Assembly: GCA_903935205.1 (NCBI GenBank) | Contig: CAIZQU010000003.1 | Location: forward strand, 1-64,000 | Length of the DNA: 64,000 nt | Direction of reading: 5' to 3' | Source of the DNA: an uncultured cyanobacterium | GTDB lineage: Bacteria > Cyanobacteriota > Cyanobacteriia > PCC-6307 > Cyanobiaceae | Shown: positions 1 to 64,000 of the stretch, one piece after another | Position numbering within the stretch: position 1 is the stretch's first letter | Layout of the letters: each line of letters opens with the position of its first letter | Position numbers and translations under genes: made by a program | Notes under the pieces: model-generated | The model's input: the letters and a program-made list of their open reading frames with translations, nothing else | What the model was told of the DNA's origin: nothing | Database searches by the model: none

Positions 1-353
1 GAGCGGATGACTCGCCGGGATCCGCTCCTCGATCGAGACGTAGGAGAACAAGGAGCCGCTGCGCTCCTGTTGGCCTCGCATCAACGATTGGGCAGCTGAC
101 CCATTCTCGCAGAGGTGACCGGGTTTTTCAGCGAACTCTTAAAGAACACCCGTTGGCACTGGAACGACCTCACGGCCTGGATGCGGCGAACATCCAGCAC
201 AGTTGCGCAGCAGCGAATTCACGCGAATCCAATGGGTAGAATAGCTGCATTCCTGATGCATCATGCCAGTAGAACACCAATGATCAGCCAAGACTTGATG
301 GTCTTTTCCTGAGTTATATCGGTAGCATCTACCCTGCCCTCCAAACAAGCAGA
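1..353. other. Left-edge stretch, no assignable gene
   Basis: No recognisable gene lies wholly here. The first 99 bases are open in plus frame 1 and end in TGA at 97-99, giving a 32-residue tail that could be the 3' end of a gene starting outside the window; I cannot identify it. The rest (100-353) reads as the upstream region of the glycosyltransferase-like gene and contains AT-rich patches that may hold its promoter. Confidence 0.35.
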
Positions 354-1598
354 ATGATTCCACAATGCCTCCGGGGTCGTCCATTCACGATTGCCCTCAA
401 TTCACCCGAAAACTTTTCCCATAGCAATGGCATCACAGTCTTGCTGGATGCCGCCCTTGCGCTTCATCAGGCTGGCCTGGATGTTGATATTTTACCGACC
501 CATTCGACCACCCCGCTCTACAGCTCCTTAGCAGATCCCTATAGCAGTTTACGAATCAGCTGGGAGCTTAGGCCTGGCGGTCACGTGATCGTCTGCGATA
601 CTATCGCCCCGGATCGACTGGAAGAAGTCCGTGCCAAGGCTTGGAGGATCTGCCACTACATACTGGCCCCGGCCGGTTTGTTTGGCAGGGTAGGCCCCTT
701 TGCCAATCACTCTATTATCCTGCCTGGCGAAGCCGTTGCTGTCCACAGCCCTCAGGTATCCACCGAGATCCCCAGCTTCTATCTTCAGACACGCTTTCCA
801 GACCTGGAGCCGTTCATCGCCGATTCCCTTCGGAGGGATCCCACTCCCCGCACGAAGAAACCTGCCAAACGCCTGGCAGCCAGTGTATATGCTGGCAAAG
901 GCTATCTCAGACCCATTCCCGATCGTCTAAGACGTCGTATTGACCGCTCAAGATCTTTCTTAATCACAAGAAACCACCCTGCAACGAAGAAAGAGCTCTA
1001 CCAAACGCTGTCCAGATCTGATGTTCTGATCTGCTTTGATCCGCTGACGAGCGTTGCTCACGAGGCAAGCTTACTGGGCGTTCCTGTTTATATCCCTGTT
1101 GCTTGGGATGAGCCCTGCTTCAGATCCTTGCATCCCGTGCGTATGGACGGAATAGTCTGGGACGATCTTGAGCAGATGATGGACCTCATTGACGAAGGCT
1201 ACGACCAACATGCCATTGTTACGTCCTACCATGCGGCTGTCGCCAACTTCATGGATGCGTTGATCGGGCTGCTTCACTATTCTTTCTCCAGCACTGACCA
1301 GCATGTCCGCCCAGAATGGATCAATCAATACTGGCAGCAACGACAGCCCTTTTTCGATAGCCTCAAACTGCCATCACCTGTATCAGCCTGGGCACCCATT
1401 GGCAAGGCTTTGCCATCTTCTACTGCTCTCGAAATAGCAGCTGATCGTGTCTCTGGTCTGAACAGCAAAAGACAGCGCCTTATATCCAGATTGACCTCAT
1501 TGGTTCGTCGCTTTTATTCTTTCATGCCCGCATCATGGCGTCAACAACTAACACCTCGGATTCGTGCCGCTCGGCGTCTTAGCCGTAAGCAGTATTGA
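354..1598 (+). CDS. Glycosyltransferase-like protein (GT-B type, probable)
   Basis: A 414-residue soluble protein. The N-terminal half starts with a beta strand followed by a glycine-containing loop (residues ~6-40, FTIALNSPENF...NGITVLLDAALAL), as in glycosyltransferases that search for an activated sugar. Around residues 225-255 it has the pattern SDVLICFDPLTSVAHEASLLGVPV, typical of the C-terminal nucleotide-sugar-binding domain of GT-B enzymes. The acceptor and donor are unknown; cell-surface polysaccharide work is an inference. No membrane segment is seen, and the C-terminus is basic. Base composition is clearly more AT-rich than the neighbouring housekeeping genes, and the gene sits beside a 2.9 kb gene-free tract, so transfer from another lineage is plausible. 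The ATG at 354 gives the full domain; there is no clear ribosome-binding site. Confidence 0.6.
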   Translation: MIPQCLRGRPFTIALNSPENFSHSNGITVLLDAALALHQAGLDVDILPTHSTTPLYSSLADPYSSLRISWELRPGGHVIVCDTIAPDRLEEVRAKAWRICHYILAPAGLFGRVGPFANHSIILPGEAVAVHSPQVSTEIPSFYLQTRFPDLEPFIADSLRRDPTPRTKKPAKRLAASVYAGKGYLRPIPDRLRRRIDRSRSFLITRNHPATKKELYQTLSRSDVLICFDPLTSVAHEASLLGVPVYIPVAWDEPCFRSLHPVRMDGIVWDDLEQMMDLIDEGYDQHAIVTSYHAAVANFMDALIGLLHYSFSSTDQHVRPEWINQYWQQRQPFFDSLKLPSPVSAWAPIGKALPSSTALEIAADRVSGLNSKRQRLISRLTSLVRRFYSFMPASWRQQLTPRIRAARRLSRKQY

Positions 1599-2474
1599 GG
1601 GCCTTATTTCTATCTGATGCAGGCCGCTGTCACCAGAGTGCCGATGAAGGCTTTACCATGCTGCAGGCTTGGTCCACTCGGCATCCTGATTGACGTTGGG
1701 AGCGTCTGCGACAATGAAAGCTGTGACGGTATTCCTGCAACTGGTCTGCAAGCCCAATGTATTGGCAAACCTCCGCAAGTCAATCCTCGATCCTATGGCC
1801 CACGACAGCGCGCCACTGTGAACGGATGCCTGATTGAGCTGGGAGAACGATGGCGATGCCATGACGAACCCAAGCGATCCGATCGAGGTGGAAGCCATCG
1901 TTGTCTATCTGGCGACAGAAAAACTGGTCCAGCCGCTGTGCGAGCCGGCCATGACGCCATGGGGTGCGGAGGGGCAGGTTTTCTGAGGCCAAGGGTTCTG
2001 GAGATGGCGGTTCAGATCCCTCAGGATGTGAAGGCGATGCGGCGGCCATCAGCGCCAGGTGAGGTCGGTGGCGGATCGCCTGCGAGCTGGGCTGCTCGCC
2101 TGAGTTACACCACTCCATGGGACGCTGCTGAGTGGGGTTGTGTGGGTATCTGCCGCAACTCGGTTCTTGATCGCCAGCGGGAGTGGCTGCGGCAGCGTTT
2201 GCTGGCCAACCTCGGCAAAGCCTGTCTCCCATCCCCCCACCCAGAGCCGTCGGGGCCGCTGGATCGTCGCCGAACACCCTGGGCTTCCCAGCGAACAATC
2301 GATCAGGACCGCCCAGATCGACTGCCGCTAGCGGCTGAGCCACCATCTAACAACCGGCTCGGGCGCCGGAGAGCCGAGAGAGGGCCGCCCTTCAGCAATC
2401 TCATTCATCTCGCCAAAGACTTTTCAATAGTCTCATAAAAGGTCTCAGGCAGGATGAATGACCAGGTCGATCAC

Positions 2475-2681
2475 CTCCCCGGCACCGCTGATCCCAACGG
2501 CGCCGAACACCTCGACCCTGCTCCGCGAAACCCTTTGCCAACCCGAGCGGCATCGCCCCCCTTGCCGCCCCATGAAGCCCCCCTCCACTGGACCATCAGC
2601 CAGGGACGCCCTCGCCCAATCCAACGAACAAAGACGAGGAGCCAGGGGCACCCCCTCAAAAGACTGCATGGAGCAGAACGC
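2475..2681 (+). repeat. Diverged direct repeat, copy A
   Basis: Starts at CTCCCCGGCACCGCTGATCC and runs about 207 bases. It aligns to copy B (2899-3109), 424 bases downstream, at roughly three-quarters identity by eye. Two single-base length differences between the copies shift the reading frame, so the repeat was not maintained as protein-coding sequence. Each copy is preceded by GTCTCA sites. Confidence 0.7.
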
Positions 2682-2854
2682 ATGCAGCACCCCATGCCCA
2701 GCAGCGGTCTCACCCCCCTCCCCGCCGTGATGCCCAGCCATCGCCAGCGAGACCCATTGCGAGACCAGAAACGGGACACATCTGCGACAGGCAGTACCCT
2801 CCGAACCTGTTCGGTTCACCGCCGCCGCCCCCCTTTCTTCCTTTGTTCCATGGG

Positions 2855-2869
2855 CTGGTCTCAGACCAG
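2855..2869. repeat. Perfect 15-base palindrome at a GTCTCA site
   Basis: CTGGTCT-C-AGACCAG is a perfect inverted repeat around one central base. It marks the boundary just before copy B of the duplicated module. The symmetry would suit a dimeric DNA-binding protein or a short hairpin. Confidence 0.55.
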
Positions 2870-2898
2870 ACGACTGATCACCTGATCACCGCGAACAT

Positions 2899-3109
2899 CT
2901 CCCCGGCACCGCTGATCCCAACGTCGCCGAACGCTGCGACCCTGCCCCGCGAAAGCCTCGGCCAACCCGAGCGGCATCGATCCCCCGCGCTGCCCCATGG
3001 GGCCCACCCTCCACTGGAGCGTCAGCCAAGGAAAGTCCCCGCCCACTCCAACGACCAAGGGCCAGGGCCAGCGGCGCCCCCTCCATGGACAGCATGGGGG
3101 GCAGAAAGC
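2899..3109 (+). repeat. Diverged direct repeat, copy B
   Basis: Second copy of the module at 2475-2681, about 211 bases long. Shared blocks include CGGCACCGCTGATCCCAACG, GCCAACCCGAGCGGCATCG and CCTCCACTGGA. It lies between the palindromic GTCTCA site at 2855-2869 and the triple TGAGAC cluster at 3164-3205. No coding function is evident on either strand. Confidence 0.7.
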
Positions 3110-3163
3110 CTGAAGCGACCACGCTCCCGTTAGCCGCCCCGACGAGACATCATCTATCGCCTA

Positions 3164-3205
3164 TGAGACCCAGCCCGAGACTATTTATGAGACACAGATG
3201 AGACC
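3164..3205 (+). repeat. Cluster of three same-orientation TGAGAC sites
   Basis: TGAGAC occurs at 3164, 3188 and 3199, with a near-match CGAGAC at 3176, all in the same orientation within 42 bases. The spacing is about 11-12 bases, close to one helical turn, so all sites would face the same side of the DNA. Confidence 0.5.
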
Positions 3206-3956
3206 ATCAACACCCTCAGATTTGCGCGATTTCGGCTGCGCGCCCCTCGGTTCCCCATCCCTGACCAGGTCTCTGCACACAGCGCGGCAAGCGAACCGGA
3301 TATCCCGGTCGCCAAGGGCCATTTCTGCGATTTTTGCTCTCGGAAAACCCTTGGCACGACTTGATTTGCTAGATCGGCGTACCTGTGTCAAACACAGGTA
3401 CGCGGCAGATCGACCCGGTTTGCCATCGGATCGCGGCCTTGATGGATCCCTTCTGCCGCTGAACAATGCCGCAGCAACCGAAAACGATCGAAACCCAGCC
3501 CCCCACCATCGGGACCCCAGCTCGCTGGCGGAACCGACCCAGCGCCAGGCCTGCCCCCCTCGCAGCGCCCGGGACAACCACGACCCTGGATGCGCATCAG
3601 TCCCAATCCAGACCCGAGACGGGTCCCAGAGCGTGTATTAGATGAGACAGCATGGATGTGTTGCGCCATCCGCATCGAGCTTCAGCCCCCCGTGCTGCCA
3701 CGGTGCCAACACCCGAGGCAACGCGACGCCGCCGCGCCTCTCGCTGCAGCCATGCCTCATCAGCCGTCAAGACAGGCAGGGCGCGCCTATCGCTGCAGCG
3801 CATCCTTCTCGTCGGATCGCCCTGCAGCGCTGCTGGTGACCAGGGCGCCAGCTCAGGAAACGATCCGGAACCTCAGAGAGCCGAACCCCGCTGATGAACA
3901 AGCAGGGCAGTCAGAACCAACGAATCAGACAACGGCAACAAACCAATGACCCAGTA

Positions 3957-3985
3957 GTCTCAGTTGAGACCAAAAGCAGGTCTCA
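3957..3985. repeat. Three alternating GTCTCA/TGAGAC sites
   Basis: GTCTCA (3957-3962) and TGAGAC (3965-3970) form a near-palindrome with a 2-base spacer. TGAGACC (3965-3971) and GGTCTCA (3979-3985) form a second inverted pair with a 7-base loop. The centre can therefore pair with either side, allowing two alternative hairpins. Confidence 0.55.
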
Positions 3986-4309
3986 TAGCGCGTCCCGGAC
4001 GGGAACTTCGAGCCACTCCGGGGCCCGTCCCGCTCCGGCCATTCCCAGGCGGCGCCTCCGCAGCCGACGCTCAGCGGGCGAGCCGTTCGCGGGACAGCCA
4101 ATCGCCCCGCATCCTGAGGGTTGTCCGAGCGTGCCTCGAGCAACCAGGGCCCTGGCGGGCTCGCTGGTGTTGGCAGGCACGCCTCGCCCGGCCCAGGGCA
4201 AGGGTTGAATGGTGGTTCCGTCCATCACCCGCTGCTCAAACCATCGGCCAGCCAGTCAAAGACGCCGTTCAGGCACGGGCACAACCCTGGCCACAATGTC
4301 TCTGCTATT

Positions 4310-4340
4310 GAACCTGAGACTCACCTCGGGTCTCAGGTTC
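4310..4340. repeat. Perfect 11-bp inverted repeat
   Basis: GAACCTGAGAC (4310-4320) and GTCTCAGGTTC (4330-4340) are exact reverse complements around a 9-base loop. There is no T-run on either side, so it is not a standard intrinsic terminator. It lies about 120 bases beyond the 3' end of apcD and could be the end of that transcript, or another copy of the repeat family. Confidence 0.65.
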
Positions 4341-4460
4341 GGACCAGACCCAGACGATCCTGGCGAATGGTGAGACAAGCCGATGGCCTGGCGTGACAGC
4401 ACAAAAACGCTGGGAGTCACCCCAGAAGCGGAGATGGACGAAGCCTCTTGGGCGACGGAT

Positions 4461-4955
4461 TCAGGTGGTGGTCTGCATCCCCTGGATCAGGAAATCAAAA
4501 TAGGGAGCGGTCAGGGCGGCCTGATCGGTCGTCAGCAGGGCAATCGAAGCTTCCTTGAGGCAGCGGATCGACTCGACCATTCCCGGCATCGGCACCCCGA
4601 GACTGTTGTACATCTCGCGGGCACCCTCCAGACCGATCTTCTGGATGTTCTCCGTGCTGCCGGCGAGAACGCCGTAGGTCACCAAGCGCAGATACCAGCT
4701 GAAGTCCCGCAGGCACTGGGCACGCTGCTTCTGGCCATAGGCATTGCCGCCCGGCGCCACATACTCCGGTTTGCGGCTGAACAGCTGGCGCGCCGCTTCA
4801 TCGACGATCCGCTTCTCATTGGCGGTCAGCACCCGGACCACCGAGAGCCGCCGTTCTCCGCCGCCGAGGAACTCGACGATCGAGCGCAGCTCGCCGCTGG
4901 TGGGGTAGCGGAGCTGATCATCAGCCTGGAGGATCAGATCGCGAACGACGCTCAT
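4461..4955 (-). CDS. apcD: Allophycocyanin alpha-B subunit
   Basis: Phycobilisome core subunit that carries a red-shifted phycocyanobilin and passes energy to the photosystems. The 164 residues match the ApcD branch rather than ApcA: N-terminus MSVV, ELRYP-like ADDQLRYPTSGEL, APGGNAYGQ, chromophore Cys81 in QCLRDF, then WYLRLVTYGVLAG and EMYNSLGVP. The start at 4955 is chosen because MSVV is the family N-terminus; the frame is open further upstream but without similarity. It stands alone, away from other phycobilisome genes, divergent from the RNA methyltransferase gene that begins about 110 bases away. The C-terminus carries a few extra threonines. Confidence 0.93.
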   Translation of the reverse strand: MSVVRDLILQADDQLRYPTSGELRSIVEFLGGGERRLSVVRVLTANEKRIVDEAARQLFSRKPEYVAPGGNAYGQKQRAQCLRDFSWYLRLVTYGVLAGSTENIQKIGLEGAREMYNSLGVPMPGMVESIRCLKEASIALLTTDQAALTAPYFDFLIQGMQTTT

Positions 4956-5062
4956 TGCAGCGAACCCGGACCGCGCCATCCTATCCAGTCCCGTCGTGGA
5001 TCCTGGGATCGGTGGCGAAGGTGTAACGGCCCTTTGCAAGCGATAGCGTCGGGTGCTGCGGG

Positions 5063-6433
5063 ATGACAGCGATGGTGACGGCAGGCGGCGCCGAGATCGC
5101 GATCGCGGATCTCACCCTGCAAGGGGAAGGGATCGGCCGGTTGGAGGATGGCTCGGTGGTCTTCGTGCCCGGGGCCCTGCCCGGCGAGAGGGTGCGCATC
5201 CGCCTCAGGGAAAGGCGCCGCAACCTCTGGCGGGCTTCCCTGGTGGCCGTCCTGGAGCCATCTCCCCAGCGGCGGCGCCCCCCCTGCATCCTCGCCGACC
5301 ACTGCGGCGGCTGCAGCCTCCAACCCCTGGAGGACCAGGCCCAGGCCGACTGGAAGGAGGCCCAGCTGCGCCAGACGATCCAGCGGGTGGGCCACCTGCA
5401 GGCCCCCCTGAGGCCGATCCTGCGCAGCCCCCAGCCCCTCGGCTACCGCAACCGAGCCGTGATCCCCCTCGAGCGCACCGCCGATGGGGTCCTGCGGGCG
5501 GGGTTCTACCGGCGCGGTTCCCATCGCATCGTCAATCTCAACCGCTGCCCGGTGCTCGATCCCCGCATCGATGCCCTGATCGCCCCCCTCAAGGACGATC
5601 TGGAAGCCGCTCCCTGGCCGGTGGACCGACACGGGGGCGGCGGCCTGCGGCACCTGGCCTTGCGCGTCGGCGCCCGCAGCGGCGAGATCCTGATCACCCT
5701 GGTGGCCCGCAGCGCCGAACAGCTGCCCGGCCTGGAAGAGCTCGCCGCCTCCTGGATGGAGCGCTGGCCGACGCTGGTGGGCGTGGGCCTGAACCTCCAG
5801 CCCCATCCGGACAACCGCCTGTTCGGAGACCGCACCCTGACCATTCAGGGCCGCGACTGGCTCAGGGAGGGTTTCGCCGGGCTGGAGTACCGGATCGGCG
5901 CCACCAGCTTCTTCCAGGTCAACACCGCCCAGGCGGAGGCGGTGGTGCCGCTGCTGCTGGAGGCCCTGGACCCCGACCCCGGTCACCTGATCGACGCCTA
6001 CTGCGGCATCGGCACCTACTCCCTGCCCCTGGCCCAGGCTGGCTGGCGGGTGGATGGGATCGAGGAGCAGCCCCTGGCCGTGGATCTGGCCCGCACCAAT
6101 GCCGACGCCAATGGTCTGGCGGCGTTGACGCGCTTCCAGACCGACGACGTGGGCGCCGTGCTGGCGGAGCGCCTCGGCAACGATCGGATCGGGGCCCTGC
6201 TGCTCGATCCGCCCCGCAAGGGCCTGGCGGCGGCAGCCCTTGCGGCGATCGTGGCGGCGGGACCGGCCCAGCTGCTTTACCTCAGCTGTGATCCGGCCAC
6301 CCTGGCCAGGGATCTGGCCCAGCTCTGCGGCGAGGGACCCTACCGAGCCGAATGGCTGCAACCGATCGATTTCTTCCCCAACACCAGCCACGTCGAATGC
6401 CTGGCGGTGCTGCGGCGGCGGCAGCTGGCCTGA
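5063..6433 (+). CDS. rlmD: 23S rRNA (uracil-5-)-methyltransferase, RumA/RlmD family
   Basis: Predicted SAM-dependent m5U methyltransferase of large-subunit rRNA, 456 residues. Order of parts: an N-terminal TRAM RNA-binding domain (~10-65, with GEGIGRLEDG and FVPGALPGERV), iron-sulfur cluster cysteines in PPC...DHCGGCSLQ (~75-90) with a further Cys in NRCPVLDP (~165), a Rossmann SAM domain (~300-340, DAYCGIGTYSLPLA), DPPRKGL, and the catalytic Cys in LYLSCDP near residue 415. Whether the target is the RlmD or RlmC position cannot be told from sequence; cyanobacteria usually have one or two paralogues. ATG at 5063 or the ATG three codons later are both possible starts. Confidence 0.85.
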   Translation: MTAMVTAGGAEIAIADLTLQGEGIGRLEDGSVVFVPGALPGERVRIRLRERRRNLWRASLVAVLEPSPQRRRPPCILADHCGGCSLQPLEDQAQADWKEAQLRQTIQRVGHLQAPLRPILRSPQPLGYRNRAVIPLERTADGVLRAGFYRRGSHRIVNLNRCPVLDPRIDALIAPLKDDLEAAPWPVDRHGGGGLRHLALRVGARSGEILITLVARSAEQLPGLEELAASWMERWPTLVGVGLNLQPHPDNRLFGDRTLTIQGRDWLREGFAGLEYRIGATSFFQVNTAQAEAVVPLLLEALDPDPGHLIDAYCGIGTYSLPLAQAGWRVDGIEEQPLAVDLARTNADANGLAALTRFQTDDVGAVLAERLGNDRIGALLLDPPRKGLAAAALAAIVAAGPAQLLYLSCDPATLARDLAQLCGEGPYRAEWLQPIDFFPNTSHVECLAVLRRRQLA

Positions 6434-6467
6434 ACCCGGGACCGGGCCCAGGCCAGGCGCCGGGTCC

Positions 6468-8936
6468 TCAGCTGCGCAGCTCGGCGCTGAACTGGCTCTC
6501 AAGGGCGCGCCGCACCTTGTCGTGGGCGGCCTCCACCTCCGCATCGGTGAGGGTGCGGGATGGATCGCGATAGCGCAACCGGAAGGCCTGGCTGCAGCGA
6601 CCCGGTCCCACCTGGCTCCCCTCGTAGCGGTCGACCAGATCGGCTGCCTCCAGCAGCGGTTTACCGGCCTTGCGAATCGCCGCCAGCAGGTCCTGGGCCA
6701 GCACCTGCCGCTCGACCACCAGGGCAAGATCCCGCTCCGAGGCCGGAACCGTGGGATAGGGGCGGAAGGCCGGCAGCCGCCGGGCCGGGCGGGCCGCCGC
6801 GGTGAGCAGGGGCTGCAGCTCGATCGTGAACAGGTAGGTGGCGTCGGGCAGTTCCAGGGATTCGGCACGGCCAGGATGGAGCTGTCCGAACCAGCCCGCC
6901 GGTCGCCCCTCGATCACCAGAACGGCACTGCGGCCGGGGTGGAGCAGATCGGTGGGGGTCTCCGCCCCTGCCGCGGGCCGGTCCTGCACCGGCACCGCCA
7001 GGGGGGCAAGGCCGGCCTGCAGCAGGCCGCGGGCCTCGTAGTAGTCGGGATGGCGGGGTTTGCCGCTACTGCTCCAGCGCTCGCTTCGCCGTTCACCGCT
7101 GATCACCCCGGCCAGCAGGGTCCGCTCCTCGATGGCGGCTCCGCTCGGCCTGAACACCCGGCCGATCTCGAATGCCCAGAATCCCTCCCGCGAAGCCTGG
7201 AGATTGCGCCGGGCCGCCTCCAGAAGCTCCTCGTGAAGGGTGTCGCGCAGGTGGCCATAGTCGGCCAGCAGCGGATTGGCGAGGGGGATCCGATCACCAC
7301 CGGCCGTCGTCAGGGAGAGGGCGAGGGTCTCCTGCAGACCGGCGGCGCAGAGGGCCTGGCGCAAGCGGCGCTCCAGCAGCTGGATCGGCTCGGGGCCGCC
7401 GGGCTCCAGCGGATCGGGCAGGCGGGCACCGAACTGGTCGTAGCCCACGAGCCGGGCCACCTCCTCGATCAGGTCCACCTCCCGGCGCAGATCCAGGGCC
7501 CGCGACGGAGGCACCGTCACCGCCCAGCCCTCGTCGTCGGGCTCGAGAGCACAGCCGAGGGCGGTGAGCGTCGCCTCGATGCGGCTGTCGGCCAGGTCCT
7601 GCTCCTCGCCACCGTCGCCGCGAACCGGCCCGAGCAGGTTGTGCAAAGCGTCCCGACGCAGCTGGATCGGGGCGGCGGCACCGTGGGCTCCGGCGTGCAG
7701 CCAGCGCCCTTCCGGCCTGGCGGCGGCGAGCTCGATCAACAGGGCGACCGCCCGATCGCTGGCCGCCAGGGTGGCCTCCGGCGGCAATCCCTTCTCGAAT
7801 CGGCTGCTGGCCTCGGTGCGCAGGCCGACGCTGCGGGCGGAGCACCGCACGGCGCGGGGATCGAAGGCGGCGGCCTCCAACCAGATGGCCGTCGTCGACT
7901 CGGTGACCGCCTCGGCAAGGCCACCGATCACCCCCGCCAGGGCGATCGGACGATCCGCCAGGGTCACCACCAGGGCCTCGCCATCAAGGGCTCGCTCGAC
8001 GCCATCGAGGGTGGTGAGGCTCTCGCCGGGACGACCATGGCGCAGGCCAACGGCGGCGGGATCGGCCTGGCCCGCTGCAGCGGCGAGGCGATCCCGATCG
8101 AAGGCATGGAGGGGCTGGCCGGTTTCGAGCATCACGAGATTGGTGATGTCGACGACGTTGTTGATCGGACGCACCCCCGCCTTCTCCAGCCGCCGGCGCA
8201 ACCAGGCCGGCGAAGGGCCCACCTGGACACCGGAGAGGGCGGTAAGGCTGAACAGTCCACCAGCCGCCATCCGGGCCTGATCCTCCGGGCTGGCCTCCAG
8301 GGGTTGGGGCGACGGCCCCGGAGGGACCTCTGGAGGCAGGACGCGGGCCCCGGTGAGCGCCGCCACCTCCCGAGCGATGCCCAGCATCGAAAGCCCATCG
8401 GGACGATTGGCGGTGATCGCCAGGTCGAGAATCTGATCGTCAAGACCGAGCAGGGGGGCCACCGGGCTGCCGAGTGGTGGCAAGGGCTGGCCGGGTTCAT
8501 CGCCGAGTTCATCAAGAATGGCGATGCCGTCGCCGCCGCCGCCCTGGCCGAGCTCCTGCAGGGAGCAGATCATCCCGCTGCTGGCCACCCCCCGCAGCTC
8601 GGCGGGGCGGATCGTGAGGCCCACGGCCGGCAGGGTGGCTCCGATCAGAGCCACGGGCACGTGGATGCCGGCCCGCACGTTGGCGGCGCCACAGACGATC
8701 TGCAACGGTTCGGCCGCCCCGACATCGACCTGACAGACGCTCAGCTTGTCCGCGGCGGGATGGGGCTCGCGGGCGCGCACATGCCCCACCACCACACCGG
8801 CTGCATGGGCCGCCAGATCCTCGATCGCATCCACTTCAAAACCGGCGATCGAGAGGCGCTCGGCCAGGGCCTGGGGCTCCAGGGCCCCCGGCTCCGCCCC
8901 AACCAACTCCCGCAACCACTGCAACGAAACCCTCAT
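6468..8936 (-). CDS. pheT: Phenylalanine--tRNA ligase beta subunit
   Basis: Beta subunit of the alpha2-beta2 PheRS that charges tRNA-Phe. It is 822 residues, normal for the bacterial family. The N-terminus MRVSLQWLRELV leads into the B1 region with an EMAP/tRNA-binding domain (~40-150, VVGHV...HPAADKLSVCQVD). B3/B4 editing-type sequence occupies ~230-400 and B5 ~420-490. The catalytic-like core follows, and the C-terminal FDX-ACB anticodon-binding domain (last ~95 residues) starts near FRPYPTVPASERDLALVV. pheS is not in the window. The gene converges on the rRNA methyltransferase gene with 34 bases between stops. Confidence 0.96.
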   Translation of the reverse strand: MRVSLQWLRELVGAEPGALEPQALAERLSIAGFEVDAIEDLAAHAAGVVVGHVRAREPHPAADKLSVCQVDVGAAEPLQIVCGAANVRAGIHVPVALIGATLPAVGLTIRPAELRGVASSGMICSLQELGQGGGGDGIAILDELGDEPGQPLPPLGSPVAPLLGLDDQILDLAITANRPDGLSMLGIAREVAALTGARVLPPEVPPGPSPQPLEASPEDQARMAAGGLFSLTALSGVQVGPSPAWLRRRLEKAGVRPINNVVDITNLVMLETGQPLHAFDRDRLAAAAGQADPAAVGLRHGRPGESLTTLDGVERALDGEALVVTLADRPIALAGVIGGLAEAVTESTTAIWLEAAAFDPRAVRCSARSVGLRTEASSRFEKGLPPEATLAASDRAVALLIELAAARPEGRWLHAGAHGAAAPIQLRRDALHNLLGPVRGDGGEEQDLADSRIEATLTALGCALEPDDEGWAVTVPPSRALDLRREVDLIEEVARLVGYDQFGARLPDPLEPGGPEPIQLLERRLRQALCAAGLQETLALSLTTAGGDRIPLANPLLADYGHLRDTLHEELLEAARRNLQASREGFWAFEIGRVFRPSGAAIEERTLLAGVISGERRSERWSSSGKPRHPDYYEARGLLQAGLAPLAVPVQDRPAAGAETPTDLLHPGRSAVLVIEGRPAGWFGQLHPGRAESLELPDATYLFTIELQPLLTAAARPARRLPAFRPYPTVPASERDLALVVERQVLAQDLLAAIRKAGKPLLEAADLVDRYEGSQVGPGRCSQAFRLRYRDPSRTLTDAEVEAAHDKVRRALESQFSAELRS

Positions 8937-9000
8937 CCCGTGCGACCGCTAGGCAAGCGCCGGATCCTAGGCAGCGGCGGGAGAGGGCCAGGAACCACCG

Positions 9001-9019
9001 GAAGGTAAGGTGAACCTTC
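9001..9019. other. Short inverted repeat upstream of rpmG
   Basis: GAAGGT-(AAGGTGA...)-ACCTTC can form a 6-bp hairpin about 40 bases before the rpmG start, inside the 120-base divergent pheT/rpmG intergenic space. It could be part of the promoter or an autoregulatory leader; no match to a known r-protein leader is claimed. Confidence 0.3.
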
Positions 9020-9056
9020 GTCTACCGCCTCGCCGACGCGGCGCAACGTCCTTCCC

Positions 9057-9251
9057 ATGGCCAAGAACAAGGGCGTCCGGCTGGTGATCACTCTCGAGTG
9101 CACCGAATGCCGGTCCAACCCCGCCAAGCGGTCTGCTGGTGTGTCCCGCTACACCACCCAGAAGAACCGCCGCAACACCACCGAACGACTGGAACTGAAG
9201 AAGTTCTGCCCCCACTGCAACAAATCCACGGTCCACAAGGAAATCAAGTGA
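9057..9251 (+). CDS. rpmG: 50S ribosomal protein bL33
   Basis: A 64-residue L33 protein of the zinc-ribbon type. It has Cys pairs in LECTECRSN (~18-24) and [13 protein letters not shown] (~50-55), plus the conserved [20 protein letters not shown] stretch. Divergent from pheT and followed by rpsR and an exoribonuclease gene, the usual cyanobacterial arrangement. Confidence 0.97.
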
Positions 9252-9473
9252 GTCCGGGCCGCTGAGCGCCGGCGCCATCAGGCGTCCCCCGCTCCCCCGG
9301 CCAACCCCTCTCGGCAGCCCCCGCTGCAGACCATCCCAGAGCGACCCCAGCCGGCGCCCAACGCCGGGATGGGTCAACCAGCGATGGGCCAGCGCCTCGG
9401 ACCCCTGCACCCTCCCAGCGGTCACCTTCTCCAGAGCCTGGCCCCACCCAATCCCCTTCCCTGAACCGTCGCC

Positions 9474-9695
9474 ATGTCCAGTTCGTTCTTCAAAAAGCGG
9501 CTCTCTCCGATCAAACCGGGTGATCCGATCGACTACAAGGACGTCGATCTGCTCAAGAAATTCATCACCGAACGCGGCAAGATCCTTCCTCGCCGCCTGA
9601 CCGGCCTCACCGCCAAGCAGCAGCGGGATCTGACCAACGCCGTCAAGCGTGCCCGGATCGTCGCTCTGCTGCCGTTTGTCAATCCTGAGGGCTGA
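9474..9695 (+). CDS. rpsR: 30S ribosomal protein bS18
   Basis: A 73-residue S18. The conserved features are [23 protein letters not shown] and [26 protein letters not shown], with the acidic/basic pattern that contacts S6 and 16S rRNA. A 222-base spacer separates it from rpmG, and the exonuclease gene begins 26 bases after the stop, so co-transcription is likely. Confidence 0.97.
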
Positions 9696-9721
9696 AGCCC
9701 CTGGCCAACACCCTGGCAGCG

Positions 9722-11923
9722 GTGGAGTCCAAGGACAGCCTTGCCCCGGGCGATCTGGTGGGGGTCAGCCTTCCCGGCGGCCCCAGGATCGGGGTGATCC
9801 TCGCCCTGCGGTCCAACCGCGTCGAGATCAGGCTCGGCGATAACCAACGCAGCACAGCCCTGCCACGGCGAGACATCCAGCGCCTCGCCCCCCTGGCAGC
9901 CGACTGGCCGCCCACCCGGCTGCCCCAGACCTGGAATCAACCCCCCTGGTCACTGAGCGAGGCTGCCCTGACGGCGGCCCTGCCGCGAACCCGTGAACTC
10001 GCCGAAGCCTGGTTGCTGCTCAGCGAGGCCTCCAGCGAGGGTCCGGTCAGTCTTGCGGGGTTGGTCGAACTGATCGGCGATCAGGCCGACCCGGCCCAGC
10101 TTGCCGCCTGCTGGCGCTGGCTCGAGGGGGATCAGACCCTGTTCCGTTGGCGCCAGGGCCATCTGCAGGCCCGCCCTCTTTCCGAACTCCGGCCCCTGCG
10201 GCACCAGCGCCGCCTCCACCAACTCGACCTGCAGGCGCGGCAGCGCTGGAGCGAAACCCTCCGCCGCCGCCAACCGATCGACACCTCCCAACTCGCCGCC
10301 GAGCAGCAGGAGGATCTGCAGCTGTTGCGCTGCTGGGCCAGCGGCGACAGCAGCACGCCCCTGCCCGATCCCCTCAGCCGGCTGCTGCAGGACTGCCGCT
10401 GCCAGCCCGAACCCGGAGCGATCCGCCATCTGCTCGCCGATCTGGGCCTGTGGGAGCGCCACCACCTGCCATCCCTGGAGGCCACCACCTGGCAACAGGG
10501 ATTCAGCGCCGCCCTGCTGGCGGAGGCCGAGGGCCTCTGCGCCCAGGCCGATGGCGACCGGCCTGGGGACGAACATCGTCAGGACCGAACCGGCCACAGG
10601 GTTGTCACGATCGACGACGAAGACACCCGCGAGATCGATGACGGACTGTCCCTGGAGCGGCTTGAGGGGGACCGTTGCCGCCTGTGGATCCATATCGCCG
10701 ATCCCGGTCGCCTGGTGGCAGCCGGCAGCCCGCTGGACGCTGAGGCCTACCGACGCGCCAGCACCCTCTATCTGGCCCGCGGCACCCTGCCGATGTTTCC
10801 TCCGGCCCTCGCCCACGGCCCGATGAGCCTGCGGGCCGGCCGGCGCTGCGCCGCCTGGAGTCTCTGGGTGGAGCTCGATGGTGAGGGCCAGGTGCTTGCC
10901 GACGGCCTGGAGCGCACCTGGATCCGGCCCGCCTACCGGCTCTCCTACGCCGATGCCGATGCCCTGCTGGAACTCGCCCCACCCCAGGAGCGCGATCTGC
11001 TCACCATCGCCGAACTGTTGGGCCGCCGCGAGGAATGGCGGCAGCGGCGAGGCGCCCTGCGGCTGGAGGATCCGGAAGGTCGCTTCCGGGCGCGCCGTCC
11101 ACCAGCCGCCGCCGGCCCCGGCCCTGGCTTCCCAGCCAGCAGCGGGGCGATGGCGGCGGCTGGCGAGGCCCCCGGGGGCAGTGATCCAGCGGTCGCCGAT
11201 CCCAGCGACGATTCCCCGGGGAGCGAAGCCGACAGCGACCCGGCTGCCCTGCGGGCCGAACTGGAGGTGACCGAACCATCCCCGGCCCGGCGCATGGTGG
11301 CGGAAGCGATGGTCCTCGCCGGAGCGCTGGTGGCGGAGCGGGGCCGACGCCAGGGACTGGTCCTGCCCTATCGCTCCCAGCCGATCTGCACCCTGCCCTC
11401 CAGCACCGAGCTCGGGGCGCTGCCTCCGGGACCGGTGCGTCATGCGGCCATCAAGCGTTGTCTGAGCCGGGGGCAGGTCGGAACCAGCGCCGCCCCCCAT
11501 TTCAGCCTGGGTCTTGACGCCTATGTGCAGGCCACCTCCCCGATCCGGCGCTACGGCGATCTGGTGGTCCAGCGCCAGCTGCAGTGCCTGCTCGAGGGAA
11601 CACCACCCCTGGGGGAGGCCGACATGGCTGCGCTGCTGCAGGATCTGGAGGCGCCCCTGCGCCAGGGCATCCAGATCCAGCGCGACGACCAACGCCACTG
11701 GTTGCAGGTGTGGTTTGAACAGCAACCGCGGCACCCCTTGGACGGGCTGTTCCTGCGCTGGTTGCGGGCCGATCAGCAGCTGGGTCTGGTCTGGATCGAG
11801 GAGATCTGCCAGTCCCTGCCCTGCAGCTGCCCAGGCCGCTGCGAACCCGGCCACAGGCTGCTGGTGCGGGCCGTCGAGGTGGATGCCCTGCGCGACAGGC
11901 TCCACCTGGAGGCCACCACCTAG
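9722..11923 (+). CDS. rnb: RNase II/RNase R family 3'-5' exoribonuclease
   Basis: Hydrolytic processive RNA exonuclease, 733 residues. The RNB catalytic domain starts near residue 295 with TIDDEDTREIDDGLSLE, which supplies the metal-binding aspartates; QATSPIRRYGDLVVQRQL (~600) is the other signature stretch. The N-terminal part carries cold-shock-like RNA-binding sequence. About 55 residues of Gly/Ala/Pro/Ser/Asp-rich low-complexity sequence (~459-515) interrupt the RNB domain between LEDPEGRF and EPSPARRMVAEAM, where family members usually have a short connector. No clear C-terminal S1 domain is seen. The start is GTG at 9722, just after rpsR. Confidence 0.85.
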   Translation: MESKDSLAPGDLVGVSLPGGPRIGVILALRSNRVEIRLGDNQRSTALPRRDIQRLAPLAADWPPTRLPQTWNQPPWSLSEAALTAALPRTRELAEAWLLLSEASSEGPVSLAGLVELIGDQADPAQLAACWRWLEGDQTLFRWRQGHLQARPLSELRPLRHQRRLHQLDLQARQRWSETLRRRQPIDTSQLAAEQQEDLQLLRCWASGDSSTPLPDPLSRLLQDCRCQPEPGAIRHLLADLGLWERHHLPSLEATTWQQGFSAALLAEAEGLCAQADGDRPGDEHRQDRTGHRVVTIDDEDTREIDDGLSLERLEGDRCRLWIHIADPGRLVAAGSPLDAEAYRRASTLYLARGTLPMFPPALAHGPMSLRAGRRCAAWSLWVELDGEGQVLADGLERTWIRPAYRLSYADADALLELAPPQERDLLTIAELLGRREEWRQRRGALRLEDPEGRFRARRPPAAAGPGPGFPASSGAMAAAGEAPGGSDPAVADPSDDSPGSEADSDPAALRAELEVTEPSPARRMVAEAMVLAGALVAERGRRQGLVLPYRSQPICTLPSSTELGALPPGPVRHAAIKRCLSRGQVGTSAAPHFSLGLDAYVQATSPIRRYGDLVVQRQLQCLLEGTPPLGEADMAALLQDLEAPLRQGIQIQRDDQRHWLQVWFEQQPRHPLDGLFLRWLRADQQLGLVWIEEICQSLPCSCPGRCEPGHRLLVRAVEVDALRDRLHLEATT

Positions 11924-11942
11924 CCCTGCACCACAGTCCCGA

Positions 11943-13835
11943 TCAGGGTTCCTCCGCCAGGCGCGACACCCGCAGCCACGGCCCCCAGGGGTTGGCGCAG
12001 CCGATCAACCGCACCGCCCGGCTTCGCTCCTGGTTGAGCAACCAGCGATTCAAGGCGGGCTCAAGGGTGATCAGGGGCCAGATTCCAGCGCCGGTGTCGA
12101 GGCCATAGCCCCCGGTGCCGTCGGGTTGGAGGGTGCCCCGCCAGAGCCTCTCACCCGGTTCAGGGGGAGCCTCCCAGGGGTTGGGGGCCGCGGGGTCAGG
12201 CGGATCAACCAGGCAGCCATCGACGCCCAGCAGCGAGGGATCGGCCAGGGCCCGGCGCTGGCACTCGGCCCGGCGGGGATGGTGCCAGGGCAGGTCCCAG
12301 AGCGGCAGCGGACTGGCCGGCGCCAAGAGATCGGCGATCAGCGCCCTCTGGAGCTGATCCACGGGCAGCTCGGCCGGGGGCAGACCGGCGGCCAGGGCCA
12401 TCGCCGCCGCCTGGCCAGCCGCCTGGCCGATGTTGAGCACCAGGGGCTGGAGCCGCGTCGCCCCATTGGCCATGTGGCTGACCCCCAGGCACTTATCGGC
12501 GGCCAGGAGGTTGTCGAGCGCCTCGCTGACCAGGGCCCCGTAGGGAATGGCGAACGGCGTACCGCTCCAGCGCCCCCCCCAACGACAGCTCTTGGGAGCC
12601 AGGGGCCAATCGGGACCGGGGTAATGGTGATCGTTGGCGTAGTTGCCCACGGCGATCCCCTGGTAACGGCCATCCCGCAGCGGCAGGGGGGCGATGCTGG
12701 CGCCGGGCCCCTGGGGCAGCAGGTGCTGTTCCAGCACCAGATCGAGGGCTTGCAGGCGCCGACCCTCGCGCCAGTAGGGCATCAGCGCCAGGGGTTCAGG
12801 ACCCTCCAACGCCCCGGCTGATGCTGCCGCTGCCGTGGGGAACAGCCCCTCAGGACGAAGGGCTCCAGCACTGGCCTGGCCCAGAATCCGGGCGAAGGCG
12901 AGGCTGTGCTCACGCATGGCGGCAGCCAGCTCCGCTTCGCCGCTGGTGGAGGGAAAGTCGGCGGCCGTGGCGGCGGAAAAGGCCCGCTCCAGGCCCCCAT
13001 GCCAGTCGTTGCCATGCACGGGCCAGTTCAGCATCACCGCCCCCCCGGGCAGGCGCCCATAGTGCAGGGTGCGTTCCAGGCCAAAACGGTCGCAGGCGCC
13101 TTCAAAAGGAGGCGGCAGCGGAGGGGGGGGCGGACCGTCGCCCGCTGGAGCGTCGGGGGGCTGTGGGGTGGCCGCCGGATCGGGATCGGCGAGGCGGGCG
13201 AACGCCACCCAGGTGGGCGACTGCAGGGGCTGCCGTTGGAAGAAGGGATCGGCGGCCAGATCGGCGGCGGCGGGGGCGCTCGGTTCCTGCCAGCGCTCGC
13301 GTGGCTCCCAGCCGAAGCGGAAGGGGGCCGCCGCCAGGGGGAACAGATCGCCGCGGTCGCTACCGTCGATCAGCACGTCGACGCTGAGGCGCACGGTCGA
13401 TCCAGGGCCACCGGGTTGGGCTGGGGCCTGCACCCGCACGGCCTGAATCCGGCGACCGCTGCGCTGCACCTCGAGAAGCCGGCAGCAGGGCCACCAGCGC
13501 AGGCGTGATTCCGCCGCCAGCCAGCGGCGCAGGATCCGTTCAGCGCTGGCGGGTCTGTAGGCGAAACAACTCACCCAGTTGTGGTCGAGGCCGCTGGGTT
13601 CCTCCAGGGCCAGGGCCCGCAGCAGGGCCCCCCACAGTCCGGTCTGCCAGGGGGTGAGTTCATTGCCATCCGGTGCGCAGACCCCGGCGGCGCTGACCAT
13701 GCCGCCCAGCCAGGGACCCGGGGTGAGCAGCACGGTCTCGGCACCGGCGCGGGCGGACTGGAGCGCCGCGGCGATGCCCCCGCTGCCGCCGCCCCAGACC
13801 AACACCGGCGCGTGGCCGTCGCTCAGCGGCTCCAT
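11943..13835 (-). CDS. FAD-dependent oxidoreductase
   Basis: A 630-residue flavoprotein of the FAD_oxidored superfamily. Residues ~10-40 hold the dinucleotide-binding fold (VLVWGGGSGGIAAALQSARAG), followed by LGGMVSAAGVCA. A second FAD motif occurs around LIDGSDRGDLFPLA, and a C-terminal FAD-contact segment around LLAADKCLGVSHMANGATRLQP...IGQAAGQAAAMA. The substrate is unknown. A proline-rich loop (~225-245, PPPPPLPPP) interrupts the middle. The stop is only 20 bases from the convergent exonuclease gene, and the gene diverges from metG across 250 bases. A start at 13835 is consistent with the glycine motif position. Confidence 0.75.
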   Translation of the reverse strand: MEPLSDGHAPVLVWGGGSGGIAAALQSARAGAETVLLTPGPWLGGMVSAAGVCAPDGNELTPWQTGLWGALLRALALEEPSGLDHNWVSCFAYRPASAERILRRWLAAESRLRWWPCCRLLEVQRSGRRIQAVRVQAPAQPGGPGSTVRLSVDVLIDGSDRGDLFPLAAAPFRFGWEPRERWQEPSAPAAADLAADPFFQRQPLQSPTWVAFARLADPDPAATPQPPDAPAGDGPPPPPLPPPFEGACDRFGLERTLHYGRLPGGAVMLNWPVHGNDWHGGLERAFSAATAADFPSTSGEAELAAAMREHSLAFARILGQASAGALRPEGLFPTAAAASAGALEGPEPLALMPYWREGRRLQALDLVLEQHLLPQGPGASIAPLPLRDGRYQGIAVGNYANDHHYPGPDWPLAPKSCRWGGRWSGTPFAIPYGALVSEALDNLLAADKCLGVSHMANGATRLQPLVLNIGQAAGQAAAMALAAGLPPAELPVDQLQRALIADLLAPASPLPLWDLPWHHPRRAECQRRALADPSLLGVDGCLVDPPDPAAPNPWEAPPEPGERLWRGTLQPDGTGGYGLDTGAGIWPLITLEPALNRWLLNQERSRAVRLIGCANPWGPWLRVSRLAEEP

Positions 13836-14085
13836 GGGGCTCGCTCAATTCCTTCCATTCGACCCCGAGGCCCTGCGCCGCTTCCCCGCAAGGGGTCCAG
13901 CGGTGGCGCTGTCCGCCCGCACCAGCATCGGTAGAGTGAAGCTTGACGAGGGGTTGCTGGCTGGCACACCGGCCCTCCAGCCTGTTCATCGGTCCGATCC
14001 TGGCCTGCGACCAACGCCCGGCGTCCCACACCGGCGGCGGCGCCCCCGGTGTTGCCGCCCCACCCACGCGCCCCGCCGCCCGCCG

Positions 14086-15669
14086 ATGCCCTTCACCCTC
14101 ACGACGCCGCTTTATTACGTCAACGATCGGGCCCACCTCGGCAGCACCTACACCACCCTTGCCTGCGATGCCATCGCCCGCTTCCAGCGGCTGCAGGGCC
14201 AGGAGGTGCGGTTCATCACCGGCTGCGACGAGCACGGCCTGAAGATCCAGCGCACCGCCGAGGCGGCGGGGATCACCCCCCAGGCCCATTGCGATGCGGT
14301 GAGCGCCGGCTTCCGGGAGCTCTGGCAGCGGTGGCAGATCAGCCATGACCGCTTCATTCGCACCACCGATCCTCGACACCGGGCGGTGGTCGAGGCCTTC
14401 TTTGCCAGGGTCGAAGCCAATGGCGACGTGGTGGAGGGCCGCCAGCAGGGCTGGTACTGCGTGGCCTGCGAAGAATTCAAGGACCATCCCGCCGGCAGCG
14501 AGGCACCGGACTGTCCGATTCACCTGCGGCCCCTGGAGTGGCGCGATGAGGTGAACCTCTTTTTCCGGCTGTCCCGCTATCAGGAGGCCATCACTGCCCT
14601 CGTCGCCCGGCCTGGCTTCATCGCGCCGGCAAGCCGCCGCCGTGAGGTGGAGAACTTCGTGGCGGGGGGCCTCAAGGATTTTTCGATCTCGCGGCGGGAT
14701 CTGCCCTGGGGCATCCCGGTTCCGGGCCACCCGGGCCACACCTTTTATGTGTGGTTCGACGCCCTGGTGGGCTATCTCAGCGCCCTGTTCGATGCCGATG
14801 ATCCGATCGATCTCGAAGTGCTGGCTCAGCGGGGCTGGCCGGCGCGCCTGCATGTGATCGGCAAGGACATCCTGCGCTTCCATGCCGTCTTCTGGCCGGC
14901 GATGTTGCTCTCCGCGGGCCTGCCCCTGCCGGAGGCGGTCTTCGGCCACGGCTTCCTGACCCGGGAGGGTCAGAAAATGGGCAAATCCCTGGGCAATGTG
15001 CTCGATCCTGAGCTGCTTCTCGCCCGTTGCGGCCGCGATGCGGTGCGCTGGTATCTGCTGCGGGACATTCCCTTCGGCGACGACGGCGACTTCCAGCAGC
15101 AGCGGTTCAGCGATCTGGTCAACAACGACCTGGCCAACACCATCGGCAACCTGCTCAACCGCACCAGTTCGATGGCGCGCAAGTGGTTTGAGGCCGCCGT
15201 ACCCCCAGCCGGGGCGGCCGCCGCAACCAGCCATCCCCAGGCCGTGGCGGCCGCCCGCACCGACCAGGCGACCGTGGAAGCCCTGACGGCCCTCGATTTC
15301 CGCGGCGCCTCCGAGGCGATCCTGGCCCTGGCTCAGGAGGCCAATGGCTACCTCAACGACCGGGCCCCCTGGAAACGGATCAAGCAGCCGGATCAGGCAC
15401 TGGAGGTGGCTGCGGACCTCTATGCCGTGCTGGAAGCGGCCCGGCTGGTGGCCGTGCTGCTCACCCCCCTGCTGCCGGAAATGGCCGCCCGGATGCTGCG
15501 GCAGCTGGGTCAGGCCCCCCTGCCCAGCGATGCGACCGCCCCGGGCCAGGCAGCCCCGACCGCCACGGCCTGGATGCAGGCACGCCGCTGGGGTGGACTG
15601 CGCAGCGGCGATCCCCTGCCCGAACCGGAGCCGGTGATGCAACGGCTGGAGCTGGATTCCCCCCTGTGA
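14086..15669 (+). CDS. metG: Methionine--tRNA ligase
   Basis: Class I synthetase charging tRNA-Met, 527 residues. MPFTLTTPLYYVNDRAHLGS contains the HIGH-equivalent HLGS. A zinc-knuckle-like CVACEEF...CPIHL occurs at ~125-145, and the KMSKS motif is KMGKSLGN at ~300. The frame is open to 13579, but similarity starts at the ATG at 14086, so I use that. It has no C-terminal EMAP/tRNA-binding dimerisation domain, as is common for the short bacterial form. The TGA stop overlaps the GTG start of the lipoprotein gene (GTGA), so the two are probably translationally coupled. Confidence 0.96.
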   Translation: MPFTLTTPLYYVNDRAHLGSTYTTLACDAIARFQRLQGQEVRFITGCDEHGLKIQRTAEAAGITPQAHCDAVSAGFRELWQRWQISHDRFIRTTDPRHRAVVEAFFARVEANGDVVEGRQQGWYCVACEEFKDHPAGSEAPDCPIHLRPLEWRDEVNLFFRLSRYQEAITALVARPGFIAPASRRREVENFVAGGLKDFSISRRDLPWGIPVPGHPGHTFYVWFDALVGYLSALFDADDPIDLEVLAQRGWPARLHVIGKDILRFHAVFWPAMLLSAGLPLPEAVFGHGFLTREGQKMGKSLGNVLDPELLLARCGRDAVRWYLLRDIPFGDDGDFQQQRFSDLVNNDLANTIGNLLNRTSSMARKWFEAAVPPAGAAAATSHPQAVAAARTDQATVEALTALDFRGASEAILALAQEANGYLNDRAPWKRIKQPDQALEVAADLYAVLEAARLVAVLLTPLLPEMAARMLRQLGQAPLPSDATAPGQAAPTATAWMQARRWGGLRSGDPLPEPEPVMQRLELDSPL

Positions 15670-16835
15670 GGCCCCCAGGCCCGACCACGGGAGCGCTGCT
15701 GCTGGCCCTGCTGCTGCCATTGGCCGGTTGCAGCTCCAGCAGGCCGCCCCGTCGTGACGATGTAGCACCCCCGTTTGTGTTCCGCTCCCTCGATCTGCGG
15801 CAGCAGACCCCCCTCGGTCAACCCTCCTGGGAGCTCAGCAGCACGGAGGCCCGCTACGACCTGCGCCGGCGCCTCGCCCAGGCCTCGGATCTGAAGGGCC
15901 TGATCTATAGCCGCGGCAAGCCTCTCTACCGCCTTCAGGCGGACAGCGGCACGGTGGTGCGGGATGGCGAGGCGATCCTGCTGGAGGGCAACCTGCGGGT
16001 GCAACGGCTGGCGGAACCGACCGTGCTGATCACGGCCTCCAGGGCCCGCTGGCTGCCGCGCCGTCAGCTCCTGTTGGTCGACCGCCACCCCGAAGCGCTC
16101 GACCAGCGGAACCGGCTGCGTTCGGAGCGGGCCCGATTCCTGCTCAACGAGGATCGGCTGATTCTCAGCGGCAACCCTCGGATGGAGCGTTGGGAGCAGC
16201 GTCAAGACCCCGTGGTCCAGCGGACCAGACCGCCGGCTCCGATCGCGATCGAGGCGGTGCAGGTGAGCTGGAGGCCGGGCAGCGGCGAGCTGCTGGCCAA
16301 CGGCCCGATCAGCGGCCAGCGGCGCGCGCCGGGACGCCCGGCGAGCCAGTCGCCCCAGAAGCTTTCGGCCGATTCCCTGGAGGGCAACACCATCTCCCAG
16401 GTGTTCACGCTCAAGGGCTCCGTCCGGTTCGACGATGGCGGCAGCGGCGATCGTTTCAACGGGCGTGACGTTCGCCTGGCGGCGGCAAGCAGCGAGGCCA
16501 GCAGCATCGAGCCGTTCGGCTTCCGCCGGGGCGACGTTCAGGTCAGCGGGCGTGGCCTGAAGGTCGATGGTCGCAACCATTGGCTGCGGATCGACACCGC
16601 CTGCCGGGTCGAACGGCCCGGGGAAAGGCTGGAGGCGGGCCGCTGCGGCTGGAATTGGGAAACCAATGCGATCGAAGCCGATGGGGGCGTGCTGCTGCAG
16701 CGCCGCGCTCAGGCGCAGACCACCCGGGGCCAGAGCCTCAGCGGCAGCCTGGGGGAAGAGGGAAACCTGCGGATCAGCGCTCCGGGCTCCCGGGTGGTGA
16801 GCCGCTTTCGCCCCCCTCCGGCGCGGCAGCCATGA
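15666..16835 (+). CDS. lptC: LptC-like periplasmic LPS-export lipoprotein
   Basis: A 389-residue predicted lipoprotein with a type II signal peptide and lipobox LAGC at about residues 18-21. The body has beta-jellyroll LptC/OstA-like repeats (e.g. WELSSTEARYDLR, IYSRGKPLYRLQADSGTVVRDGEAILLEGNLRV), the pattern of the LptA/C fold that bridges the inner-membrane LptBFG exporter to the periplasm. The length agrees with cyanobacterial LptC forms, which are longer than the proteobacterial ones. It starts with GTG inside the metG stop. Its 3' end overlaps the convergent CCB4-like gene by 62 bases. The partner genes lptA, lptB and lptF lie around 41-43 kb. Confidence 0.75.
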   Translation: MRPPGPTTGALLLALLLPLAGCSSSRPPRRDDVAPPFVFRSLDLRQQTPLGQPSWELSSTEARYDLRRRLAQASDLKGLIYSRGKPLYRLQADSGTVVRDGEAILLEGNLRVQRLAEPTVLITASRARWLPRRQLLLVDRHPEALDQRNRLRSERARFLLNEDRLILSGNPRMERWEQRQDPVVQRTRPPAPIAIEAVQVSWRPGSGELLANGPISGQRRAPGRPASQSPQKLSADSLEGNTISQVFTLKGSVRFDDGGSGDRFNGRDVRLAAASSEASSIEPFGFRRGDVQVSGRGLKVDGRNHWLRIDTACRVERPGERLEAGRCGWNWETNAIEADGGVLLQRRAQAQTTRGQSLSGSLGEEGNLRISAPGSRVVSRFRPPPARQP

Positions 16836-17478
16836 TCGGCTCCACCGGCCCCAGTTCCGAGCCCCAGCGCTCGCTGAGGCGCCGTCCCCAGCCCTCGATC
16901 CACATCAGATCAGCCCGGGAGAAGCAACGGGGTGACCAGCCGCCCACCAGCAACCAGGCCGCGGGACCCAGGGGTTGGACGACCACCGCAGGCAATCCCT
17001 CGAGCAGCGGCATGAACTCATCGCGACCGGGATAGGGAGCCAGATCGACCAGGGAGATCGGCTTCTGGCGGCGGCTTGCCTGCTGGCAGATAGGTCCTGG
17101 CTGGAAGGGGGTAGGGGCAAGCAGCCCCCGTCGCAACAGGCAGACCTCCTCCCGCTGAATCAGCACCACCGCCGCCGGGGTGGCGGTGAGCAGCATCGTG
17201 CTGCCCCAGCCGAGTTCCTCACGCAGGTCGGGGGGTAGGCCATCGGCCAGGCGCAGACCCTGCTCACCCTGCAGGGGGGCACGGGCGGCAGCCTCGGGCA
17301 CCACCCGCTGCCAGAGCAGGCCGGCGAGCATCAGCAACACGGCGAGAATCCCAGCCAGCACCGAGGCCCTTTCCAGGGGTGGGTCGAGCCGCGGCGCCAG
17401 GGATTGATTGAGCACGCTCAGGACAAGGCCGCCCACCCCCAGGGCAACGGCGGCTCGGGCGGCTGGGGGAAGGGCCAT
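16774..17478 (-). CDS. Cytochrome b6f heme cn assembly-like protein (CCB2/CCB4 family)
   Basis: A 234-residue membrane protein. Two N-terminal hydrophobic helices (~8-28 and ~38-58) are followed by a soluble domain with GWGSTMLLTATPAAVVLI, LVDLAPYPGRDEFMPLLEG and AWLLVGGWSPRCFSRADLMWIEGWGRRL. These match the cyanobacterial 'cofactor assembly of complex C subunit B' family, related to plastid CCB2/CCB4, which attaches heme cn to cytochrome b6. Transfer of that role is by family. The start at 17478 is the ATG before the first helix. Its 3' end overlaps lptC tail to tail; its 5' end diverges from the TPM-domain gene. Confidence 0.7.
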   Translation of the reverse strand: MALPPAARAAVALGVGGLVLSVLNQSLAPRLDPPLERASVLAGILAVLLMLAGLLWQRVVPEAAARAPLQGEQGLRLADGLPPDLREELGWGSTMLLTATPAAVVLIQREEVCLLRRGLLAPTPFQPGPICQQASRRQKPISLVDLAPYPGRDEFMPLLEGLPAVVVQPLGPAAWLLVGGWSPRCFSRADLMWIEGWGRRLSERWGSELGPVEPIMAAAPEGGESGSPPGSPER

Positions 17479-17577
17479 GGCGAGCGGTCCGCGGCAATCG
17501 CCCCACGATGGCGGAGAGCAGACAGGCTCGACCACGGGGGGCAGACTGGGGGGACCCTGGAAGCGTGTGCCCTCGTC

Positions 17578-18339
17578 GTGACCCTGCAGACCCGCGCCCT
17601 TCGCTCCGCCTCTCTGATCAGCCCCCGGGGCCGCCGCAGCGGTCCTGCCGCCGCAGCGGCGTCTCTGCTGCTCGCCCTGGTCCTGCCCCTGCTGCTGCTC
17701 CTGGCACCGAGCTCGGCAGCGGCGATCTCGCAGCGGGATCTGCCCAGCACGGCACCGGCCTCCCTGGTGCTCGATACGGCGGATGTGCTCAGCCGCGCCA
17801 CCCGCCAGGACCTGGAAAAGCAGCTGCAGGCCTTCCAGGCCGATCACATCGAGGCCCGGCTGGTCACGGTTGGCCGGCTCGACTACGGCCTGACCCTTGA
17901 AACCCTTGGGGAGGATCTGATCAAAACCTGGAGCCCCGCAACGGGAAGCAGCGGTCAGGGTGCGCGAGCGGACGATGCCCTGCTGCTGCTGCTGATCGAC
18001 AGCCAGAACAAGGCAGCGGCCGTGGTCGCCTCCCCCAGCCTGGAGGGCCAGCTCAGCCCAGAGCTGCTGCGCAGCACAGCCCGCACCACGATGGCCATCC
18101 CCCTGCGCCAGGGTGACCGCTACCGCCAGGCCGGCATCGACGGTCTGGACCGTCTGGCGACGGTGTTGCGGGGCGGCGAGGATCCCGGCGAACCGGAGGT
18201 CAGCGAGGAGGCGGTGGTCGTCTCGAACGTGCCCAGCCGGGAGGAGACGGCTGAAAGCAATGCCTTCACCTGGGTGGTGGTGCTGCTGGTGGTGGGCTCG
18301 GTGGTGCCGATGCTCACCTGGTGGGTGTTCTCCCGCTGA
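17578..18339 (+). CDS. psb32: TPM-domain protein, Psb32/TLP18.3-like
   Basis: A 253-residue exported protein. The signal peptide (~18-50, long Ala/Leu-rich core ending SSAAA) is followed by a TPM domain (~65-195: SLVLDTADVLSRATRQDLEKQLQAF, ADDALLLLLIDSQNK, AIPLRQGDRYRQAG). A C-terminal membrane helix (~225-248, FTWVVVLLVVGSVVPMLTWWVF) closes it. The topology equals Psb32/TLP18.3, a thylakoid-lumen factor linked to photosystem II repair. The start is taken as GTG at 17578; GTG at 17565 is an alternative. It lies 44 bases upstream of pxcA and is likely co-transcribed. Confidence 0.75.
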   Translation: MTLQTRALRSASLISPRGRRSGPAAAAASLLLALVLPLLLLLAPSSAAAISQRDLPSTAPASLVLDTADVLSRATRQDLEKQLQAFQADHIEARLVTVGRLDYGLTLETLGEDLIKTWSPATGSSGQGARADDALLLLLIDSQNKAAAVVASPSLEGQLSPELLRSTARTTMAIPLRQGDRYRQAGIDGLDRLATVLRGGEDPGEPEVSEEAVVVSNVPSREETAESNAFTWVVVLLVVGSVVPMLTWWVFSR

Positions 18340-18383
18340 ACCCCCACCCCAAAGCCCCCAAGAGCAGCACAAGAGCAACGGCC

Positions 18384-19529
18384 ATGGCCTTTGGCGACTG
18401 GATCGGAACCTTCGGCAGAGCCCAGTCGACGGACCTCAGCAGCGACCTGGAGCGGGGCTATGAGGCGGCCCTTGAGATCCAGAGCATCGAGCTGGAGCAC
18501 TACAACGACAGACCGGTGCGGCCGGAACTTGAGCTCCGCATCCCTCGCCAGGTGCAGGCCCAGGTGCTGCGGCGCTTCCGTGTCGCCAGCCAGATCTGCC
18601 AGCAGGCCCTCCAGAGCGTTGAGCCTTATCGCAAAGAACTCTCCGGCCAGGAGCTGCGTCAGCTGCAGTTGATCGAATCGGTGATGGAGCGCTACGACCC
18701 CCGTCGCAGGCCATTGCCGACCCTCAGCCGCGCCCCCGAGGTTCTGCCCCGCAGTCTGATGGGAGTGGTTGACCAGGTGCGGCGGCAGCTCGATCCGGAT
18801 GCGGAAGCGAGCGTGGTGGCGGGCTTCCGCCGCCGCCGCGATTCCACCCTGGTCTCCCTGCGAATCCTGCTGCTGCTGGTGCTGGTGCCGTTGCTGGTGC
18901 AGCAGGTGAGCCATAGCTATGTGATTTCACCGCTTGTTGATCGCTACGCTCCTGCAACACCCCTGCTGAACTACTCACGGCCCCACATGGATGAGCGGGC
19001 CGTCGAGAAGCTGCGAGCCTTCAAAGCCGAACTCGAATTCGATTCCCTACTCAATAATAAGAGCCTTCCCGACCAGGAGGAATTGCAGAAGCGTCTGGCC
19101 GAAAAAGCTCAGGAGCTCAAGAAAGAGGCCACCGAGGAGGGCAACCACGCCATCAAAAACATCCTCGCCGATGTGATGGCCTTCATCGCCTTCGTTCTTG
19201 TCTGCTGGTTCGGCCAGCGTGATATCCAGGTGCTGAGGGGTTTTCTCGATGAGGTTGTCTATGGCCTAAGCGACAGCGCCAAGGCCTTTGCCATCATCCT
19301 GTTCACCGATATCTTCGTTGGCTTCCACAGCCCCGAGGGCTGGACAGTGCTGTTGGATGGCATCGCTCACCATCTTGGTCTTCCTGCGCGGGAGAACTTC
19401 ATCATGCTGTTCATTGCCACCTTCCCGGTGGTACTGGCCACCATTTTCAAGTACTGGATTTTCCGCTATCTCAACCGCGTCTCCCCTTCCTCGGTGGCCA
19501 CCCTGCGCAACATGAATGGCGGTGGCTGA
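18384..19529 (+). CDS. pxcA: Proton extrusion protein PxcA (CemA/YCF10 family)
   Basis: A 381-residue inner-membrane protein needed for light-dependent proton extrusion in cyanobacteria and related to plastid CemA. A soluble helical N-terminus (~1-150) opens with MAFGDWIGTFGRA. The first membrane helix is at ~165-185 (SLRILLLLVLVPLLVQQ), a charged coiled-coil follows at ~215-255, and three helices complete the CemA domain with GFHSPEGWTVLLDGIAHHLGLP and TFPVVLATIFKYWIFRYLNRVSPSSVATL. The ATG at 18384 was preferred because the upstream extension overlaps the previous gene's end. The last 14 bases overlap cobU. Confidence 0.9.
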   Translation: MAFGDWIGTFGRAQSTDLSSDLERGYEAALEIQSIELEHYNDRPVRPELELRIPRQVQAQVLRRFRVASQICQQALQSVEPYRKELSGQELRQLQLIESVMERYDPRRRPLPTLSRAPEVLPRSLMGVVDQVRRQLDPDAEASVVAGFRRRRDSTLVSLRILLLLVLVPLLVQQVSHSYVISPLVDRYAPATPLLNYSRPHMDERAVEKLRAFKAELEFDSLLNNKSLPDQEELQKRLAEKAQELKKEATEEGNHAIKNILADVMAFIAFVLVCWFGQRDIQVLRGFLDEVVYGLSDSAKAFAIILFTDIFVGFHSPEGWTVLLDGIAHHLGLPARENFIMLFIATFPVVLATIFKYWIFRYLNRVSPSSVATLRNMNGGG

Positions 19530-20079
19530 TTCCCTGTCCCGTCTGACTTTGATCAGCGGACCGGCCGGCAGCGGCAAGAGCCGCTGGGCCGAGCATCTCG
19601 CCGAGCGCTCCGGCCTGGCGGTCCACTATCTGGCCACCGGCCCCCAGGCCAGCGGCGATGCCTCCTGGCAGCGGCGCTTGGAACGCCACCGCCGCCGCCG
19701 GCCGGCCAGCTGGCGCTGTCTGGAGGTGGGCGGCGCCCTGCAGGAGGGGTTGGCGGCCCTGCCCGCGGCGGATCTGGCCCTGGTCGATTCCCTGGGCACC
19801 TGGGTGGCCGCCCACCTCGATTGCAGCGACTCTGGCTGGGAACGGCTTGGCGTTGGCTTGGTGGAGGAGCTGCGCCGACCGGGGGGGCCGGTGTTGATGG
19901 TGATCGAGGAATGCGGCTGGGGGGTGGTCCCCGCGACCGCGATTGGCGGGCTGTTCCGGGAGCGGCTGGCGGCACTGCAAAGGCGACTGGGCGAGGGCTG
20001 CGCCACCTCTTGGCTGGTGCTGCAGGGTCGTGCCCTCAACCTGCACCAGCTCGGCCTGGCGGTCCCTGCGGAGGCCTGA
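19516..20079 (+). CDS. cobU: Adenosylcobinamide kinase / adenosylcobinamide-phosphate guanylyltransferase
   Basis: Bifunctional enzyme of the nucleotide-loop step of cobalamin synthesis: it phosphorylates adenosylcobinamide, then adds GMP. It is 187 residues with a P-loop GPAGSGKSRWAE (~14-25), a second strand VHYLATG, the Walker-B-like ALVDSLGTWVAA, and the conserved VIEECGWGVVP. It overlaps the pxcA 3' end by 14 bases in another frame and is followed by trmL after 3 bases, so it is part of the same transcript. It fits with the B12 riboswitch 7 kb away. Confidence 0.9.
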   Translation: MAVADSLSRLTLISGPAGSGKSRWAEHLAERSGLAVHYLATGPQASGDASWQRRLERHRRRRPASWRCLEVGGALQEGLAALPAADLALVDSLGTWVAAHLDCSDSGWERLGVGLVEELRRPGGPVLMVIEECGWGVVPATAIGGLFRERLAALQRRLGEGCATSWLVLQGRALNLHQLGLAVPAEA

Positions 20080-20082
20080 ACC

Positions 20083-20583
20083 ATGCCAAGGGTGGTGCTG
20101 TTCCAACCGGAGATCCCACCAAACACCGGCAACGTGGCCCGCACCTGCGCCGCCACGGCCAGCGACCTGCACCTGATCGAACCGCTCGGATTCAGCCTGG
20201 AGGACCGCTATCTGCGCCGGGCTGGCCTGGATTACTGGCCCCTGGTGCGCCTGCACCGCCACCGGGATGGAGCGGCCTTCCTGAAGGAACAGGGGCGGCT
20301 GGGGGGTCGGTTGGTGGCCCTCAGCGCCCGAGCCAACGGCGACTACACCCTGTTTCCATTCGAGGACGACGACTGGCTGCTGTTCGGGCGGGAGAGCGAT
20401 GGGCTGCCCCAGGGGCTGCTGGAACGGGCGGATGCCCGTCTGACGATCCCGATGGCGATGGCTGCACAGCAGGACCAGGCAGGGGTGCGCAGCCTCAACC
20501 TCTCGGTGGCCGTGGGGGTGGTGCTGTTCGAGGCCCTGCGCCAGCTGCGCGCCAGGCCCCCCGCCAGCGGCAGCGTGACCTGA
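20083..20583 (+). CDS. trmL: tRNA (cytidine(34)-2'-O)-methyltransferase
   Basis: SPOUT-class 2'-O-methyltransferase acting at the wobble position of certain leucine tRNAs, 166 residues. Motifs: N-terminal VLFQPEIPPNTGNVARTC (motif 1), LFGRESDGLPQGLL (motif 2, knot) and SLNLSVAVGVVLFEALRQL (motif 3), which together form the trefoil knot that binds SAM. It starts 3 bases after cobU. Confidence 0.93.
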   Translation: MPRVVLFQPEIPPNTGNVARTCAATASDLHLIEPLGFSLEDRYLRRAGLDYWPLVRLHRHRDGAAFLKEQGRLGGRLVALSARANGDYTLFPFEDDDWLLFGRESDGLPQGLLERADARLTIPMAMAAQQDQAGVRSLNLSVAVGVVLFEALRQLRARPPASGSVT

Positions 20584-20725
20584 GGGGCCCGAAGCCAGAT
20601 CTGGTGGGCAAGCCAGCGGATTCCGTCGCCTTCAGCACTTGTGCCCCCGCTGTGGACCGGTTACTGTCTGCCGGTCGCGTGGATGTCGGCTTCTCCACGG
20701 GATTTGTCCAACGGGTGAACTCTGC

Positions 20726-21706
20726 ATGAAGCCTTTCCGGTCCATCCTTCCTCTGCTGCTCGTCGCTCCGGCCGCGTTCCCCTTGGTGAGCGCGATCGCC
20801 AGCAACCCCAAGGTTCTGGGTGATCCCAGCGATCTCCTGCCTCTGGTGGATTCAGCCTCAGGGCCCCTGGATGTTCCGCAGAGCCCCGCCGCTGCCGAAC
20901 CGGTCGGTGCCGGAGAAACCGCCTCCGACCCTCCGTCGGCCCCTGCCGCGGTGGCGATGCCGGCGAATGAAACACCCCCGACCGCAACCGACGCCACCCT
21001 TCTTGCCCTGGAACCTTCCACCGGCTCCCGGGGTCCCATTCCTGCCCCCCCGGAACCGGTGAATCCTTCGGCGGTCGTCCGCCTCGGCGACACCCTGCTC
21101 AAGATCTCGCAGCGTTACGGAATCACGATCACCGAGTTGCTGCGCCTCAATCCAGGTCTCGATACAGCTCGGCTGGTGGTGGGCAGCCAGATCCAGGTGG
21201 CCCGATCCGCAACCGGACGCTCCCGCATGCTCCTCGGCCTGGCCCCGGTTGGCAGTGGTGGGCTGAGCTGGCCTGAACTGCCAAGGTTTGCAGAGGAGCG
21301 GAACGGCACGCCGAATTCCCTGGGCGGCAGCTTCCTCTGGCCGGCAGAAGGCATCTTCACGTCAGGCTATGGCTGGCGCTGGGGGCGCATGCACAAGGGC
21401 ATCGATATCGCCAACAACGTCGGCACACCGATCAAGGCGGCGGCGGCTGGTCAGGTGACCTTCTCCGGCTGGCACGACGGTGGCTACGGCTATCTGGTGG
21501 AAATCACCCATGCTGATGGCACCCTGACCCGCTATGCCCACAACAGCATGCTGCTGGTGCGAGAGGGTGAAGCGGTCGAACAGGGCACGGTGATCAGCCG
21601 CATGGGCAGCACTGGACGCAGCACCGGCCCCCATCTGCATTTTGAGGTGGTTCCTCCTGGCCAGGGTGCCATGAATCCCCTGCTGGTCCTGCCGCCCCGG
21701 GCCTGA
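20726..21706 (+). CDS. LysM and M23 peptidase domain protein
   Basis: A 326-residue exported peptidoglycan-binding protein. Parts: signal peptide (~1-25, LPLLLVAPAAFPLVSAIA), a Pro/Ala-rich spacer, one LysM domain (~112-155, VRLGDTLLKISQRYGITITELLRLNPGL), and a C-terminal M23 lysostaphin-type domain (~220-320). The M23 domain has the metal ligands in HKGID and HLHFE plus RYAHNS, so the Zn site looks intact and endopeptidase activity is plausible. The frame is open upstream to 20639, but the ATG at 20726 precedes the signal peptide. Confidence 0.9.
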   Translation: MKPFRSILPLLLVAPAAFPLVSAIASNPKVLGDPSDLLPLVDSASGPLDVPQSPAAAEPVGAGETASDPPSAPAAVAMPANETPPTATDATLLALEPSTGSRGPIPAPPEPVNPSAVVRLGDTLLKISQRYGITITELLRLNPGLDTARLVVGSQIQVARSATGRSRMLLGLAPVGSGGLSWPELPRFAEERNGTPNSLGGSFLWPAEGIFTSGYGWRWGRMHKGIDIANNVGTPIKAAAAGQVTFSGWHDGGYGYLVEITHADGTLTRYAHNSMLLVREGEAVEQGTVISRMGSTGRSTGPHLHFEVVPPGQGAMNPLLVLPPRA

Positions 21707-21755
21707 GCAGCCCCGGCCCCGCCCCTGCCCTCTCCAGGCCGGGGGCGCCGTCCCG

Positions 21756-21761
21756 TACAAT
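21756..21761 (+). promoter_or_regulatory. Putative -10 box of the tRNA-Met gene
   Basis: TACAAT ends 11 bases before the first base of the tRNA, which is good -10 spacing for a start just upstream of it. No convincing -35 hexamer is seen in the GC-rich sequence before it. Confidence 0.45.
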
Positions 21762-21772
21762 CAGAGGACCGC

Positions 21773-21846
21773 GGCTCGGTAGCTCAGCTGGTTAGAGCGT
21801 GGGATTCATAACCCCAAGGTCGGGAGTTCAAGTCTCCCCCGAGCCA
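21773..21846 (+). tRNA. trnM: tRNA-Met (CAU)
   Basis: A 74-base cloverleaf. The acceptor stem GGCTCGG/CCGAGCC is fully paired with discriminator A. The D arm is GCTCAGCTGGTTAGAGC, the anticodon loop is TTCATAA (anticodon CAU) on a GGG(A)/(.)CCC stem, and the T loop is GTTCAAGTC. The fully paired 1-72 position argues against initiator tRNA. Elongator Met is favoured by similarity, but the lysidine-modified tRNA-Ile(CAU) cannot be ruled out. CCA is not fully encoded. Confidence 0.93.
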
Positions 21847-22114
21847 TTCCATTGGCCACAGCAGGTTGTCGCGGCCTGCTTCCAGCATCAACCCTCCACC
21901 AACGCCATCAATCCCCAGCCACAGGATTGAATCCAGGCGTTGGGGGAGGTTTTTAGTTCTGCGGGTGCGTGTTGGATCGGGGGTAGGACGTCTCCCTGCC
22001 CGCATCTGCTCGGAGATCTTCGCCACTGGACGACCGTTCAGCAGGAAACGGCTGGGGCCTGGCCAGCAGATCCCGGATGTGCGGATGCGCTTCGGGGTCT
22101 GCTGGCCAGAAGCG

Positions 22115-22489
22115 TCAGCGCATCTCAATGGCGCTGAGCCGATCTCGAAAACTGCCGGAGCCCGGATCAGCCTCGGCAGCGGATGCGTCGAATCGATCGG
22201 CCCAGGGAGCGCTTCCAAGGCTGCCAGGGGCCTGGGTCAAGGCGTCAGGGTTCTGGACCACGACCACCTCGGCGCCGCCGACGGGGGATCGGCGGCTGCG
22301 GCTGGGACCAGCCTGGGCGCGGGCCTCGATGGCGCGGGTGAGACTGCGGCTGCGATTGGCGGCACCAACGGTCTCACCATCCTTGGGGCGGATCAGGGGG
22401 TTGCCCTTCAGATCGGACCGCACCTGATTGAGGAGCCGGAAATGGCCGGTGGTGTTGTATTTGCGGAGAACGGTGGGATCCCAGGGCAT
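22115..22489 (-). CDS. Conserved picocyanobacterial hypothetical protein
   Basis: A 124-residue protein. The first ~40 residues (MPWDPTVLRKYNTTGHFRLLNQVRSDLK...) look like a folded, conserved N-terminal segment; the remainder is Arg/Ser/Ala-rich and probably disordered, with VVVVQNPDAL in the middle. There is no signal peptide or membrane segment. It lies alone between tRNA-Met and the peroxiredoxin gene, on the opposite strand. I recognise the N-terminal type from other marine Synechococcus genomes but know no function. Confidence 0.6.
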   Translation of the reverse strand: MPWDPTVLRKYNTTGHFRLLNQVRSDLKGNPLIRPKDGETVGAANRSRSLTRAIEARAQAGPSRSRRSPVGGAEVVVVQNPDALTQAPGSLGSAPWADRFDASAAEADPGSGSFRDRLSAIEMR

Positions 22490-22730
22490 CAGGGCTGCGG
22501 CGGAAGAGCTTGGAGCTGCGTTGACGAGCCTATGGCCCCGACAACCGCAAGGGCGGAGGAAATTGTGATAGCTTGTATCGAGGCTAGTGAAAGTCGTACC
22601 GACTACGCCTTGCCCGGCCCGTGAGTTCCAGCCCGTCGCTCACTGCTCGCGCGACCACGCCAGGACTACGCGGTCGGCATGCCGCCGCGGCGGTGCCGTC
22701 CCCTGACCCTCCACCATTCCCCCAAACACC

Positions 22731-23321
22731 ATGACCCGGCTTGTCGGCCTGCCCGCCCCCGACTTCACCGCCACTGCAGTGGTTGATCAGGAATTCAAGG
22801 AGATCACGCTCTCCGACTACCGCGGCAAATACGTGGTGCTGTTCTTCTATCCTCTCGATTTCACATTCGTCTGCCCCACTGAAATCACTGCCTTCAGCGA
22901 TCGCTACGCTGATTTCACCAGCAAAAACACCGAAGTTCTGGGCGTCTCCGTCGACAGCCAGTTCAGCCATCTCGCCTGGGTTCAGACCGATCGCAAGAGC
23001 GGTGGCCTGGGCGACATCGCTTACCCCCTGGTCGCTGACCTGAAGAAAGAGATCGCCGCTGCCTACGAAGTTCTCGACGAATCCGCCGGCATCGCCCTGC
23101 GCGGCCTGTTCATCATCGATCCCGATGGTGTGATCATGCACAGCACCATCAACAACCTGCCGGTGGGTCGCAGCGTCGATGAAACCCTGCGCGTTCTGCA
23201 GGCCTTCCAGTATGTGCAGTCCCATCCCGATGAGGTTTGCCCCGCCAACTGGCAGCCTGGTGAAAAGACCATGAATCCTGACCCTGTCAAGAGCAAGGAT
23301 TTCTTCGCTGCTGTCAACTGA
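22731..23321 (+). CDS. 2-Cys peroxiredoxin
   Basis: Thiol peroxidase reducing H2O2 and alkyl hydroperoxides, recycled by thioredoxin. It is 196 residues. The peroxidatic Cys48 is in DFTFVCPTE, and the resolving Cys is in [10 protein letters not shown] near residue 170. The [14 protein letters not shown] loop and the C-terminal extension mark the typical eukaryote/cyanobacterial 2-Cys type that can be over-oxidised. It stands as a single gene with its own strong terminator 25 bases after the stop. Codon use is noticeably less GC-biased than its neighbours, as expected for a highly expressed gene. Confidence 0.96.
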
Positions 23322-23345
23322 CCCAGGGACCATCTCGCGATGGCC

Positions 23346-23373
23346 AGGACCCTCCCCGGAGGGTCCTTTTTTT
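23346..23373 (+). terminator. Intrinsic terminator of the peroxiredoxin gene
   Basis: AGGACCCTCC and GGAGGGTCCT form a near-perfect GC-rich stem, directly followed by seven T residues (23367-23373). It lies 25 bases past the stop and is the clearest intrinsic terminator in the window. Confidence 0.9.
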
Positions 23374-23530
23374 GTGGAGACTGCAGTCGCCCGCTCTGCG
23401 CAGGGGATGGAGTCGGACCGGTCAGCGCCTGGAGAGAGCAGCCGGCTGCCCAAGCTGGACCCCGATGGGGCGCTGACCTCTCGGCCGCCCACCATGACAG
23501 GGCTTGCTACGGACCGGGTCCGGAGCTGGT

Positions 23531-24184
23531 TCAGCCCAACACCGAAGCCAGCAGACGCCGGCCATCAAGACCCCCGGTGGCGGGATCACAGGCGCGCTCG
23601 GGATGGGGCATCAGGCCGAGCACATTGCCCCGGGCATTGCAGAGTCCAGCCACATCGCCAACGGAACCATTGGGGTTGTCGCCATAACGCAGGACCACCT
23701 GATGGCGATCCTCCAGCTCGGCAAGACCCTGCGGATCGATCTGGAAGCGCCCCTCTCCATGGGCGATCGGCAGGGTGATCGCCTCCTCGTCGCCGTAGCT
23801 CCGCAACCAGGTGCAGGGGCCGGGGGAGACCCTCAACGGCTGGGGTTGGCAGAGAAAGTGAAGATCACGGTTGCGGGTCAGGGCCCCGGGGAGAAGACCC
23901 AGCTCGGTCAAGACCTGAAAGCCATTGCAGATGCCGAGCACCGGCCCTCCTGCAGCGGCGAAGCTGCAGACCTCCTCGAGCACCGGGGCGAAACGGGCGA
24001 TCGCACCGCAACGCAGATAGTCGCCATAGCTGAAACCACCCGGCAACACCACCGCATCGAGCCCACCCAGATCACGCTCCTCATGCCAGAGGAAGCGGGT
24101 GGGGATTCCCAGACAGCCCTCAAGGGCCCAGCGCACGTCCCGATCGCAATTGGAACCGGGAAAGACCACGATGCCGACGGTCAT
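23531..24184 (-). CDS. purQ: Phosphoribosylformylglycinamidine synthase, glutaminase subunit
   Basis: Class I glutamine amidotransferase that supplies ammonia to PurL in the fourth step of purine synthesis; 217 residues. N-terminus [13 protein letters not shown], oxyanion strand [15 protein letters not shown], nucleophile Cys in VLGICNGFQ (~85), and the catalytic His-Glu in GLMPHPERA. It overlaps purS by 4 bases (ATGA). purL is not in the window. Confidence 0.96.
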
Positions 24185-24456
24185 CGCCCTTCCTCGGACC
24201 CATCCTGGAGTTCGAGGCGCCAGTCCTCGATCACCGGGTTGGCCAGCAGGCGGTCCCCGAGCCGTTCGAGCCGCTCCCGGGCCGCCGCCGGATCCGGGGC
24301 CTCCAGCTCCACCTCGATCGCCTTACCGATGCGCAGGCGCCGAACCCCCTCGATCCCCAGGCGGGCGGCGGCGGCCCGAGTGGCCTCGCCGGCGGGGTCG
24401 AGCACCGAAGGTCGCAGCGAAACCAGAACACGGGCTTGGTACAGAGGCACCGGCAT
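24181..24456 (-). CDS. purS: Phosphoribosylformylglycinamidine synthase subunit PurS
   Basis: Small dimeric subunit that joins PurQ and PurL in the three-part FGAM synthase; 91 residues. Typical elements are [21 protein letters not shown] near the N-terminus, [15 protein letters not shown] in the middle and [14 protein letters not shown] at the end. The start at 24456 is chosen for the family length, since the frame is open further upstream. It is translationally coupled to purQ. Confidence 0.93.
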
Positions 24457-24538
24457 CAGGCGAATGCTCCGATCCTCGCAGCCCACCTCCCAGCCGGCCG
24501 GATCCGATCCATGGTGGAGGCAGCTGCAGCCGCCAGCC

Positions 24539-24892
24539 GTGGCCCGTGCCGTCGGCCGAATCACCGCAGCGGCGGCCCTGGTGATGGTGCTGCAGGGTGC
24601 CGGGGCCGGGCTGACCCATGGGGCCGCCAGCCCCTCCAGCACAGGCCTGCCCCTGGAGTGCCGCCTGGGCGATGGCCCCTGGCAGGCCTGCTGGATGGAG
24701 GTGATCGAGGTCGGCCGCCACTGGGTGCTGCGGATCGGCCATCGCCATCTGGAATTCCGTCACGATGGCCGCGGCGTGTTGAGGATGCAGCGCGATGGCG
24801 GTCCCTGGCGCACGGTGACCGGTCGCTGGCAGCAGCCGGGAGACCTCTGCTGGGATGGCCTCTGCGCCCGGGGAGACATCCCCCTGGACTGA
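24539..24892 (+). CDS. Exported conserved hypothetical protein
   Basis: A 117-residue protein with a hydrophobic N-terminal export signal (~8-28, ITAAAALVMVLQGAGAGLTHG). The small mature domain is rich in Trp and paired basic residues: PLECRLGDGPWQACWMEVIEVG, HWVLRIGHRHLEFRHDG, WRTVTGRWQQPGDLCWDGLC. Four Cys could form two disulfides outside the membrane. It starts at GTG 24539, divergent from purS across 82 bases; an ATG about 16 codons later would shorten the signal. Function unknown. Confidence 0.6.
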   Translation: MARAVGRITAAAALVMVLQGAGAGLTHGAASPSSTGLPLECRLGDGPWQACWMEVIEVGRHWVLRIGHRHLEFRHDGRGVLRMQRDGGPWRTVTGRWQQPGDLCWDGLCARGDIPLD

Positions 24893-25031
24893 CCCCCTGG
24901 ATCAGCGGCCACCCAGCCCCGTGGAAACCCCAGACCCTGTTGCGGGGAGCGGGAAGAGAAAACCCGGAGACCGACCCTGATCAGAAGGCGAGGCTGACGC
25001 TGATCACCAGCGAGGGCGCCGGGGCGATCGT

Positions 25032-26132
25032 TCAGAGGGCAGCGCAGGCGCGCTCCAGGCGCTCCGCATCGGCTGCGGCGCCAAGGACCACCAGCTCCAG
25101 ACCCGGTTCAGCGGAGGATGAACCCTCGGGGAGACCGCCTTCGAACCAGCATTCAAGCCTCGGGCCGACCGCCTGGATCTGCAGAGGAAGGGAGCGGCCC
25201 TCCAGGTTGAGCCGACCCTTGAGCCGCAGCACAGGCTGATCGCGGATCAGCTGGCGCAGGCGGAGCTCCAGATCCGCTCGGTCCCAGAGGCCGCTGCGAC
25301 GGACCACCACCGCATGCATGGCCACATGGGCGTGATCGTGGTCGCCGTGATGATTGTGGTGGTCCTGGTGGTCCTGGTGGTCGTGGTCGTCCGCAGCGGC
25401 GTACTGCGGCCTGGCCGAATCCTCTCCGCTGGGCTGCAGCCGGCCCGACTGGGCCAGCAGCAACGCGGGGTCGATCCGACCGCGGCTCATCGGAAGCAGG
25501 GTTGTGCCGGGCCGCACCTTGGGGCGCAGGGCGGTGATCACCCGATCGAGATCTCCTGCATCCAGGGCATCCGCCCGGCTGACCAGCACCAGATCAGCAG
25601 CCTGCAGCTGGTCCTCGAACAGGTCCTCGATCGCCCGGATGTGGTCCAGGCTGGGATCGGCCTGGCGTTGGGCCTCCATGGCCCTGGCATCGCCCACCAC
25701 ATGGCCCGCGGCCAGGGCTTCGCCATCCACCACGGTGACCACCGCCTGGACCCTGGTCCGGGCCCGGATCTCCGGCCAGCCAAAGGCCGCAACCAGGGGC
25801 TCAGGCAAGGCCAGACCACTGGTTTCAACGACGATGCCATCAAGCTGGTCGGCCTTTTCCAGCAGGCGGGTCATCGTGGGCAGAAACTCCTCCTGCACGG
25901 TGCAACAGAGGCAACCGTTGGCCAGCTCGACCAACCGGCCCTCCAGTTCGTCGGCCGGACAGAAGCCACAGGCCGCCAGCAACTCGCCATCGATTCCGAG
26001 CTCGCCGAACTCGTTGACCAGGACCGCCAGCCTCTGGCCACTGGCCAGAAGCAGATGGCGCAGCAGGGTGGTCTTGCCGGCTCCGAGGAAGCCGGTCACC
26101 ACGGTGACCGGAAGACGCGTTGGGGACACCAT
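25032..26132 (-). CDS. cobW: CobW/COG0523 family GTPase with histidine-rich linker
   Basis: G3E-class P-loop GTPase of the metal-chaperone type, 366 residues. P-loop GFLGAGKTTLL (~11-21), the metal-binding CxCC motif GCLCC (~68-72), Walker B IVVETSGLALPEP, and base-recognition VLVSRADALD. The C-terminal CobW_C domain (~275-360) has LRLKGRLNLEG. Between the domains lies a linker of alternating His and Asp (~240-262), a likely metal-binding tail. It starts five bases after hupE in the same operon under a B12 riboswitch, which points to cobalt handling for cobalamin; other COG0523 proteins serve zinc or nickel, so the metal is inferred. Confidence 0.88.
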   Translation of the reverse strand: MVSPTRLPVTVVTGFLGAGKTTLLRHLLLASGQRLAVLVNEFGELGIDGELLAACGFCPADELEGRLVELANGCLCCTVQEEFLPTMTRLLEKADQLDGIVVETSGLALPEPLVAAFGWPEIRARTRVQAVVTVVDGEALAAGHVVGDARAMEAQRQADPSLDHIRAIEDLFEDQLQAADLVLVSRADALDAGDLDRVITALRPKVRPGTTLLPMSRGRIDPALLLAQSGRLQPSGEDSARPQYAAADDHDHQDHQDHHNHHGDHDHAHVAMHAVVVRRSGLWDRADLELRLRQLIRDQPVLRLKGRLNLEGRSLPLQIQAVGPRLECWFEGGLPEGSSSAEPGLELVVLGAAADAERLERACAAL

Positions 26133-26137
26133 GGCGG

Positions 26138-26794
26138 TCAACCCACCAGGGCGGACCAGGTCCAGGCGGCACCGCAACCAAGAAGTGCGGCCGCGAGGAT
26201 CCGCACGGTGCCGTTCGACAGGGACGCGGCGAAGGTTCGCAGGCCGCCAAGGGCAAGCAACAGCAGCAGGCCCTGACTGATCAGCAAGCCGAGCAGATAG
26301 GAGCCGATCGGAGCAGCATTCCAGCCAAGCACCGTGGCGCTCAACACATAGCCATGCATCGCGAAGGCCGGAAGCAGCACCAGGGGGTGGAGACGACCGA
26401 GCAACACCAGGCCCACCACCACCAAGGTGAAGGCCACCAAGGCCTCGGCAGCAGGCAGGCCGGGCAGCAGCAAGCCCATGCCGGAGCCGGCCAGACCCAC
26501 GACCAGCAGGGCGAGCATCCAGACGCTGCGCTGGCGCCAGCCAACCATCGACAGGGCCAGCAAGAAGAGAAGGTGGTCAGGGCCGATGACCGGATGGGCC
26601 AGACCGCTCATCAATCCGAGCAGGGGGGTGGGCCGTTCCTGCAGAAAATCGATCAGGTGGTGGGCCTGGGCGCCGGACGGAGCGAGCAACAGGAGCACCG
26701 GGATCAGCAGAGCTGGCGAGAGCCGGCGCAGGAGCGGAGCGGCAAGCGCAGGGGAACGGGCGACAAGGGTCTGAAACCCCGTGGATGACGACAT
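26138..26794 (-). CDS. hupE: HupE/UreJ family predicted metal permease
   Basis: A 218-residue inner-membrane protein with an N-terminal export signal ending APSGAQAHH and about six to seven hydrophobic helices. The first helix pair holds the family signature HPVIGPDHLLFLLALS (~80-95), where the His/Asp residues are thought to bind Ni or Co. The start at 26794 is the ATG 44 bases after the B12 box; an upstream in-frame extension would lie inside the riboswitch and is rejected. Operon with cobW. A B12 leader makes cobalt the likely substrate. Confidence 0.85.
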   Translation of the reverse strand: MSSSTGFQTLVARSPALAAPLLRRLSPALLIPVLLLLAPSGAQAHHLIDFLQERPTPLLGLMSGLAHPVIGPDHLLFLLALSMVGWRQRSVWMLALLVVGLAGSGMGLLLPGLPAAEALVAFTLVVVGLVLLGRLHPLVLLPAFAMHGYVLSATVLGWNAAPIGSYLLGLLISQGLLLLLALGGLRTFAASLSNGTVRILAAALLGCGAAWTWSALVG

Positions 26795-26829
26795 GGTGGG
26801 GAGGGCCGGTCCGCGCCGGATGGAGAGGG

Positions 26830-26965
26830 TCGAAACCGGCGGGCGTTCTGACTGGGCCGCCCGGGCGACCTTCACAGCTGCGGGACAGTGCCGGATTGGG
26901 GAAGGACTCCCGCACCGGGCTTTCCCCGTTACCTCCGTGGGCTGATCCCCCACGAAACCGGCTGT
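26830..26965 (-). ncRNA. Cobalamin (AdoCbl) riboswitch
   Basis: Read on the minus strand, the leader contains in order a GGGGAAAGCCCGGTG...CCTTCCCC arm (26898-26927), the conserved core AATCCGGCACTGTCCCGCAGC (~26876-26897) with CTGTGAAGG, and the B12 box CAGTCAGAACGCCCGCC (26838-26854). These match the classic cobalamin riboswitch consensus in sequence and spacing. The B12 box ends 44 bases before the hupE start, and a GC-rich hairpin just before CCCTCCCCACC suggests control of translation initiation or early termination. B12 binding would be expected to shut off hupE-cobW. Confidence 0.92.
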
Positions 26966-26968
26966 AGC

Positions 26969-26974
26969 GAATCT
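26969..26974 (-). promoter_or_regulatory. Putative -10 box upstream of the B12 riboswitch
   Basis: TAGATT on the minus strand lies a few bases before the first paired region of the riboswitch, as expected if transcription starts at the aptamer's 5' edge. No strong -35 element is seen. Confidence 0.4.
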
Positions 26975-27364
26975 AGGTCAGGCCCGAGAGGCGGACAGCC
27001 CAGCCGTTCCCCAGGGGGGCGTGGCAAGCCGTTGCGAACCGGGCCGCAGAACGGGGACAACTCTGCGGCGACGTGTCAGGGTGCCTGGCAGCACGACGCG
27101 CCTGGTTGCCTGGATTCTCCTGAACGCCTTGGTCGATGGGCCTAGCGGGCAAGGCGCCCTGGCCTGGCCCTGTCTATGGGATGACGCTGTCCCTGGCAAG
27201 GAGGCGACGCAATCGCGAGGTCGACGGCCGGGTGTGGATCTCCCCAGACGTCATGGCGAGAGCCCTAAGAACCAGCGAGACGGGATCGGGAGGCCACTGA
27301 CCGCAATGGCACGAATGGCATGGACAGTGGACAGGGCCTTGGACGGCCTTGGCGCGACAGGCTC
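26975..27364. other. Intergenic stretch between riboswitch and pentapeptide gene
   Basis: About 390 bases without a recognised gene. A plus-strand frame (27021-27368, 115 codons) has a short hydrophobic run but is Arg/Gly-rich and ends inside the pentapeptide gene; I do not call it. I see no strong hairpin or terminator. Confidence 0.4.
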
Positions 27365-27841
27365 CTAGCGGCAGCGGAGGCTTTCACGGGTGTTGACGCC
27401 GGTGCGGGCATTGGTGCCGCTGGCCCGTGCGCAGAGGGCCTTCTGCTCCGGGAGGTCGATCACCGCCTCGCTGAAGTCAGTCCCATCGATCTTGGCCTCA
27501 CGAAAGCGGCTCTGCATCAGCATCCCGTTGCGCAACACCGCATCGCGGAGGTCTGCCCCATCAAAGCGGCTGGCAAAGGCCACCACATCCTCGAGATCAG
27601 CACCGCGCAGGTCGGCGCCGCTGAGATTGCTGGTGTTGAACACGGCCCCGCGCAGATCGGAGCCGTGCAGGTCAAAACCCTCCAGGCTGGCCTTGAGAAA
27701 TTCCTGCTGGCGCAGGTCGCGGCCATGCATGTCGGGATCGAGGGTCTGCAGGGTGCGTTGGCCCCGCAGCTCCGGAGCGGTGATCGCCAGCGCCGGCGAG
27801 GCTGCGACCAACTGAACCGGCAACAGCAGCAGCAAGGCCAT
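27365..27841 (-). CDS. Exported pentapeptide-repeat protein
   Basis: A 158-residue protein with a signal peptide (~1-19, ALLLLLPVQLVAASPALA) followed by about ten pentapeptide units of the A(D/N)LxX type: GRDLRQQEF, DLHGSDLRGAVF, NLSGADLRGADL, RFDGADLRDAVL. These should form a short right-handed quadrilateral helix. The end, LPEQKALCARASGTNARTGVNTRESLRC, has two Cys and resembles luminal pentapeptide proteins of cyanobacteria. The signal lacks an N-terminal positive charge from the ATG at 27841, so a non-ATG start a few codons upstream (adding NRLLSGL) is possible. Role unknown. Confidence 0.75.
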   Translation of the reverse strand: MALLLLLPVQLVAASPALAITAPELRGQRTLQTLDPDMHGRDLRQQEFLKASLEGFDLHGSDLRGAVFNTSNLSGADLRGADLEDVVAFASRFDGADLRDAVLRNGMLMQSRFREAKIDGTDFSEAVIDLPEQKALCARASGTNARTGVNTRESLRCR

Positions 27842-28009
27842 CAGGAGGCCCGACAGCAGCCGGTTCAGGCTGCCTTGCTCCCTTTGGTGAGCGGGGCGAC
27901 GGGGGCGAATCCCGGGACGAAAGACTCCGGCGAGAAGGCCGGCGCGGCCGCGGCTGCAGATGGTGTTCAAGGACCCCTCGGTACGCTGCAACAACAAGTT
28001 ATGGCAGGC

Positions 28010-28663
28010 ATGGCCATGTCCCTGCGGGTGGTGGTTCCCCCCCATCCCCTGATTGCCCACTGGCTCTGCGTGCTGCGCGATCCGGCGACCCCCTCGCCCC
28101 TCGTGGGCACGGCGATGGCCGAGCTGGGCCGCTGGCTCACCTACGAGGCCCTGCGCGACTGGCTGCCCCAGCGGGCTCTTGAGCTGGAGACCCCCCACGG
28201 CCCCTGCGAAGGGCAGGTGGTGGATGCCTCGGTGCCCCTGATGGCCGTTCCCTTCCTGCCAGCCGGCCTGGGCCTCTGGGAGGGTGCCAGGGGGGTGTTG
28301 CCGGCGGCGGCCCTGGCGCCGCTCAGCGCCGGGCCCGCCGATCTGGACAGCCGCTGGTGGCCGGAACGGATCGGAGAGCGGGTTGGTGTGCTGCTGTTCC
28401 TCGCCCAGATCGCCAGCGGGCGCAGCCTGCTGCGGGTTCTGGAGCAGCTGCGGCAGCTCGGGGTGGAGGGGCGGCGGCTGCGGGTGGTCACCACGGTGGC
28501 GGCCGCACCTGGGCTGCAGCTGCTCGGGGAGACGGTGCCCGATCTCACCATCTACTGCGCCTGCATCGACGCCCAGCTCGACGCCCGAGGCCAGCCGCTG
28601 CCAGGCATCGGTGATGTGGCGCAGCGCTTCACTGGAATCGATCGCGGCGGCTGCCTAGGCTGA
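28010..28663 (+). CDS. upp: Uracil phosphoribosyltransferase-like protein
   Basis: A 217-residue protein with the UPRT layout: N-terminal LRVVVPPHPLIAHWLCVLRD, AMAELGRWLTYEALRDW, VPLMAVPFLPAGLGLWEGARGVLPAA, and C-terminal PDLTIYCACIDAQLD...PGIGDVAQRFTGI, the uracil-binding end. Canonical UPRTs convert uracil and PRPP to UMP. Here the PRPP loop, usually DPMLATGG, reads FLAQIASGRSLL and lacks the acidic residue, so activity may be altered or lost. ATG codons at 28001, 28010 and 28016 are all possible starts. Divergent from the pentapeptide gene. Confidence 0.75.
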   Translation: MAMSLRVVVPPHPLIAHWLCVLRDPATPSPLVGTAMAELGRWLTYEALRDWLPQRALELETPHGPCEGQVVDASVPLMAVPFLPAGLGLWEGARGVLPAAALAPLSAGPADLDSRWWPERIGERVGVLLFLAQIASGRSLLRVLEQLRQLGVEGRRLRVVTTVAAAPGLQLLGETVPDLTIYCACIDAQLDARGQPLPGIGDVAQRFTGIDRGGCLG

Positions 28664-28683
28664 GGTCAGCCAACCCCGTACCC

Positions 28684-29043
28684 ATGGCCGACTCCCGCAG
28701 GGATCACCGTTCGGACGACCGGGACCGGGATCGCAGCGGTGGCGGTTCTGCCAGCACCCTGGTACTCGGTCTGCTGGGTGGCACGGTGCTGGGGGCAGTC
28801 GGCCTGGGCTGGTGGCTCCTGAACGAAGCAGACCGCCGCCGCCGCCAGCGCACCCTGCCCACCGCCCTCAGCGCCGGCGAGGGGCGCCCCCTGAGCGTTG
28901 ACGGTCCGGTGGAACTGCCGCTGCGGCTGCGCAACGGCCGCCAGGACAGCGACGGTCCCGCCCTCCAGGAGAGGGTGCTGCAGCTGAACCAGGCCATCGA
29001 TGAGGTACGACGCCAGCTTGAGTCCCTGCAGCCCCTGCCCTGA
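28684..29043 (+). CDS. Small single-pass membrane protein, hypothetical
   Basis: A 119-residue protein. A very charged N-terminus ([15 protein letters not shown]) is followed by one glycine-rich helix (~26-47, [21 protein letters not shown]), a basic stop-transfer DRRRRQR, and a C-terminal amphipathic helix ([23 protein letters not shown]) likely to form a coiled coil. It lies 20 bases after the UPRT-like gene and 44 before ilvD, suggesting one transcript. Function unknown. Confidence 0.65.
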
Positions 29044-29087
29044 TCCGGTCCCTCGGTAGGTTTCCCCACGACCTGCCCGCCCAGACC

Positions 29088-30758
29088 ATGCTGCGCTCCG
29101 CCGCGATCACCCAGGGGATCCAGCGCTCCCCAAACCGCGCCATGCTGCGGGCCGTGGGTTTTGGCGACGACGACTTCAACAAGCCGATCATCGGCATCGC
29201 CAACAGCTACAGCACGATCACCCCGTGCAATCTGGGTCTGAATGATCTGGCTCGTCGGGCGGAACAGGCGGCCCTGCAAGCCGGGGCGATGCCGCAGATG
29301 TTCGGCACCATCACCGTCAGCGACGGCATCTCGATGGGCACCGAGGGAATGAAATATTCCCTGGTCAGCCGAGAAGTGATCGCCGACTCGATCGAGACCG
29401 CCTGTAACGCCCAGAGCATGGATGGCCTGCTGGCGGTTGGCGGCTGCGACAAAAACATGCCCGGTGCCATGCTGGCGATGGCACGCATGAATATCCCTTC
29501 GGTGTTCGTCTATGGCGGCACCATCAAACCCGGCCGCCTCGGCGCCTGCGACCTCACTGTGGTCAGCGCCTTTGAGGCGGTGGGGCAATACAGCGGCGGC
29601 AAGATCGATGAGGCCCAGCTCGGCGCGATCGAGCGCAATGCCTGTCCGGGTGCTGGCAGTTGCGGCGGCATGTTCACCGCCAACACCATGAGCGCCGCCT
29701 TTGAGGCCATGGGCCTCAGCCTTCCCTACAGCTCCACCATGGCGGCGGAGGATCCGGAGAAGGCTGATAGCGCCGCCCGCAGCGCTGAGGTGCTGGTGCA
29801 GGCCATCGCCCAGGACATCCGCCCCCGGGACCTGATGACACGCCAGGCCTTTGAAAACGCCATCAGCGTGATCATGGCTGTCGGCGGCTCGACCAATTCG
29901 GTGCTCCACCTGCTGGCGGTGGCCCGCACCGCCGGGGTGGAACTGGCGATCGAGGATTTCGAGGCGATCCGGCAGCGGGTGCCGGTGATCTGCGATCTCA
30001 AGCCCAGCGGCCGCTACGTGACCGTGGATCTGCACAGGGCTGGCGGCATCCCCCAGGTGATGAAGCTGCTGCTTGATGCCGGTCTGCTCCATGGCGACTG
30101 CCGCACGGTGGAGGGCCGCAGCCTGCGGGAGGTGTTGGCGGAAGTGCCCTCCGTGCCCGCTGAAGGCCAGGATGTCATCCGTCCTCTGAGCAACCCGCTC
30201 TACGCCAAGGGCCACCTGGCGATCCTCAAGGGCAACCTGGCCCTCGAGGGCAGCGTGGCCAAGATCAGCGGCGTTCGCACCCCGGTGCTGACCGGCCCGG
30301 CACGGGTGTTCGAAAGCGAGGAGGAGGCCCTGGCGGCCATCCTGGCCAAACGGATCCGCGAAGGGGATGTGGTGGTGATCCGTTACGAGGGGCCGGTCGG
30401 TGGTCCAGGGATGCGGGAGATGCTGGCCCCAACCGCCGCGATCATCGGCGAGGGCCTGGGCGACAAGGTGGCCCTGATCACCGATGGGCGATTCAGCGGC
30501 GGCACCTACGGCATGGTGGTGGGCCACGTGGCGCCGGAGGCCGCCGTCGGCGGAACGATCGGCTTGGTCGAGGAGGGAGACAGCATCACCGTGGATGCCG
30601 AACGCCTGCAGCTCCAACTCCATGTCGACGATGCTGAACTGGAGCGTCGCCGAGCCAGCTGGCGGGCCCCGGAACCGCGCTATCGCACCGGAGTCCTCGG
30701 CAAGTATGCCCGTCTGGTCAGCAGCAGCAGCCGCGGGGCCGTGACCGATCAACCCTGA
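29088..30758 (+). CDS. ilvD: Dihydroxy-acid dehydratase
   Basis: Iron-sulfur dehydratase making the 2-keto acids of valine, leucine and isoleucine; 556 residues. Cluster and active-site cysteines are in [27 protein letters not shown] and [17 protein letters not shown]; the C-terminus has [16 protein letters not shown] and [23 protein letters not shown], all standard for IlvD/Edd. The three-Cys pattern is the one seen in [2Fe-2S] cyanobacterial/plant enzymes. It converges on the following minus-strand hypothetical gene. Confidence 0.97.
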
Positions 30759-30777
30759 CGGCGGACGGCGGATCTCC

Positions 30778-31326
30778 TCAGGAGGTTGGTTCGACCAGCA
30801 GGGCCCGAAGCCTGCGGGCCAGGGCTTCCAGGGCCTCCCCACCGGTGGGCCGCGGGCAGCGCTGGCCCTGAGGATCCATCCAGACCGGATGCTGGCCGTG
30901 CCAGAGGATCGGCCGATCGTCCTGCCCCAACCAAGCGAGGGTCAGGTGAAGATTGGCGCTGGCGCCGCTGCCGCTGCTGAACAGCTCAAGCTCCAGGTCG
31001 TGCTCAGGCAGTCGGGCGCCATCGCCATCGCGGCATTCCAGATGAAGGCAGCAGTCGGTGCCGCTGGGTTCGCCCTGGGGCACAACCCCATGGCGCATCG
31101 GGCGTCGGCAAAGATCAGCCGCCGCCGCCACCAGCTGCAGCAGATCGGGGCCGCTATGGTCGCCGGCATCCGCCAGGGGACCCTCCACCGGATCGGTCCC
31201 TGTCCGAGCCGCGGGGGGCACAAGCGAAGGCTGGGCTCCCGGAAGCTGGGGGCCGGCAGGGGGCTCTCCGGAGCGGCCCCCAGGTGTGGGCGACGGGCCG
31301 GAACCGCGGTGGTCGGCGGCACTCAT
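30778..31326 (-). CDS. Conserved hypothetical protein
   Basis: A 182-residue soluble protein. The first ~50 residues are Pro/Gly-rich and disordered; the rest is a compact domain with LLQLVAAAADLCRRPMRHGVVPQGE, CCLHLECRDGDG, LELELFSSG, LHLTLAWLGQDDRPILWHG and ALEALARRLRALL. There is no signal or membrane helix. Its start overlaps the end of the CIA30 gene by 4 bases (ATGA), so the two are translationally coupled. No function is recognised. Confidence 0.6.
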   Translation of the reverse strand: MSAADHRGSGPSPTPGGRSGEPPAGPQLPGAQPSLVPPAARTGTDPVEGPLADAGDHSGPDLLQLVAAAADLCRRPMRHGVVPQGEPSGTDCCLHLECRDGDGARLPEHDLELELFSSGSGASANLHLTLAWLGQDDRPILWHGQHPVWMDPQGQRCPRPTGGEALEALARRLRALLVEPTS

Positions 31327-31979
31327 CGTTCGGCCCAGATCGCCTGAAGGGCCAGGTTGAGGTGGCCTGGGCGGAAGCCGGTATTCACGCCACCGGCGTC
31401 ATCGAAGCGGGAGTGAAGCAGCTGCAGGCGGATGATCCGGCCTGGATCGAACCGCAGCGGCAACCCCAGGGGAAGACCCTGGAGCGGCTTGGCCCGGAGG
31501 GAGGGGGTGAGCTGGTCAAAGCCGATCCTCACCCTGCAGAAACCCTCAGCGGCTGTGGCGAACTCATGGACCCAGCGCAGCCCCCCGGGGATCAGCTCAG
31601 TCAGTCCGGCCAGGCCATCGGAGCAGGCGACGGCGAGCTTGTAACGACGTCCCTCACCGGCCAGTTCCAGGGCCAGGGCGCCGTAGCCGGAGAGATCCAG
31701 AGGGGGCGAAAACAGGGGGGAGCGCACACTGATGAAGCCGCCCCCCTCCGCCACCACCTGCCCGTCGAACACCAGGCCCTCGGGTCCACAGCGGCAGTCA
31801 CCGCTGCTGCGGCCACCCATCACGGTGTCATTGAGGGCATGCCAGCCGCTGAAACCAGCGCCACTGACCAGCAGGAGGTCGGGATCCGAAGCCCTGGATC
31901 CTGCGGCCGCAGCGAGCCCCGCAGGCCCGACACCGGGATCCGCCGCCATCGGCCCATCCGCAGACTCAGCACTCGCCAT
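31323..31979 (-). CDS. CIA30-domain protein
   Basis: A 218-residue protein. After a short Ala/Gly-rich N-terminus it is one CIA30 (NADH-dehydrogenase assembly factor 30-like) jellyroll domain. Marks include WHALNDTVMGGRSSGDC, GLVFDGQVVAEGGGFISVRS, LDLSGYGALALELAGEGRRYKL and GVNTGFRPGHLNLALQAIW. Homologues in plants and cyanobacteria are tied to electron-transport complex assembly, but the role here is unproven. An in-frame start at 32102 is possible; I prefer 31979. It follows pgl in the same direction. Confidence 0.75.
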   Translation of the reverse strand: MASAESADGPMAADPGVGPAGLAAAAGSRASDPDLLLVSGAGFSGWHALNDTVMGGRSSGDCRCGPEGLVFDGQVVAEGGGFISVRSPLFSPPLDLSGYGALALELAGEGRRYKLAVACSDGLAGLTELIPGGLRWVHEFATAAEGFCRVRIGFDQLTPSLRAKPLQGLPLGLPLRFDPGRIIRLQLLHSRFDDAGGVNTGFRPGHLNLALQAIWAER

Positions 31980-32157
31980 CCGCTCCACTTGCGATTGCTC
32001 CCATCCTGCTCGCCATCCCGCTGAGACGAGTGGGAGTCGGACGGGACAGAGGGCCTGCGGGGCGAATCCCGTCCAGGCGGGCAGGGGGCAACACGGAGCC
32101 ATGGCGCCGACAACGGGGGGAACCTGAAGGTGGCGGCGGGAGAAGGTCGGGGCGGGC

Positions 32158-32907
32158 TCAGAGCAAGCCTTCGGCCGCAGCGGCGTCAGCGAGGATCACC
32201 AGGGGCGAAAAGGGCTGCACCAACCGGGCCGGGGTGCGTTCGGCAGGCTCCTGGGGATCGAGAAGACGTGCCAGGGCCTGTCGTTTGCCGGCCCCGCTGA
32301 CGAGCACGATCACCTGACGGGCGGCGCTGAGCACCGGGGCCGTGAGGGTGACCCGTGGCAGACCCTTGCCCTCGCCAAGGGTGACGCTGCAATCGCGGAC
32401 CGACGCTGCCGGGGTGCCGGGAAACAGGGAGGCGGTATGGCCGTCATCGCCGAGGCCAAGCAGCATCAGGTCAAACACCGGTGGGTCACCGCTGCACAGC
32501 TGCGCCAACAACTGGGCATAGGCGGAGGCGCTCTCCGCTGGGGAGGGCCGATCGGTGGGCACGGGATGGAAGCAAGCCTGGCTACCCGGTGGCTCGACCA
32601 GGAGGGTTTCGCGAAGCATCCGGGCGTTGCTGGCGGGATCGTCGGCCGGGACCCAGCGCTCATCACCGAGCAGAACGTCAACCCTGTCCCAGGGCAGGTG
32701 CTCCTGGCCAAGACGCCGGTAGACAGGCGCTGGTGTCTGGCCGCCGGCCAGGGCGATCTGGGCCCGTTCCCGTTGCACCAGAGCGATGTCGATGGCCGCA
32801 GCCATCCGCTCGGCCGCCTGGCGGACCAGGTCATCGGCGGAGGGCGCCACCACCAATCGGGTGATGCCCTGGGAACCACGCTGAAATTCCCTGTGGAGGG
32901 ATCCCAT
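32158..32907 (-). CDS. pgl: 6-phosphogluconolactonase
   Basis: Hydrolyses 6-phosphogluconolactone in the oxidative pentose-phosphate pathway, the main dark route to NADPH in cyanobacteria. It is 249 residues of the SOL/DevB type: ALAGGQTPAPVYRRL, WDRVDVLLGDERWVPADDPASN and LLGLGDDGHTASLFPG, all intact. Its ATG shares one base with the gnd stop (TGATG), so it is coupled to the next enzyme of the pathway. Confidence 0.95.
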   Translation of the reverse strand: MGSLHREFQRGSQGITRLVVAPSADDLVRQAAERMAAAIDIALVQRERAQIALAGGQTPAPVYRRLGQEHLPWDRVDVLLGDERWVPADDPASNARMLRETLLVEPPGSQACFHPVPTDRPSPAESASAYAQLLAQLCSGDPPVFDLMLLGLGDDGHTASLFPGTPAASVRDCSVTLGEGKGLPRVTLTAPVLSAARQVIVLVSGAGKRQALARLLDPQEPAERTPARLVQPFSPLVILADAAAAEGLL

Positions 32908-34322
32908 CAGAGCCACTCCGTGTGGAAGTTGCCCTCTCGGTCGGTTCGTTCGTAGGTGTGGGAGCCGAAGCAATCACGCATCGCCTGCACCAGATTCTGG
33001 GGGAGCCTGGCGGTGAAGCTGCTGCTGATGTAGTCCAGGGTGCTGCTCAGGCACGGCACGGGGATTCCAGCCAGGGCAGCGCCGGAGACCACCTGCCGCA
33101 GGCCGGGCAAGCGGCGACGCACCTGGTCGAGGAACCAGGGATCCAGCATCAGGTTCGGGAGATCGGCCCGGAAGGCGTAGGCATCCTGAATGCGCTGCAA
33201 TAGGCGAGCGCGAATGATGCATCCGCCCTTCCAGATGCGGCCGATCTCGGGAAAGTTGAGGTTGTAATCGTGGAGCTTCGAGGCTTCCTGCATCAGGGCC
33301 ATGCCCTGGCCATAACTGGCGATGCAGGCCAGGATGCAGGCATCCTGCAGCGGCGACATACCATCGGCGGGGGTGCCCAGGTCGAAGGGGAGACCCGCGG
33401 GCAAGGTCAGCAGAGGTTCAGCGGCGATGCGCTGAGGTCTCTGGGAGCTCAGAACCCGAGCGTTGAGGGCTGCATAGATCGTCGGCACCGGCACACCCAT
33501 GTTGAGGGCGCTCTCGACGGTCCACAGACCCGTGCCCTTCTGGCCGGCGGCATCGACGATCTGCTCGACCAGGTCGTTGCCGCTGAGGGGATCCTTCGTA
33601 CGCAGGCAGACCTCTGTAATCTCGACCAGGAAGGAGGAGAGCTCCTCGGTGGCGTTCCAGCCCGCCAGCACATCAGCCATGGCGGTGCCATCGAGACCTG
33701 CGACACGCTTCATCAGGTCATAGGCCTCGGCCAGGATCTGCTCGATGCCATATTCGATCCCGTTGTGGACGGTCTTGACGAAATGACCGGCTCCCCCTGG
33801 ACCGACGTATGTGACGCAGGGACCATCAACCACCTGGGCAGCCATGCGGTTGACCAGTCCTTCGATGGCGTCATAGGCGGTACGGGTGCCACCGGGCATC
33901 ATGCTGGGCCCCTCCAGGGCTCCCTTGGCGCCACCGGAGACACCCATGCCGATGTAACCGAAGCTGCGACTCTCCAGTTCCTGAACGCGGCGCTCGGTAT
34001 CGGTGTAAAGGCTGTTGCCGCCATCGATCAGCAGATCACCCTCCTCCAACAAGGGTGAGAGGGTGGCGATCATGTCGTCGACAGGCTGGCCCGCCTTGAC
34101 CATCATCAAGATGCGTCGAGGCCGCTCGAGAGCAGCCACGAACTCCGGCAAGGTCTTGGCGCCAATGATGTCCTTGCCGGCACCACGGCCAGCAAGGAAC
34201 TCCTGGGTCTTGGCGAAGGTGCGGTTCCAGACCACGCTGGAAAACCCGTTGCGTTCAGCATTGAGGACAAGGTTCTCCCCCATCACTCCGAGGCCGATCA
34301 GGCCAAAATGTGCCTTGCTCAT
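32907..34322 (-). CDS. gnd: 6-phosphogluconate dehydrogenase (decarboxylating)
   Basis: NADP-dependent enzyme yielding ribulose-5-phosphate, 471 residues, normal for the long form. The Rossmann motif is GLIGLGVMGENLVLN, followed by DGGNSLYTDTERR, MGVSGGAKGALEGPSMMPGG, VKTVHNGIEYG with the catalytic Lys-His-Asn, and a C-terminal tail of the FGSHTYERTD type. It lies about 110 bases after glgC in the same direction and is coupled to pgl. Confidence 0.97.
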   Translation of the reverse strand: MSKAHFGLIGLGVMGENLVLNAERNGFSSVVWNRTFAKTQEFLAGRGAGKDIIGAKTLPEFVAALERPRRILMMVKAGQPVDDMIATLSPLLEEGDLLIDGGNSLYTDTERRVQELESRSFGYIGMGVSGGAKGALEGPSMMPGGTRTAYDAIEGLVNRMAAQVVDGPCVTYVGPGGAGHFVKTVHNGIEYGIEQILAEAYDLMKRVAGLDGTAMADVLAGWNATEELSSFLVEITEVCLRTKDPLSGNDLVEQIVDAAGQKGTGLWTVESALNMGVPVPTIYAALNARVLSSQRPQRIAAEPLLTLPAGLPFDLGTPADGMSPLQDACILACIASYGQGMALMQEASKLHDYNLNFPEIGRIWKGGCIIRARLLQRIQDAYAFRADLPNLMLDPWFLDQVRRRLPGLRQVVSGAALAGIPVPCLSSTLDYISSSFTARLPQNLVQAMRDCFGSHTYERTDREGNFHTEWL

Positions 34323-34432
34323 GGGAAGGGCTCAATCCTTACAACCCAGTGTGACCAGGAGAGATGGTCCATGCCCTGAACGAAGGCTTCCTGTCAGGAA
34401 AGGCTGGCGCACGGGCTCCAGCCCCCCCGAAC

Positions 34433-35728
34433 TCAGATCACGGTGCCATCAGGGATGCTGCCATTTTTAACGATCACAACAATTCCGTTGCGAATATAAA
34501 AATTCAGCTCGGGTCTGTCAGCCTCTTCAATGCGGTTGGCATTGGTGATCGTCACGTTCTCACCGATGCGAACGTTCTTGTCCAGAATCGCTCGTCGCAC
34601 GGTCGTACCACGTCCGATACCGATCGGAATCCCACCACGTTCTCTCAGCACCAGGCGTTCCTGCAGAGACTCGAAGTAATCCGCTCCCATCAACAGTGTG
34701 TCTTCCAGAACAACCTCGTCTTCGATCCGGGAACGAACACCAAGTACGCAATGATGAATGCTGCAAGCTTTCAGCAGAGAGCCTTCGCCGATGATCGATT
34801 GCGTGACCTGAGTATCATGCAATTTGCTGGGCGGCAGATAACGAGGGCGGGTATAAATGGGAAACTTTTCGTCATAGAACGAAAAAGCTGGATTGGGCTG
34901 ATCGGTGAGTGCAAGATTGGCCTCGTAGAAAGCACCGATGGTCCCAATATCCTCCCAGTAGTCATTGAAGAGGAAGCTCTGCAGCTTGTCGCCACGGGCC
35001 AGGGACGTGGGGATGATCTCCTTGCCGAAGTCAGTCGCAGTTGGATTGCCATTCAGCAAATCAAAGAGTGTTTCCCGGCTGAACACATAGATTCCCATCG
35101 AGGCCAGATAGGGGCGCTTGGCCGCATCGTCCTCGGAGAGGCCTAGAGATGCGGTATCGACGCGCATCTCCAGCAGAGCGTCTCCTTTCGGCTTCTCACG
35201 GAATTCCTGGATCCGACCGTCGTCTGTGGTGCGCATCAAGCCAAAGCCTTCGGCCTGGGCTGCATCCACAGGCAGAGCACCGACGCTGAGCTGTGCGCCA
35301 GTATCAATGTGGTGCTGCACAAAACGGCTGTAGTCCATCCGATACAGCTGGTCACCGGAAAGGATCAGGTAGTGATCCACATCCCATTCCTGGAATAGCC
35401 ACTGATACTTCCGCACCGCATCCGCAGTTCCCTCAAACCAGCTGGGACTATCGGGGGTCTGCTGAGCCGCCAGGACTTCGACAAACCCCTGACCGAAACC
35501 GGCCGAGAGGTTGTAGGTCATCGTCAGGTGACGATTGAGGGAAGCACTGTTGAACTGGGTGAGAACGTAGATCTTGTTGATCTCTGAATTGATACAGTTG
35601 CTGATCGGAATGTCGATCAGCCGATACTTGCCTGCCAGGGGCACAGCAGGTTTCGCCCGCATCCGGGTGAGGGGGTAGAGACGGGTGCCTGCACCGCCAC
35701 CAAGAATGATCGCCAGAACACGCTTCAT
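34433..35728 (-). CDS. glgC: Glucose-1-phosphate adenylyltransferase
   Basis: ADP-glucose pyrophosphorylase, the committed step of glycogen synthesis; 431 residues. [12 protein letters not shown] (~9-20), [30 protein letters not shown], and C-terminal beta-helix repeats around [16 protein letters not shown]. The N-terminal and C-terminal regions carry the cyanobacterial 3-PGA/Pi allosteric pattern. The start at 35728 gives the family N-terminus [12 protein letters not shown]. It sits between hemA and gnd. Confidence 0.97.
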
Positions 35729-35835
35729 TGCATGACCCCCGTAGATTCCATCGAGGAAACCGTAGGTGAGCCAGCGCTGGATCGGCGGCAAACAGCGACA
35801 CTTCGTTGCCGGTGTTGGTGAACCATGGTGATCGC

Positions 35836-37146
35836 TCAGAAATCGGGGTCGTGGTCGTTTAGCTCAAACAGCTCAGCCAGCACCCGCATTGCGGTGTGCC
35901 GCTGCTGCCGGGGTTGGGGGGCACGCAGGTGGGTGACCGGAGTATGCAGAATCTTATTGATGATGCCCTTGCTCAGAGCCTCAACCACCTTGCGCTCCCG
36001 CGCCGAGAGGTCTGGACCCATGCGGCTGAGAGCCTTCTGGAGTTCCTGCTCACGGATCTCCTCCAGCTGAAGGCGGAGGCGATTGACGAGGGGGACAGCC
36101 TCAAGGCCGTCCCACCATTCGAGAAACAATCGCGCCTCCTCACGAAGCAGCTGTTCTGCCTCGGCGGCCATCTCGCGACGGGCTTCCTGGTTGCGATTGA
36201 CAACCTCCTGAAGATCGTCAACATCGAAGGACTCAACCCCCGAGAGCTCAGCCACATCCGCACTGATGTTACGCGGCACGCCGATGTCAATCAGCATCAG
36301 GCTGGAGCGTCGATTGAGATGTCGCAAGCGGTCCGCGCTGATCACAGGATCATCGGCGGCGGTACTGGTGAAGACCAGGGAACAGGTGCTCAGGCAGTGG
36401 TCGAGGTCGTCGAGGGGACGACATTGGACCGGCAGGGCAGGAAAGTCGGCGGCCAAAGCCTCCGCCCGGGAGACGGTGCGGTTGAGAAGAACCGCACCAC
36501 GACATCCCTTCGATTGCAGATGCTGCAGCAGGAGGCGGGCCATGCGGCCAGCGCCCACCACAGCGACCTGCTCCTGATCGAGGGGCACGAGGTCATCGAC
36601 TCCGCGCGCCTGACCCACCTTCAACTGAGCGAGCTCAACGGCCGCGGAAGAAATCGAAACCGCGCCTGTGCCCAGGTTGGTTTCGGTGCGCACCCGCTTG
36701 CCGGTGCTGACCGCCTGAGTCAGTAAGCGGTTCAGAATCGGGCCCACGGAGCGATACTCCTGGCCCAATCGAACCATCTTCTTCACCTGGGAGAGGATCT
36801 GGCCCTCTCCCAAAACCAGACTGTCAAGACCAGCGGCCACGCGGAGCAGGTGGGAGACCGCCTCCTCGTGGTGATAGGTGAAGAGATGGGGTCTGAGCTC
36901 CTCCTCAGAAAGCCCGGAGACCTCGGTGAGAAAGGAGGCAACCGCCTGGATGCCATCCTCGGGATGGCGCAGCAGGGTGTAGATCTCGAGCCGATTGCAG
37001 GTGCTGAGGATCGAGGCCTCAAGCACCTGCTCATCGGAGCGAAGCTGCTGCAGGGAGGCTTCCAGTCCCTGTTCAGGGATGCTCAGCCGTTCCCGGATCT
37101 CCACAGGAGCCGTGCGATGACTGAGTCCGACAACGGCGATATGCAT
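35836..37146 (-). CDS. hemA: Glutamyl-tRNA reductase
   Basis: First committed enzyme of C5-pathway tetrapyrrole synthesis (heme, chlorophyll, bilins), using Glu-tRNA and NADPH; 436 residues. [18 protein letters not shown] at the N-terminus, the nucleophile Cys in [11 protein letters not shown] (~50), [13 protein letters not shown], the NADPH fold [12 protein letters not shown], and an alpha-helical dimerisation tail. It lies 31 bases downstream of glpX. Confidence 0.97.
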
Positions 37147-37177
37147 GGAGAAGAATCGCTAGCTGCAGCCCAGGGAC

Positions 37178-38182
37178 TCAGCGCAGCGCGATGCTCTGGG
37201 CACCGGGCTTGATGTGGATGGTGTTGGTGAAGCGGGCGGAGCCATCGAGGGTGGAGATCACCAGCGAAGATGTGCGCACGCAATCCTTTTCAAACTTGAC
37301 GCCATCAAACAACAGTCCATCGGTGATGCCGCTGCCGGCAAACACAACATTTTCACCGGAAGCAAGTTCTTCGGCCTCGTAAATCTTATCGGGGTCAGTG
37401 ATGCCCATCTCCGCAAGGCGAGCCAGGTTGCCCTCGCGGGTGAGACCTTCCCATTCCTTGGTCTGGGCGACGGCGGGGTCATAGACCAACTGGCCTTGGA
37501 AATGACCGCCAAGGGCACGCAGAGCGGCGGCGGAGATCACACCTTCCGGAGCGGCACCGATGCCCATGAGGCAATGGGTGCCGGTGCCAGCGAAGCCGCA
37601 GGCGATGGCGGCCTGAACATCACCATCGGAAATCGGCTGGACCCTGGCACCGGTGGCGCGAATCTCAGCGATCAGATCTTTGTGGCGAGAGCGGTCCATC
37701 ACCACGATCACCAGTTCGCTGGGAGCAAGGCCGAGGCAGGCGCTGAGAATGGCGATGTTCTCGGTGGCCGATTTGCGGATGTCCACCTTGCCCTTGGCCG
37801 CCGGCGGAGCCGCCAGCTTTTTCATGTAAAAGTCGGGAGCGTTGAACAGACCGCCGCGGTCAGAGGCGGCCAACACGGCCATCGAGCCACGCTGGTTGTT
37901 GGCACAAAGATTGGTGCCTTCGCAAGGATCGACGGCGAAATCCACGCCTGGACCACTGCCGCTGCCCACCTCTTCACCGATGTAGAGCATCGGCGCCTCA
38001 TCGCGCTCGCCTTCGCCGATCACGATGCGGCCCTGCATCTGGATCTGGCCCATCCGCTGCCGCATCGCTTCGACGGCGGCCGCATCGGCTTCATCCTTCT
38101 TGCCGAGGCCGGTCAGGGCTGCGGAAGCGATGGCGGCCTGTTCGACCACCTCGAGAATTTCCTGGATGAGGGTGCGATCCAC
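37178..38182 (-). CDS. glpX: Class II fructose-1,6-/sedoheptulose-1,7-bisphosphatase
   Basis: Dual-specificity FBP/SBPase of the Calvin cycle, 334 residues, the standard cyanobacterial length. N-terminus [19 protein letters not shown], metal site [20 protein letters not shown] and [30 protein letters not shown], and C-terminal [15 protein letters not shown]. The start is GTG at 38182, matching the family N-terminus. It diverges from rpe, so two Calvin/OPP enzymes flank a shared 360-base regulatory region. Confidence 0.96.
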
Positions 38183-38543
38183 GGGCGTAAGGCGGTTGGG
38201 TAGGGGGCGGGATGGGATTCGAAGCAGGCCGCTGAAGGTTCCTGGAGAGATCTCCTGGCGAATCACAACAGCGAGACGTTTCTCCCAGAGGGCTGGGAGG
38301 ACGACGGGGCTCGGGACCGCCCCGGCTGGTCTGCGACAGGCCCGAGGGCCAGTGGCAGCGAATCCACGGGTTGAAGGCGCTGGCGGGCTGGCTTTCCCGG
38401 AGCGGCGCCATCGTATCAGCGCACACGGGACCCCCGGATCGGCCCGACGGGGCCAGGATCACCCGTGGTCGCACCCGTTGACGTGACGGGGAGGGGCAGG
38501 GGCCGATCCGTAGAATCGCCAGGCTCCCAGCCGCCACAGCCCC
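38183..38543. other. Divergent glpX/rpe intergenic region
   Basis: About 360 bases with no gene seen. It must hold promoters in both directions. On the plus strand TAGAAT at 38511-38516 is a good -10 candidate for rpe, 27 bases before its ATG. TTGACG at 38478-38483 is too far (27 bases) to be its -35. Confidence 0.45.
38511..38516 (+). promoter_or_regulatory. Putative -10 box of rpe
   Basis: TAGAAT lies 27 bases upstream of the rpe start codon, allowing a short leader of about 20 bases. There is no -35 at standard distance in the GC-rich upstream sequence. Confidence 0.35.
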
Positions 38544-39221
38544 ATGAGCACCAAGTCCCTGGTGATCTCCCCATCCATCCTGTCGGCGGACTTCTCGCGG
38601 CTCGGTGAAGACGTGAAGGCCGTCGATGCTGCCGGAGCCGACTGGATCCATGTGGATGTGATGGATGGCCGCTTCGTTCCCAACATCACCATCGGCCCCC
38701 TGATCGTCGAGGCTCTGCGACCGGTGACCAGCAAGCCGCTGGATGTTCACCTGATGATCGTTGAACCAGAGAAGTACGTGGCCGATTTCGCCAAAGCCGG
38801 AGCCGATATCATCTCCGTCCAGGTCGAAGCATGCCCCCATCTCCATCGCAATCTCAGCCAGATCAAGGATCTCGGCAAGTTGGCTGGAGCCGTGCTGAAC
38901 CCCAGCACACCGCTGAGCAGCATCGACTACTGCCTCGAGCTCTGCGACCTGGTGCTGATCATGAGTGTCAACCCCGGTTTCGGCGGTCAGAGCTTCATTC
39001 CCTCCCAGGTGGAAAAGATCAAGGAGCTGCGTCAGCTCTGTGATGAGCGCGGTCTCGATCCATGGATCGAAGTCGACGGTGGCATCAAGGGCAGCAACGC
39101 CTGGCAGGTGATCGAAGCAGGGGCGAATGCCATCGTCAGCGGTTCTGGTGTGTTTGGCCAAGCCGACTACGCCGAAGCGATTCTGGGAATCCGCAACAGC
39201 ACCAATCCCAACAAAGGTTGA
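38544..39221 (+). CDS. rpe: Ribulose-phosphate 3-epimerase
   Basis: Interconverts ribulose-5-P and xylulose-5-P in the Calvin and pentose-phosphate pathways; 225 residues forming a TIM barrel. [17 protein letters not shown], the metal/catalytic [41 protein letters not shown], and the phosphate loop VDGGIKGSN...[13 protein letters not shown] are all intact. It ends with its own terminator. Confidence 0.97.
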
Positions 39222-39283
39222 AGCATTGCTGCATCGATTCTCAAAGGGTTGATTCGTCCTTGAGAAATTGCGTCAAGATCAAC

Positions 39284-39310
39284 AAAGCCCTGGCTCAGCC
39301 AGGGCTTTTT
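39284..39310 (+). terminator. Intrinsic terminator of rpe
   Basis: AAGCCCTGG and CCAGGGCTT form a strong stem with a small CTCAG loop, running into TTTTT at 39306-39310. It lies about 65 bases after the rpe stop. Confidence 0.85.
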
Positions 39311-39494
39311 GGTGTCTGCATGGGCTGAATCTTTCGACTCAACATGCCGACAACGCAGGAAGATCATTGCGTCGCCACAGGATCAGGCTGAACGGTTCAT
39401 CCAGGCCTGAAATTGGGCCTGAAATTGGAAACAACAGCAACAGGCAACCAAGAAGAAAGCGGGACTGGCGCTGATCTTGACGCGTTGCTGCGGA

Positions 39495-40409
39495 TCATGC
39501 GCCAAAGAACCAACCATAACTATGCAAGCCAATGCCCAGCAGGTTGACGCCGATGTAGCAGACGGCAATCACGACAAGACCAGCCGCTGCCACCACTGCT
39601 GGTTTTCTGCCCTGCCAACCACGAATCAGACGGGTGTGAAGGTAGGCCGCATACACCAGCCAGCAGATCAGGGCCCAGGTCTCCTTGGGGTCCCAGCTCC
39701 ACCAGCTGCCCCAGGCCTCATTGGCCCAGACGGCACCGCTGATCAGACCTACGGTCAGAAGTAGGAAGCCGACTGTGATCGTGCGGTAACTCAGGCTGTC
39801 GAGCTGCTCAACCAGATTGAATCCGGTGCTGCTGAACGAGAGATTGGCCGAGGCTGATGAACCAGCCAACTGGGCCTGACGGAACCCGCCGCTGCCGATC
39901 GAACTGCCACGGATCTGCAGAGCATCATCCCGATCGGTTAACAACACCGCCACGGAGAGGAGTGAGCCCACCAGCAGGGCGGCGTAGCTGAGCATGATCA
40001 CACTGACGTGCATGACCAGCCAGCTGGAACGCAAAGCTGGGACCAGGGGGGAGGATTCCTGGAGCCGCTCCGGCAGGGCGAAACTGGCGAAGGCCACGCA
40101 GCCCAGGGCCATCGGAGTGGCGGCCGCTGGCACGATCGGGCTGGGCCAGCTGCGCTCGACCAGCAACTGGGTGAGCGTGCAGCCCCAGGCCAGGAAGCAC
40201 AGGGATTCGTAGAGATTGCTGATCGGAAAGTGACCGGCATCCCACCAGCGCAGCACGAGCTGAGCCGTGAGGCAGAGGTTGGCACCCGCCACCAGGATCC
40301 GCACCAGGGAGCTGGAGCGCTGGGAGCTCACAGCCCAGAAGGACAAAGGCAGGACCAGCAACAGGAGGCCAAAGGCCACCAGGCCCAGGGCCATCACCGG
40401 ATCGTTCAC
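39495..40409 (-). CDS. ccsA: Cytochrome c biogenesis protein CcsA
   Basis: System II c-type cytochrome maturation: heme transport and ligation on the luminal/periplasmic side, together with CcsB. It is 304 residues with about eight membrane helices. The tryptophan-rich WWD signature is [17 protein letters not shown] near residue 230, flanked by histidines in HTRLIRGW and HSYGWFF. The remainder includes [17 protein letters not shown] near the N-terminus. ccsB is not in the window. Confidence 0.94.
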
Positions 40410-40582
40410 CGCAAGGCATCAGCAACGCCGCCAGTCTGCCGTGCGATGGCCAGGCCTGCCTGAATGCCGGGGCGGTATACCGGCCCACAGCCAGCCGCCA
40501 TCGGTTGGCTTGAGACCCCCGGCCTGCCACGAAGCGCAGGAAGCAACTGGGAGGGTTGGGGCTGGACGGCCAGCAAGGGCGA

Positions 40583-41803
40583 TCAGCGGCTGGCCTGGCG
40601 CAGCAGGCCCAGACCTCCGGCAAGACCGACCAGCACCGGACTCCAGGCCGCCAGCAGGGGCGGCAAGGTGCCGGAGATGCCGAGGGAACTGAAGATGAAG
40701 GCCATCAGGTAATAGCCAAAGATCAGCAGCACGCTGATCCCAAAGCCCTGGCTGCGGCTGGTGCGGTTGTGGGGACGTACCCCCAGGCTGCTGCCGATCA
40801 GACCAAAGACCAGGCAGATGGCCGGGAAGGCAAATTTTTCCTGAATCCTCACCCGCAGCCGCCGGGCCTCCTTGGAATTGCCAGCCTCCTCAAACAACCG
40901 CTCCGCCGTGCGCGCCTGGCCCACGGTCATCGCACCGGGATCAGTGGGAATCTTGGCCAGATCGAGGGGGGTGCGGCTGAGCGGATAAAAATAGCGATCA
41001 AACCGTGCCGACGTGGTCGAGCCACTGTTTTCATCGAGGTTGACGATCGTGCCATCGATGAATTCCCACATGCCTTCCTTCTCATTCCAGCGACCACTCT
41101 TGGCCGTGAGCAGCTGGCGCTGGCCGGAGCGGGAGAAATCAATCACCGTCACATCTTGCATCTGTCCCTGCAGATACTTACGGGAATAAAAAAGGTGGGT
41201 GAGCTGTTTAACGCTCTCGCCTTCCAGCTCTTTGATCCGGCCAAAACGGGAATAGAGTACGTTGTTTCCTTTTTCAGTGGTCAGCGCTTTGCCTAGGGCC
41301 ACCTCCAGGGTATTGGTGGCGGCGAGATTTGCCTTGGGTACGATCAGATCGTTGAACACAAACGTCAACAGGCTCATCAGCAGCGACAGCACCAGGGCAG
41401 GAACCACCATGCGTTGGGTGGTCACGCCGACGCTGCGCAGGGCCGTGAGCTCACTGCTGCCAGAAAGACGGCTGTAGGCCAGCAGGGTGGCCATCAGGGT
41501 GGCCATCGGAAAGGCCAGCACCAGAAATCCGGGCAGGCGCAGCAGCAGGACCTGGATGGCCGCCAGAAGGGGCAGACCGGATTCCGCCACCCGTCGAACC
41601 AACTCGAACACGACCCCAACCGACAGGGACACGGCGGTGAAGGCAGCGATGCCGAACAACAGCGGACCCATCAACTCCGAGACGAGCCAGCGGTCCATCA
41701 GGGGCAGGCGCCGCCAGGCCAGGCGAGACGGAAGGGAGCGCAACGCCTGGGCCGTCGGAGGCCACCAGCGGCGGCTCTGCCCGGAACGGGGAAGGGGCAT
41801 CAC
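40583..41803 (-). CDS. lptF: LptF/LptG family LPS-export permease
   Basis: A 406-residue inner-membrane protein of the YjgP/YjgQ family. Three helices near the N-terminus (~45-130, with ELMGPLLFGIAAFTAVSLSVGVVFELV and LPGFLVLAFPMATLMATLLAYSRL) are followed by a periplasmic beta-rich domain (~155-300) and three C-terminal helices. It works with LptB as the ATP-driven extractor of lipopolysaccharide. Only one LptF/G-type gene is present here, so a homodimer or a partner elsewhere is needed. Its start overlaps the lptB stop by 4 bases. Confidence 0.85.
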   Translation of the reverse strand: MMPLPRSGQSRRWWPPTAQALRSLPSRLAWRRLPLMDRWLVSELMGPLLFGIAAFTAVSLSVGVVFELVRRVAESGLPLLAAIQVLLLRLPGFLVLAFPMATLMATLLAYSRLSGSSELTALRSVGVTTQRMVVPALVLSLLMSLLTFVFNDLIVPKANLAATNTLEVALGKALTTEKGNNVLYSRFGRIKELEGESVKQLTHLFYSRKYLQGQMQDVTVIDFSRSGQRQLLTAKSGRWNEKEGMWEFIDGTIVNLDENSGSTTSARFDRYFYPLSRTPLDLAKIPTDPGAMTVGQARTAERLFEEAGNSKEARRLRVRIQEKFAFPAICLVFGLIGSSLGVRPHNRTSRSQGFGISVLLIFGYYLMAFIFSSLGISGTLPPLLAAWSPVLVGLAGGLGLLRQASR

Positions 41804-42528
41804 AATTGGAATCCCTCCCCGAGGTAGTGGCGCCTGACCAGCGGATCGGAAGCCATGGCGCTGGAGGAGCCGGAAGCGAGGATGCTGCCTTCGGTGAGGA
41901 TGTAGGCCCGATCGGTGATCGCCAGGGTCTCTCGCACGTTGTGGTCAGTGATCAGCACACCCATGCCCCGATGACGCAGACCATCGATCAGCGTCTGCAG
42001 ATCGGCGACCGCCAGCGGATCAACGCCGGCGAAGGGCTCATCGAGCAGCAGGTAACGCGGGCCGACCGGTCCCACCGCCAGGGCGCGGGCGACTTCACAG
42101 CGGCGGCGCTCACCGCCGGAGAGCTGATAGCCCTTGCGCGCTTGAAAGGCAGTCAGATGGAACTCCTCAATCAGGCTGTCGAGTCGCTCGCGCCGGATCT
42201 CCTGCGGTGCGCCACTCTCCTGAAGAGCAAGCTGCAGATTTTCCCTGACAGTCAGGCTGCGGAACACACTCGCCTCCTGCGGTAGATAGCCAATGCCGAG
42301 CCTGGCCCGTTGGGGCATGCTCAGGGCCGCCACCGGCTGACCGTCGAGATGGATGGCGCCGCGATCGGGCTGCAGCAGACCCGTGACCAGGTTGAAGGTG
42401 GTGGTCTTGCCTGCCCCGTTCGGACCGAGCAGCCCGACGACCTCGCCGGGATGAAGTTCAAGACTCACGCCCTTGACCAGGGTGCGACCGCCCAGGGTGA
42501 TCGACACCTCCTGCAGGCAAAGGCTCAT
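41800..42528 (-). CDS. lptB: LPS export ABC transporter ATPase LptB
   Basis: A 242-residue ABC ATPase. Walker A GLLGPNGAGKTTTFNL (~33-48), Q-loop GYLPQEASVFRSLTV, signature QLSGGERRRCEVARALA, Walker B YLLLDEPFAGVDPLAV, and the switch histidine in LITDHNVRETL. QEASVFRSL is characteristic of the LptB subgroup. It is sandwiched between lptA and lptF with 4-base overlaps on both sides. Confidence 0.95.
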   Translation of the reverse strand: MSLCLQEVSITLGGRTLVKGVSLELHPGEVVGLLGPNGAGKTTTFNLVTGLLQPDRGAIHLDGQPVAALSMPQRARLGIGYLPQEASVFRSLTVRENLQLALQESGAPQEIRRERLDSLIEEFHLTAFQARKGYQLSGGERRRCEVARALAVGPVGPRYLLLDEPFAGVDPLAVADLQTLIDGLRHRGMGVLITDHNVRETLAITDRAYILTEGSILASGSSSAMASDPLVRRHYLGEGFQL

Positions 42529-43043
42529 GGCAGCAGAGAGGGTTGGGCCGTCTGCCCGGGGGTGGACTGAAGACGCAGTCGGCTCATCACCTGGCGACCA
42601 CCCGTTGGTTCAGCCTGCAGGCGTTCACTGTCGACCCGGTAGGTGAGTCGCTCAGCCTTGATGCGCTGGCCGGCACCATCGACCACCTCCACATCGCCGC
42701 TCAACACAAGGCGGGACTCGCGCGAGAAATACTGGGCCTGGCGGGCGGTTGCAATCAGACCGCGCTCGGGGTAGGTGATGCGGACGTTGCCAGTGGCGGT
42801 GACGATGCCGGTGCGGTTATCGGCCTGCTGCTGATCTGACTCGATCGTGACCATGCCGCCGGCCTCGGGCTCTGGATTGGCGGCAGGCCTGGAGGGGGCA
42901 ACGCCACGGGGGGGGGCGGGGGTTGCCGGAAGCTGGGGAGCCGGAGGGGTGGAAAGGGCCTGGGCCTGGACGGGGCGAGAAGGCAGCGGCGCAGGGCCAA
43001 GGGTGGCGACGGCACCAGCGAAAAGCAGAAACCGCACGGCCAT
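42525..43043 (-). CDS. lptA: LptA/OstA-like periplasmic protein
   Basis: A 172-residue exported protein. A signal peptide (~1-27, MAVRFLLFAGAVATLGPAP) is followed by a Pro/Ala-rich linker. The OstA beta-jellyroll (~65-165) has VTIESDQQQADNRTGIVTATGNVRITYPERG, LIATARQAQYFSRESRLVLSGDVEVVDGAGQRI and AERLTYRVDSERL. It should form the periplasmic bridge for LPS. An alternative start at 43118 would add 25 residues before the signal. First gene of the lptA-lptB-lptF unit. Confidence 0.85.
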   Translation of the reverse strand: MAVRFLLFAGAVATLGPAPLPSRPVQAQALSTPPAPQLPATPAPPRGVAPSRPAANPEPEAGGMVTIESDQQQADNRTGIVTATGNVRITYPERGLIATARQAQYFSRESRLVLSGDVEVVDGAGQRIKAERLTYRVDSERLQAEPTGGRQVMSRLRLQSTPGQTAQPSLLP

Positions 43044-43212
43044 GCGGGCGCTCTGCCGATCCACAGCAGATCCGGTGCGTCCTGGGGCGGGCTGGCGCAA
43101 GGGCTGAGCGGTGAACAAGTGATGGGCGGCAATCTACCGGGGACTGTCACAGGACCCCTGACCCTGCTGTGGCCGGCGGGATCAGCGCTGATCGGCAGCA
43201 ACAGGAAAGGCG

Positions 43213-43647
43213 TCAGAGCGGTCTGGCCTCAGATGAGACCGCGGGATCCAGGCGAGGCAACGGCAGCGTCTCCACTGGGAGGCCTGCCTGAAGCGCCTGC
43301 AGCCGGTCCCGGGTGAGCTGCTGAACCCTGGCCAGGTCGAGACCGAGGGCGGTGGGATCGGAACCCCGCAGCCGACCGAGTCCCTCTCCAAGCAGGACGG
43401 TGGCCCCGCGACCGTTGCCGCGTTCCAGATGGAGATGGGCCACCGCGATCTGCAGAAGGCCCTGAAGCACGGACCGCAGCGGTCCTGCGGTCTCGTGCCA
43501 GAGCTCCTCGAAGCCGTCGTGGCATGCGTACCACTGGCCCTGATTGAAAAGGCTGATCGCCTGCTGCAGGCGCGGGTCGGCGATCAGCTCCATCTCCGGA
43601 TCCTGGCCGGCTGGACAGGAGGGAGGGATTGGCGGCAGGGTCGTCAT
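43213..43647 (-). CDS. DUF309 domain protein
   Basis: A 144-residue soluble protein with the DUF309 signature: FNQGQWYACHDGFEELWHETAGPLRSVLQGLLQIAVAHLH (~35-72), then ERGNGRGATVLLGEGLGRL. The His/Glu pattern hints at a small ligand or metal site, but no activity is established for the family. It lies 25 bases downstream of typA in the same direction. Confidence 0.85.
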   Translation of the reverse strand: MTTLPPIPPSCPAGQDPEMELIADPRLQQAISLFNQGQWYACHDGFEELWHETAGPLRSVLQGLLQIAVAHLHLERGNGRGATVLLGEGLGRLRGSDPTALGLDLARVQQLTRDRLQALQAGLPVETLPLPRLDPAVSSEARPL

Positions 43648-43672
43648 CCGAGCGGCTGGATCCGGGGGACCT

Positions 43673-45481
43673 TTAGCGCTTGGCCGGCTTGCGGGCTGGC
43701 AGCTTGCGCAGCCGGATCGACTCGGGGGTGACCTCGAGCATCTCGTCTGGGCCGATGTACTCCAGGGCCCGCTCCAGGGTCATCTGCATAGGAGCCTGAA
43801 GGGTGTCAAGCTCCTCAGCACCAGCGGAACGCATGTTGGTGAGCTGTTTGGCCTTGCAGACGTTGATCTCCAGATCCTGGGGACGATTGTTTTCGCCGAT
43901 GATCATGCCCTTGTAGACCTTGGTGCCGGGGGTGATGAAAAACTGACCACGATCCTCCGCGTTCTTGAGGGCATAGAAGGTGGCGGTACCCTCTTCAAAG
44001 GCGATCAGAACACCATTGCGGCGGGTATCGAACTCCCCTTGCATGGGCCGATAGTCAAGGAAAGAATGGCTCATGATTCCCTCGCCTCGGGTGGCGCGGA
44101 TGAACTCGCCCCGGAAACCGATAAGACCGCGGGAGGGCACCACGAATTCAAGCTGGGTACGGCCGTCATTGGTGGCCTCCATATTTTGCATTTCAGCCTT
44201 GCGAATCCCGAGCTTTTCGATGCAGGTACCAACCGATTCCTCGGGCACATCCAATACCAGGGTTTCGTAGGGTTCGTTGGGTGTGCCGTCAATGGTGCGG
44301 AAGATCACCTGAGGCTGGCTCACCTGAAACTCGAAACCCTCGCGGCGCATCGTTTCGATCAGAATGCCGAGGTGAAGCTCGCCACGTCCACTGACGGACC
44401 AGCGATCAGGGGAATCGGTATCCTCAACCCGTAGGGCCACGTTGGTGAGCAATTCCTTCTGAAGACGATCCCTCACCTGCCGGCTGGTGACAAACTTGCC
44501 TTCCTTGCCGGCGAAGGGTGAATCATTGACCACAAAGGTCATTTGCAGCGTCGGTTCATCGACTCGGATCAGGGGTAGGGCCTCGGGCTGATCGGGGCAG
44601 GCGATGGTCTCGCCGATATTGACCTCATCGAAACCGGCCACCGCGACCAGATCACCAGCGCTGGCCTGCTCGATCTCGATCCGCTGTAACCCTTGGAAGC
44701 CGAGGAGCTTGGAGATGCGACCACGCTTGATGCTGCCGTCGTCGCGGATCAGGGCGGCGGGCTGACCGCTGCGGATGGTTCCGTTATGAATGCGGCCGAT
44801 CATGATGCGGCCCAGAAAATCGCTGTAGTCGAGGGTGGTGACCTGGAGCTGCAACGGTTTGTTGGGATCGCCAACCGGCGGCGGCACATGGCGAAGGATG
44901 GCATCAAAGAGAGGCTTCATCGTATCGCTTTCGGTCTTCATATCCGGCTTGGCATAACCGCCCATGCCACTACCGAAGAGATAGGGGAAATCGCATTGAT
45001 CATCGTCGGCACCAAGCTCGAGGAACAGATCCAGGACTTTGTCGACAGCGACTTCTGGGTCAACTCGGGCGCGATCAATCTTGTTGACGAATACAATCGG
45101 TCTCAATCCCTTTTCCAAGGCCTTTTTGAGCACGAAGCGAGTCTGAGGCATGGGGCCCTCATTGGCATCCACGATCAGCAGGCAGCCATCCACCATGCCG
45201 AGCACCCGCTCAACTTCCCCACCAAAATCAGCGTGGCCGGGGGTGTCCACAATGTTGATGCGGATACCATTGTAGTCAACAGCGGTATTTTTGGAGAGGA
45301 TTGTGATGCCCCTTTCCCGCTCAAGATCATTGGAATCGAGAATGCAGGTGGGCACAGCCTCCCCTTCGCGGAAGATGCCGGATTGGCTCAGCAGGGCATC
45401 GACGAGAGTTGTCTTGCCGTGGTCGACGTGGGCAATGATGGCGATATTGCGAATCGGCACACCTTTGGCTTCGGTGCTCAT
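43673..45481 (-). CDS. typA: GTP-binding protein TypA/BipA
   Basis: Ribosome-associated translational GTPase involved in stress and 50S assembly, 602 residues. G1 [15 protein letters not shown] (~13-27), the switch region with [14 protein letters not shown]3 [16 protein letters not shown]4 NKIDR, then EF-G-like domains II, III and V and the BipA C-terminal domain ([13 protein letters not shown]). The start at 45481 gives the usual [22 protein letters not shown]; the open frame upstream is not conserved. Confidence 0.97.
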
Positions 45482-46049
45482 GGTTGGCGATGTCCTGAAA
45501 AAGTAGGGTGAAAGCTTGGTCTGGCGGCCGGATCGAGCTGGCCGGGTCGTCGTGGCTGTGTTTCGAAGTGGCTGTTTCGTCGTATCCGTGACCGGATCCT
45601 CACCGACCCGGCAGCATTCCTGGAGCCGGAATTCAGGGACGACGCGTCCTGGGCGCCGGTGATAGCCGCCGGCGCTGGGGTTCAGCCGGTGGGCGAATCG
45701 CTGATCCAGCCCCGTGATGGCCAGCACCGCCGCGCTGCGCAGCGGGATTTCGTTCCCTGTGCCCGCATTGGCAGCACTGGAAGCCGAGCTGGCCAGGAAG
45801 AAGCATCAGCGATCATCCTGCTCCCCCTGGCTCCGGATGGCTCAGAGGGGGGGCTGACGGGTTCAGACGTGGCCAAACGGACACGACGGTGTCTCGATGT
45901 CGATCAGCGACCGACAACCCCCCGGGGCGTTGGATCGGACCGATGAACGGCCCATGGCGATCGGCACAGGGCAAGCCCCAGCAGTCCCTTGCTTTGAAGC
46001 GAATCTTGATCTTAGCGCAGGGTGGGACTTCGCCCCGCGGACCAGGGGC
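45482..46049. other. Intergenic region upstream of typA
   Basis: About 570 bases between the start of typA and the stop of the M15 carboxypeptidase gene. Short frames on both strands (longest ~95 codons) look spurious, and I see no tRNA, terminator or known RNA. The part nearest typA probably holds its promoter and a long leader. Confidence 0.4.
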
Positions 46050-46769
46050 TCAGCGGCTCAGGCGATGGGCTTCGGAGAAGGTCCTGAGCGCCTCGGTGGA
46101 GCCCTCATAGCGCCAGTGCCAGGGTTCGAAGCTCACACCCTGACGATTGGCGCGGGGGAAAGAGAGTTGGTAATGGAAACGGGCGGCGTTGGCCACCAAC
46201 CAGGCATAGGCCCGGGTGGTCTCGAACCGTGGTGAGAGATGGGTGCTGGGATCGCGACCATCGCCCAGATCGACGGCATAGCCGGTGCTGTGCTCGGAGT
46301 AGCCCGGCGGTGCACTCACCTGGGCCCTGGTCGAGGCGCTCTGGTTGCGCTCGGCACTGACCTCAAAGAACAGCTGGCGCTGCAGGGCGATGCCACGGAA
46401 GGCGCTGAGCACCGCCAGGTCGATCCCCTCCGCCGCCGCCCGGCTACGCATGGCCTGCAGGGCGTCAGCGGCATCGGCCCGCAGCTGCAAACCAGGGGCA
46501 ATGGAGACCAGGACACCGGCCGGAGCCTCGGCATAGGGGAAATGGCCGAGCAGCCGTCCATCGGCCCCTGGCCGCTCGCGCAGGCCCGCCACCGGCAGCG
46601 GCAACCAGGACCGCAACGGCCCCAGGAGCAGGACCGCAGCACTCAGGCCCAGGAGGGGCGTCGCCGCGGCAACCATCCAGGGAAAGCCGCGCTTGGCGCG
46701 CTCAGGCTGAGTGCGGCGCCGGGCCACGGGGATGTCCTCGGCGTTGGCGCGGCGGCGATGGCTCCGCAT
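46050..46769 (-). CDS. D-alanyl-D-alanine carboxypeptidase, VanY/M15B type
   Basis: A 239-residue zinc peptidase anchored by one N-terminal helix (~33-53, WMVAAATPLLGLSAAVLLL) after a strongly basic N-terminus. The M15 catalytic parts are LSAFRGIALQRQLF, the zinc ligands in SEHSTGYAVDLGDG (~175) and EPWHWRY (~217). It trims the terminal D-Ala of peptidoglycan stem peptides. The start at 46769 is an ATG before the basic segment. It diverges from chlP. Confidence 0.88.
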   Translation of the reverse strand: MRSHRRRANAEDIPVARRRTQPERAKRGFPWMVAAATPLLGLSAAVLLLGPLRSWLPLPVAGLRERPGADGRLLGHFPYAEAPAGVLVSIAPGLQLRADAADALQAMRSRAAAEGIDLAVLSAFRGIALQRQLFFEVSAERNQSASTRAQVSAPPGYSEHSTGYAVDLGDGRDPSTHLSPRFETTRAYAWLVANAARFHYQLSFPRANRQGVSFEPWHWRYEGSTEALRTFSEAHRLSR

Positions 46770-46921
46770 GGCGTCGGCTGAGGGCACTGCCCCGCTGAAT
46801 CTGGTGAGCACACCATGGCACTGAAGCTTCACGATGCTAAGTCGGTGCTCAAGAAGCCAGCAGCGCAGATGCCACGGTGTTAGCTTCCAGCCAAGACCCC
46901 TTGGCTGGAGAAAGTTTCAAG

Positions 46922-48343
46922 ATGTTGCGCGTTGCGGTTGTCGGCGGCGGTCCGAGCGGTTCCTGTGCAGCTGAGGTGCTTGCCAAGGCCGGCATTCAGA
47001 CCTGGTTGTTTGAACGCAAGCTCGATAACGCCAAACCCTGTGGCGGCGCCATTCCGCTGTGCATGGTTTCGGAGTTTGAGCTGCCTGAGTCGATCATTGA
47101 TCGCAAAGTTCGCAATATGAAAATGATTTCCCCCTCCAACCGCGAGGTGGATATCAATCTTGAAAACGCTGATGAATACATTGGCATGTGCCGCCGTGAG
47201 GTGCTCGATGCCTATCTCCGCAACCGCGCCGCCGAGCTTGGCGCCCAACTGATTAATGGCCTTGTTACCCGTATTGATACCGGCACTAATCGCCAGGGTC
47301 CTTACACCCTGACCTACTCGGATTACAGCGAAGGAGAAGCCACCGGTGTGAGCCGCAGCCTCGAAGTGGATGTGATCATCGGTGCCGACGGTGCCAATAG
47401 CCGCGTGGCCAAGGCCATGGACGCGGGCGACTACAACGTTGCCATTGCTTTCCAGGAGCGCATCCGCCTGCCAGCCGAAGAGATGAGCTACTACGAAGAT
47501 CTGGCTGAGATGTATGTGGGAACGGATGTCTCCCCCGACTTCTACGCCTGGGTCTTCCCCAAGTATGACCATGTCGCCGTTGGCACCGGCACCATGCAAC
47601 AGAACCAGGCTCTGATCAAGGACCTGCAAAAAGGCATCCGCCAGAGGGCAGCCAAGCGTCTGCTCAAAGGTGAAGTGATCAAGGTTGAAGCCCATCCGAT
47701 CCCAGAGCACCCCCGCCCCCGCCGCGTGGTCGGTCGGATGGCTCTGGTCGGCGATGCCGCCGGCTATGTGACGAAGAGCTCTGGTGAGGGCATCTACTTC
47801 GCTGCAAAGAGTGGCCGGATGTGCGCTGAAGAAATTGTTGCTGCCAGCAAGAATGGCAGCCTGGTTCCCAGCGAAGCCGACCTCAAAGTCTATCTTAAGA
47901 AGTGGGATCGCAAGTATGGCGCTACCTACAAAGTCCTTGAGATTCTGCAGAATATTTTCTACAGCAACGATGCTGCCCGTGAAGCCTTCGTCGAGATGTG
48001 TGACGACAAGGATGTGCAACGCCTCACCTTCGACAGCTACCTCTACAAACGGGTTGTGGCCATGAACCCCTGGCAACAGCTCAAGCTCACGTTCAAAACC
48101 CTGGCCTCCGTGCTGCGCGGCCAGGCTCTGGCCCCCAGCGGCTACCGGCCTGTCCCCAGCCAGGTCCGCAGCGAGGCGGAGGTGAAGGCCATGGAGCCCT
48201 TCAGCGCGATCCGCGGCGGCATCCGCATCCAGCGCCCTGCCTCGACCACGGCCGCCAACGGCAAGACCAGCGGCGCCAGCGGTTCTGGGGTCGATGGCAG
48301 CAGCGATCCTGAGCGCCAACCGGTTCTCTCCTCTCGCCAGTGA
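46922..48343 (+). CDS. chlP: Geranylgeranyl diphosphate / geranylgeranyl-chlorophyll reductase
   Basis: NADPH-dependent flavoprotein that reduces geranylgeranyl to phytyl for chlorophyll a, tocopherol and phylloquinone; 473 residues. FAD motif LRVAVVGGGPSGSCAAE, then KLDNAKPCGGAIPLCMVSEF, which is diagnostic for ChlP, the second FAD motif IIGADGANSRVAKAM, and LVGDAAGYVTKSSGEGIYFAAKSGRM. The C-terminus ends in a variable Ser/Gly-rich tail. A GTG at 46877 is an alternative start 15 codons upstream. Confidence 0.97.
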   Translation: MLRVAVVGGGPSGSCAAEVLAKAGIQTWLFERKLDNAKPCGGAIPLCMVSEFELPESIIDRKVRNMKMISPSNREVDINLENADEYIGMCRREVLDAYLRNRAAELGAQLINGLVTRIDTGTNRQGPYTLTYSDYSEGEATGVSRSLEVDVIIGADGANSRVAKAMDAGDYNVAIAFQERIRLPAEEMSYYEDLAEMYVGTDVSPDFYAWVFPKYDHVAVGTGTMQQNQALIKDLQKGIRQRAAKRLLKGEVIKVEAHPIPEHPRPRRVVGRMALVGDAAGYVTKSSGEGIYFAAKSGRMCAEEIVAASKNGSLVPSEADLKVYLKKWDRKYGATYKVLEILQNIFYSNDAAREAFVEMCDDKDVQRLTFDSYLYKRVVAMNPWQQLKLTFKTLASVLRGQALAPSGYRPVPSQVRSEAEVKAMEPFSAIRGGIRIQRPASTTAANGKTSGASGSGVDGSSDPERQPVLSSRQ

Positions 48344-48424
48344 GTTCCCCCTGATCGCCACTCCAGACGACGACTCCGTCCCCCCGGTCTGAACCCACCC
48401 CCCTGGGGATGCCTCTCCCGGTTC

Positions 48425-48445
48425 GTGTGGCCATCCTGGCCACAC
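48425..48445 (+). other. Hairpin downstream of chlP
   Basis: GTGTGGCCA and TGGCCACAC form a perfect 9-bp stem with a TCC loop, about 80 bases after the chlP stop. No T-run follows, so if it ends transcription it does so in a non-canonical way; it may instead stabilise the chlP 3' end. Confidence 0.5.
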
Positions 48446-48492
48446 CGACGGAGTCAGATCTGTGTCATTAATCGGCAAACAGCCCATTGGCT

Positions 48493-48609
48493 GTGAGCCC
48501 AACTTTTGCCGCCGCCATCCTCATCGGATCGTTCGCCACTGGCTGGCCGGCCGCCTTCAACATGGCGGCCCCCATTGGTGCGGTCCTGCCACAGGTGTGC
48601 TCAGCTTGA
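48493..48609 (+). CDS. Possible 38-residue hydrophobic peptide
   Basis: A GTG-started frame encodes a small, mostly hydrophobic peptide (SPTFAAAILIGSFATGW...NMAAPIGAVL) with one membrane-length stretch, and ends 9 bases inside the tail of the convergent ABC permease gene. Short membrane peptides are common in photosynthetic complexes, but this does not match any Psb, Psa or Pet subunit I know. There is no ribosome-binding site. It could easily be chance. Confidence 0.2.
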   Translation: MSPTFAAAILIGSFATGWPAAFNMAAPIGAVLPQVCSA

Positions 48610-49410
48610 GGCCGATGTGTAGTGGCGCAGGGCCATCCGCCACAACAGCCTTGAGCAGATCAGGGCCACCAGCGCCAACCCGGCACTGGCGGCACACCAG
48701 AACGGGGTGGTGCGACCCAGCAGGGCCTCGGCGGGAACGTTGGTCAGAAAGGCGATGGGCACAACGGCGGTGAACAGCAGCCGCAGGGCCGGTGGATAGG
48801 CACTGATCGGATAGCGACCCACCCCGACCAGACTGCGCAGCACCTCGGTGGCATTCCAGACCTTGACGAACCAGATGCTTGTGGCCGCCAGGATGAACCA
48901 TAGACTGTAAAGAATTGCCACGCCACAGGCCCACAGCAGCAGGGCTGCCAGCACACCTCCTGGCCCAGGTCGGGCACCGGATCGGACCAGCCCCACCAGA
49001 ACCAATCCGAAGCCCAGAGCCATCTCCGGCATGCCCCAGGGGGACCAGTTGCGCAGCGACACCCAGAACTGGCTGTCGATGGGCTTCAGCAGCACAAAAT
49101 CCAGGGATCCGTTCTGAACCTGTTTCACCAGCTCACCCAGATTGGGTCGCAACAGGGTGCTGGAGAACCCATCAAGAAAGGTGGATAAACCCAACACCAC
49201 CAGGGCCTCCTCCCAGCTCCAACCGCCCAGCCGCTGACCGTGGGCGTAGAAGAGCGACAACGTGAACAGACCTCCCGCCAGTGTGGCGATGCTGGCCACG
49301 ACTTCGATGATCAGATTCAACTGATACTCCATCTGGGCCGCCAGCGATACCGACCAGAAGCGCAGCAAACTCAGCCCGTAGCGTCCCAGCCCCCTGCGTC
49401 GGTCCATCAT
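48601..49410 (-). CDS. ABC-2 type transporter permease (DUF990-like), second subunit
   Basis: A 269-residue protein with about six membrane helices and no soluble domain. RYGLSLLRFWSVSLAAQMEYQLNLIIEV at the N-terminus and GLSTFLDGFSSTLLRPNLGELVKQVQNGSLDFVLLKPIDSQF are typical of the ABC-2 permease family formerly DUF990. The start overlaps the stop of the first permease by 4 bases. Together with the neighbouring permease and ATPase it forms a complete exporter with unknown substrate. Confidence 0.82.
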   Translation of the reverse strand: MMDRRRGLGRYGLSLLRFWSVSLAAQMEYQLNLIIEVVASIATLAGGLFTLSLFYAHGQRLGGWSWEEALVVLGLSTFLDGFSSTLLRPNLGELVKQVQNGSLDFVLLKPIDSQFWVSLRNWSPWGMPEMALGFGLVLVGLVRSGARPGPGGVLAALLLWACGVAILYSLWFILAATSIWFVKVWNATEVLRSLVGVGRYPISAYPPALRLLFTAVVPIAFLTNVPAEALLGRTTPFWCAASAGLALVALICSRLLWRMALRHYTSASS

Positions 49411-50258
49411 GCCCCCAATGCAGCGTAGCGTCGCACTCCTGCCCTCCAGAGCAGCAGATTCAGGGGCAGCAGCAATGCCAACCAGCCGAACAGATTGAGA
49501 AAGGCTGGGCCGATCGCGATCGGCCCACCAGCGGCAAGTTGGGCCGGTAGATAGATGATCGCTGGAAAAGGGGTATGCAGAGCAACGGCGCGCAGGGGCT
49601 CAGGGAACAGCTCCAGTGGCGCCAGCAGACCAGAGAGAAAGAGTTGGGGAATCGCCTGCAATCTCTCCAAGGCACTGACCCGCTCGTTCCAGAAACAGAG
49701 CATCGTGATCGCATACTGCATCAGAAAGTTCAAGCAGAAGCCAAGATGCAGGGCCAACAGCGCCAGCAGCAACCGCATCGGATCCAACGGCGGCGCCGCT
49801 GCGGGTACCGCCGCCACGAACAGCAGAACCATGGCGGCCACCAGTGGCAGGCGGGTGGCCTGTTCGGCCAGATGGGCGGCCCAGTAGCGCCAGGCCAGGG
49901 GCAGGGGTTGAAGCAGGAGTGGTGATAATCGTCCGAGCAGATTGTCCTCCTCGAAGGCATAGATCACCCAGACCACCGTGAACTGTCGTGCCACCAGAGC
50001 CGCCAGGAAATAGCGCGCAAACTGCTGGGGATTCACCCCCGCCGCAGCACCGGCGGGGGCGCCGCTCCAGACGGCGTACATCAGCAGCGGCATCACGCCA
50101 CTCAGAGCCCAGAGCACGATCTCTGCCCGGAATTCGACCATCAGGGCGTACTGGCTGACCAACAGGGTGCGGGCGATGCGCAGGGGGGAACGCCGCATCG
50201 GGATCCGCTGGAGCGGCCTGGTGGTGGGCTCCGGAGCAGGGGACCTCTGATGGTTCAT
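49407..50258 (-). CDS. ABC-2 type transporter permease, first subunit
   Basis: A 283-residue membrane protein with about six helices. After a ~20-residue basic N-terminus comes IARTLLVSQYALMVEFRAEIVLWALSGVMPLLMYAVW, then LARQFTVVW-like and EEDNLLGRLSPLLLQPLPLAWRYWAAHL, matching the family pattern where 'LL.PL' precedes a helix. It overlaps the ATPase gene by 4 bases upstream and the second permease by 4 bases downstream. Confidence 0.82.
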   Translation of the reverse strand: MNHQRSPAPEPTTRPLQRIPMRRSPLRIARTLLVSQYALMVEFRAEIVLWALSGVMPLLMYAVWSGAPAGAAAGVNPQQFARYFLAALVARQFTVVWVIYAFEEDNLLGRLSPLLLQPLPLAWRYWAAHLAEQATRLPLVAAMVLLFVAAVPAAAPPLDPMRLLLALLALHLGFCLNFLMQYAITMLCFWNERVSALERLQAIPQLFLSGLLAPLELFPEPLRAVALHTPFPAIIYLPAQLAAGGPIAIGPAFLNLFGWLALLLPLNLLLWRAGVRRYAALGA

Positions 50259-51244
50259 GGCGCCACCGCCGCCGGAGTCTGAAACAGCCGACCGATGGTC
50301 TGCTCCAGGGGCGGCTCCCGCACCTCCAGATCGAGCACGGGCAACTCGGCCAGCAGTTGTCCCACCACCGCCGTGAGACGGGCCCGTTCCACCAGCAGCA
50401 CCACCTCACACCCCTGGCAGCGCTCGATCTCGCCATAGATGGCAAAGCGCTCCGCCGGCAGCGGCTCCGCCAAGGCCAGGCTGACCTCTCGCCAGGGCGC
50501 CAGGCGTTGACTGAGGCCCTCCAGGCTGCCGTCGTGGAACAGGGTGCCGCCATGGATCAGCAGCACCCGGGGGCAGAGGGCGGTGATGTCACCCATGTAG
50601 TGGCTGGTCAGCAGCACGGTGGCACCCGTGCGGCGGTTGTAATCCGCCAGAAAGGAGCGAACGGCGGCCTGGGCGTTGACATCCAGGCCGAGGGTCGGCT
50701 CATCCAGAAACAGCACCGAGGGCTGATGGAGCAACGCCGCCAGCAGCTCCGCCTTCATCCGTTGCCCGAGGGATAACTTGCGCACCGGCCGACGCAGCTC
50801 CGGTCCGAGCTCCAGCATCTCCGCCAGCTCGTCGATGCGGCGCCGGGCCTCGCCATCGGGTATCCCATAGACGGCGGCGTTGACCGCCAGGGAGTCGAGG
50901 GGCGGCAGATCCCAGATCAGCTGTTGCTTCTGACCCATCACCAGGGTGATCGCCCCGAGAAAGTCCGGCTCCCGGCGATACGGCTGGTGGCCCGCCACCG
51001 AGACCCTGCCACGGGTGGGATGGATCAGACCACTGAGCATCTTCAGGGTGGTGGTCTTGCCAGCGCCATTCGGGCCAAGGAATCCGACCATCTCCCCCGG
51101 CTCGATCGAGAAGCTGAGCTGATCGACCGCCGTGATCAGGCGCTCGCGGCGATGCAGGAAATGGCGAAGGGTGCCCACCAGACCAGGCTGCTTATCAGCC
51201 ACCCGAAAGGTGCGCCCCAGCTCCTCAACACGAACGATGGCCAT
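50255..51244 (-). CDS. ABC transporter ATP-binding protein
   Basis: A 329-residue ATPase of the drug/polysaccharide-export type. Walker A GFLGPNGAGKTTTLKML (~54-70), signature KLSLGQRMKAELLAALLHQP (LSLGQ), Walker B VLFLDEPTLGLDVNAQ, H-loop VLLTSHYMGDI. A ~75-residue C-terminal extension (LVERARLTAVVGQLLAELPVLDLEV) is typical of this subgroup. First gene of the three-gene exporter, it begins 8 bases past the glyS stop, so it probably shares the glyS transcript. Confidence 0.92.
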   Translation of the reverse strand: MAIVRVEELGRTFRVADKQPGLVGTLRHFLHRRERLITAVDQLSFSIEPGEMVGFLGPNGAGKTTTLKMLSGLIHPTRGRVSVAGHQPYRREPDFLGAITLVMGQKQQLIWDLPPLDSLAVNAAVYGIPDGEARRRIDELAEMLELGPELRRPVRKLSLGQRMKAELLAALLHQPSVLFLDEPTLGLDVNAQAAVRSFLADYNRRTGATVLLTSHYMGDITALCPRVLLIHGGTLFHDGSLEGLSQRLAPWREVSLALAEPLPAERFAIYGEIERCQGCEVVLLVERARLTAVVGQLLAELPVLDLEVREPPLEQTIGRLFQTPAAVAP

Positions 51245-51252
51245 CGCGACGC

Positions 51253-53505
51253 TCAGCCGCTGAGCCGACTGAAATCGGCCAGCACCATGGCCTGGTTGCG
51301 CAACACCGCGAGCAGCCTGAGCCGATTGGCCCGCACCCCAGCATCCTCCGCCATCACCAGCACGCTGCCGGGTCCGTCGAAGAACGCGGCCAGGGTCCCG
51401 GCGCTGTCGGCCAGACTGCGGGCCAGCAGGGCGTAGCGGCGGTCGTGCTGAGGGCTGCCCGGCGCGACGGGCGGCGTCTCGGCCAGGGAGGCGGCGGAGG
51501 GGGCCGAAGGAGCAACAGCCAGTGCATCCGAAGCACGACCGCTGGCAATCGGCTCCAGACGCCGCAGCACCGCCAGCATCGCCGCCTCCGACTCCTTCTC
51601 AAACAACGCGGCGTTCACCACGCCCTCGGGACTGAGCACCCCCGACTCCAGATCACTCTTCTCGGCCAGGCGAGCAGCCCGCTGCACCACCTCCTGCACG
51701 GCGGCCAGCTCCCCGTCCCGCCGAAGGCTCTGCAACAGGCGGCAGCGGTTGCGGGCATCGGAGGGATCCTCCAGGACCCGTTGCAGTGCCAGTCCCTCCC
51801 CCGCGACCGCCTGCACCAGATCGGGGGCGAACCCCTCCTCCTCAAGCAGGCTCTGCAGGCGCTGGCGCAGAAACTCGGCCAGCTCGGCCGCCAGGGTGTG
51901 GGGATCGATCCTGTGATGGGGCAGCAACTCAGCCCAGTGGCGGCAAGCGCGCTCCAGAAGGGCCGGCAGGTCAAGCGGCCAGCCGCGCTCCTGCAGGATC
52001 AGCAGCAGGCCATTGCCGGCCCGGCGCAGGGCATAGGGATCGGAGGAGCCGCTGGGGCGCTCCCCCTTGGCGAAGATGCTGAGCAGCAGTTCCAGGCGCT
52101 CCGCCAGGGCCACGACAGCACCGGGGTCGGAGGATGGCAGGGCATCGCCAGCTCCGCGGGGCAGGTAGTGCTCCAGCACCGCCAGGGCCACGGGGCGGGG
52201 CTCCCCCTCGGCGAGCAGATACTTGCCCCCCATCACCCCCTGCAACTCGGGGAACTCGCCCACCATCTGGCTGACCAGATCGTGTTTGCAGAGATGGGCC
52301 GCCCGACGGGCGTGATTCCGATCCGCCTCGACCAGGGGCAACCGTTCCAGCAGCGCATCGGTGCACCATTCGAGCCGGTCCACCCGGTCGCGGAGGCTGC
52401 CGAGTCCCTCGGCAAAGGTGACCCGATCGAGCTGGTCGCGGCGATCGATGCTGGCCACAGACCGATCGGCCTGCAGGAAGAAGGCGGCATCGGCCAGGCG
52501 AGCCCGAAGCACCCGCTCGTTGCCGCGGCGGATCGTGGCCGCAGCCTCCGGATGGCCATCGGCCACCACCAAAAAGCGCGACAACAGCTGGGCGTGGGAA
52601 TCGAGGGCCAGGGGATCGGCTGGGGCGTCGAGCCGCAGCAGGGGCACATAGCGCTGGTGGACGCGCATCACGGTGCAGAGCAACTCCGGCGGCAGGGCCA
52701 GGAAGGGCTCGTCGATGCCTCCCTCAAGCAGCTGGGGCGATTCCACCAGATCCACCAATTCGGCGAACAGGGTCTCGGGCAGGTCCGGGGCGGCGGCCGC
52801 CGCCGCCGCTGCCGCCTCGATGGCGGCACGGATGGAGGCCGCACGCTCCTGGCGGTCCACCTGGACAGCGGCGGCGGCGAGGGCGGGACCATAGGCCTCC
52901 GCGCTGGCGATCGGCAGGGGTTCAGGCCGCAGACGGTGGCCACGGCTGAGGCGACCGCTGGCCACAGGGGGATCGCAATCGTCCAGGGCGATCGGCACGA
53001 TCCGATCATCGAGCAGGGCCACCAACCAGCGCACCGGCCGGCTGAAGCGGCTCTCACCAGCGCCCCAACGCATGAAGCGCCGCCCCTGCAGGCCCAGGAT
53101 CCAGGCCGGCGCCAGCTCGGACAACACCGCTTCCGCCGGGCGCCCCGGCTGCTGGATCGTGGCAAACACGAAGGGACCCTTCTCGGTGTCGCGCACCTCA
53201 AGGCTGGAGGGGTCGACACCGCAACGGCGGGCAAACCCTTCAGCGGCACCGGTGGGCTTGCCGCCCTGAAACGCCTGCTGGGCTGGTGGTCCCTTGCGCT
53301 CCTCGCGGCGATCCGGCTGACGGGTCGGCAGATCGAGCAGCCGCAGCACCAGACGGCGGGGCGTGCCGTCAACCCGGATGGCAGACGGACGGAGGCATGC
53401 GGCGTCCAGATCCTTCGCCACCCTGTCGCGGAGCTGGGTGAGGGCATCCGCGGCGAAATCGGCGGGTAGCTCCTCGGTGCCGATCTCAAGCAGAAACGTG
53501 GCCAT
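51253..53505 (-). CDS. glyS: Glycine--tRNA ligase beta subunit
   Basis: Beta subunit of the alpha2-beta2 bacterial GlyRS, 750 residues. N-terminus MATFLLEIGTEELPADF, RRLVLRLLDLP, GRRFMRWG, FSRPVRWLVALLDDRIVP, VMRVHQRYVPLL, LSRFLVVADG, RVLRARLADAAFFLQAD, QMVGEFPELQGVMGGKYLL, and the anticodon-binding DALR-like C-terminus ending VLADFSRLSG. Alanine-rich insertions (e.g. near residue 235) reflect local GC bias. glyQ is not in the window. The start at 53505 is the family N-terminus; divergent from sir. Confidence 0.97.
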   Translation of the reverse strand: MATFLLEIGTEELPADFAADALTQLRDRVAKDLDAACLRPSAIRVDGTPRRLVLRLLDLPTRQPDRREERKGPPAQQAFQGGKPTGAAEGFARRCGVDPSSLEVRDTEKGPFVFATIQQPGRPAEAVLSELAPAWILGLQGRRFMRWGAGESRFSRPVRWLVALLDDRIVPIALDDCDPPVASGRLSRGHRLRPEPLPIASAEAYGPALAAAAVQVDRQERAASIRAAIEAAAAAAAAAPDLPETLFAELVDLVESPQLLEGGIDEPFLALPPELLCTVMRVHQRYVPLLRLDAPADPLALDSHAQLLSRFLVVADGHPEAAATIRRGNERVLRARLADAAFFLQADRSVASIDRRDQLDRVTFAEGLGSLRDRVDRLEWCTDALLERLPLVEADRNHARRAAHLCKHDLVSQMVGEFPELQGVMGGKYLLAEGEPRPVALAVLEHYLPRGAGDALPSSDPGAVVALAERLELLLSIFAKGERPSGSSDPYALRRAGNGLLLILQERGWPLDLPALLERACRHWAELLPHHRIDPHTLAAELAEFLRQRLQSLLEEEGFAPDLVQAVAGEGLALQRVLEDPSDARNRCRLLQSLRRDGELAAVQEVVQRAARLAEKSDLESGVLSPEGVVNAALFEKESEAAMLAVLRRLEPIASGRASDALAVAPSAPSAASLAETPPVAPGSPQHDRRYALLARSLADSAGTLAAFFDGPGSVLVMAEDAGVRANRLRLLAVLRNQAMVLADFSRLSG

Positions 53506-53628
53506 GGACGCGGGGGCTCGGGGGTCGGGATGCCTGTCGAAACTGTATTGAAGAGCTGGCAAGCCGCCCTGGGGCTTCCGCGTCGTTGGGCGTTCGCTAG
53601 GTTCGGGCTCTGCAGCGACGCTTCGCGC

Positions 53629-55434
53629 ATGGGTCCCTCCAGGGTCACCGACCGCGCCAATACCGATGGGCACCCACCCGCCGGCCTGGCCGCGGAGGAA
53701 GGTGCCACAACTTCGTCCAAACCACCGAGCCGCTTCGAGCAGCTCAAGGCCGGCAGTGATCACCTTCGGGAACCGCTGCGCAGCGAACTGGCCAACGAAT
53801 TGCGATCGTTCAGCGAATCGGCGGTTCAGATCCTCAAGTTTCACGGCAGCTACCAACAGGACAACCGCGACAACCGCCGCAAAGGCCAGGAGAAGGACTG
53901 GCAGATGATGCTGCGGCTCCGCTCCCCCGGCGGCCGCATCCCGGTTCCCCTCTATCTGGCCCTCGACGGCCTTGCCGACCGCTTCGGCAACGGAAGCCTG
54001 CGCGCCACCACCCGTCAGGCCTTCCAGATCCACGGCGTCGCCAAGGCCGACCTCCAGGAGGTGATCGGCACGATCGTGCGGGCGATGGGCTCCACCCTGG
54101 CGGCCTGTGGCGACATCAACCGCAATGTGATGGCCCCGGCGGCACCGTTCAGCGGTGGCGGCTACCCGGCGGCACGACGACTGGCGGATCAGATCGCCGA
54201 TCTGCTCACACCCCAGGCGGCGATGGGCTCCTACCTGGATCTCTGGGTCGACGGTGACCTGAGCTACCGGATCCGCCCCAGCGGCGCCGTGCGCCAGGTG
54301 ATGGCACGACAGGCCGAAGGCCATGTCTTCAGCGGCGATCCCGAGGAGCCCCTCTATGGCGGCACCTACCTCCCCCGCAAGTTCAAGGTGGCGGTCACGG
54401 TGCCCGGTGACAACGCCGTCGACCTGCTCACCCAGGATGTCGGCCTGGTCCTGTTCACCGATCCCAACGGCCGGGAGCGGGGCTGCAACGTGTATGTGGG
54501 TGGCGGCATGGGCCGCACCCATAACAAAGACGAAACCTTTGCCCGCTGTGCCGATCCCCTGGGCTACGTCGAGGCACCTCACATCCTCGACCTGCTTCAG
54601 GCAATCGTGGCCCTCCAGCGCGATCACGGCGACCGCGACCAGCGCCGCCATGCGCGGATGAAATACCTGATCCACGACCGCGGCATCGCCTGGTTCCGCC
54701 AGGAGCTGAAGCGCTATTTCCCCCACCCGATCCGCCAACTGCGCGACGAACCGCGCCCCAGCCTGCACGACTATCTCGGCTGGCATCGCCAGGGTGATGG
54801 CCTCTGGTTTGTCGGCCTGCCCCTGCTCTGCGGTCGGCTTGCCGGAGAGACCAAGACGAATCTGCGGCGCCTGATCGAGACCTACCAGCTGGAGGTGCGG
54901 CTGACCCCCAACCAGGATCTGCTGCTCTGCAACATCGGAGCCCCCCAGCGCAGCTCCCTGCGGCGTGAACTGGCCGCCATCGGTTTCGACGCCCCCGAAA
55001 CCACAACACCGCTGACTCGCCACGCCATCGCCTGTCCGGCCCTGCCCACCTGTGGCCTGGCCATCACCGAATCCGAGCGGATCCTGCCCTCGGTGCTGGA
55101 GCGGCTTGAGCAGCGGATGGCGACCTTGGGGATCGCTCGGCCCCTGCTGGTGCGGATGACGGGCTGCCCGAACGGCTGCGCCCGCCCCTACATGGCCGAG
55201 ATCGGTCTGGTGGGAAGCGGTGTCGACGAATACCAGCTCTGGCTCGGGGGTACCCCGGGCCTCACCCGCCTGGCCCGGCCCTTCCTGCAGCGCCTGCCGC
55301 TCGCCCAGCTCGAGGACACCCTGGAACCCCTGTTCTGCGCCTGGCGGGATCAGGGGGGCCGCCGCAGCTTCGGGGCGTTCATCAACAGCCTCGGCGACGA
55401 CCAGGTCGCGGCTCTACTGGCCACCGCGGCCTGA
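53629..55434 (+). CDS. sir: Ferredoxin-dependent sulfite reductase
   Basis: Siroheme/[4Fe-4S] enzyme reducing sulfite to sulfide for cysteine synthesis, 601 residues. After a ~35-residue variable lead come FERR-type repeats with FHGSYQQDNRD, RLRSPGGRIPVPLYLALDGLADRFGNGSLRATTRQAFQIHG and CGDINRNVMAPAAP. The cluster ligands are in ACPALPTCGLAITESER (~465) and MTGCPNGCARPYMAEIG (~510). The pattern (no flavoprotein partner, plant-like) indicates ferredoxin as donor. Its last 21 bases overlap the convergent dipeptidase gene. Confidence 0.95.
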   Translation: MGPSRVTDRANTDGHPPAGLAAEEGATTSSKPPSRFEQLKAGSDHLREPLRSELANELRSFSESAVQILKFHGSYQQDNRDNRRKGQEKDWQMMLRLRSPGGRIPVPLYLALDGLADRFGNGSLRATTRQAFQIHGVAKADLQEVIGTIVRAMGSTLAACGDINRNVMAPAAPFSGGGYPAARRLADQIADLLTPQAAMGSYLDLWVDGDLSYRIRPSGAVRQVMARQAEGHVFSGDPEEPLYGGTYLPRKFKVAVTVPGDNAVDLLTQDVGLVLFTDPNGRERGCNVYVGGGMGRTHNKDETFARCADPLGYVEAPHILDLLQAIVALQRDHGDRDQRRHARMKYLIHDRGIAWFRQELKRYFPHPIRQLRDEPRPSLHDYLGWHRQGDGLWFVGLPLLCGRLAGETKTNLRRLIETYQLEVRLTPNQDLLLCNIGAPQRSSLRRELAAIGFDAPETTTPLTRHAIACPALPTCGLAITESERILPSVLERLEQRMATLGIARPLLVRMTGCPNGCARPYMAEIGLVGSGVDEYQLWLGGTPGLTRLARPFLQRLPLAQLEDTLEPLFCAWRDQGGRRSFGAFINSLGDDQVAALLATAA

Positions 55435-56253
55435 GCCCCCACCCTCAGCCCGACCGCCTGAATCCTCCCCCGCCTCAACCCCGTACCGCCCGTAATGGGC
55501 CCGGGGTTCCCCCCGCTGCCAGGCCCAGAGCTGATCGCCGTGGCTGAAGTGCCACCATTCATTGGGATGACGGGCGAAGCCGGCCGCCGCCATGGCGGCT
55601 CCCATCCGTTCGCGGCGCTGGTGCCACAGGGCCGCCTCGGAGCACGGATCGGCCATGGCGGCGGCGGCGTAGTGGGCGGGCTCGGACACCGCCCCGATGG
55701 CGTCGATCGCTCCCCCCATCGCCAGCGGCCTGCCATCCGGCTCAGCCAGGGTGAGGTCCACGGCCGCGCCGGTGCTGTGGGGGGGCGGCGTGGCCGGATC
55801 AAGGCTGGGTTCAGCCCAGAACCGCGCCACCTCCCGGCGCAGCTCCGCCATCAGGGCCGGATCGGCACCATCCGGCGTGATGCCCCGTCGACGGCATTCC
55901 TCTGCGGTGGCGTGGGCCACCATGAAGCCCTGAACGGCCACGGGCCTCCAGGCATCGAACACCGCCAGCCGGCAGGGCTGGTGGGAATCGGCCCGCAGGG
56001 CCCGATCGGCGCGCAGCAGACGCTCGATCACACCGGAGCGCAGCCGGAATGGACTGGCCCCTGCTCCGTAGGGGGCACCGAGGCTGACGTAGGGATGGGG
56101 CCCCAGCCGCAGCAGCTGGGGCGGTAGCTCCAGGAGCGGCTCGCCGCAATCGAAGATCGGCACCGGGCTCCAGGGTCTGGGCAGGGGCATCGCGGCGGTT
56201 GGCTGCAGAGAGAGGACCCCAGCCTGCTCCCGGGCCCGCCCCCAGGTGCCCAT
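55414..56253 (-). CDS. D-alanyl-D-alanine dipeptidase, VanX/M15D type
   Basis: A 279-residue zinc dipeptidase family member. LAVFDAWRPVAVQGFMV carries the conserved Arg, PHSTGAAVDLTLAEPDG supplies the His and Asp ligands, and NEWWHFSHGDQLWAWQRG the Glu and third His, so the active site looks complete. It likely hydrolyses D-Ala-D-Ala in peptidoglycan recycling rather than vancomycin resistance. No signal peptide is seen. ATG at 56253 shares one base with the recG stop; an ATG at 56190, just before the conserved RPW segment, is equally possible. The Gly-rich C-terminus overlaps sir. Confidence 0.85.
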   Translation of the reverse strand: MGTWGRAREQAGVLSLQPTAAMPLPRPWSPVPIFDCGEPLLELPPQLLRLGPHPYVSLGAPYGAGASPFRLRSGVIERLLRADRALRADSHQPCRLAVFDAWRPVAVQGFMVAHATAEECRRRGITPDGADPALMAELRREVARFWAEPSLDPATPPPHSTGAAVDLTLAEPDGRPLAMGGAIDAIGAVSEPAHYAAAAMADPCSEAALWHQRRERMGAAMAAAGFARHPNEWWHFSHGDQLWAWQRGEPRAHYGRYGVEAGEDSGGRAEGGGSGRGGQ

Positions 56254-58913
56254 CAGTTGAGCCGTGCCGCCTCCAGCTGCCGCTGGCGCTGATCCGCCAG
56301 GGCCTGGCGCAGGCCGGGATGGACGGCCAGCTCAGGATCAGCCCCAACCAGATCCCGGGCCACCTGGCGGGCCCGTTCGAGCAGCTCACCATCCTCACTC
56401 AGGCTGGCGAGGGCCAGATCGGGCAGCCCCGACTGGCGGGTGCCCAGCACCTGGCCGGGCCCCCGCAGGCGCAGATCCATCTCGGCGATCTCGAAACCAT
56501 CGGTGCTGCGGACCAGCACCTCCAGCCGCTGGCGGGCCTGGCTGTTGGTGCCCTCCTGCAGCAGCAGGCAATGGGAGGCGGCGGCACCCCGTCCGACCCG
56601 ACCGCGCAACTGATGCAGCTGGGCCAGGCCGAACCGCTCAGCGTGCTCAATCACCATCACGCTCGCCTCCGGCACATCCACCCCCACCTCCACCACCGTG
56701 GTGCTGACCAGCACCTGGGTCTGGCCGCTGGCAAAGGCACCGATCGCCGCCTGCTTCTCCTCAGAGCTGAGCCGGCCATGGAGGAGTCCGACACGGAGAT
56801 CGCTGAAGACCTGCGTGGCCAGATGGCGGTGCTCCTCCACCGCGGAACGCAGATCGAGCTTCTCGCTCTCCTCCACCAGCGGCAGCACCACATAGGCCCG
56901 CTGGCCCCGGGTCACCTCCTGACGCACCAGGTCCCAGGCCTGGTCGGCTTCGGAGAGGCGCAGCAGACGGGTCCGAACCGGCGTGCGGCCGGGGGGCAGC
57001 TCATCGATCTGGCTGACATCGAGATCGCCATGAATCGAGAGGGCCAGGGTGCGGGGGATCGGCGTCGCGGTCATCGTCAGGAGGTGGGGCTGCAGACCCT
57101 TGGCCAGCAGACGGTTGCGCTGGCGAACCCCAAAGCGATGCTGCTCATCGACCACCACCAGGCCGAGCCGGGCGAACTGGACCGGGTCCTCCAGCAGGGC
57201 ATGGGTGCCGATCAGCAGCTGGATCTGGCCGTTGACAAGATCCTCGAGCAGCTGGCGCCGCCGTTTCAGGGGTGTCGATCCGGTGAGCAGGGCACAGCTC
57301 AGATGCAACTGTGAGAGCCAGGGGTCGAGTTTGGCCATGTGCTGCTCCGCCAGCACCTCGGTGGGAGCCATCAGAGCCCCCTGCCAACCCGACTCGATGG
57401 CACAGAGCAGGGCCGCCAGGGCGACCACGGTCTTGCCGCTGCCCACATCCCCCTGCAGCAGCCGCGCCATCGGTTGGGGCTGGGCCAGGTCATGGCGGAT
57501 CTCCGCCAGAACCCGCTCCTGGGCTGCGGTCAGGGCGTAGGGCAGAAGCTGGCGGAATCGCTGCAACAGGTCGGCACCGCCCCTGGGCGGTGGGAGCAGG
57601 GGCGGGGCCGGGCGCTCACGCAACCGTTGGCGCCGTTGGGCCAGGGCCAGCTGCAGCAGCAGCAATTCATCGAACACCAGGCGACGGCGACTGGCTTCCA
57701 GCCCCTGACGATCAACGGGCTGGTGCAGGCCCGAGAGGGCCTGGGCCAAGGGCGGTAGGTCCAGCTGGCGCCGCAGGCTGTCCGGCAGGGGATCGGGCCA
57801 GCTGGATAGGTGGGGCAACACCTCCCCGATGGCCCGGCGCAGGGTGTCGGCACTGAGGCCATCGGTGAGCCCATAGACGGGCACCAGCCTTCCGATCGCC
57901 TCGGAGCGCACCGTGGCGCCGGGGCTGTCCAGCACCTCCAGAAGTGGATCACTGATGCTCGGGCCCCAGGGGCTCTCTCGCACCAGCCCGCTGACGGCGA
58001 CGGTGGCCCCGGGGGGAAACTGGCGCTGCTGGGCCTTGAGCCAACCGGGGGCGGTGAAGCGGCGGCCGGCAAAGAAGCGGCTCAGCCGCAAGCGTCCGCT
58101 GACATCCTGCACCTGCAACTCCAAGATCGCCAGATTGGGATTGCGGGGGCTGGCGAAGGCATGGCTGCGGCGGATCGTGGCCACCACCGTGGCCGTGCGC
58201 CCCGGCTCCAGGGCACTGATCCGCACCAGATGGGCGTAGTCGAGGTAGTCGCGGGGGTAGTGGCGCACCAGGTCCCCCACGGTCAGGAGGCTGAGGGCGG
58301 CCAGGCGGGTGGCGGTGCGGGGGCCGATGCCACCCACCTCCCCGAGCGGCGTGGAGGGAAGCAGGGGAGCCCGGGGCAGGGCCCTGCCCCCCCCCCGGGG
58401 GGTGGTGCCGGCAGAGCCGGCGGGAGCGAGCCGGAGCCGGGGGGGCGCCAGGGGCAGAGCTGGACGCAACTGCACCCGCCACTGGTGCAACGTCTGACGC
58501 AGCTGACGGACCAGCTGCTGGCGCCGCCCCAGCCCCTGCGCCTGGTAGTCGTCAAAAGCGCTGGCCAGCTCGGTGAAGGCCTGGCGGCAGGGCGCCGGCA
58601 GGGCCCCGGGAGGTTGGGCCAGGGTGCGGGCCACGAAACGGGAGTAGGTCTCCTGGCGGCCGAGCAGATCCGGGAAACCCCGCTCGGCCTCGAGCCGGCA
58701 GGCCTGCTGCAGAGGGGCACTCCAGGCTTCGAAGGCCGGCAGCGGCTCGGGGTTGGCCCCGGCTCGATCCGCCGACGCTCCGGCCGCACCGACCGCAGCC
58801 AGGGGCGAAGCAGCGGCGGCCGCGGTCGCCGCGGGATGGGCGCCACCCCTGCTCAGGGGGTCGACGGCGGATTCTGCGCCCCCTGCTGACGGGTGCGGAT
58901 GTCCTGCAGCCAC
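56253..58913 (-). CDS. recG: ATP-dependent DNA helicase RecG
   Basis: Branch-migrating helicase for stalled forks and recombination intermediates, 886 residues. The first ~170 residues are Ala/Pro-rich, beyond the usual start. The wedge/OB domain follows (~210-370, GIGPRTATRLAALSLLTVGDLVRHYPRDYLDY and EPGRTATVVATIRR). The helicase core has MARLLQGDVGSGKTVVALAAL, VVVDEQHRFGVRQR and MTATPIPRTLALSIHGDLDVSQIDELPPGR, then motif VI around QLRGRVGRGAAASHCLLL. The N-terminus overlaps the preceding hypothetical gene by 61 bases, so a downstream start is possible. Confidence 0.94.
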   Translation of the reverse strand: MAAGHPHPSAGGAESAVDPLSRGGAHPAATAAAAASPLAAVGAAGASADRAGANPEPLPAFEAWSAPLQQACRLEAERGFPDLLGRQETYSRFVARTLAQPPGALPAPCRQAFTELASAFDDYQAQGLGRRQQLVRQLRQTLHQWRVQLRPALPLAPPRLRLAPAGSAGTTPRGGGRALPRAPLLPSTPLGEVGGIGPRTATRLAALSLLTVGDLVRHYPRDYLDYAHLVRISALEPGRTATVVATIRRSHAFASPRNPNLAILELQVQDVSGRLRLSRFFAGRRFTAPGWLKAQQRQFPPGATVAVSGLVRESPWGPSISDPLLEVLDSPGATVRSEAIGRLVPVYGLTDGLSADTLRRAIGEVLPHLSSWPDPLPDSLRRQLDLPPLAQALSGLHQPVDRQGLEASRRRLVFDELLLLQLALAQRRQRLRERPAPPLLPPPRGGADLLQRFRQLLPYALTAAQERVLAEIRHDLAQPQPMARLLQGDVGSGKTVVALAALLCAIESGWQGALMAPTEVLAEQHMAKLDPWLSQLHLSCALLTGSTPLKRRRQLLEDLVNGQIQLLIGTHALLEDPVQFARLGLVVVDEQHRFGVRQRNRLLAKGLQPHLLTMTATPIPRTLALSIHGDLDVSQIDELPPGRTPVRTRLLRLSEADQAWDLVRQEVTRGQRAYVVLPLVEESEKLDLRSAVEEHRHLATQVFSDLRVGLLHGRLSSEEKQAAIGAFASGQTQVLVSTTVVEVGVDVPEASVMVIEHAERFGLAQLHQLRGRVGRGAAASHCLLLQEGTNSQARQRLEVLVRSTDGFEIAEMDLRLRGPGQVLGTRQSGLPDLALASLSEDGELLERARQVARDLVGADPELAVHPGLRQALADQRQRQLEAARLN

Positions 58914-60157
58914 AACGCCTCAGCCTCGCGTGCCTGACCTCGCCGCTGGAGACGACGGAATTGATGAGCCATTCTGCGGCCTTCCTGGCGTCGGCGCTGC
59001 AGCTCTCGCCGCAGATGGCGCAGGCGGGGCTGATCGAGTTCGAGATCGATGCAGCGCAGCAACACGACCGTGGCCTGAAACGGATGCTCCGATCCAGGGA
59101 GCGGCATCGGCAGTTGCAGGCGCAGCAGGTTGGGGGGTGCCCCAAGGCTGTCGATCCTGCCGTCGAGCACCGCATCGAGGATGGAGGTGGGCAGCAGGAT
59201 CGACAGCAGGCCGGAGCGCCTCAACTCGCCGTTGATCGCCTGGGAGAGGTTGCGGAGGCGTCGGGCGAGCGCCTGGTCGTAGCCGCGCAACCAGGCCTCC
59301 AGCTGCACGGGATCGCGGGGCAGAAAGCCCGCGCCGTTGCCCGCGGAAGCCCAGGGTCTGCCCCCGCTGTGATCCTCCCCGTCCCGCCCCTCGGCGCCGA
59401 GGGATGCTTCCGCCTCGAGCAGGGCCAGATCTGCGTCGCTTCCCTCCAGATCGATGCTGGGATCGAGACCATCGCTCCCCCAACCGAAGCTTTCGGTGTC
59501 CCCATCTTCCGTGCCGCTCGGGCGACCCTCCGGATCGGCAGGATCGTCCAAGGGATCATCGAAATCGGCTTCGCTGGAATCACTGGTCTCAGCGGACCAG
59601 CCGATCAGGTTGGCACGCAGGGGAGGATCCATCCCCAGACTGACCGAGCCTGGGGGCAGGACCACGGCGGGACCTGCTGGAGCAGGAGCGAAACCGCCGG
59701 CGGCAATGGACCCTGAAGACTGCAGATCCCGCCGATCGGGGTCATCGGGGCTGGAACCGCGATCGGACTCGTCATCGCCGGCCAGCCGGGCCGCGATCAG
59801 ACGTTCGACCAGACGCTGCTGGCGCCGCTGCTGGCGCTGGCGCCGCTGGCGATGCTGGCGGGCTGCCAACCCTGACAGCTGCTCAACGGTGAGCAGACTG
59901 GCGCAGCCCTGGACTAAGGCGACCAGGCGTTGATGCAGGCGGGCGCGCTGGTCAGCCGGAAGTGAGGCATAGCGGCCGGGGTGGACCTGGGTGACCAGCT
60001 GGAAGATCGCCTGATCCACACTGGCGGGAAGCAGCTCCCGCAACACCTGCAGATACAGGGCCAGCTGGCGGTAGTGGCCCGGGTTCGCTTCCGCCAGCCA
60101 GCGGCCCATACCCACCAGATCGGTGGGTAGGACGGGACGCTGGGGATCGGTGGTCAC
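58853..60157 (-). CDS. Conserved cyanobacterial hypothetical protein with acidic low-complexity middle
   Basis: A 434-residue soluble protein. The N-terminal domain (~1-125, PTDLVGMGRWLAEANPGHYRQLALYLQVLRELLP) is helical and ends in an extremely Gln/Arg-rich stretch (RQHRQRRQRQQRRQQR). A long Asp/Glu/Ser/Gly-rich disordered linker follows (~130-285). The C-terminal domain (~290-420: FLPRDPVQLEAWLRGYDQALARRLRNLSQAINGELRRSGLLSILLPTSILDAVLDGRID) ends in a coiled-coil-like basic segment. There is no membrane helix. It lies just before recG and 26 bases after tsf. Confidence 0.65.
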   Translation of the reverse strand: MTTDPQRPVLPTDLVGMGRWLAEANPGHYRQLALYLQVLRELLPASVDQAIFQLVTQVHPGRYASLPADQRARLHQRLVALVQGCASLLTVEQLSGLAARQHRQRRQRQQRRQQRLVERLIAARLAGDDESDRGSSPDDPDRRDLQSSGSIAAGGFAPAPAGPAVVLPPGSVSLGMDPPLRANLIGWSAETSDSSEADFDDPLDDPADPEGRPSGTEDGDTESFGWGSDGLDPSIDLEGSDADLALLEAEASLGAEGRDGEDHSGGRPWASAGNGAGFLPRDPVQLEAWLRGYDQALARRLRNLSQAINGELRRSGLLSILLPTSILDAVLDGRIDSLGAPPNLLRLQLPMPLPGSEHPFQATVVLLRCIDLELDQPRLRHLRRELQRRRQEGRRMAHQFRRLQRRGQAREAEALWLQDIRTRQQGAQNPPSTP

Positions 60158-60183
60158 GGCGCAGGGGCCCCGGCGGGGGCGTC

Positions 60184-60843
60184 TCAGGCGGATTGGGTCA
60201 TCGCCGCCACCTCAGCGGCGAAGTCAGCCTTCTCGACCGTGATGCCTTCACCAAGGGTGAAACGGGTGAAGCGACGGACCTGAATGTTTTCGCCGGTCTT
60301 GCCAGCGGCCTGCTTGACCATCTCGCCAACGGTGAGCGAGTTGTCACGGATGAAGGGCTGTTCGAGCAGAGCAAGCTCCTTGAGGCGCTTGGCGATCCGT
60401 CCCTCAACGATCTTTTCCTTCATCGCCTCCTTCTTGCCGGCGAGGTCATCGCGGCCCATCTCGATCGCCTTCTCCCGCTCAACAACGGCCTGGGGGATCT
60501 CGTCGGTGCTGACGTAGTCGACTCCAGGGCAGGCGGCAATCTGCATCGCCACGTTGCGCACCAGCTCCTGGAAGAGATCACCCCGGGCCACGAAGTCGGT
60601 CTCGCAGTTGACCTCCACCAGCACGCCAACCCGGGCGCCGGTGTGGATATAGCTGCCGATCGAGCCCTCAGCGGCGGTGCGGCCGGCCTTCTTCTCAGCG
60701 GTGGCGATGCCCTTCTGACGCAGCCACTCCATGGCCTTGGTCATGTCGCCATCTGATTCGGCCAGGGCCTTCTTGCAGTCCATCATCCCGGCGCCGGTTT
60801 TGTCGCGCAGGTCCTTGACGAGCTTGGCGGTGATCTCAGCCAT
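60184..60843 (-). CDS. tsf: Elongation factor Ts
   Basis: GDP/GTP exchange factor for EF-Tu. The 219-residue form is shorter than the 283-residue E. coli protein and typical of cyanobacteria. N-terminal UBA-like domain ([24 protein letters not shown]), then the [10 protein letters not shown] motif that contacts EF-Tu and the core ending in RFTLGEGI. The start at 60843 is the family N-terminus MAEITAK. rpsB lies upstream. Confidence 0.96.
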
Positions 60844-61242
60844 GGTTAGGGAAGGGGTGGGAAGCGAGGGAAGGGCGGAAGGGAAATCTGGGGGGCGGAT
60901 GCGGGCACCACCCCACCCCGAAGACAGAACCCTGCTGGCCTGGGGCAGAGGGGCATGGCCGCGGGGGAGGGAGGCGCCGATCGGCCGAGGACTCGGGCTG
61001 GTGACCAGGGCAGGCCTGGGGCCCAAGGCGAGATCTGCGATCAGGGAGGGCTGGCCCCCAGGGCATCGAGACCGTGGATCGCTGGCTTGACTGGCCCCTG
61101 CGGGGCAACGGAGCCGGGGGAGAAGAACTGCAGAAAGGACGCGCGACCCATGCCTGGGCAAATCATGGGCCGGGACCACCGGGCGGTGGGGGATCAACGG
61201 CCCCCACGGTCTGGCATCCCGGTCAACGGTGAGGGTGAGGGC
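60844..61242. other. rpsB-tsf intergenic region
   Basis: About 400 bases between rpsB and tsf, longer than usual for this pair. The open frames are GC-driven and not conserved. No clear terminator or leader structure is seen; an internal promoter for tsf is possible. Confidence 0.4.
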
Positions 61243-61953
61243 TCAGCCCTCGTCCTCGGTACGGTCCTGGGCGCCGTGGCGGCCCTCATTGATCGCATCG
61301 GCGAGGCGGCCCAGCACCAGCTGCACGGAACGCACGGCGTCGTCGTTGCAGGGGATGGGCACGTCGCAGAGATCGGGATCACAGTTGGTGTCAAGCATCG
61401 ACACCAGGGGGATGTCGAGCTTGCGGGCCTCGAGCACCGCATTGGTTTCACGGCGCTGATCCACCAGGATCACCACATCGGGCAACCGCCGCATGTTCTT
61501 GAGACCGCCCAGATACTTCTGGAGCCGATCCAGTTCACGGCGCAGCACCGCCGCCTCCTTCTTGGGGCGCATGGCGATGGCACCGGAGGACTCCATCCGC
61601 TCAAGATCCTTGAGGCGGTCGATGCGGGCTCGCATCGTGGTCCAGTTGGTGAGCATGCCGCCCAGCCAGCGCTGGTTGACATAGGCGGCGCCGCAGCGGC
61701 TGGCCTCCTGGGCGATCACCTCAGAGGCCTGCTTCTTGGTGCCGACAAAAAGAAAACGCTTGCCACTGCGGGCGGCACTGCGGGTCCATTTGTAGGCGTT
61801 GTTCATGCAGACCGCGGTCTGCACGAGGTCGATGATGTGAACACCGTTGCGCGCGCAATAGATGTAGCGCGACATCTTCGGATTCCAGCGCCGGGTCTGG
61901 TGCCCAAAGTGGGCACCAGCCTCCATCATCTCGGCGAGAGTGACGACTGCCAT
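61243..61953 (-). CDS. rpsB: 30S ribosomal protein uS2
   Basis: A 236-residue S2. [70 protein letters not shown] and the C-terminal [32 protein letters not shown] are all standard. The C-terminal tail is acidic. The start at 61953 matches the family. It precedes tsf. Confidence 0.97.
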
Positions 61954-62157
61954 GGGTTCGGTTGGGTTTCGGGTTGGCCACCACCTGCCAGGGAACCGGA
62001 CGCCATGGGAGGGCTCGCGACGCCAGTGGCGTTGGAGCGGACCCACAGCCGGATCACCCGAAACGTGCAGGTGTGCGGTGTGGAACGACCCGGGCAACCT
62101 ACCAAACGGTGTCGCCGCCCCCCGAGGTCGCCCTGTCGACGGCCTGCGGAGTTGGCC

Positions 62158-63087
62158 TCAGAGTCCCTGCCGGCGAGCCTCGGCGAAGAGGGCCCGGACG
62201 CCGAGGCGGTTGAGCGGGAGCCTCAACAACTCCATCGCCAGGCCGGGGTGGCCCGATCGGATCAACCAGCCCAGCAAGGGGCGCAGGCTGCGTTCGTTGA
62301 GCAGGCCCCCCAGGGTGAGCAGCTCCCAGAGCAGGCGATGCAGCCAGGTGTACTGGATGATGAAACGCACCCGACGGGTGGGATGTTTTCGGTAAAACAC
62401 CAGGCCCATGGCGGCCCGTTGGCGCTCCACCTCAATCAGGCGGGGGATCTGCTCCAGGCTGAGGGCCGGGTGCCAGTGGTAGCCCACCGCCCGCGGGCAC
62501 CGGACCAGCTCAACCCCGAGGCGGCGCAGACGCTCGCCCAGCTCCAGATCCTCCCAGCCGTAGAGGCGAAAGCCGGTATCAAACAGCCCGGCGCGCTCCA
62601 GCAGGCTGCGATCGATCGCCACATTGCCGGTGGCGAAGTAGGCGAAGGAGACGTCATTGAGCTTGTGGGGCTCACTGGTCGGCCGTTCAAAGCGGGCGGT
62701 GTTGACCACCGCGCCGTAGGTGAAGCAGAGGCGATCACCTCGCTGCCGCCAGCGGCGTTCCAGGGCCTCAGCATGGCGGAGCAGAAAATCCGGAAGCACC
62801 ACCAGATCGCTGTCGATGAACACGATCACGTCGCCCCGGGCCTGCTCGACTCCCCTGTTGCGCCCCTCGGCGGGGCCGCCGTGGTCCTGCAGGATCAGGC
62901 GCACATGGGGCAGGCGCTGCTGGTTGGCGCGAATCCAGGCCACGGTGTCATCGGTGGAGCCGTCATCGACCAGCACGACCTCGTAGGTGCGAATCGGTGC
63001 GGCGATCTCCTGACGCTCCAGGGCCTCCAGGCACTGACGCAGGATCGGCAACCGGTTGTAGGTGGGGATGACGACGCTCAGAAACAT
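62158..63087 (-). CDS. Glycosyltransferase family 2 protein
   Basis: A 309-residue GT-A type enzyme. SVVIPTYNRLPILRQCLEAL at the N-terminus, VLVDDGSTDDTVAWI (nucleotide-sugar site), RGDVIVFIDSDLVV (the DxD metal motif), NVAIDRSLLERAGLFD and the catalytic acidic GWEDLELGERLRRLG. The C-terminus is basic and amphipathic with no clear transmembrane helix. Sugar and acceptor are unknown; cell-surface glycan synthesis is likely. It lies about 200 bases upstream of rpsB on the same strand. Confidence 0.88.
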   Translation of the reverse strand: MFLSVVIPTYNRLPILRQCLEALERQEIAAPIRTYEVVLVDDGSTDDTVAWIRANQQRLPHVRLILQDHGGPAEGRNRGVEQARGDVIVFIDSDLVVLPDFLLRHAEALERRWRQRGDRLCFTYGAVVNTARFERPTSEPHKLNDVSFAYFATGNVAIDRSLLERAGLFDTGFRLYGWEDLELGERLRRLGVELVRCPRAVGYHWHPALSLEQIPRLIEVERQRAAMGLVFYRKHPTRRVRFIIQYTWLHRLLWELLTLGGLLNERSLRPLLGWLIRSGHPGLAMELLRLPLNRLGVRALFAEARRQGL

Positions 63088-63175
63088 GGCAGCGACGCGG
63101 GAACTGGCCGGTGGGACCTGAAGGGCGGCCGTGCTGGGGGGCGATGCCCCCGAGTCGCCTGGACCGCGCGGCAAC

Positions 63176-63208
63176 GAAAAGGGGGATCCCCTTCGGAACC
63201 CCCCCCGG
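63176..63208 (-). terminator. Probable terminator after the 51-residue basic ORF
   Basis: On the minus strand a G-rich arm (GGGGGTTCC) pairs with GGGATCCCCC around a GAAG loop, and the stem runs into TTTTCG. It lies about 40 bases after the stop of the small ORF at 63250. The stem has one bulge and the T-run is short. Confidence 0.55.
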
Positions 63209-63249
63209 ACCCAGGACCACCGAAACGGAACGGCGGTGGCTCTGGCGGA

Positions 63250-63405
63250 TCAGTCGGCGGCGCCACCGTTGTTGGCGGTGCCGGTGACGCCGTTGCCGGC
63301 ACCTTCACCACGGCCCTCGTTGCGGAGCTTGCGCTTCTTGAACTTGCGGGCGTAGGCGCGGTTGCGCTCCTGCTTCTCTTTCTTCAGATTCCTGCGCTTG
63401 GCCAT
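63250..63405 (-). CDS. 51-residue highly basic conserved-looking small protein
   Basis: This short frame encodes MAKRRNLKKEKQERNRAYAR...KFKKRKLRNEGRG followed by a Gly/Asn/Ala-rich tail (GAGNGVTGTANNGGAAD). The first 34 residues are dominated by Lys, Arg, Glu and Gln, with about half of them basic, and look like an RNA-binding or ribosome-associated peptide. It is below the usual length cut-off for gene finders. The frame is closed by a terminator-like hairpin. I believe similar proteins occur in other picocyanobacteria, but no function is known. Confidence 0.65.
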   Translation of the reverse strand: MAKRRNLKKEKQERNRAYARKFKKRKLRNEGRGEGAGNGVTGTANNGGAAD

Positions 63406-63439
63406 GCGGTCGGCGGTTCCAGTGCGTTGGGGTAGGCCA

Positions 63440-64000
63440 TCACCCTACCGAACCGCTGGCCTCGCGGTCGTTGAACAGGCCCTCATAGAGCCGACCGTCC
63501 TCCATCCGCACCAGGCGATCGGCCAGATCGAGGATGCGGGAATCGTGGGTCACCATCAGCACGCTGCAGCCCTGATCGCGGGCCAGGCTGCGCAGCAGTT
63601 CGACCACCTCGCGGCCGGTGCGGCTATCGAGGGCGGCGGTGGGCTCATCGGCCAGGAGCAGGCGGGGCTGGGCGGCCAGGGCGCGGGCGATCGCCACCCG
63701 CTGCTTCTGGCCACCGGACAGGTCATGGGGGAGTTTGTGGAGATGGTCCCCGAGACCCACCTCCCGCAACCAGCGGCGGGCCAGGTCGCGGCGGCTGCGG
63801 TAACCGAGGCCGGGCAGCAGGTCAGCACCCATCTGCACGTTCTGTTCAGCGCTGAGGCAGCGCAGCAGGTTGTGACCCTGAAAGATCATGCCGATGCCGC
63901 AGCGCAACCGCTGGCGCTCAGCTCGGCCGGCGCCATGGAGCTCCTCGCCGAACAGGCGAATCGAGCCGGCCATCACCTGGCGCAGGGCACCGACCAGGGT
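63440..64000 (-). CDS. devA: DevA-type ABC transporter ATPase (partial, start beyond right edge)
   Basis: The visible 186 residues are the C-terminal part of a LolD/DevA-like ATPase. The frame continues without a stop to the right edge (...[14 protein letters not shown]), so the N-terminus with the Walker A motif is missing. Present are the Q-loop [11 protein letters not shown], signature [18 protein letters not shown], Walker [18 protein letters not shown], and the switch His in [16 protein letters not shown]. DevA works with DevB and DevC in glycolipid export in heterocystous species; unicellular cyanobacteria have homologues of unknown substrate. Confidence 0.85.

Follow-up and report, generated by a model that had tools for sequence, protein, structure and literature searches.

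In the XerCD/FtsK system of the E. coli type, the chromosome usually carries one palindromic terminal site, dif, with an 11-6-11 architecture and encodes Xer-like tyrosine recombinases. The XerA/dif systems of archaea are not known to involve FtsK. Plasmid sites such as cer and psi combine an Xer core with accessory protein sites at set distances and thereby form a topological filter, and in enterobacteria the ribbon-helix-helix protein MatP and its dyad sites (matS) are tied to the terminus. With regard to cyanobacteria, the accessible part of one source describes a "Cyan" subgroup of simple tyrosine recombinases proposed as Xer replacements and places it among recombinases which usually lack an arm-binding domain (PMC8138268). 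In the accessible parts of two further sources dif was predicted in none of five cyanobacteria (PMC3025954) and cyanobacteria are described as lacking a predicted dif site (PMC6416890).

The stretch of DNA analysed here (the window, 64,000 nucleotides) contains a tract at positions 2430-4376 which is probably a picocyanobacterial terminus locus with a dif-like site and accessory protein-binding arrays, working without FtsK. Like E. coli-type dif it usually comprises a single palindromic terminal site per chromosome in genomes that encode an Xer-like tyrosine recombinase. It differs in its near-invariant 9-bp arms and 9-bp centre, in the lack of an FtsK above the cut-off and in the arrays of accessory words around the core; its sequence presumably differs as well. 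The absence of a detectable FtsK and the recombinase, which among solved structures is closest to XerA (4a8e, 5hxy), are shared with the archaeal systems, although the recombinase has an extra N-terminal domain. Furthermore, we know of no archaeal dif with accessory arrays or with a neighbouring gene for a ribbon-helix-helix/J-domain protein (RHH-J), as usually adjoins the palindrome in relatives of the window. In contrast to cer and psi the locus is chromosomal, and its accessory words flank the core on either side across about 1.5 kb. Compared with MatP/matS, the sites lie close together, at most about 1 kb from the core, instead of being spread over hundreds of kilobases, the dyad is different and the protein bears a J-domain.

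A candidate dif-like palindrome at the replication terminus

The candidate dif-like core, which had been overlooked in the initial annotation, is a palindrome at 3377-3403 in the centre of the TGAGAC tract. It consists of two 9-bp arms and a 9-bp centre (GCGTACCTG-TGTCAAACA-CAGGTACGC) and corresponds to the consensus GCGTAYCTG-N9-CAGRTACGC. At up to two mismatches one copy was found in the window's own genome, and the palindrome was detected in 185 of 300 genomes of the family. Exactly one copy is present in 168 of the 185 and two or three copies in the other 17, as counted by hand from the listing. At this stringency 115 of the 300 genomes lack the palindrome. Genus g40 is among them with all of its 23 genomes, although both g40 genomes that were examined for the recombinase encode it.

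Pairing of the arms was analysed in 83 sites. The pattern by which they were chosen prescribes most bases of the arms and thus favours high complementarity counts: positions 5-7, 11 and 13 are complementary in all 83, positions 9-10 in 82, position 12 in 78, position 8 in 68 and position 14 in 60. Position 8 covaries between CG, TA and AT. The palindrome has an odd total length of 27-31 bp, and its central 9 bp are complementary in at most 44 of the 83 sites.

The location of the palindrome at the replication terminus is well supported. In all eight single-contig genomes with a known palindrome that were examined it lies at 0.385-0.489 of the chromosome from dnaN. The third-position skew flips at the palindrome in two of the four genomes sampled (G094 and G115, in the latter also at dnaN); G020 and G023 have a skew too faint for locating the terminus.

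TGAGAC hexamers in the window

An exact search of the tract returned 14 TGAGAC/GTCTCA hexamers (at 2430, 2442, 2707, 2858, 3164, 3188, 3199, 3643, 3957, 3965, 3980, 4315, 4330 and 4371) compared to approximately 0.9 expected. The initial annotation had recognised this cluster but counted 13 copies; its estimate of roughly one by chance agrees with 500 dinucleotide shuffles of the 1,947-bp tract (mean 0.91, maximum 4). In the same shuffles the commonest 6-mer of any kind reached a mean of 9.2 and a maximum of 20, with 14 or more being rare. Since one 6-mer or another occasionally attains such a count, the number of hexamers alone is less striking than it appears, and the case for the cluster rests on its conservation. 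The window as a whole is not enriched (25 sites compared to 27.8 expected), and the own genome contains 771 sites in 3.82 Mb. The proposed check of the density elsewhere covered 400 kb sampled from the own genome and the window outside the tract. A stretch of 1,947 bp contains at most 3 hexamers there, so that nowhere in this sample is the word as dense as in the tract.

Towards the side that in relatives is occupied by the RHH-J gene, two minus-strand half-sites at 2430-2447 (2430 and 2442) and another at 2707-2712 were found by the exact search, while the site at 2858 was recognised by the search and by reading of the sequence as part of a short palindrome (2855-2869). The inner edge of this arm is formed by a plus-strand array at 3164-3204, +189 to +224 from the palindrome centre, with three TGAGAC (3164, 3188, 3199) and one CGAGAC (3176-3181). 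On the side of the phycobilisome protein gene at 4461-5039, which we take to be apcD, a plus-strand half-site is located at 3643-3648 (-255 from the palindrome centre). It is followed at 3957-3985 by the perfect dyad GTCTCA-GT-TGAGAC (3957-3970) and an inverted GTCTCA 9 bp further on (3980), which display the N2 and N9 spacings found across relatives, and at 4315-4376 by TGAGAC (4315), GTCTCA (4330, inverted at N9) and TGAGAC (4371). The short palindromes described earlier at 2855-2869, 3957-3985 and 4310-4340 are indeed present. The tract was also rightly called gene-free in essence, the region being intergenic in relatives, although frames of more than 100 amino acids are listed inside it. 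In agreement with the initial annotation, a CRISPR array or tandem repeat was rejected, as the repeat search revealed no fixed repeat or spacer family. A direct duplication on the plus strand (2459-2985) comprises copies at 2459-2561 and 2883-2985, 84% identical and 424 bp apart.

Conservation of the hexamer and its dyad

The same intergenic region carries TGAGAC/GTCTCA in all 20 genus-mates fetched, with 1 to 11 sites each. Among the 6-mers of 21 intergenic regions TGAGAC ranks first (107 occurrences compared to 18.4 by the Markov model, in 21 of 21), as it does over 25 family loci (86 compared to 15.4); in these 6-mer counts and in those of dyad spacing the sites of locus L095 are undercounted, its intergenic region having been cut too short (end 1453). 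All 50 loci whose titles name picocyanobacteria have the word within 800 bp of the palindrome, with a mean of 3.74 compared to 0.50 for the reversed word, whereas the mean is only 0.40 for 30 palindromes from records with titles of other bacteria. Among 36 further loci of the same scan, analysed without titles, 24 have the RHH-J gene and a TGAGAC mean of 3.54 (reversed word 0.38); in the 12 loci without this gene the mean is 0.42.

The hexamer tends to be one half of a 14-bp dyad, GTCTCA-N2-TGAGAC, the partner agreeing in 4 or more of its 6 bases for 34% of 107 sites and for 37% of 185. Most other spacings reach a few per cent; smaller peaks occur at N11 and N14 and, on the other side, at N9. 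In 78 loci the hexamers flank the palindrome but avoid about -60 to +180 bp around it, and they concentrate within about 800 bp. In the same 78 loci a different word, TGGACA, is locked at +50 to +119 from the palindrome; it is missing at this place from the window and from 12 of the 78. The orientation counts of TGAGAC are even (132/133/128/128), and a KOPS-like polarity was rejected on these grounds. The earlier suggestion of recombination or regulator-binding sites pointed in the right direction, given the dyad and the arrangement of its half-sites around a dif-like palindrome.

The tract finds almost no DNA similarity across the family, yet TGAGAC surrounds the same palindrome there. The swarm is nevertheless weak in some genomes. 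Comparing the central 1.2 kb with the best background stretch of this length gave 8 versus 3 hexamers in the window's genome, 4 versus 3 in G023, 5 versus 4 in G094, 2 versus 3 in G115 and 1 versus 4 in G020. The initial annotation had named an equal density elsewhere in the genome or a lack of conservation in sister strains as refuting; neither was seen, the former in the own-genome sample and the latter in sister species, where the locus is conserved. In some relatives, however, the hexamer density of the locus does not exceed that of the densest background stretch.

Surroundings of the tract

The phycobilisome protein gene on the minus strand (PF00502), the true start of which is probably further in, adjoins the locus in 20 of 20 genus-mates, which were selected by that gene. 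It is followed by a plus-strand gene of the tRNA/rRNA uracil-5-methyltransferase type (PF05958, TRAM; 5063-6433), and similar frames were also seen by eye near the palindrome in other genomes. The opposite side of the window is disrupted by decayed insertion-sequence pieces and the ORF at 354-1598 and departs from the 20 genus-mates. It includes a decayed plus-strand fragment (1911-2222) with 70% identity to a segment of G028 that overlaps the beginning of a transposase frame, named IstA-like (IS21-type) by eye. The ORF at 354-1598 had been annotated as a glycosyltransferase, but it has no Pfam match even at E values up to 10. No RHH-J gene was detected in the window, and a search for plasmid relatives found none. 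The small accessory locus considered plausible earlier is not supported, the region being a landmark of the terminus that is found on chromosomes family-wide.

Recombinase, FtsK and the RHH-J gene

A core family of a divergent Xer-like tyrosine recombinase was read from 11 of 12 genomes; the frame taken from the twelfth (G108) is another integrase. Its nearest solved relatives are the archaeal XerA structures named above, and the core recombinase is presumably the cognate enzyme of the palindrome. FtsK (PF01580) was detected above the cut-off in none of the 12 genomes, and two partial matches, both weak, fell short of it (G259, G080). Due to the search being silent in 4 of 14 control genomes (a match in 10, over the cut-off in 8), a very divergent FtsK may have escaped it.

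In the structural models the N-terminal domain of the recombinase comprises three strands and a helix. PF12167 was found below the cut-off in 5 of 11 proteins (best 20.0 of 22 bits), and lambda Int (1z1g) aligned over residues 2-357 with a Z score of 8.8 and an rmsd of 20.1 (285 aligned). The N-terminal domain alone gave no Foldseek match at E values up to 0.001 and a best VIA-align Z score of 4.8, which is compatible with an arm-binding fold as well as with its absence.

According to tblastn, an RHH-J match (PF01402 and PF00226) lies beside the palindrome in 20 of 20 genus loci and 5 of 5 single-contig loci. In family loci, of which pieces of only 3 kb were searched, it was found in 28 of 30, with its N-terminal part in 20, and it is present in 42 of 51 named loci compared to 0 of 29 chance palindromes. 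RHH_1 was recognised in all three RHH-J proteins scanned, in two above the cut-off. Autoregulation of the gene via TGAGAC was rejected, as no excess was detected in the 300 bp upstream (5 sites in 57 loci, omitting rows L159 and L168 with artefactual starts off the locus). A literature search on RHH/J-domain proteins and MatP in cyanobacteria revealed nothing relevant among the matches listed.

Proposed mechanism and alternative explanations

In the mechanism that we favour, the usually single-copy palindrome would serve like dif, the tyrosine recombinase resolving chromosome dimers there. The TGAGAC hexamers, as half-sites of GTCTCA-N2-TGAGAC arrayed on both sides, may be coated by a dimeric DNA-binding protein, for which RHH-J is the best candidate, folding the terminus into a complex that would permit recombination only between correctly arranged sites. 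A topological filter of this kind would replace the FtsK translocase, in a manner similar to that of the accessory sequences at cer and psi on plasmids. The action of the recombinase at the palindrome, the binding of the hexamers by RHH-J and the filter role are all inferred. A more specific version resembles a lambda integrase adapted as a housekeeping machine: the recombinase would sit at the core and hold the locked TGGACA with its own N-terminal arm-binding domain, RHH-J would coat the dyads on both arms and the complex would replace FtsK in restricting recombination to the terminus. We consider this version rather unlikely at present.

It is also conceivable, albeit with a fairly low probability, that the locus organises the terminus without recombination. 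In this case a protein of the MatP or fork-arrest kind, possibly RHH-J, would bind the palindrome and arrays to anchor or arrest the terminus, with the Xer-like recombinase acting elsewhere. The terminus position, the adjoining gene for a ribbon-helix-helix protein, the class to which MatP belongs, and the arrangement of the dyads in arrays would fit such a role. However, a long, usually single palindrome whose arms hardly vary while its centre does resembles a recombinase core rather than one of many anchor sites, and the even orientation of TGAGAC is unlike polar fork traps.

Based on the convergent genes on both sides in genus-mates and the covarying arm position 8, the tract might represent a structured non-coding RNA or a set of transcription terminators, the palindrome being an RNA hairpin. 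Covariation of the arms is equally expected for a dimer-bound dyad, and taking furthermore into account that Rfam has no match in the tract, that strand use of TGAGAC is even and that the palindrome is tied to the terminus, usually in single copy, this seems highly unlikely. Clustered dyads of a dimeric binder and one palindrome in most chromosomes would likewise suit a site of the centromere type or one that loads condensin (ParB/parS- or SMC-like), but these normally lie near the origin and the palindrome lies opposite dnaN, which makes this reading very improbable. An origin of the TGAGAC words as remnants of transposon ends, suggested by the decayed pieces adjoining the tract, was rejected as scarcely credible, because across genera the palindrome keeps this word around it where the DNA diverges, and because elsewhere in the own genome the tract matches at best with an E value of 0.11 (40 of 79 candidates scored).

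Implications for picocyanobacteria

Where a weak GC skew conceals the terminus of a genome, the sequence of the dif-like locus with its accessory arrays can serve as a landmark for it. Its setting is unusual in that no FtsK was detected and an accessory array is found in its place. As the candidate dif is common to Synechococcus, Cyanobium and Prochlorococcus records, chromosome resolution would become testable in very abundant phototrophs.

Hexamer cluster and its conservation in relatives

The initial annotation had described 13 TGAGAC/GTCTCA sites at window 2430-4376, where about one would be expected by chance. The dense tract is real and the expectation holds (mean of 0.91 and maximum of 4 in the shuffled tract), the exact count being 14. 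Since the commonest 6-mer of any kind averages 9.2 copies in the tract shuffles and can reach 20, the hexamer count alone is not decisive. That an equal density does not recur elsewhere, on which the annotation had made its reading depend, was borne out by a maximum of 3 copies per 1,947 bp in a 400-kb sample of the own genome and the rest of the window. In the own genome (3.82 Mb) the hexamer occurs 771 times and the reversed word 513 times. Three inverted TGAGAC/GTCTCA pairs with a spacer of at most 30 are present in the genome, one of them at 22339-22376, distant from the tract. The window also contains a cobalamin riboswitch (RF00174) at 26821-26977 on the minus strand (49.5 bits).

The right-hand neighbour of the tract is a phycobilisome protein gene, presumably apcD, some match to which is present in all 42 genus genomes including the own genome. 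The comparison with sister strains, also suggested in the annotation, covered 20 of the 41 genus-mates, fetched at the best match to this gene, and revealed the hexamer just downstream of it in all 20 (1 to 11 copies each). A nucleotide search with the tract gave almost no matches at the corresponding region of the genus-mates despite this conservation. Among the plain 6-mers of the 21 intergenic regions (20 genus-mates and the window), TGAGAC scored highest (107 copies versus 4.4 by the own-genome sample), and it again ranked first according to a Markov model (107 versus 18.4), as it did in 25 family loci (86 versus 15.4).

Compared with the densest sampled background of equal length, the central 1.2 kb contains more TGAGAC in the own genome (8 versus 3) and in genomes G023 (4 versus 3) and G094 (5 versus 4). 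It lies below that background in G020 (1 versus 4) and in G115 (2 versus 3, but above it at 7 versus 6 with TAAGAC included). Taken per genome, the swarm density is thus not always remarkable, and the hexamer case draws its strength from the pooled counts and from how the sites are placed about the palindrome described below.

A candidate dif-like palindrome within the cluster

All 21 regions enclose a palindrome overlooked in the initial annotation, GCGTAYCTG-N9-CAGRTACGC (window 3377-3403), the outer flanks of which mostly add one more T and A; in two regions (L083 and L095) one arm base is changed. Allowing up to 2 mismatches, it was detected in 185 of 300 family genomes, in 136 of the 197 good ones and in 39 of 59 genera, whereas some two dozen of these 300 genomes gave a match to the reversed control pattern. 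Counted from the listing of these matches, 168 of the 185 positive genomes carry exactly one copy and 17 carry two or three. Only two of 59 genomes of the genera g40, g79, g31 and g62 are positive, compared with 183 of 241 elsewhere. The recombinase described below is nevertheless present in two g40 genomes, and their site may therefore have diverged.

To describe the arrangement, 106 loci were reduced to a non-redundant set of 78, each turned so that the neighbour gene lay on the plus side. T[GA]AGAC is nearly missing between -60 and +180 relative to the palindrome, peaks in the intervals from roughly -300 to -100 and from +200 to +260, and becomes sparser by 800 bp, the side and orientation classes being even (132, 133, 128 and 128). 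The window respects this central gap, its closest hexamers being at -255 and +189. A third word, TGGACA, occurs at 130 places between +50 and +119 (98 forward; histogram summed) and at 11 places outside this interval (-300 to +329); 66 of the 78 loci have at least one within +14 to +220, and the window has none at +50 to +119.

TGAGAC tends to form a dyad, GTCTCA-N2-TGAGAC, which is perfect at window 3957-3970. The partner is matched at no fewer than four of its six bases in 34% of the genus sites (n = 107) and 37% of the family sites (n = 185), compared with a few per cent at most other spacings; N9 (on the other side), N11 and N14 are additionally favoured. Visual inspection of several relatives showed a recurring A-rich word (GAAAAATCAC-like) close to where the hexamer-free zone ends on its outer side (about +180 to +200 in L092, L095, L096 and L098); the A-tract of the window (3331-3341) is closer to the palindrome. 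In the own genome, part of the left arm is doubled by a direct duplication (2459-2561 and 2883-2985, 84% identical, 424 bp apart).

The neighbouring RHH-J gene

The convergent neighbour gene encodes RHH-J, a protein with a ribbon-helix-helix (PF01402) at its N terminus and a DnaJ domain (PF00226) at its C terminus, which scored above the cut-off in two and one of three proteins, respectively. A match lies beside the palindrome in 20/20 genus, 5/5 single-contig, 28/30 family and 42/51 named loci, with the N-terminal part matched in 20, 5, 20 and 41, and at none of 29 chance palindromes. In six of the nine named loci without a match, the fetched piece ends no more than 500 bases from the palindrome. 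The window contains no RHH-J gene; on that side (1-2430) decayed insertion-sequence pieces and an ORF without Pfam match (354-1598) are located instead. Since the contig begins at window base 1, the own genome may carry its RHH-J gene on a different contig.

A scan of public genomes for the palindrome yielded at least 116 stretches, 80 of them titled. The 50 picocyanobacterial ones by title (Synechococcus, Cyanobium, Prochlorococcus, Vulcanococcus and similar), not an independent sample as some are contigs already among our genomes, contain on average 3.74 TGAGAC within 800 bp (all at least one), versus 0.40 in the 30 others. One of these others, L333, filed under Bifidobacterium breve and counted among the named loci, carries four TGAGAC and matches RHH-J over its full length (56% identity), and is probably a misfiled or misbinned picocyanobacterial contig with the terminus locus. 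The 36 remaining stretches were analysed without titles: 24 with the RHH-J gene average 3.54 TGAGAC (at least one in 23), and 12 without it average 0.42 (present in two). This result supports the overall reading and was weighed against the weak swarm of some genomes, which left the confidence in the reading unchanged.

Terminus position

In each of the eight single-contig genomes with a known palindrome that were examined, 0.385-0.489 of the circle separates it from dnaN; PMC7198777 places the Synechococcus elongatus oriC near dnaN. G115 has the palindrome at 354 kb and dnaN at 1,326 kb, and its third-position GC and TA skews drop below zero within the interval of about 290 to 376 kb and jump above it again between 1,299 and 1,341 kb, apart from an isolated positive GC value at 610 kb. 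In G094 (palindrome at 316 kb) the switch in sign falls between 290-310 and 318-338 kb, with a single stray TA value at 420 kb. The skews of G023 and G020 were unreadable.

Recombinase and possible function

A core tyrosine recombinase family was aligned from 11 genomes; in the own genome (L293) the gene lies between frames read by eye as ferrochelatase and corrinoid adenosyltransferase. The only solved chain matched was the archaeal XerA-like 4a8e (E 0.015), and XerA also ranked first in Foldseek (E 4.8e-05), queried with a model whose overall confidence was modest (pTM 0.46). For residues 1-80 the prediction is of three strands between two helices (block pLDDT 80-96), a predicted fold resembling the arm-binding domains of three strands and one helix described in PMC8138268. 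PF12167 matched below the cut-off in 5 of the 11 recombinases. As the N-terminal domain alone gave no fold match in structure searches, the arm-binding type remains a suggestion.

FtsK_SpoIIIE was not detected above the cut-off in any of 12 genomes by a search positive in 10 of 14 controls, Synechococcus elongatus not among them. This absence is not phylum-wide, because FtsK is reported for another cyanobacterium, Halomicronema, in PMC6416890. According to the respective papers, dif was predicted in none of five cyanobacteria (PMC3025954), Oscillatoriophycideae have the Cyan subgroup instead of Xer (PMC8138268), and dif and FtsK on replicons of other bacteria are the subject of PMC13342612. 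No report of the palindrome site was found among the open-licence papers listed by the literature searches, for one of which the list comprised 8 of 207 papers.

The locus combines a conserved swarm and palindrome, a terminus position, a neighbour gene and a recombinase, with no FtsK above the cut-off. We infer that it works like dif, yet we keep it outside the XerCD-FtsK/dif family of E. coli, because FtsK was searched for and not found. In this reading, the palindrome would be where the recombinase resolves chromosome dimers, and the TGAGAC dyads would be binding sites of a dimeric protein, RHH-J being the likeliest candidate; the assembly would serve as a topological filter replacing FtsK.
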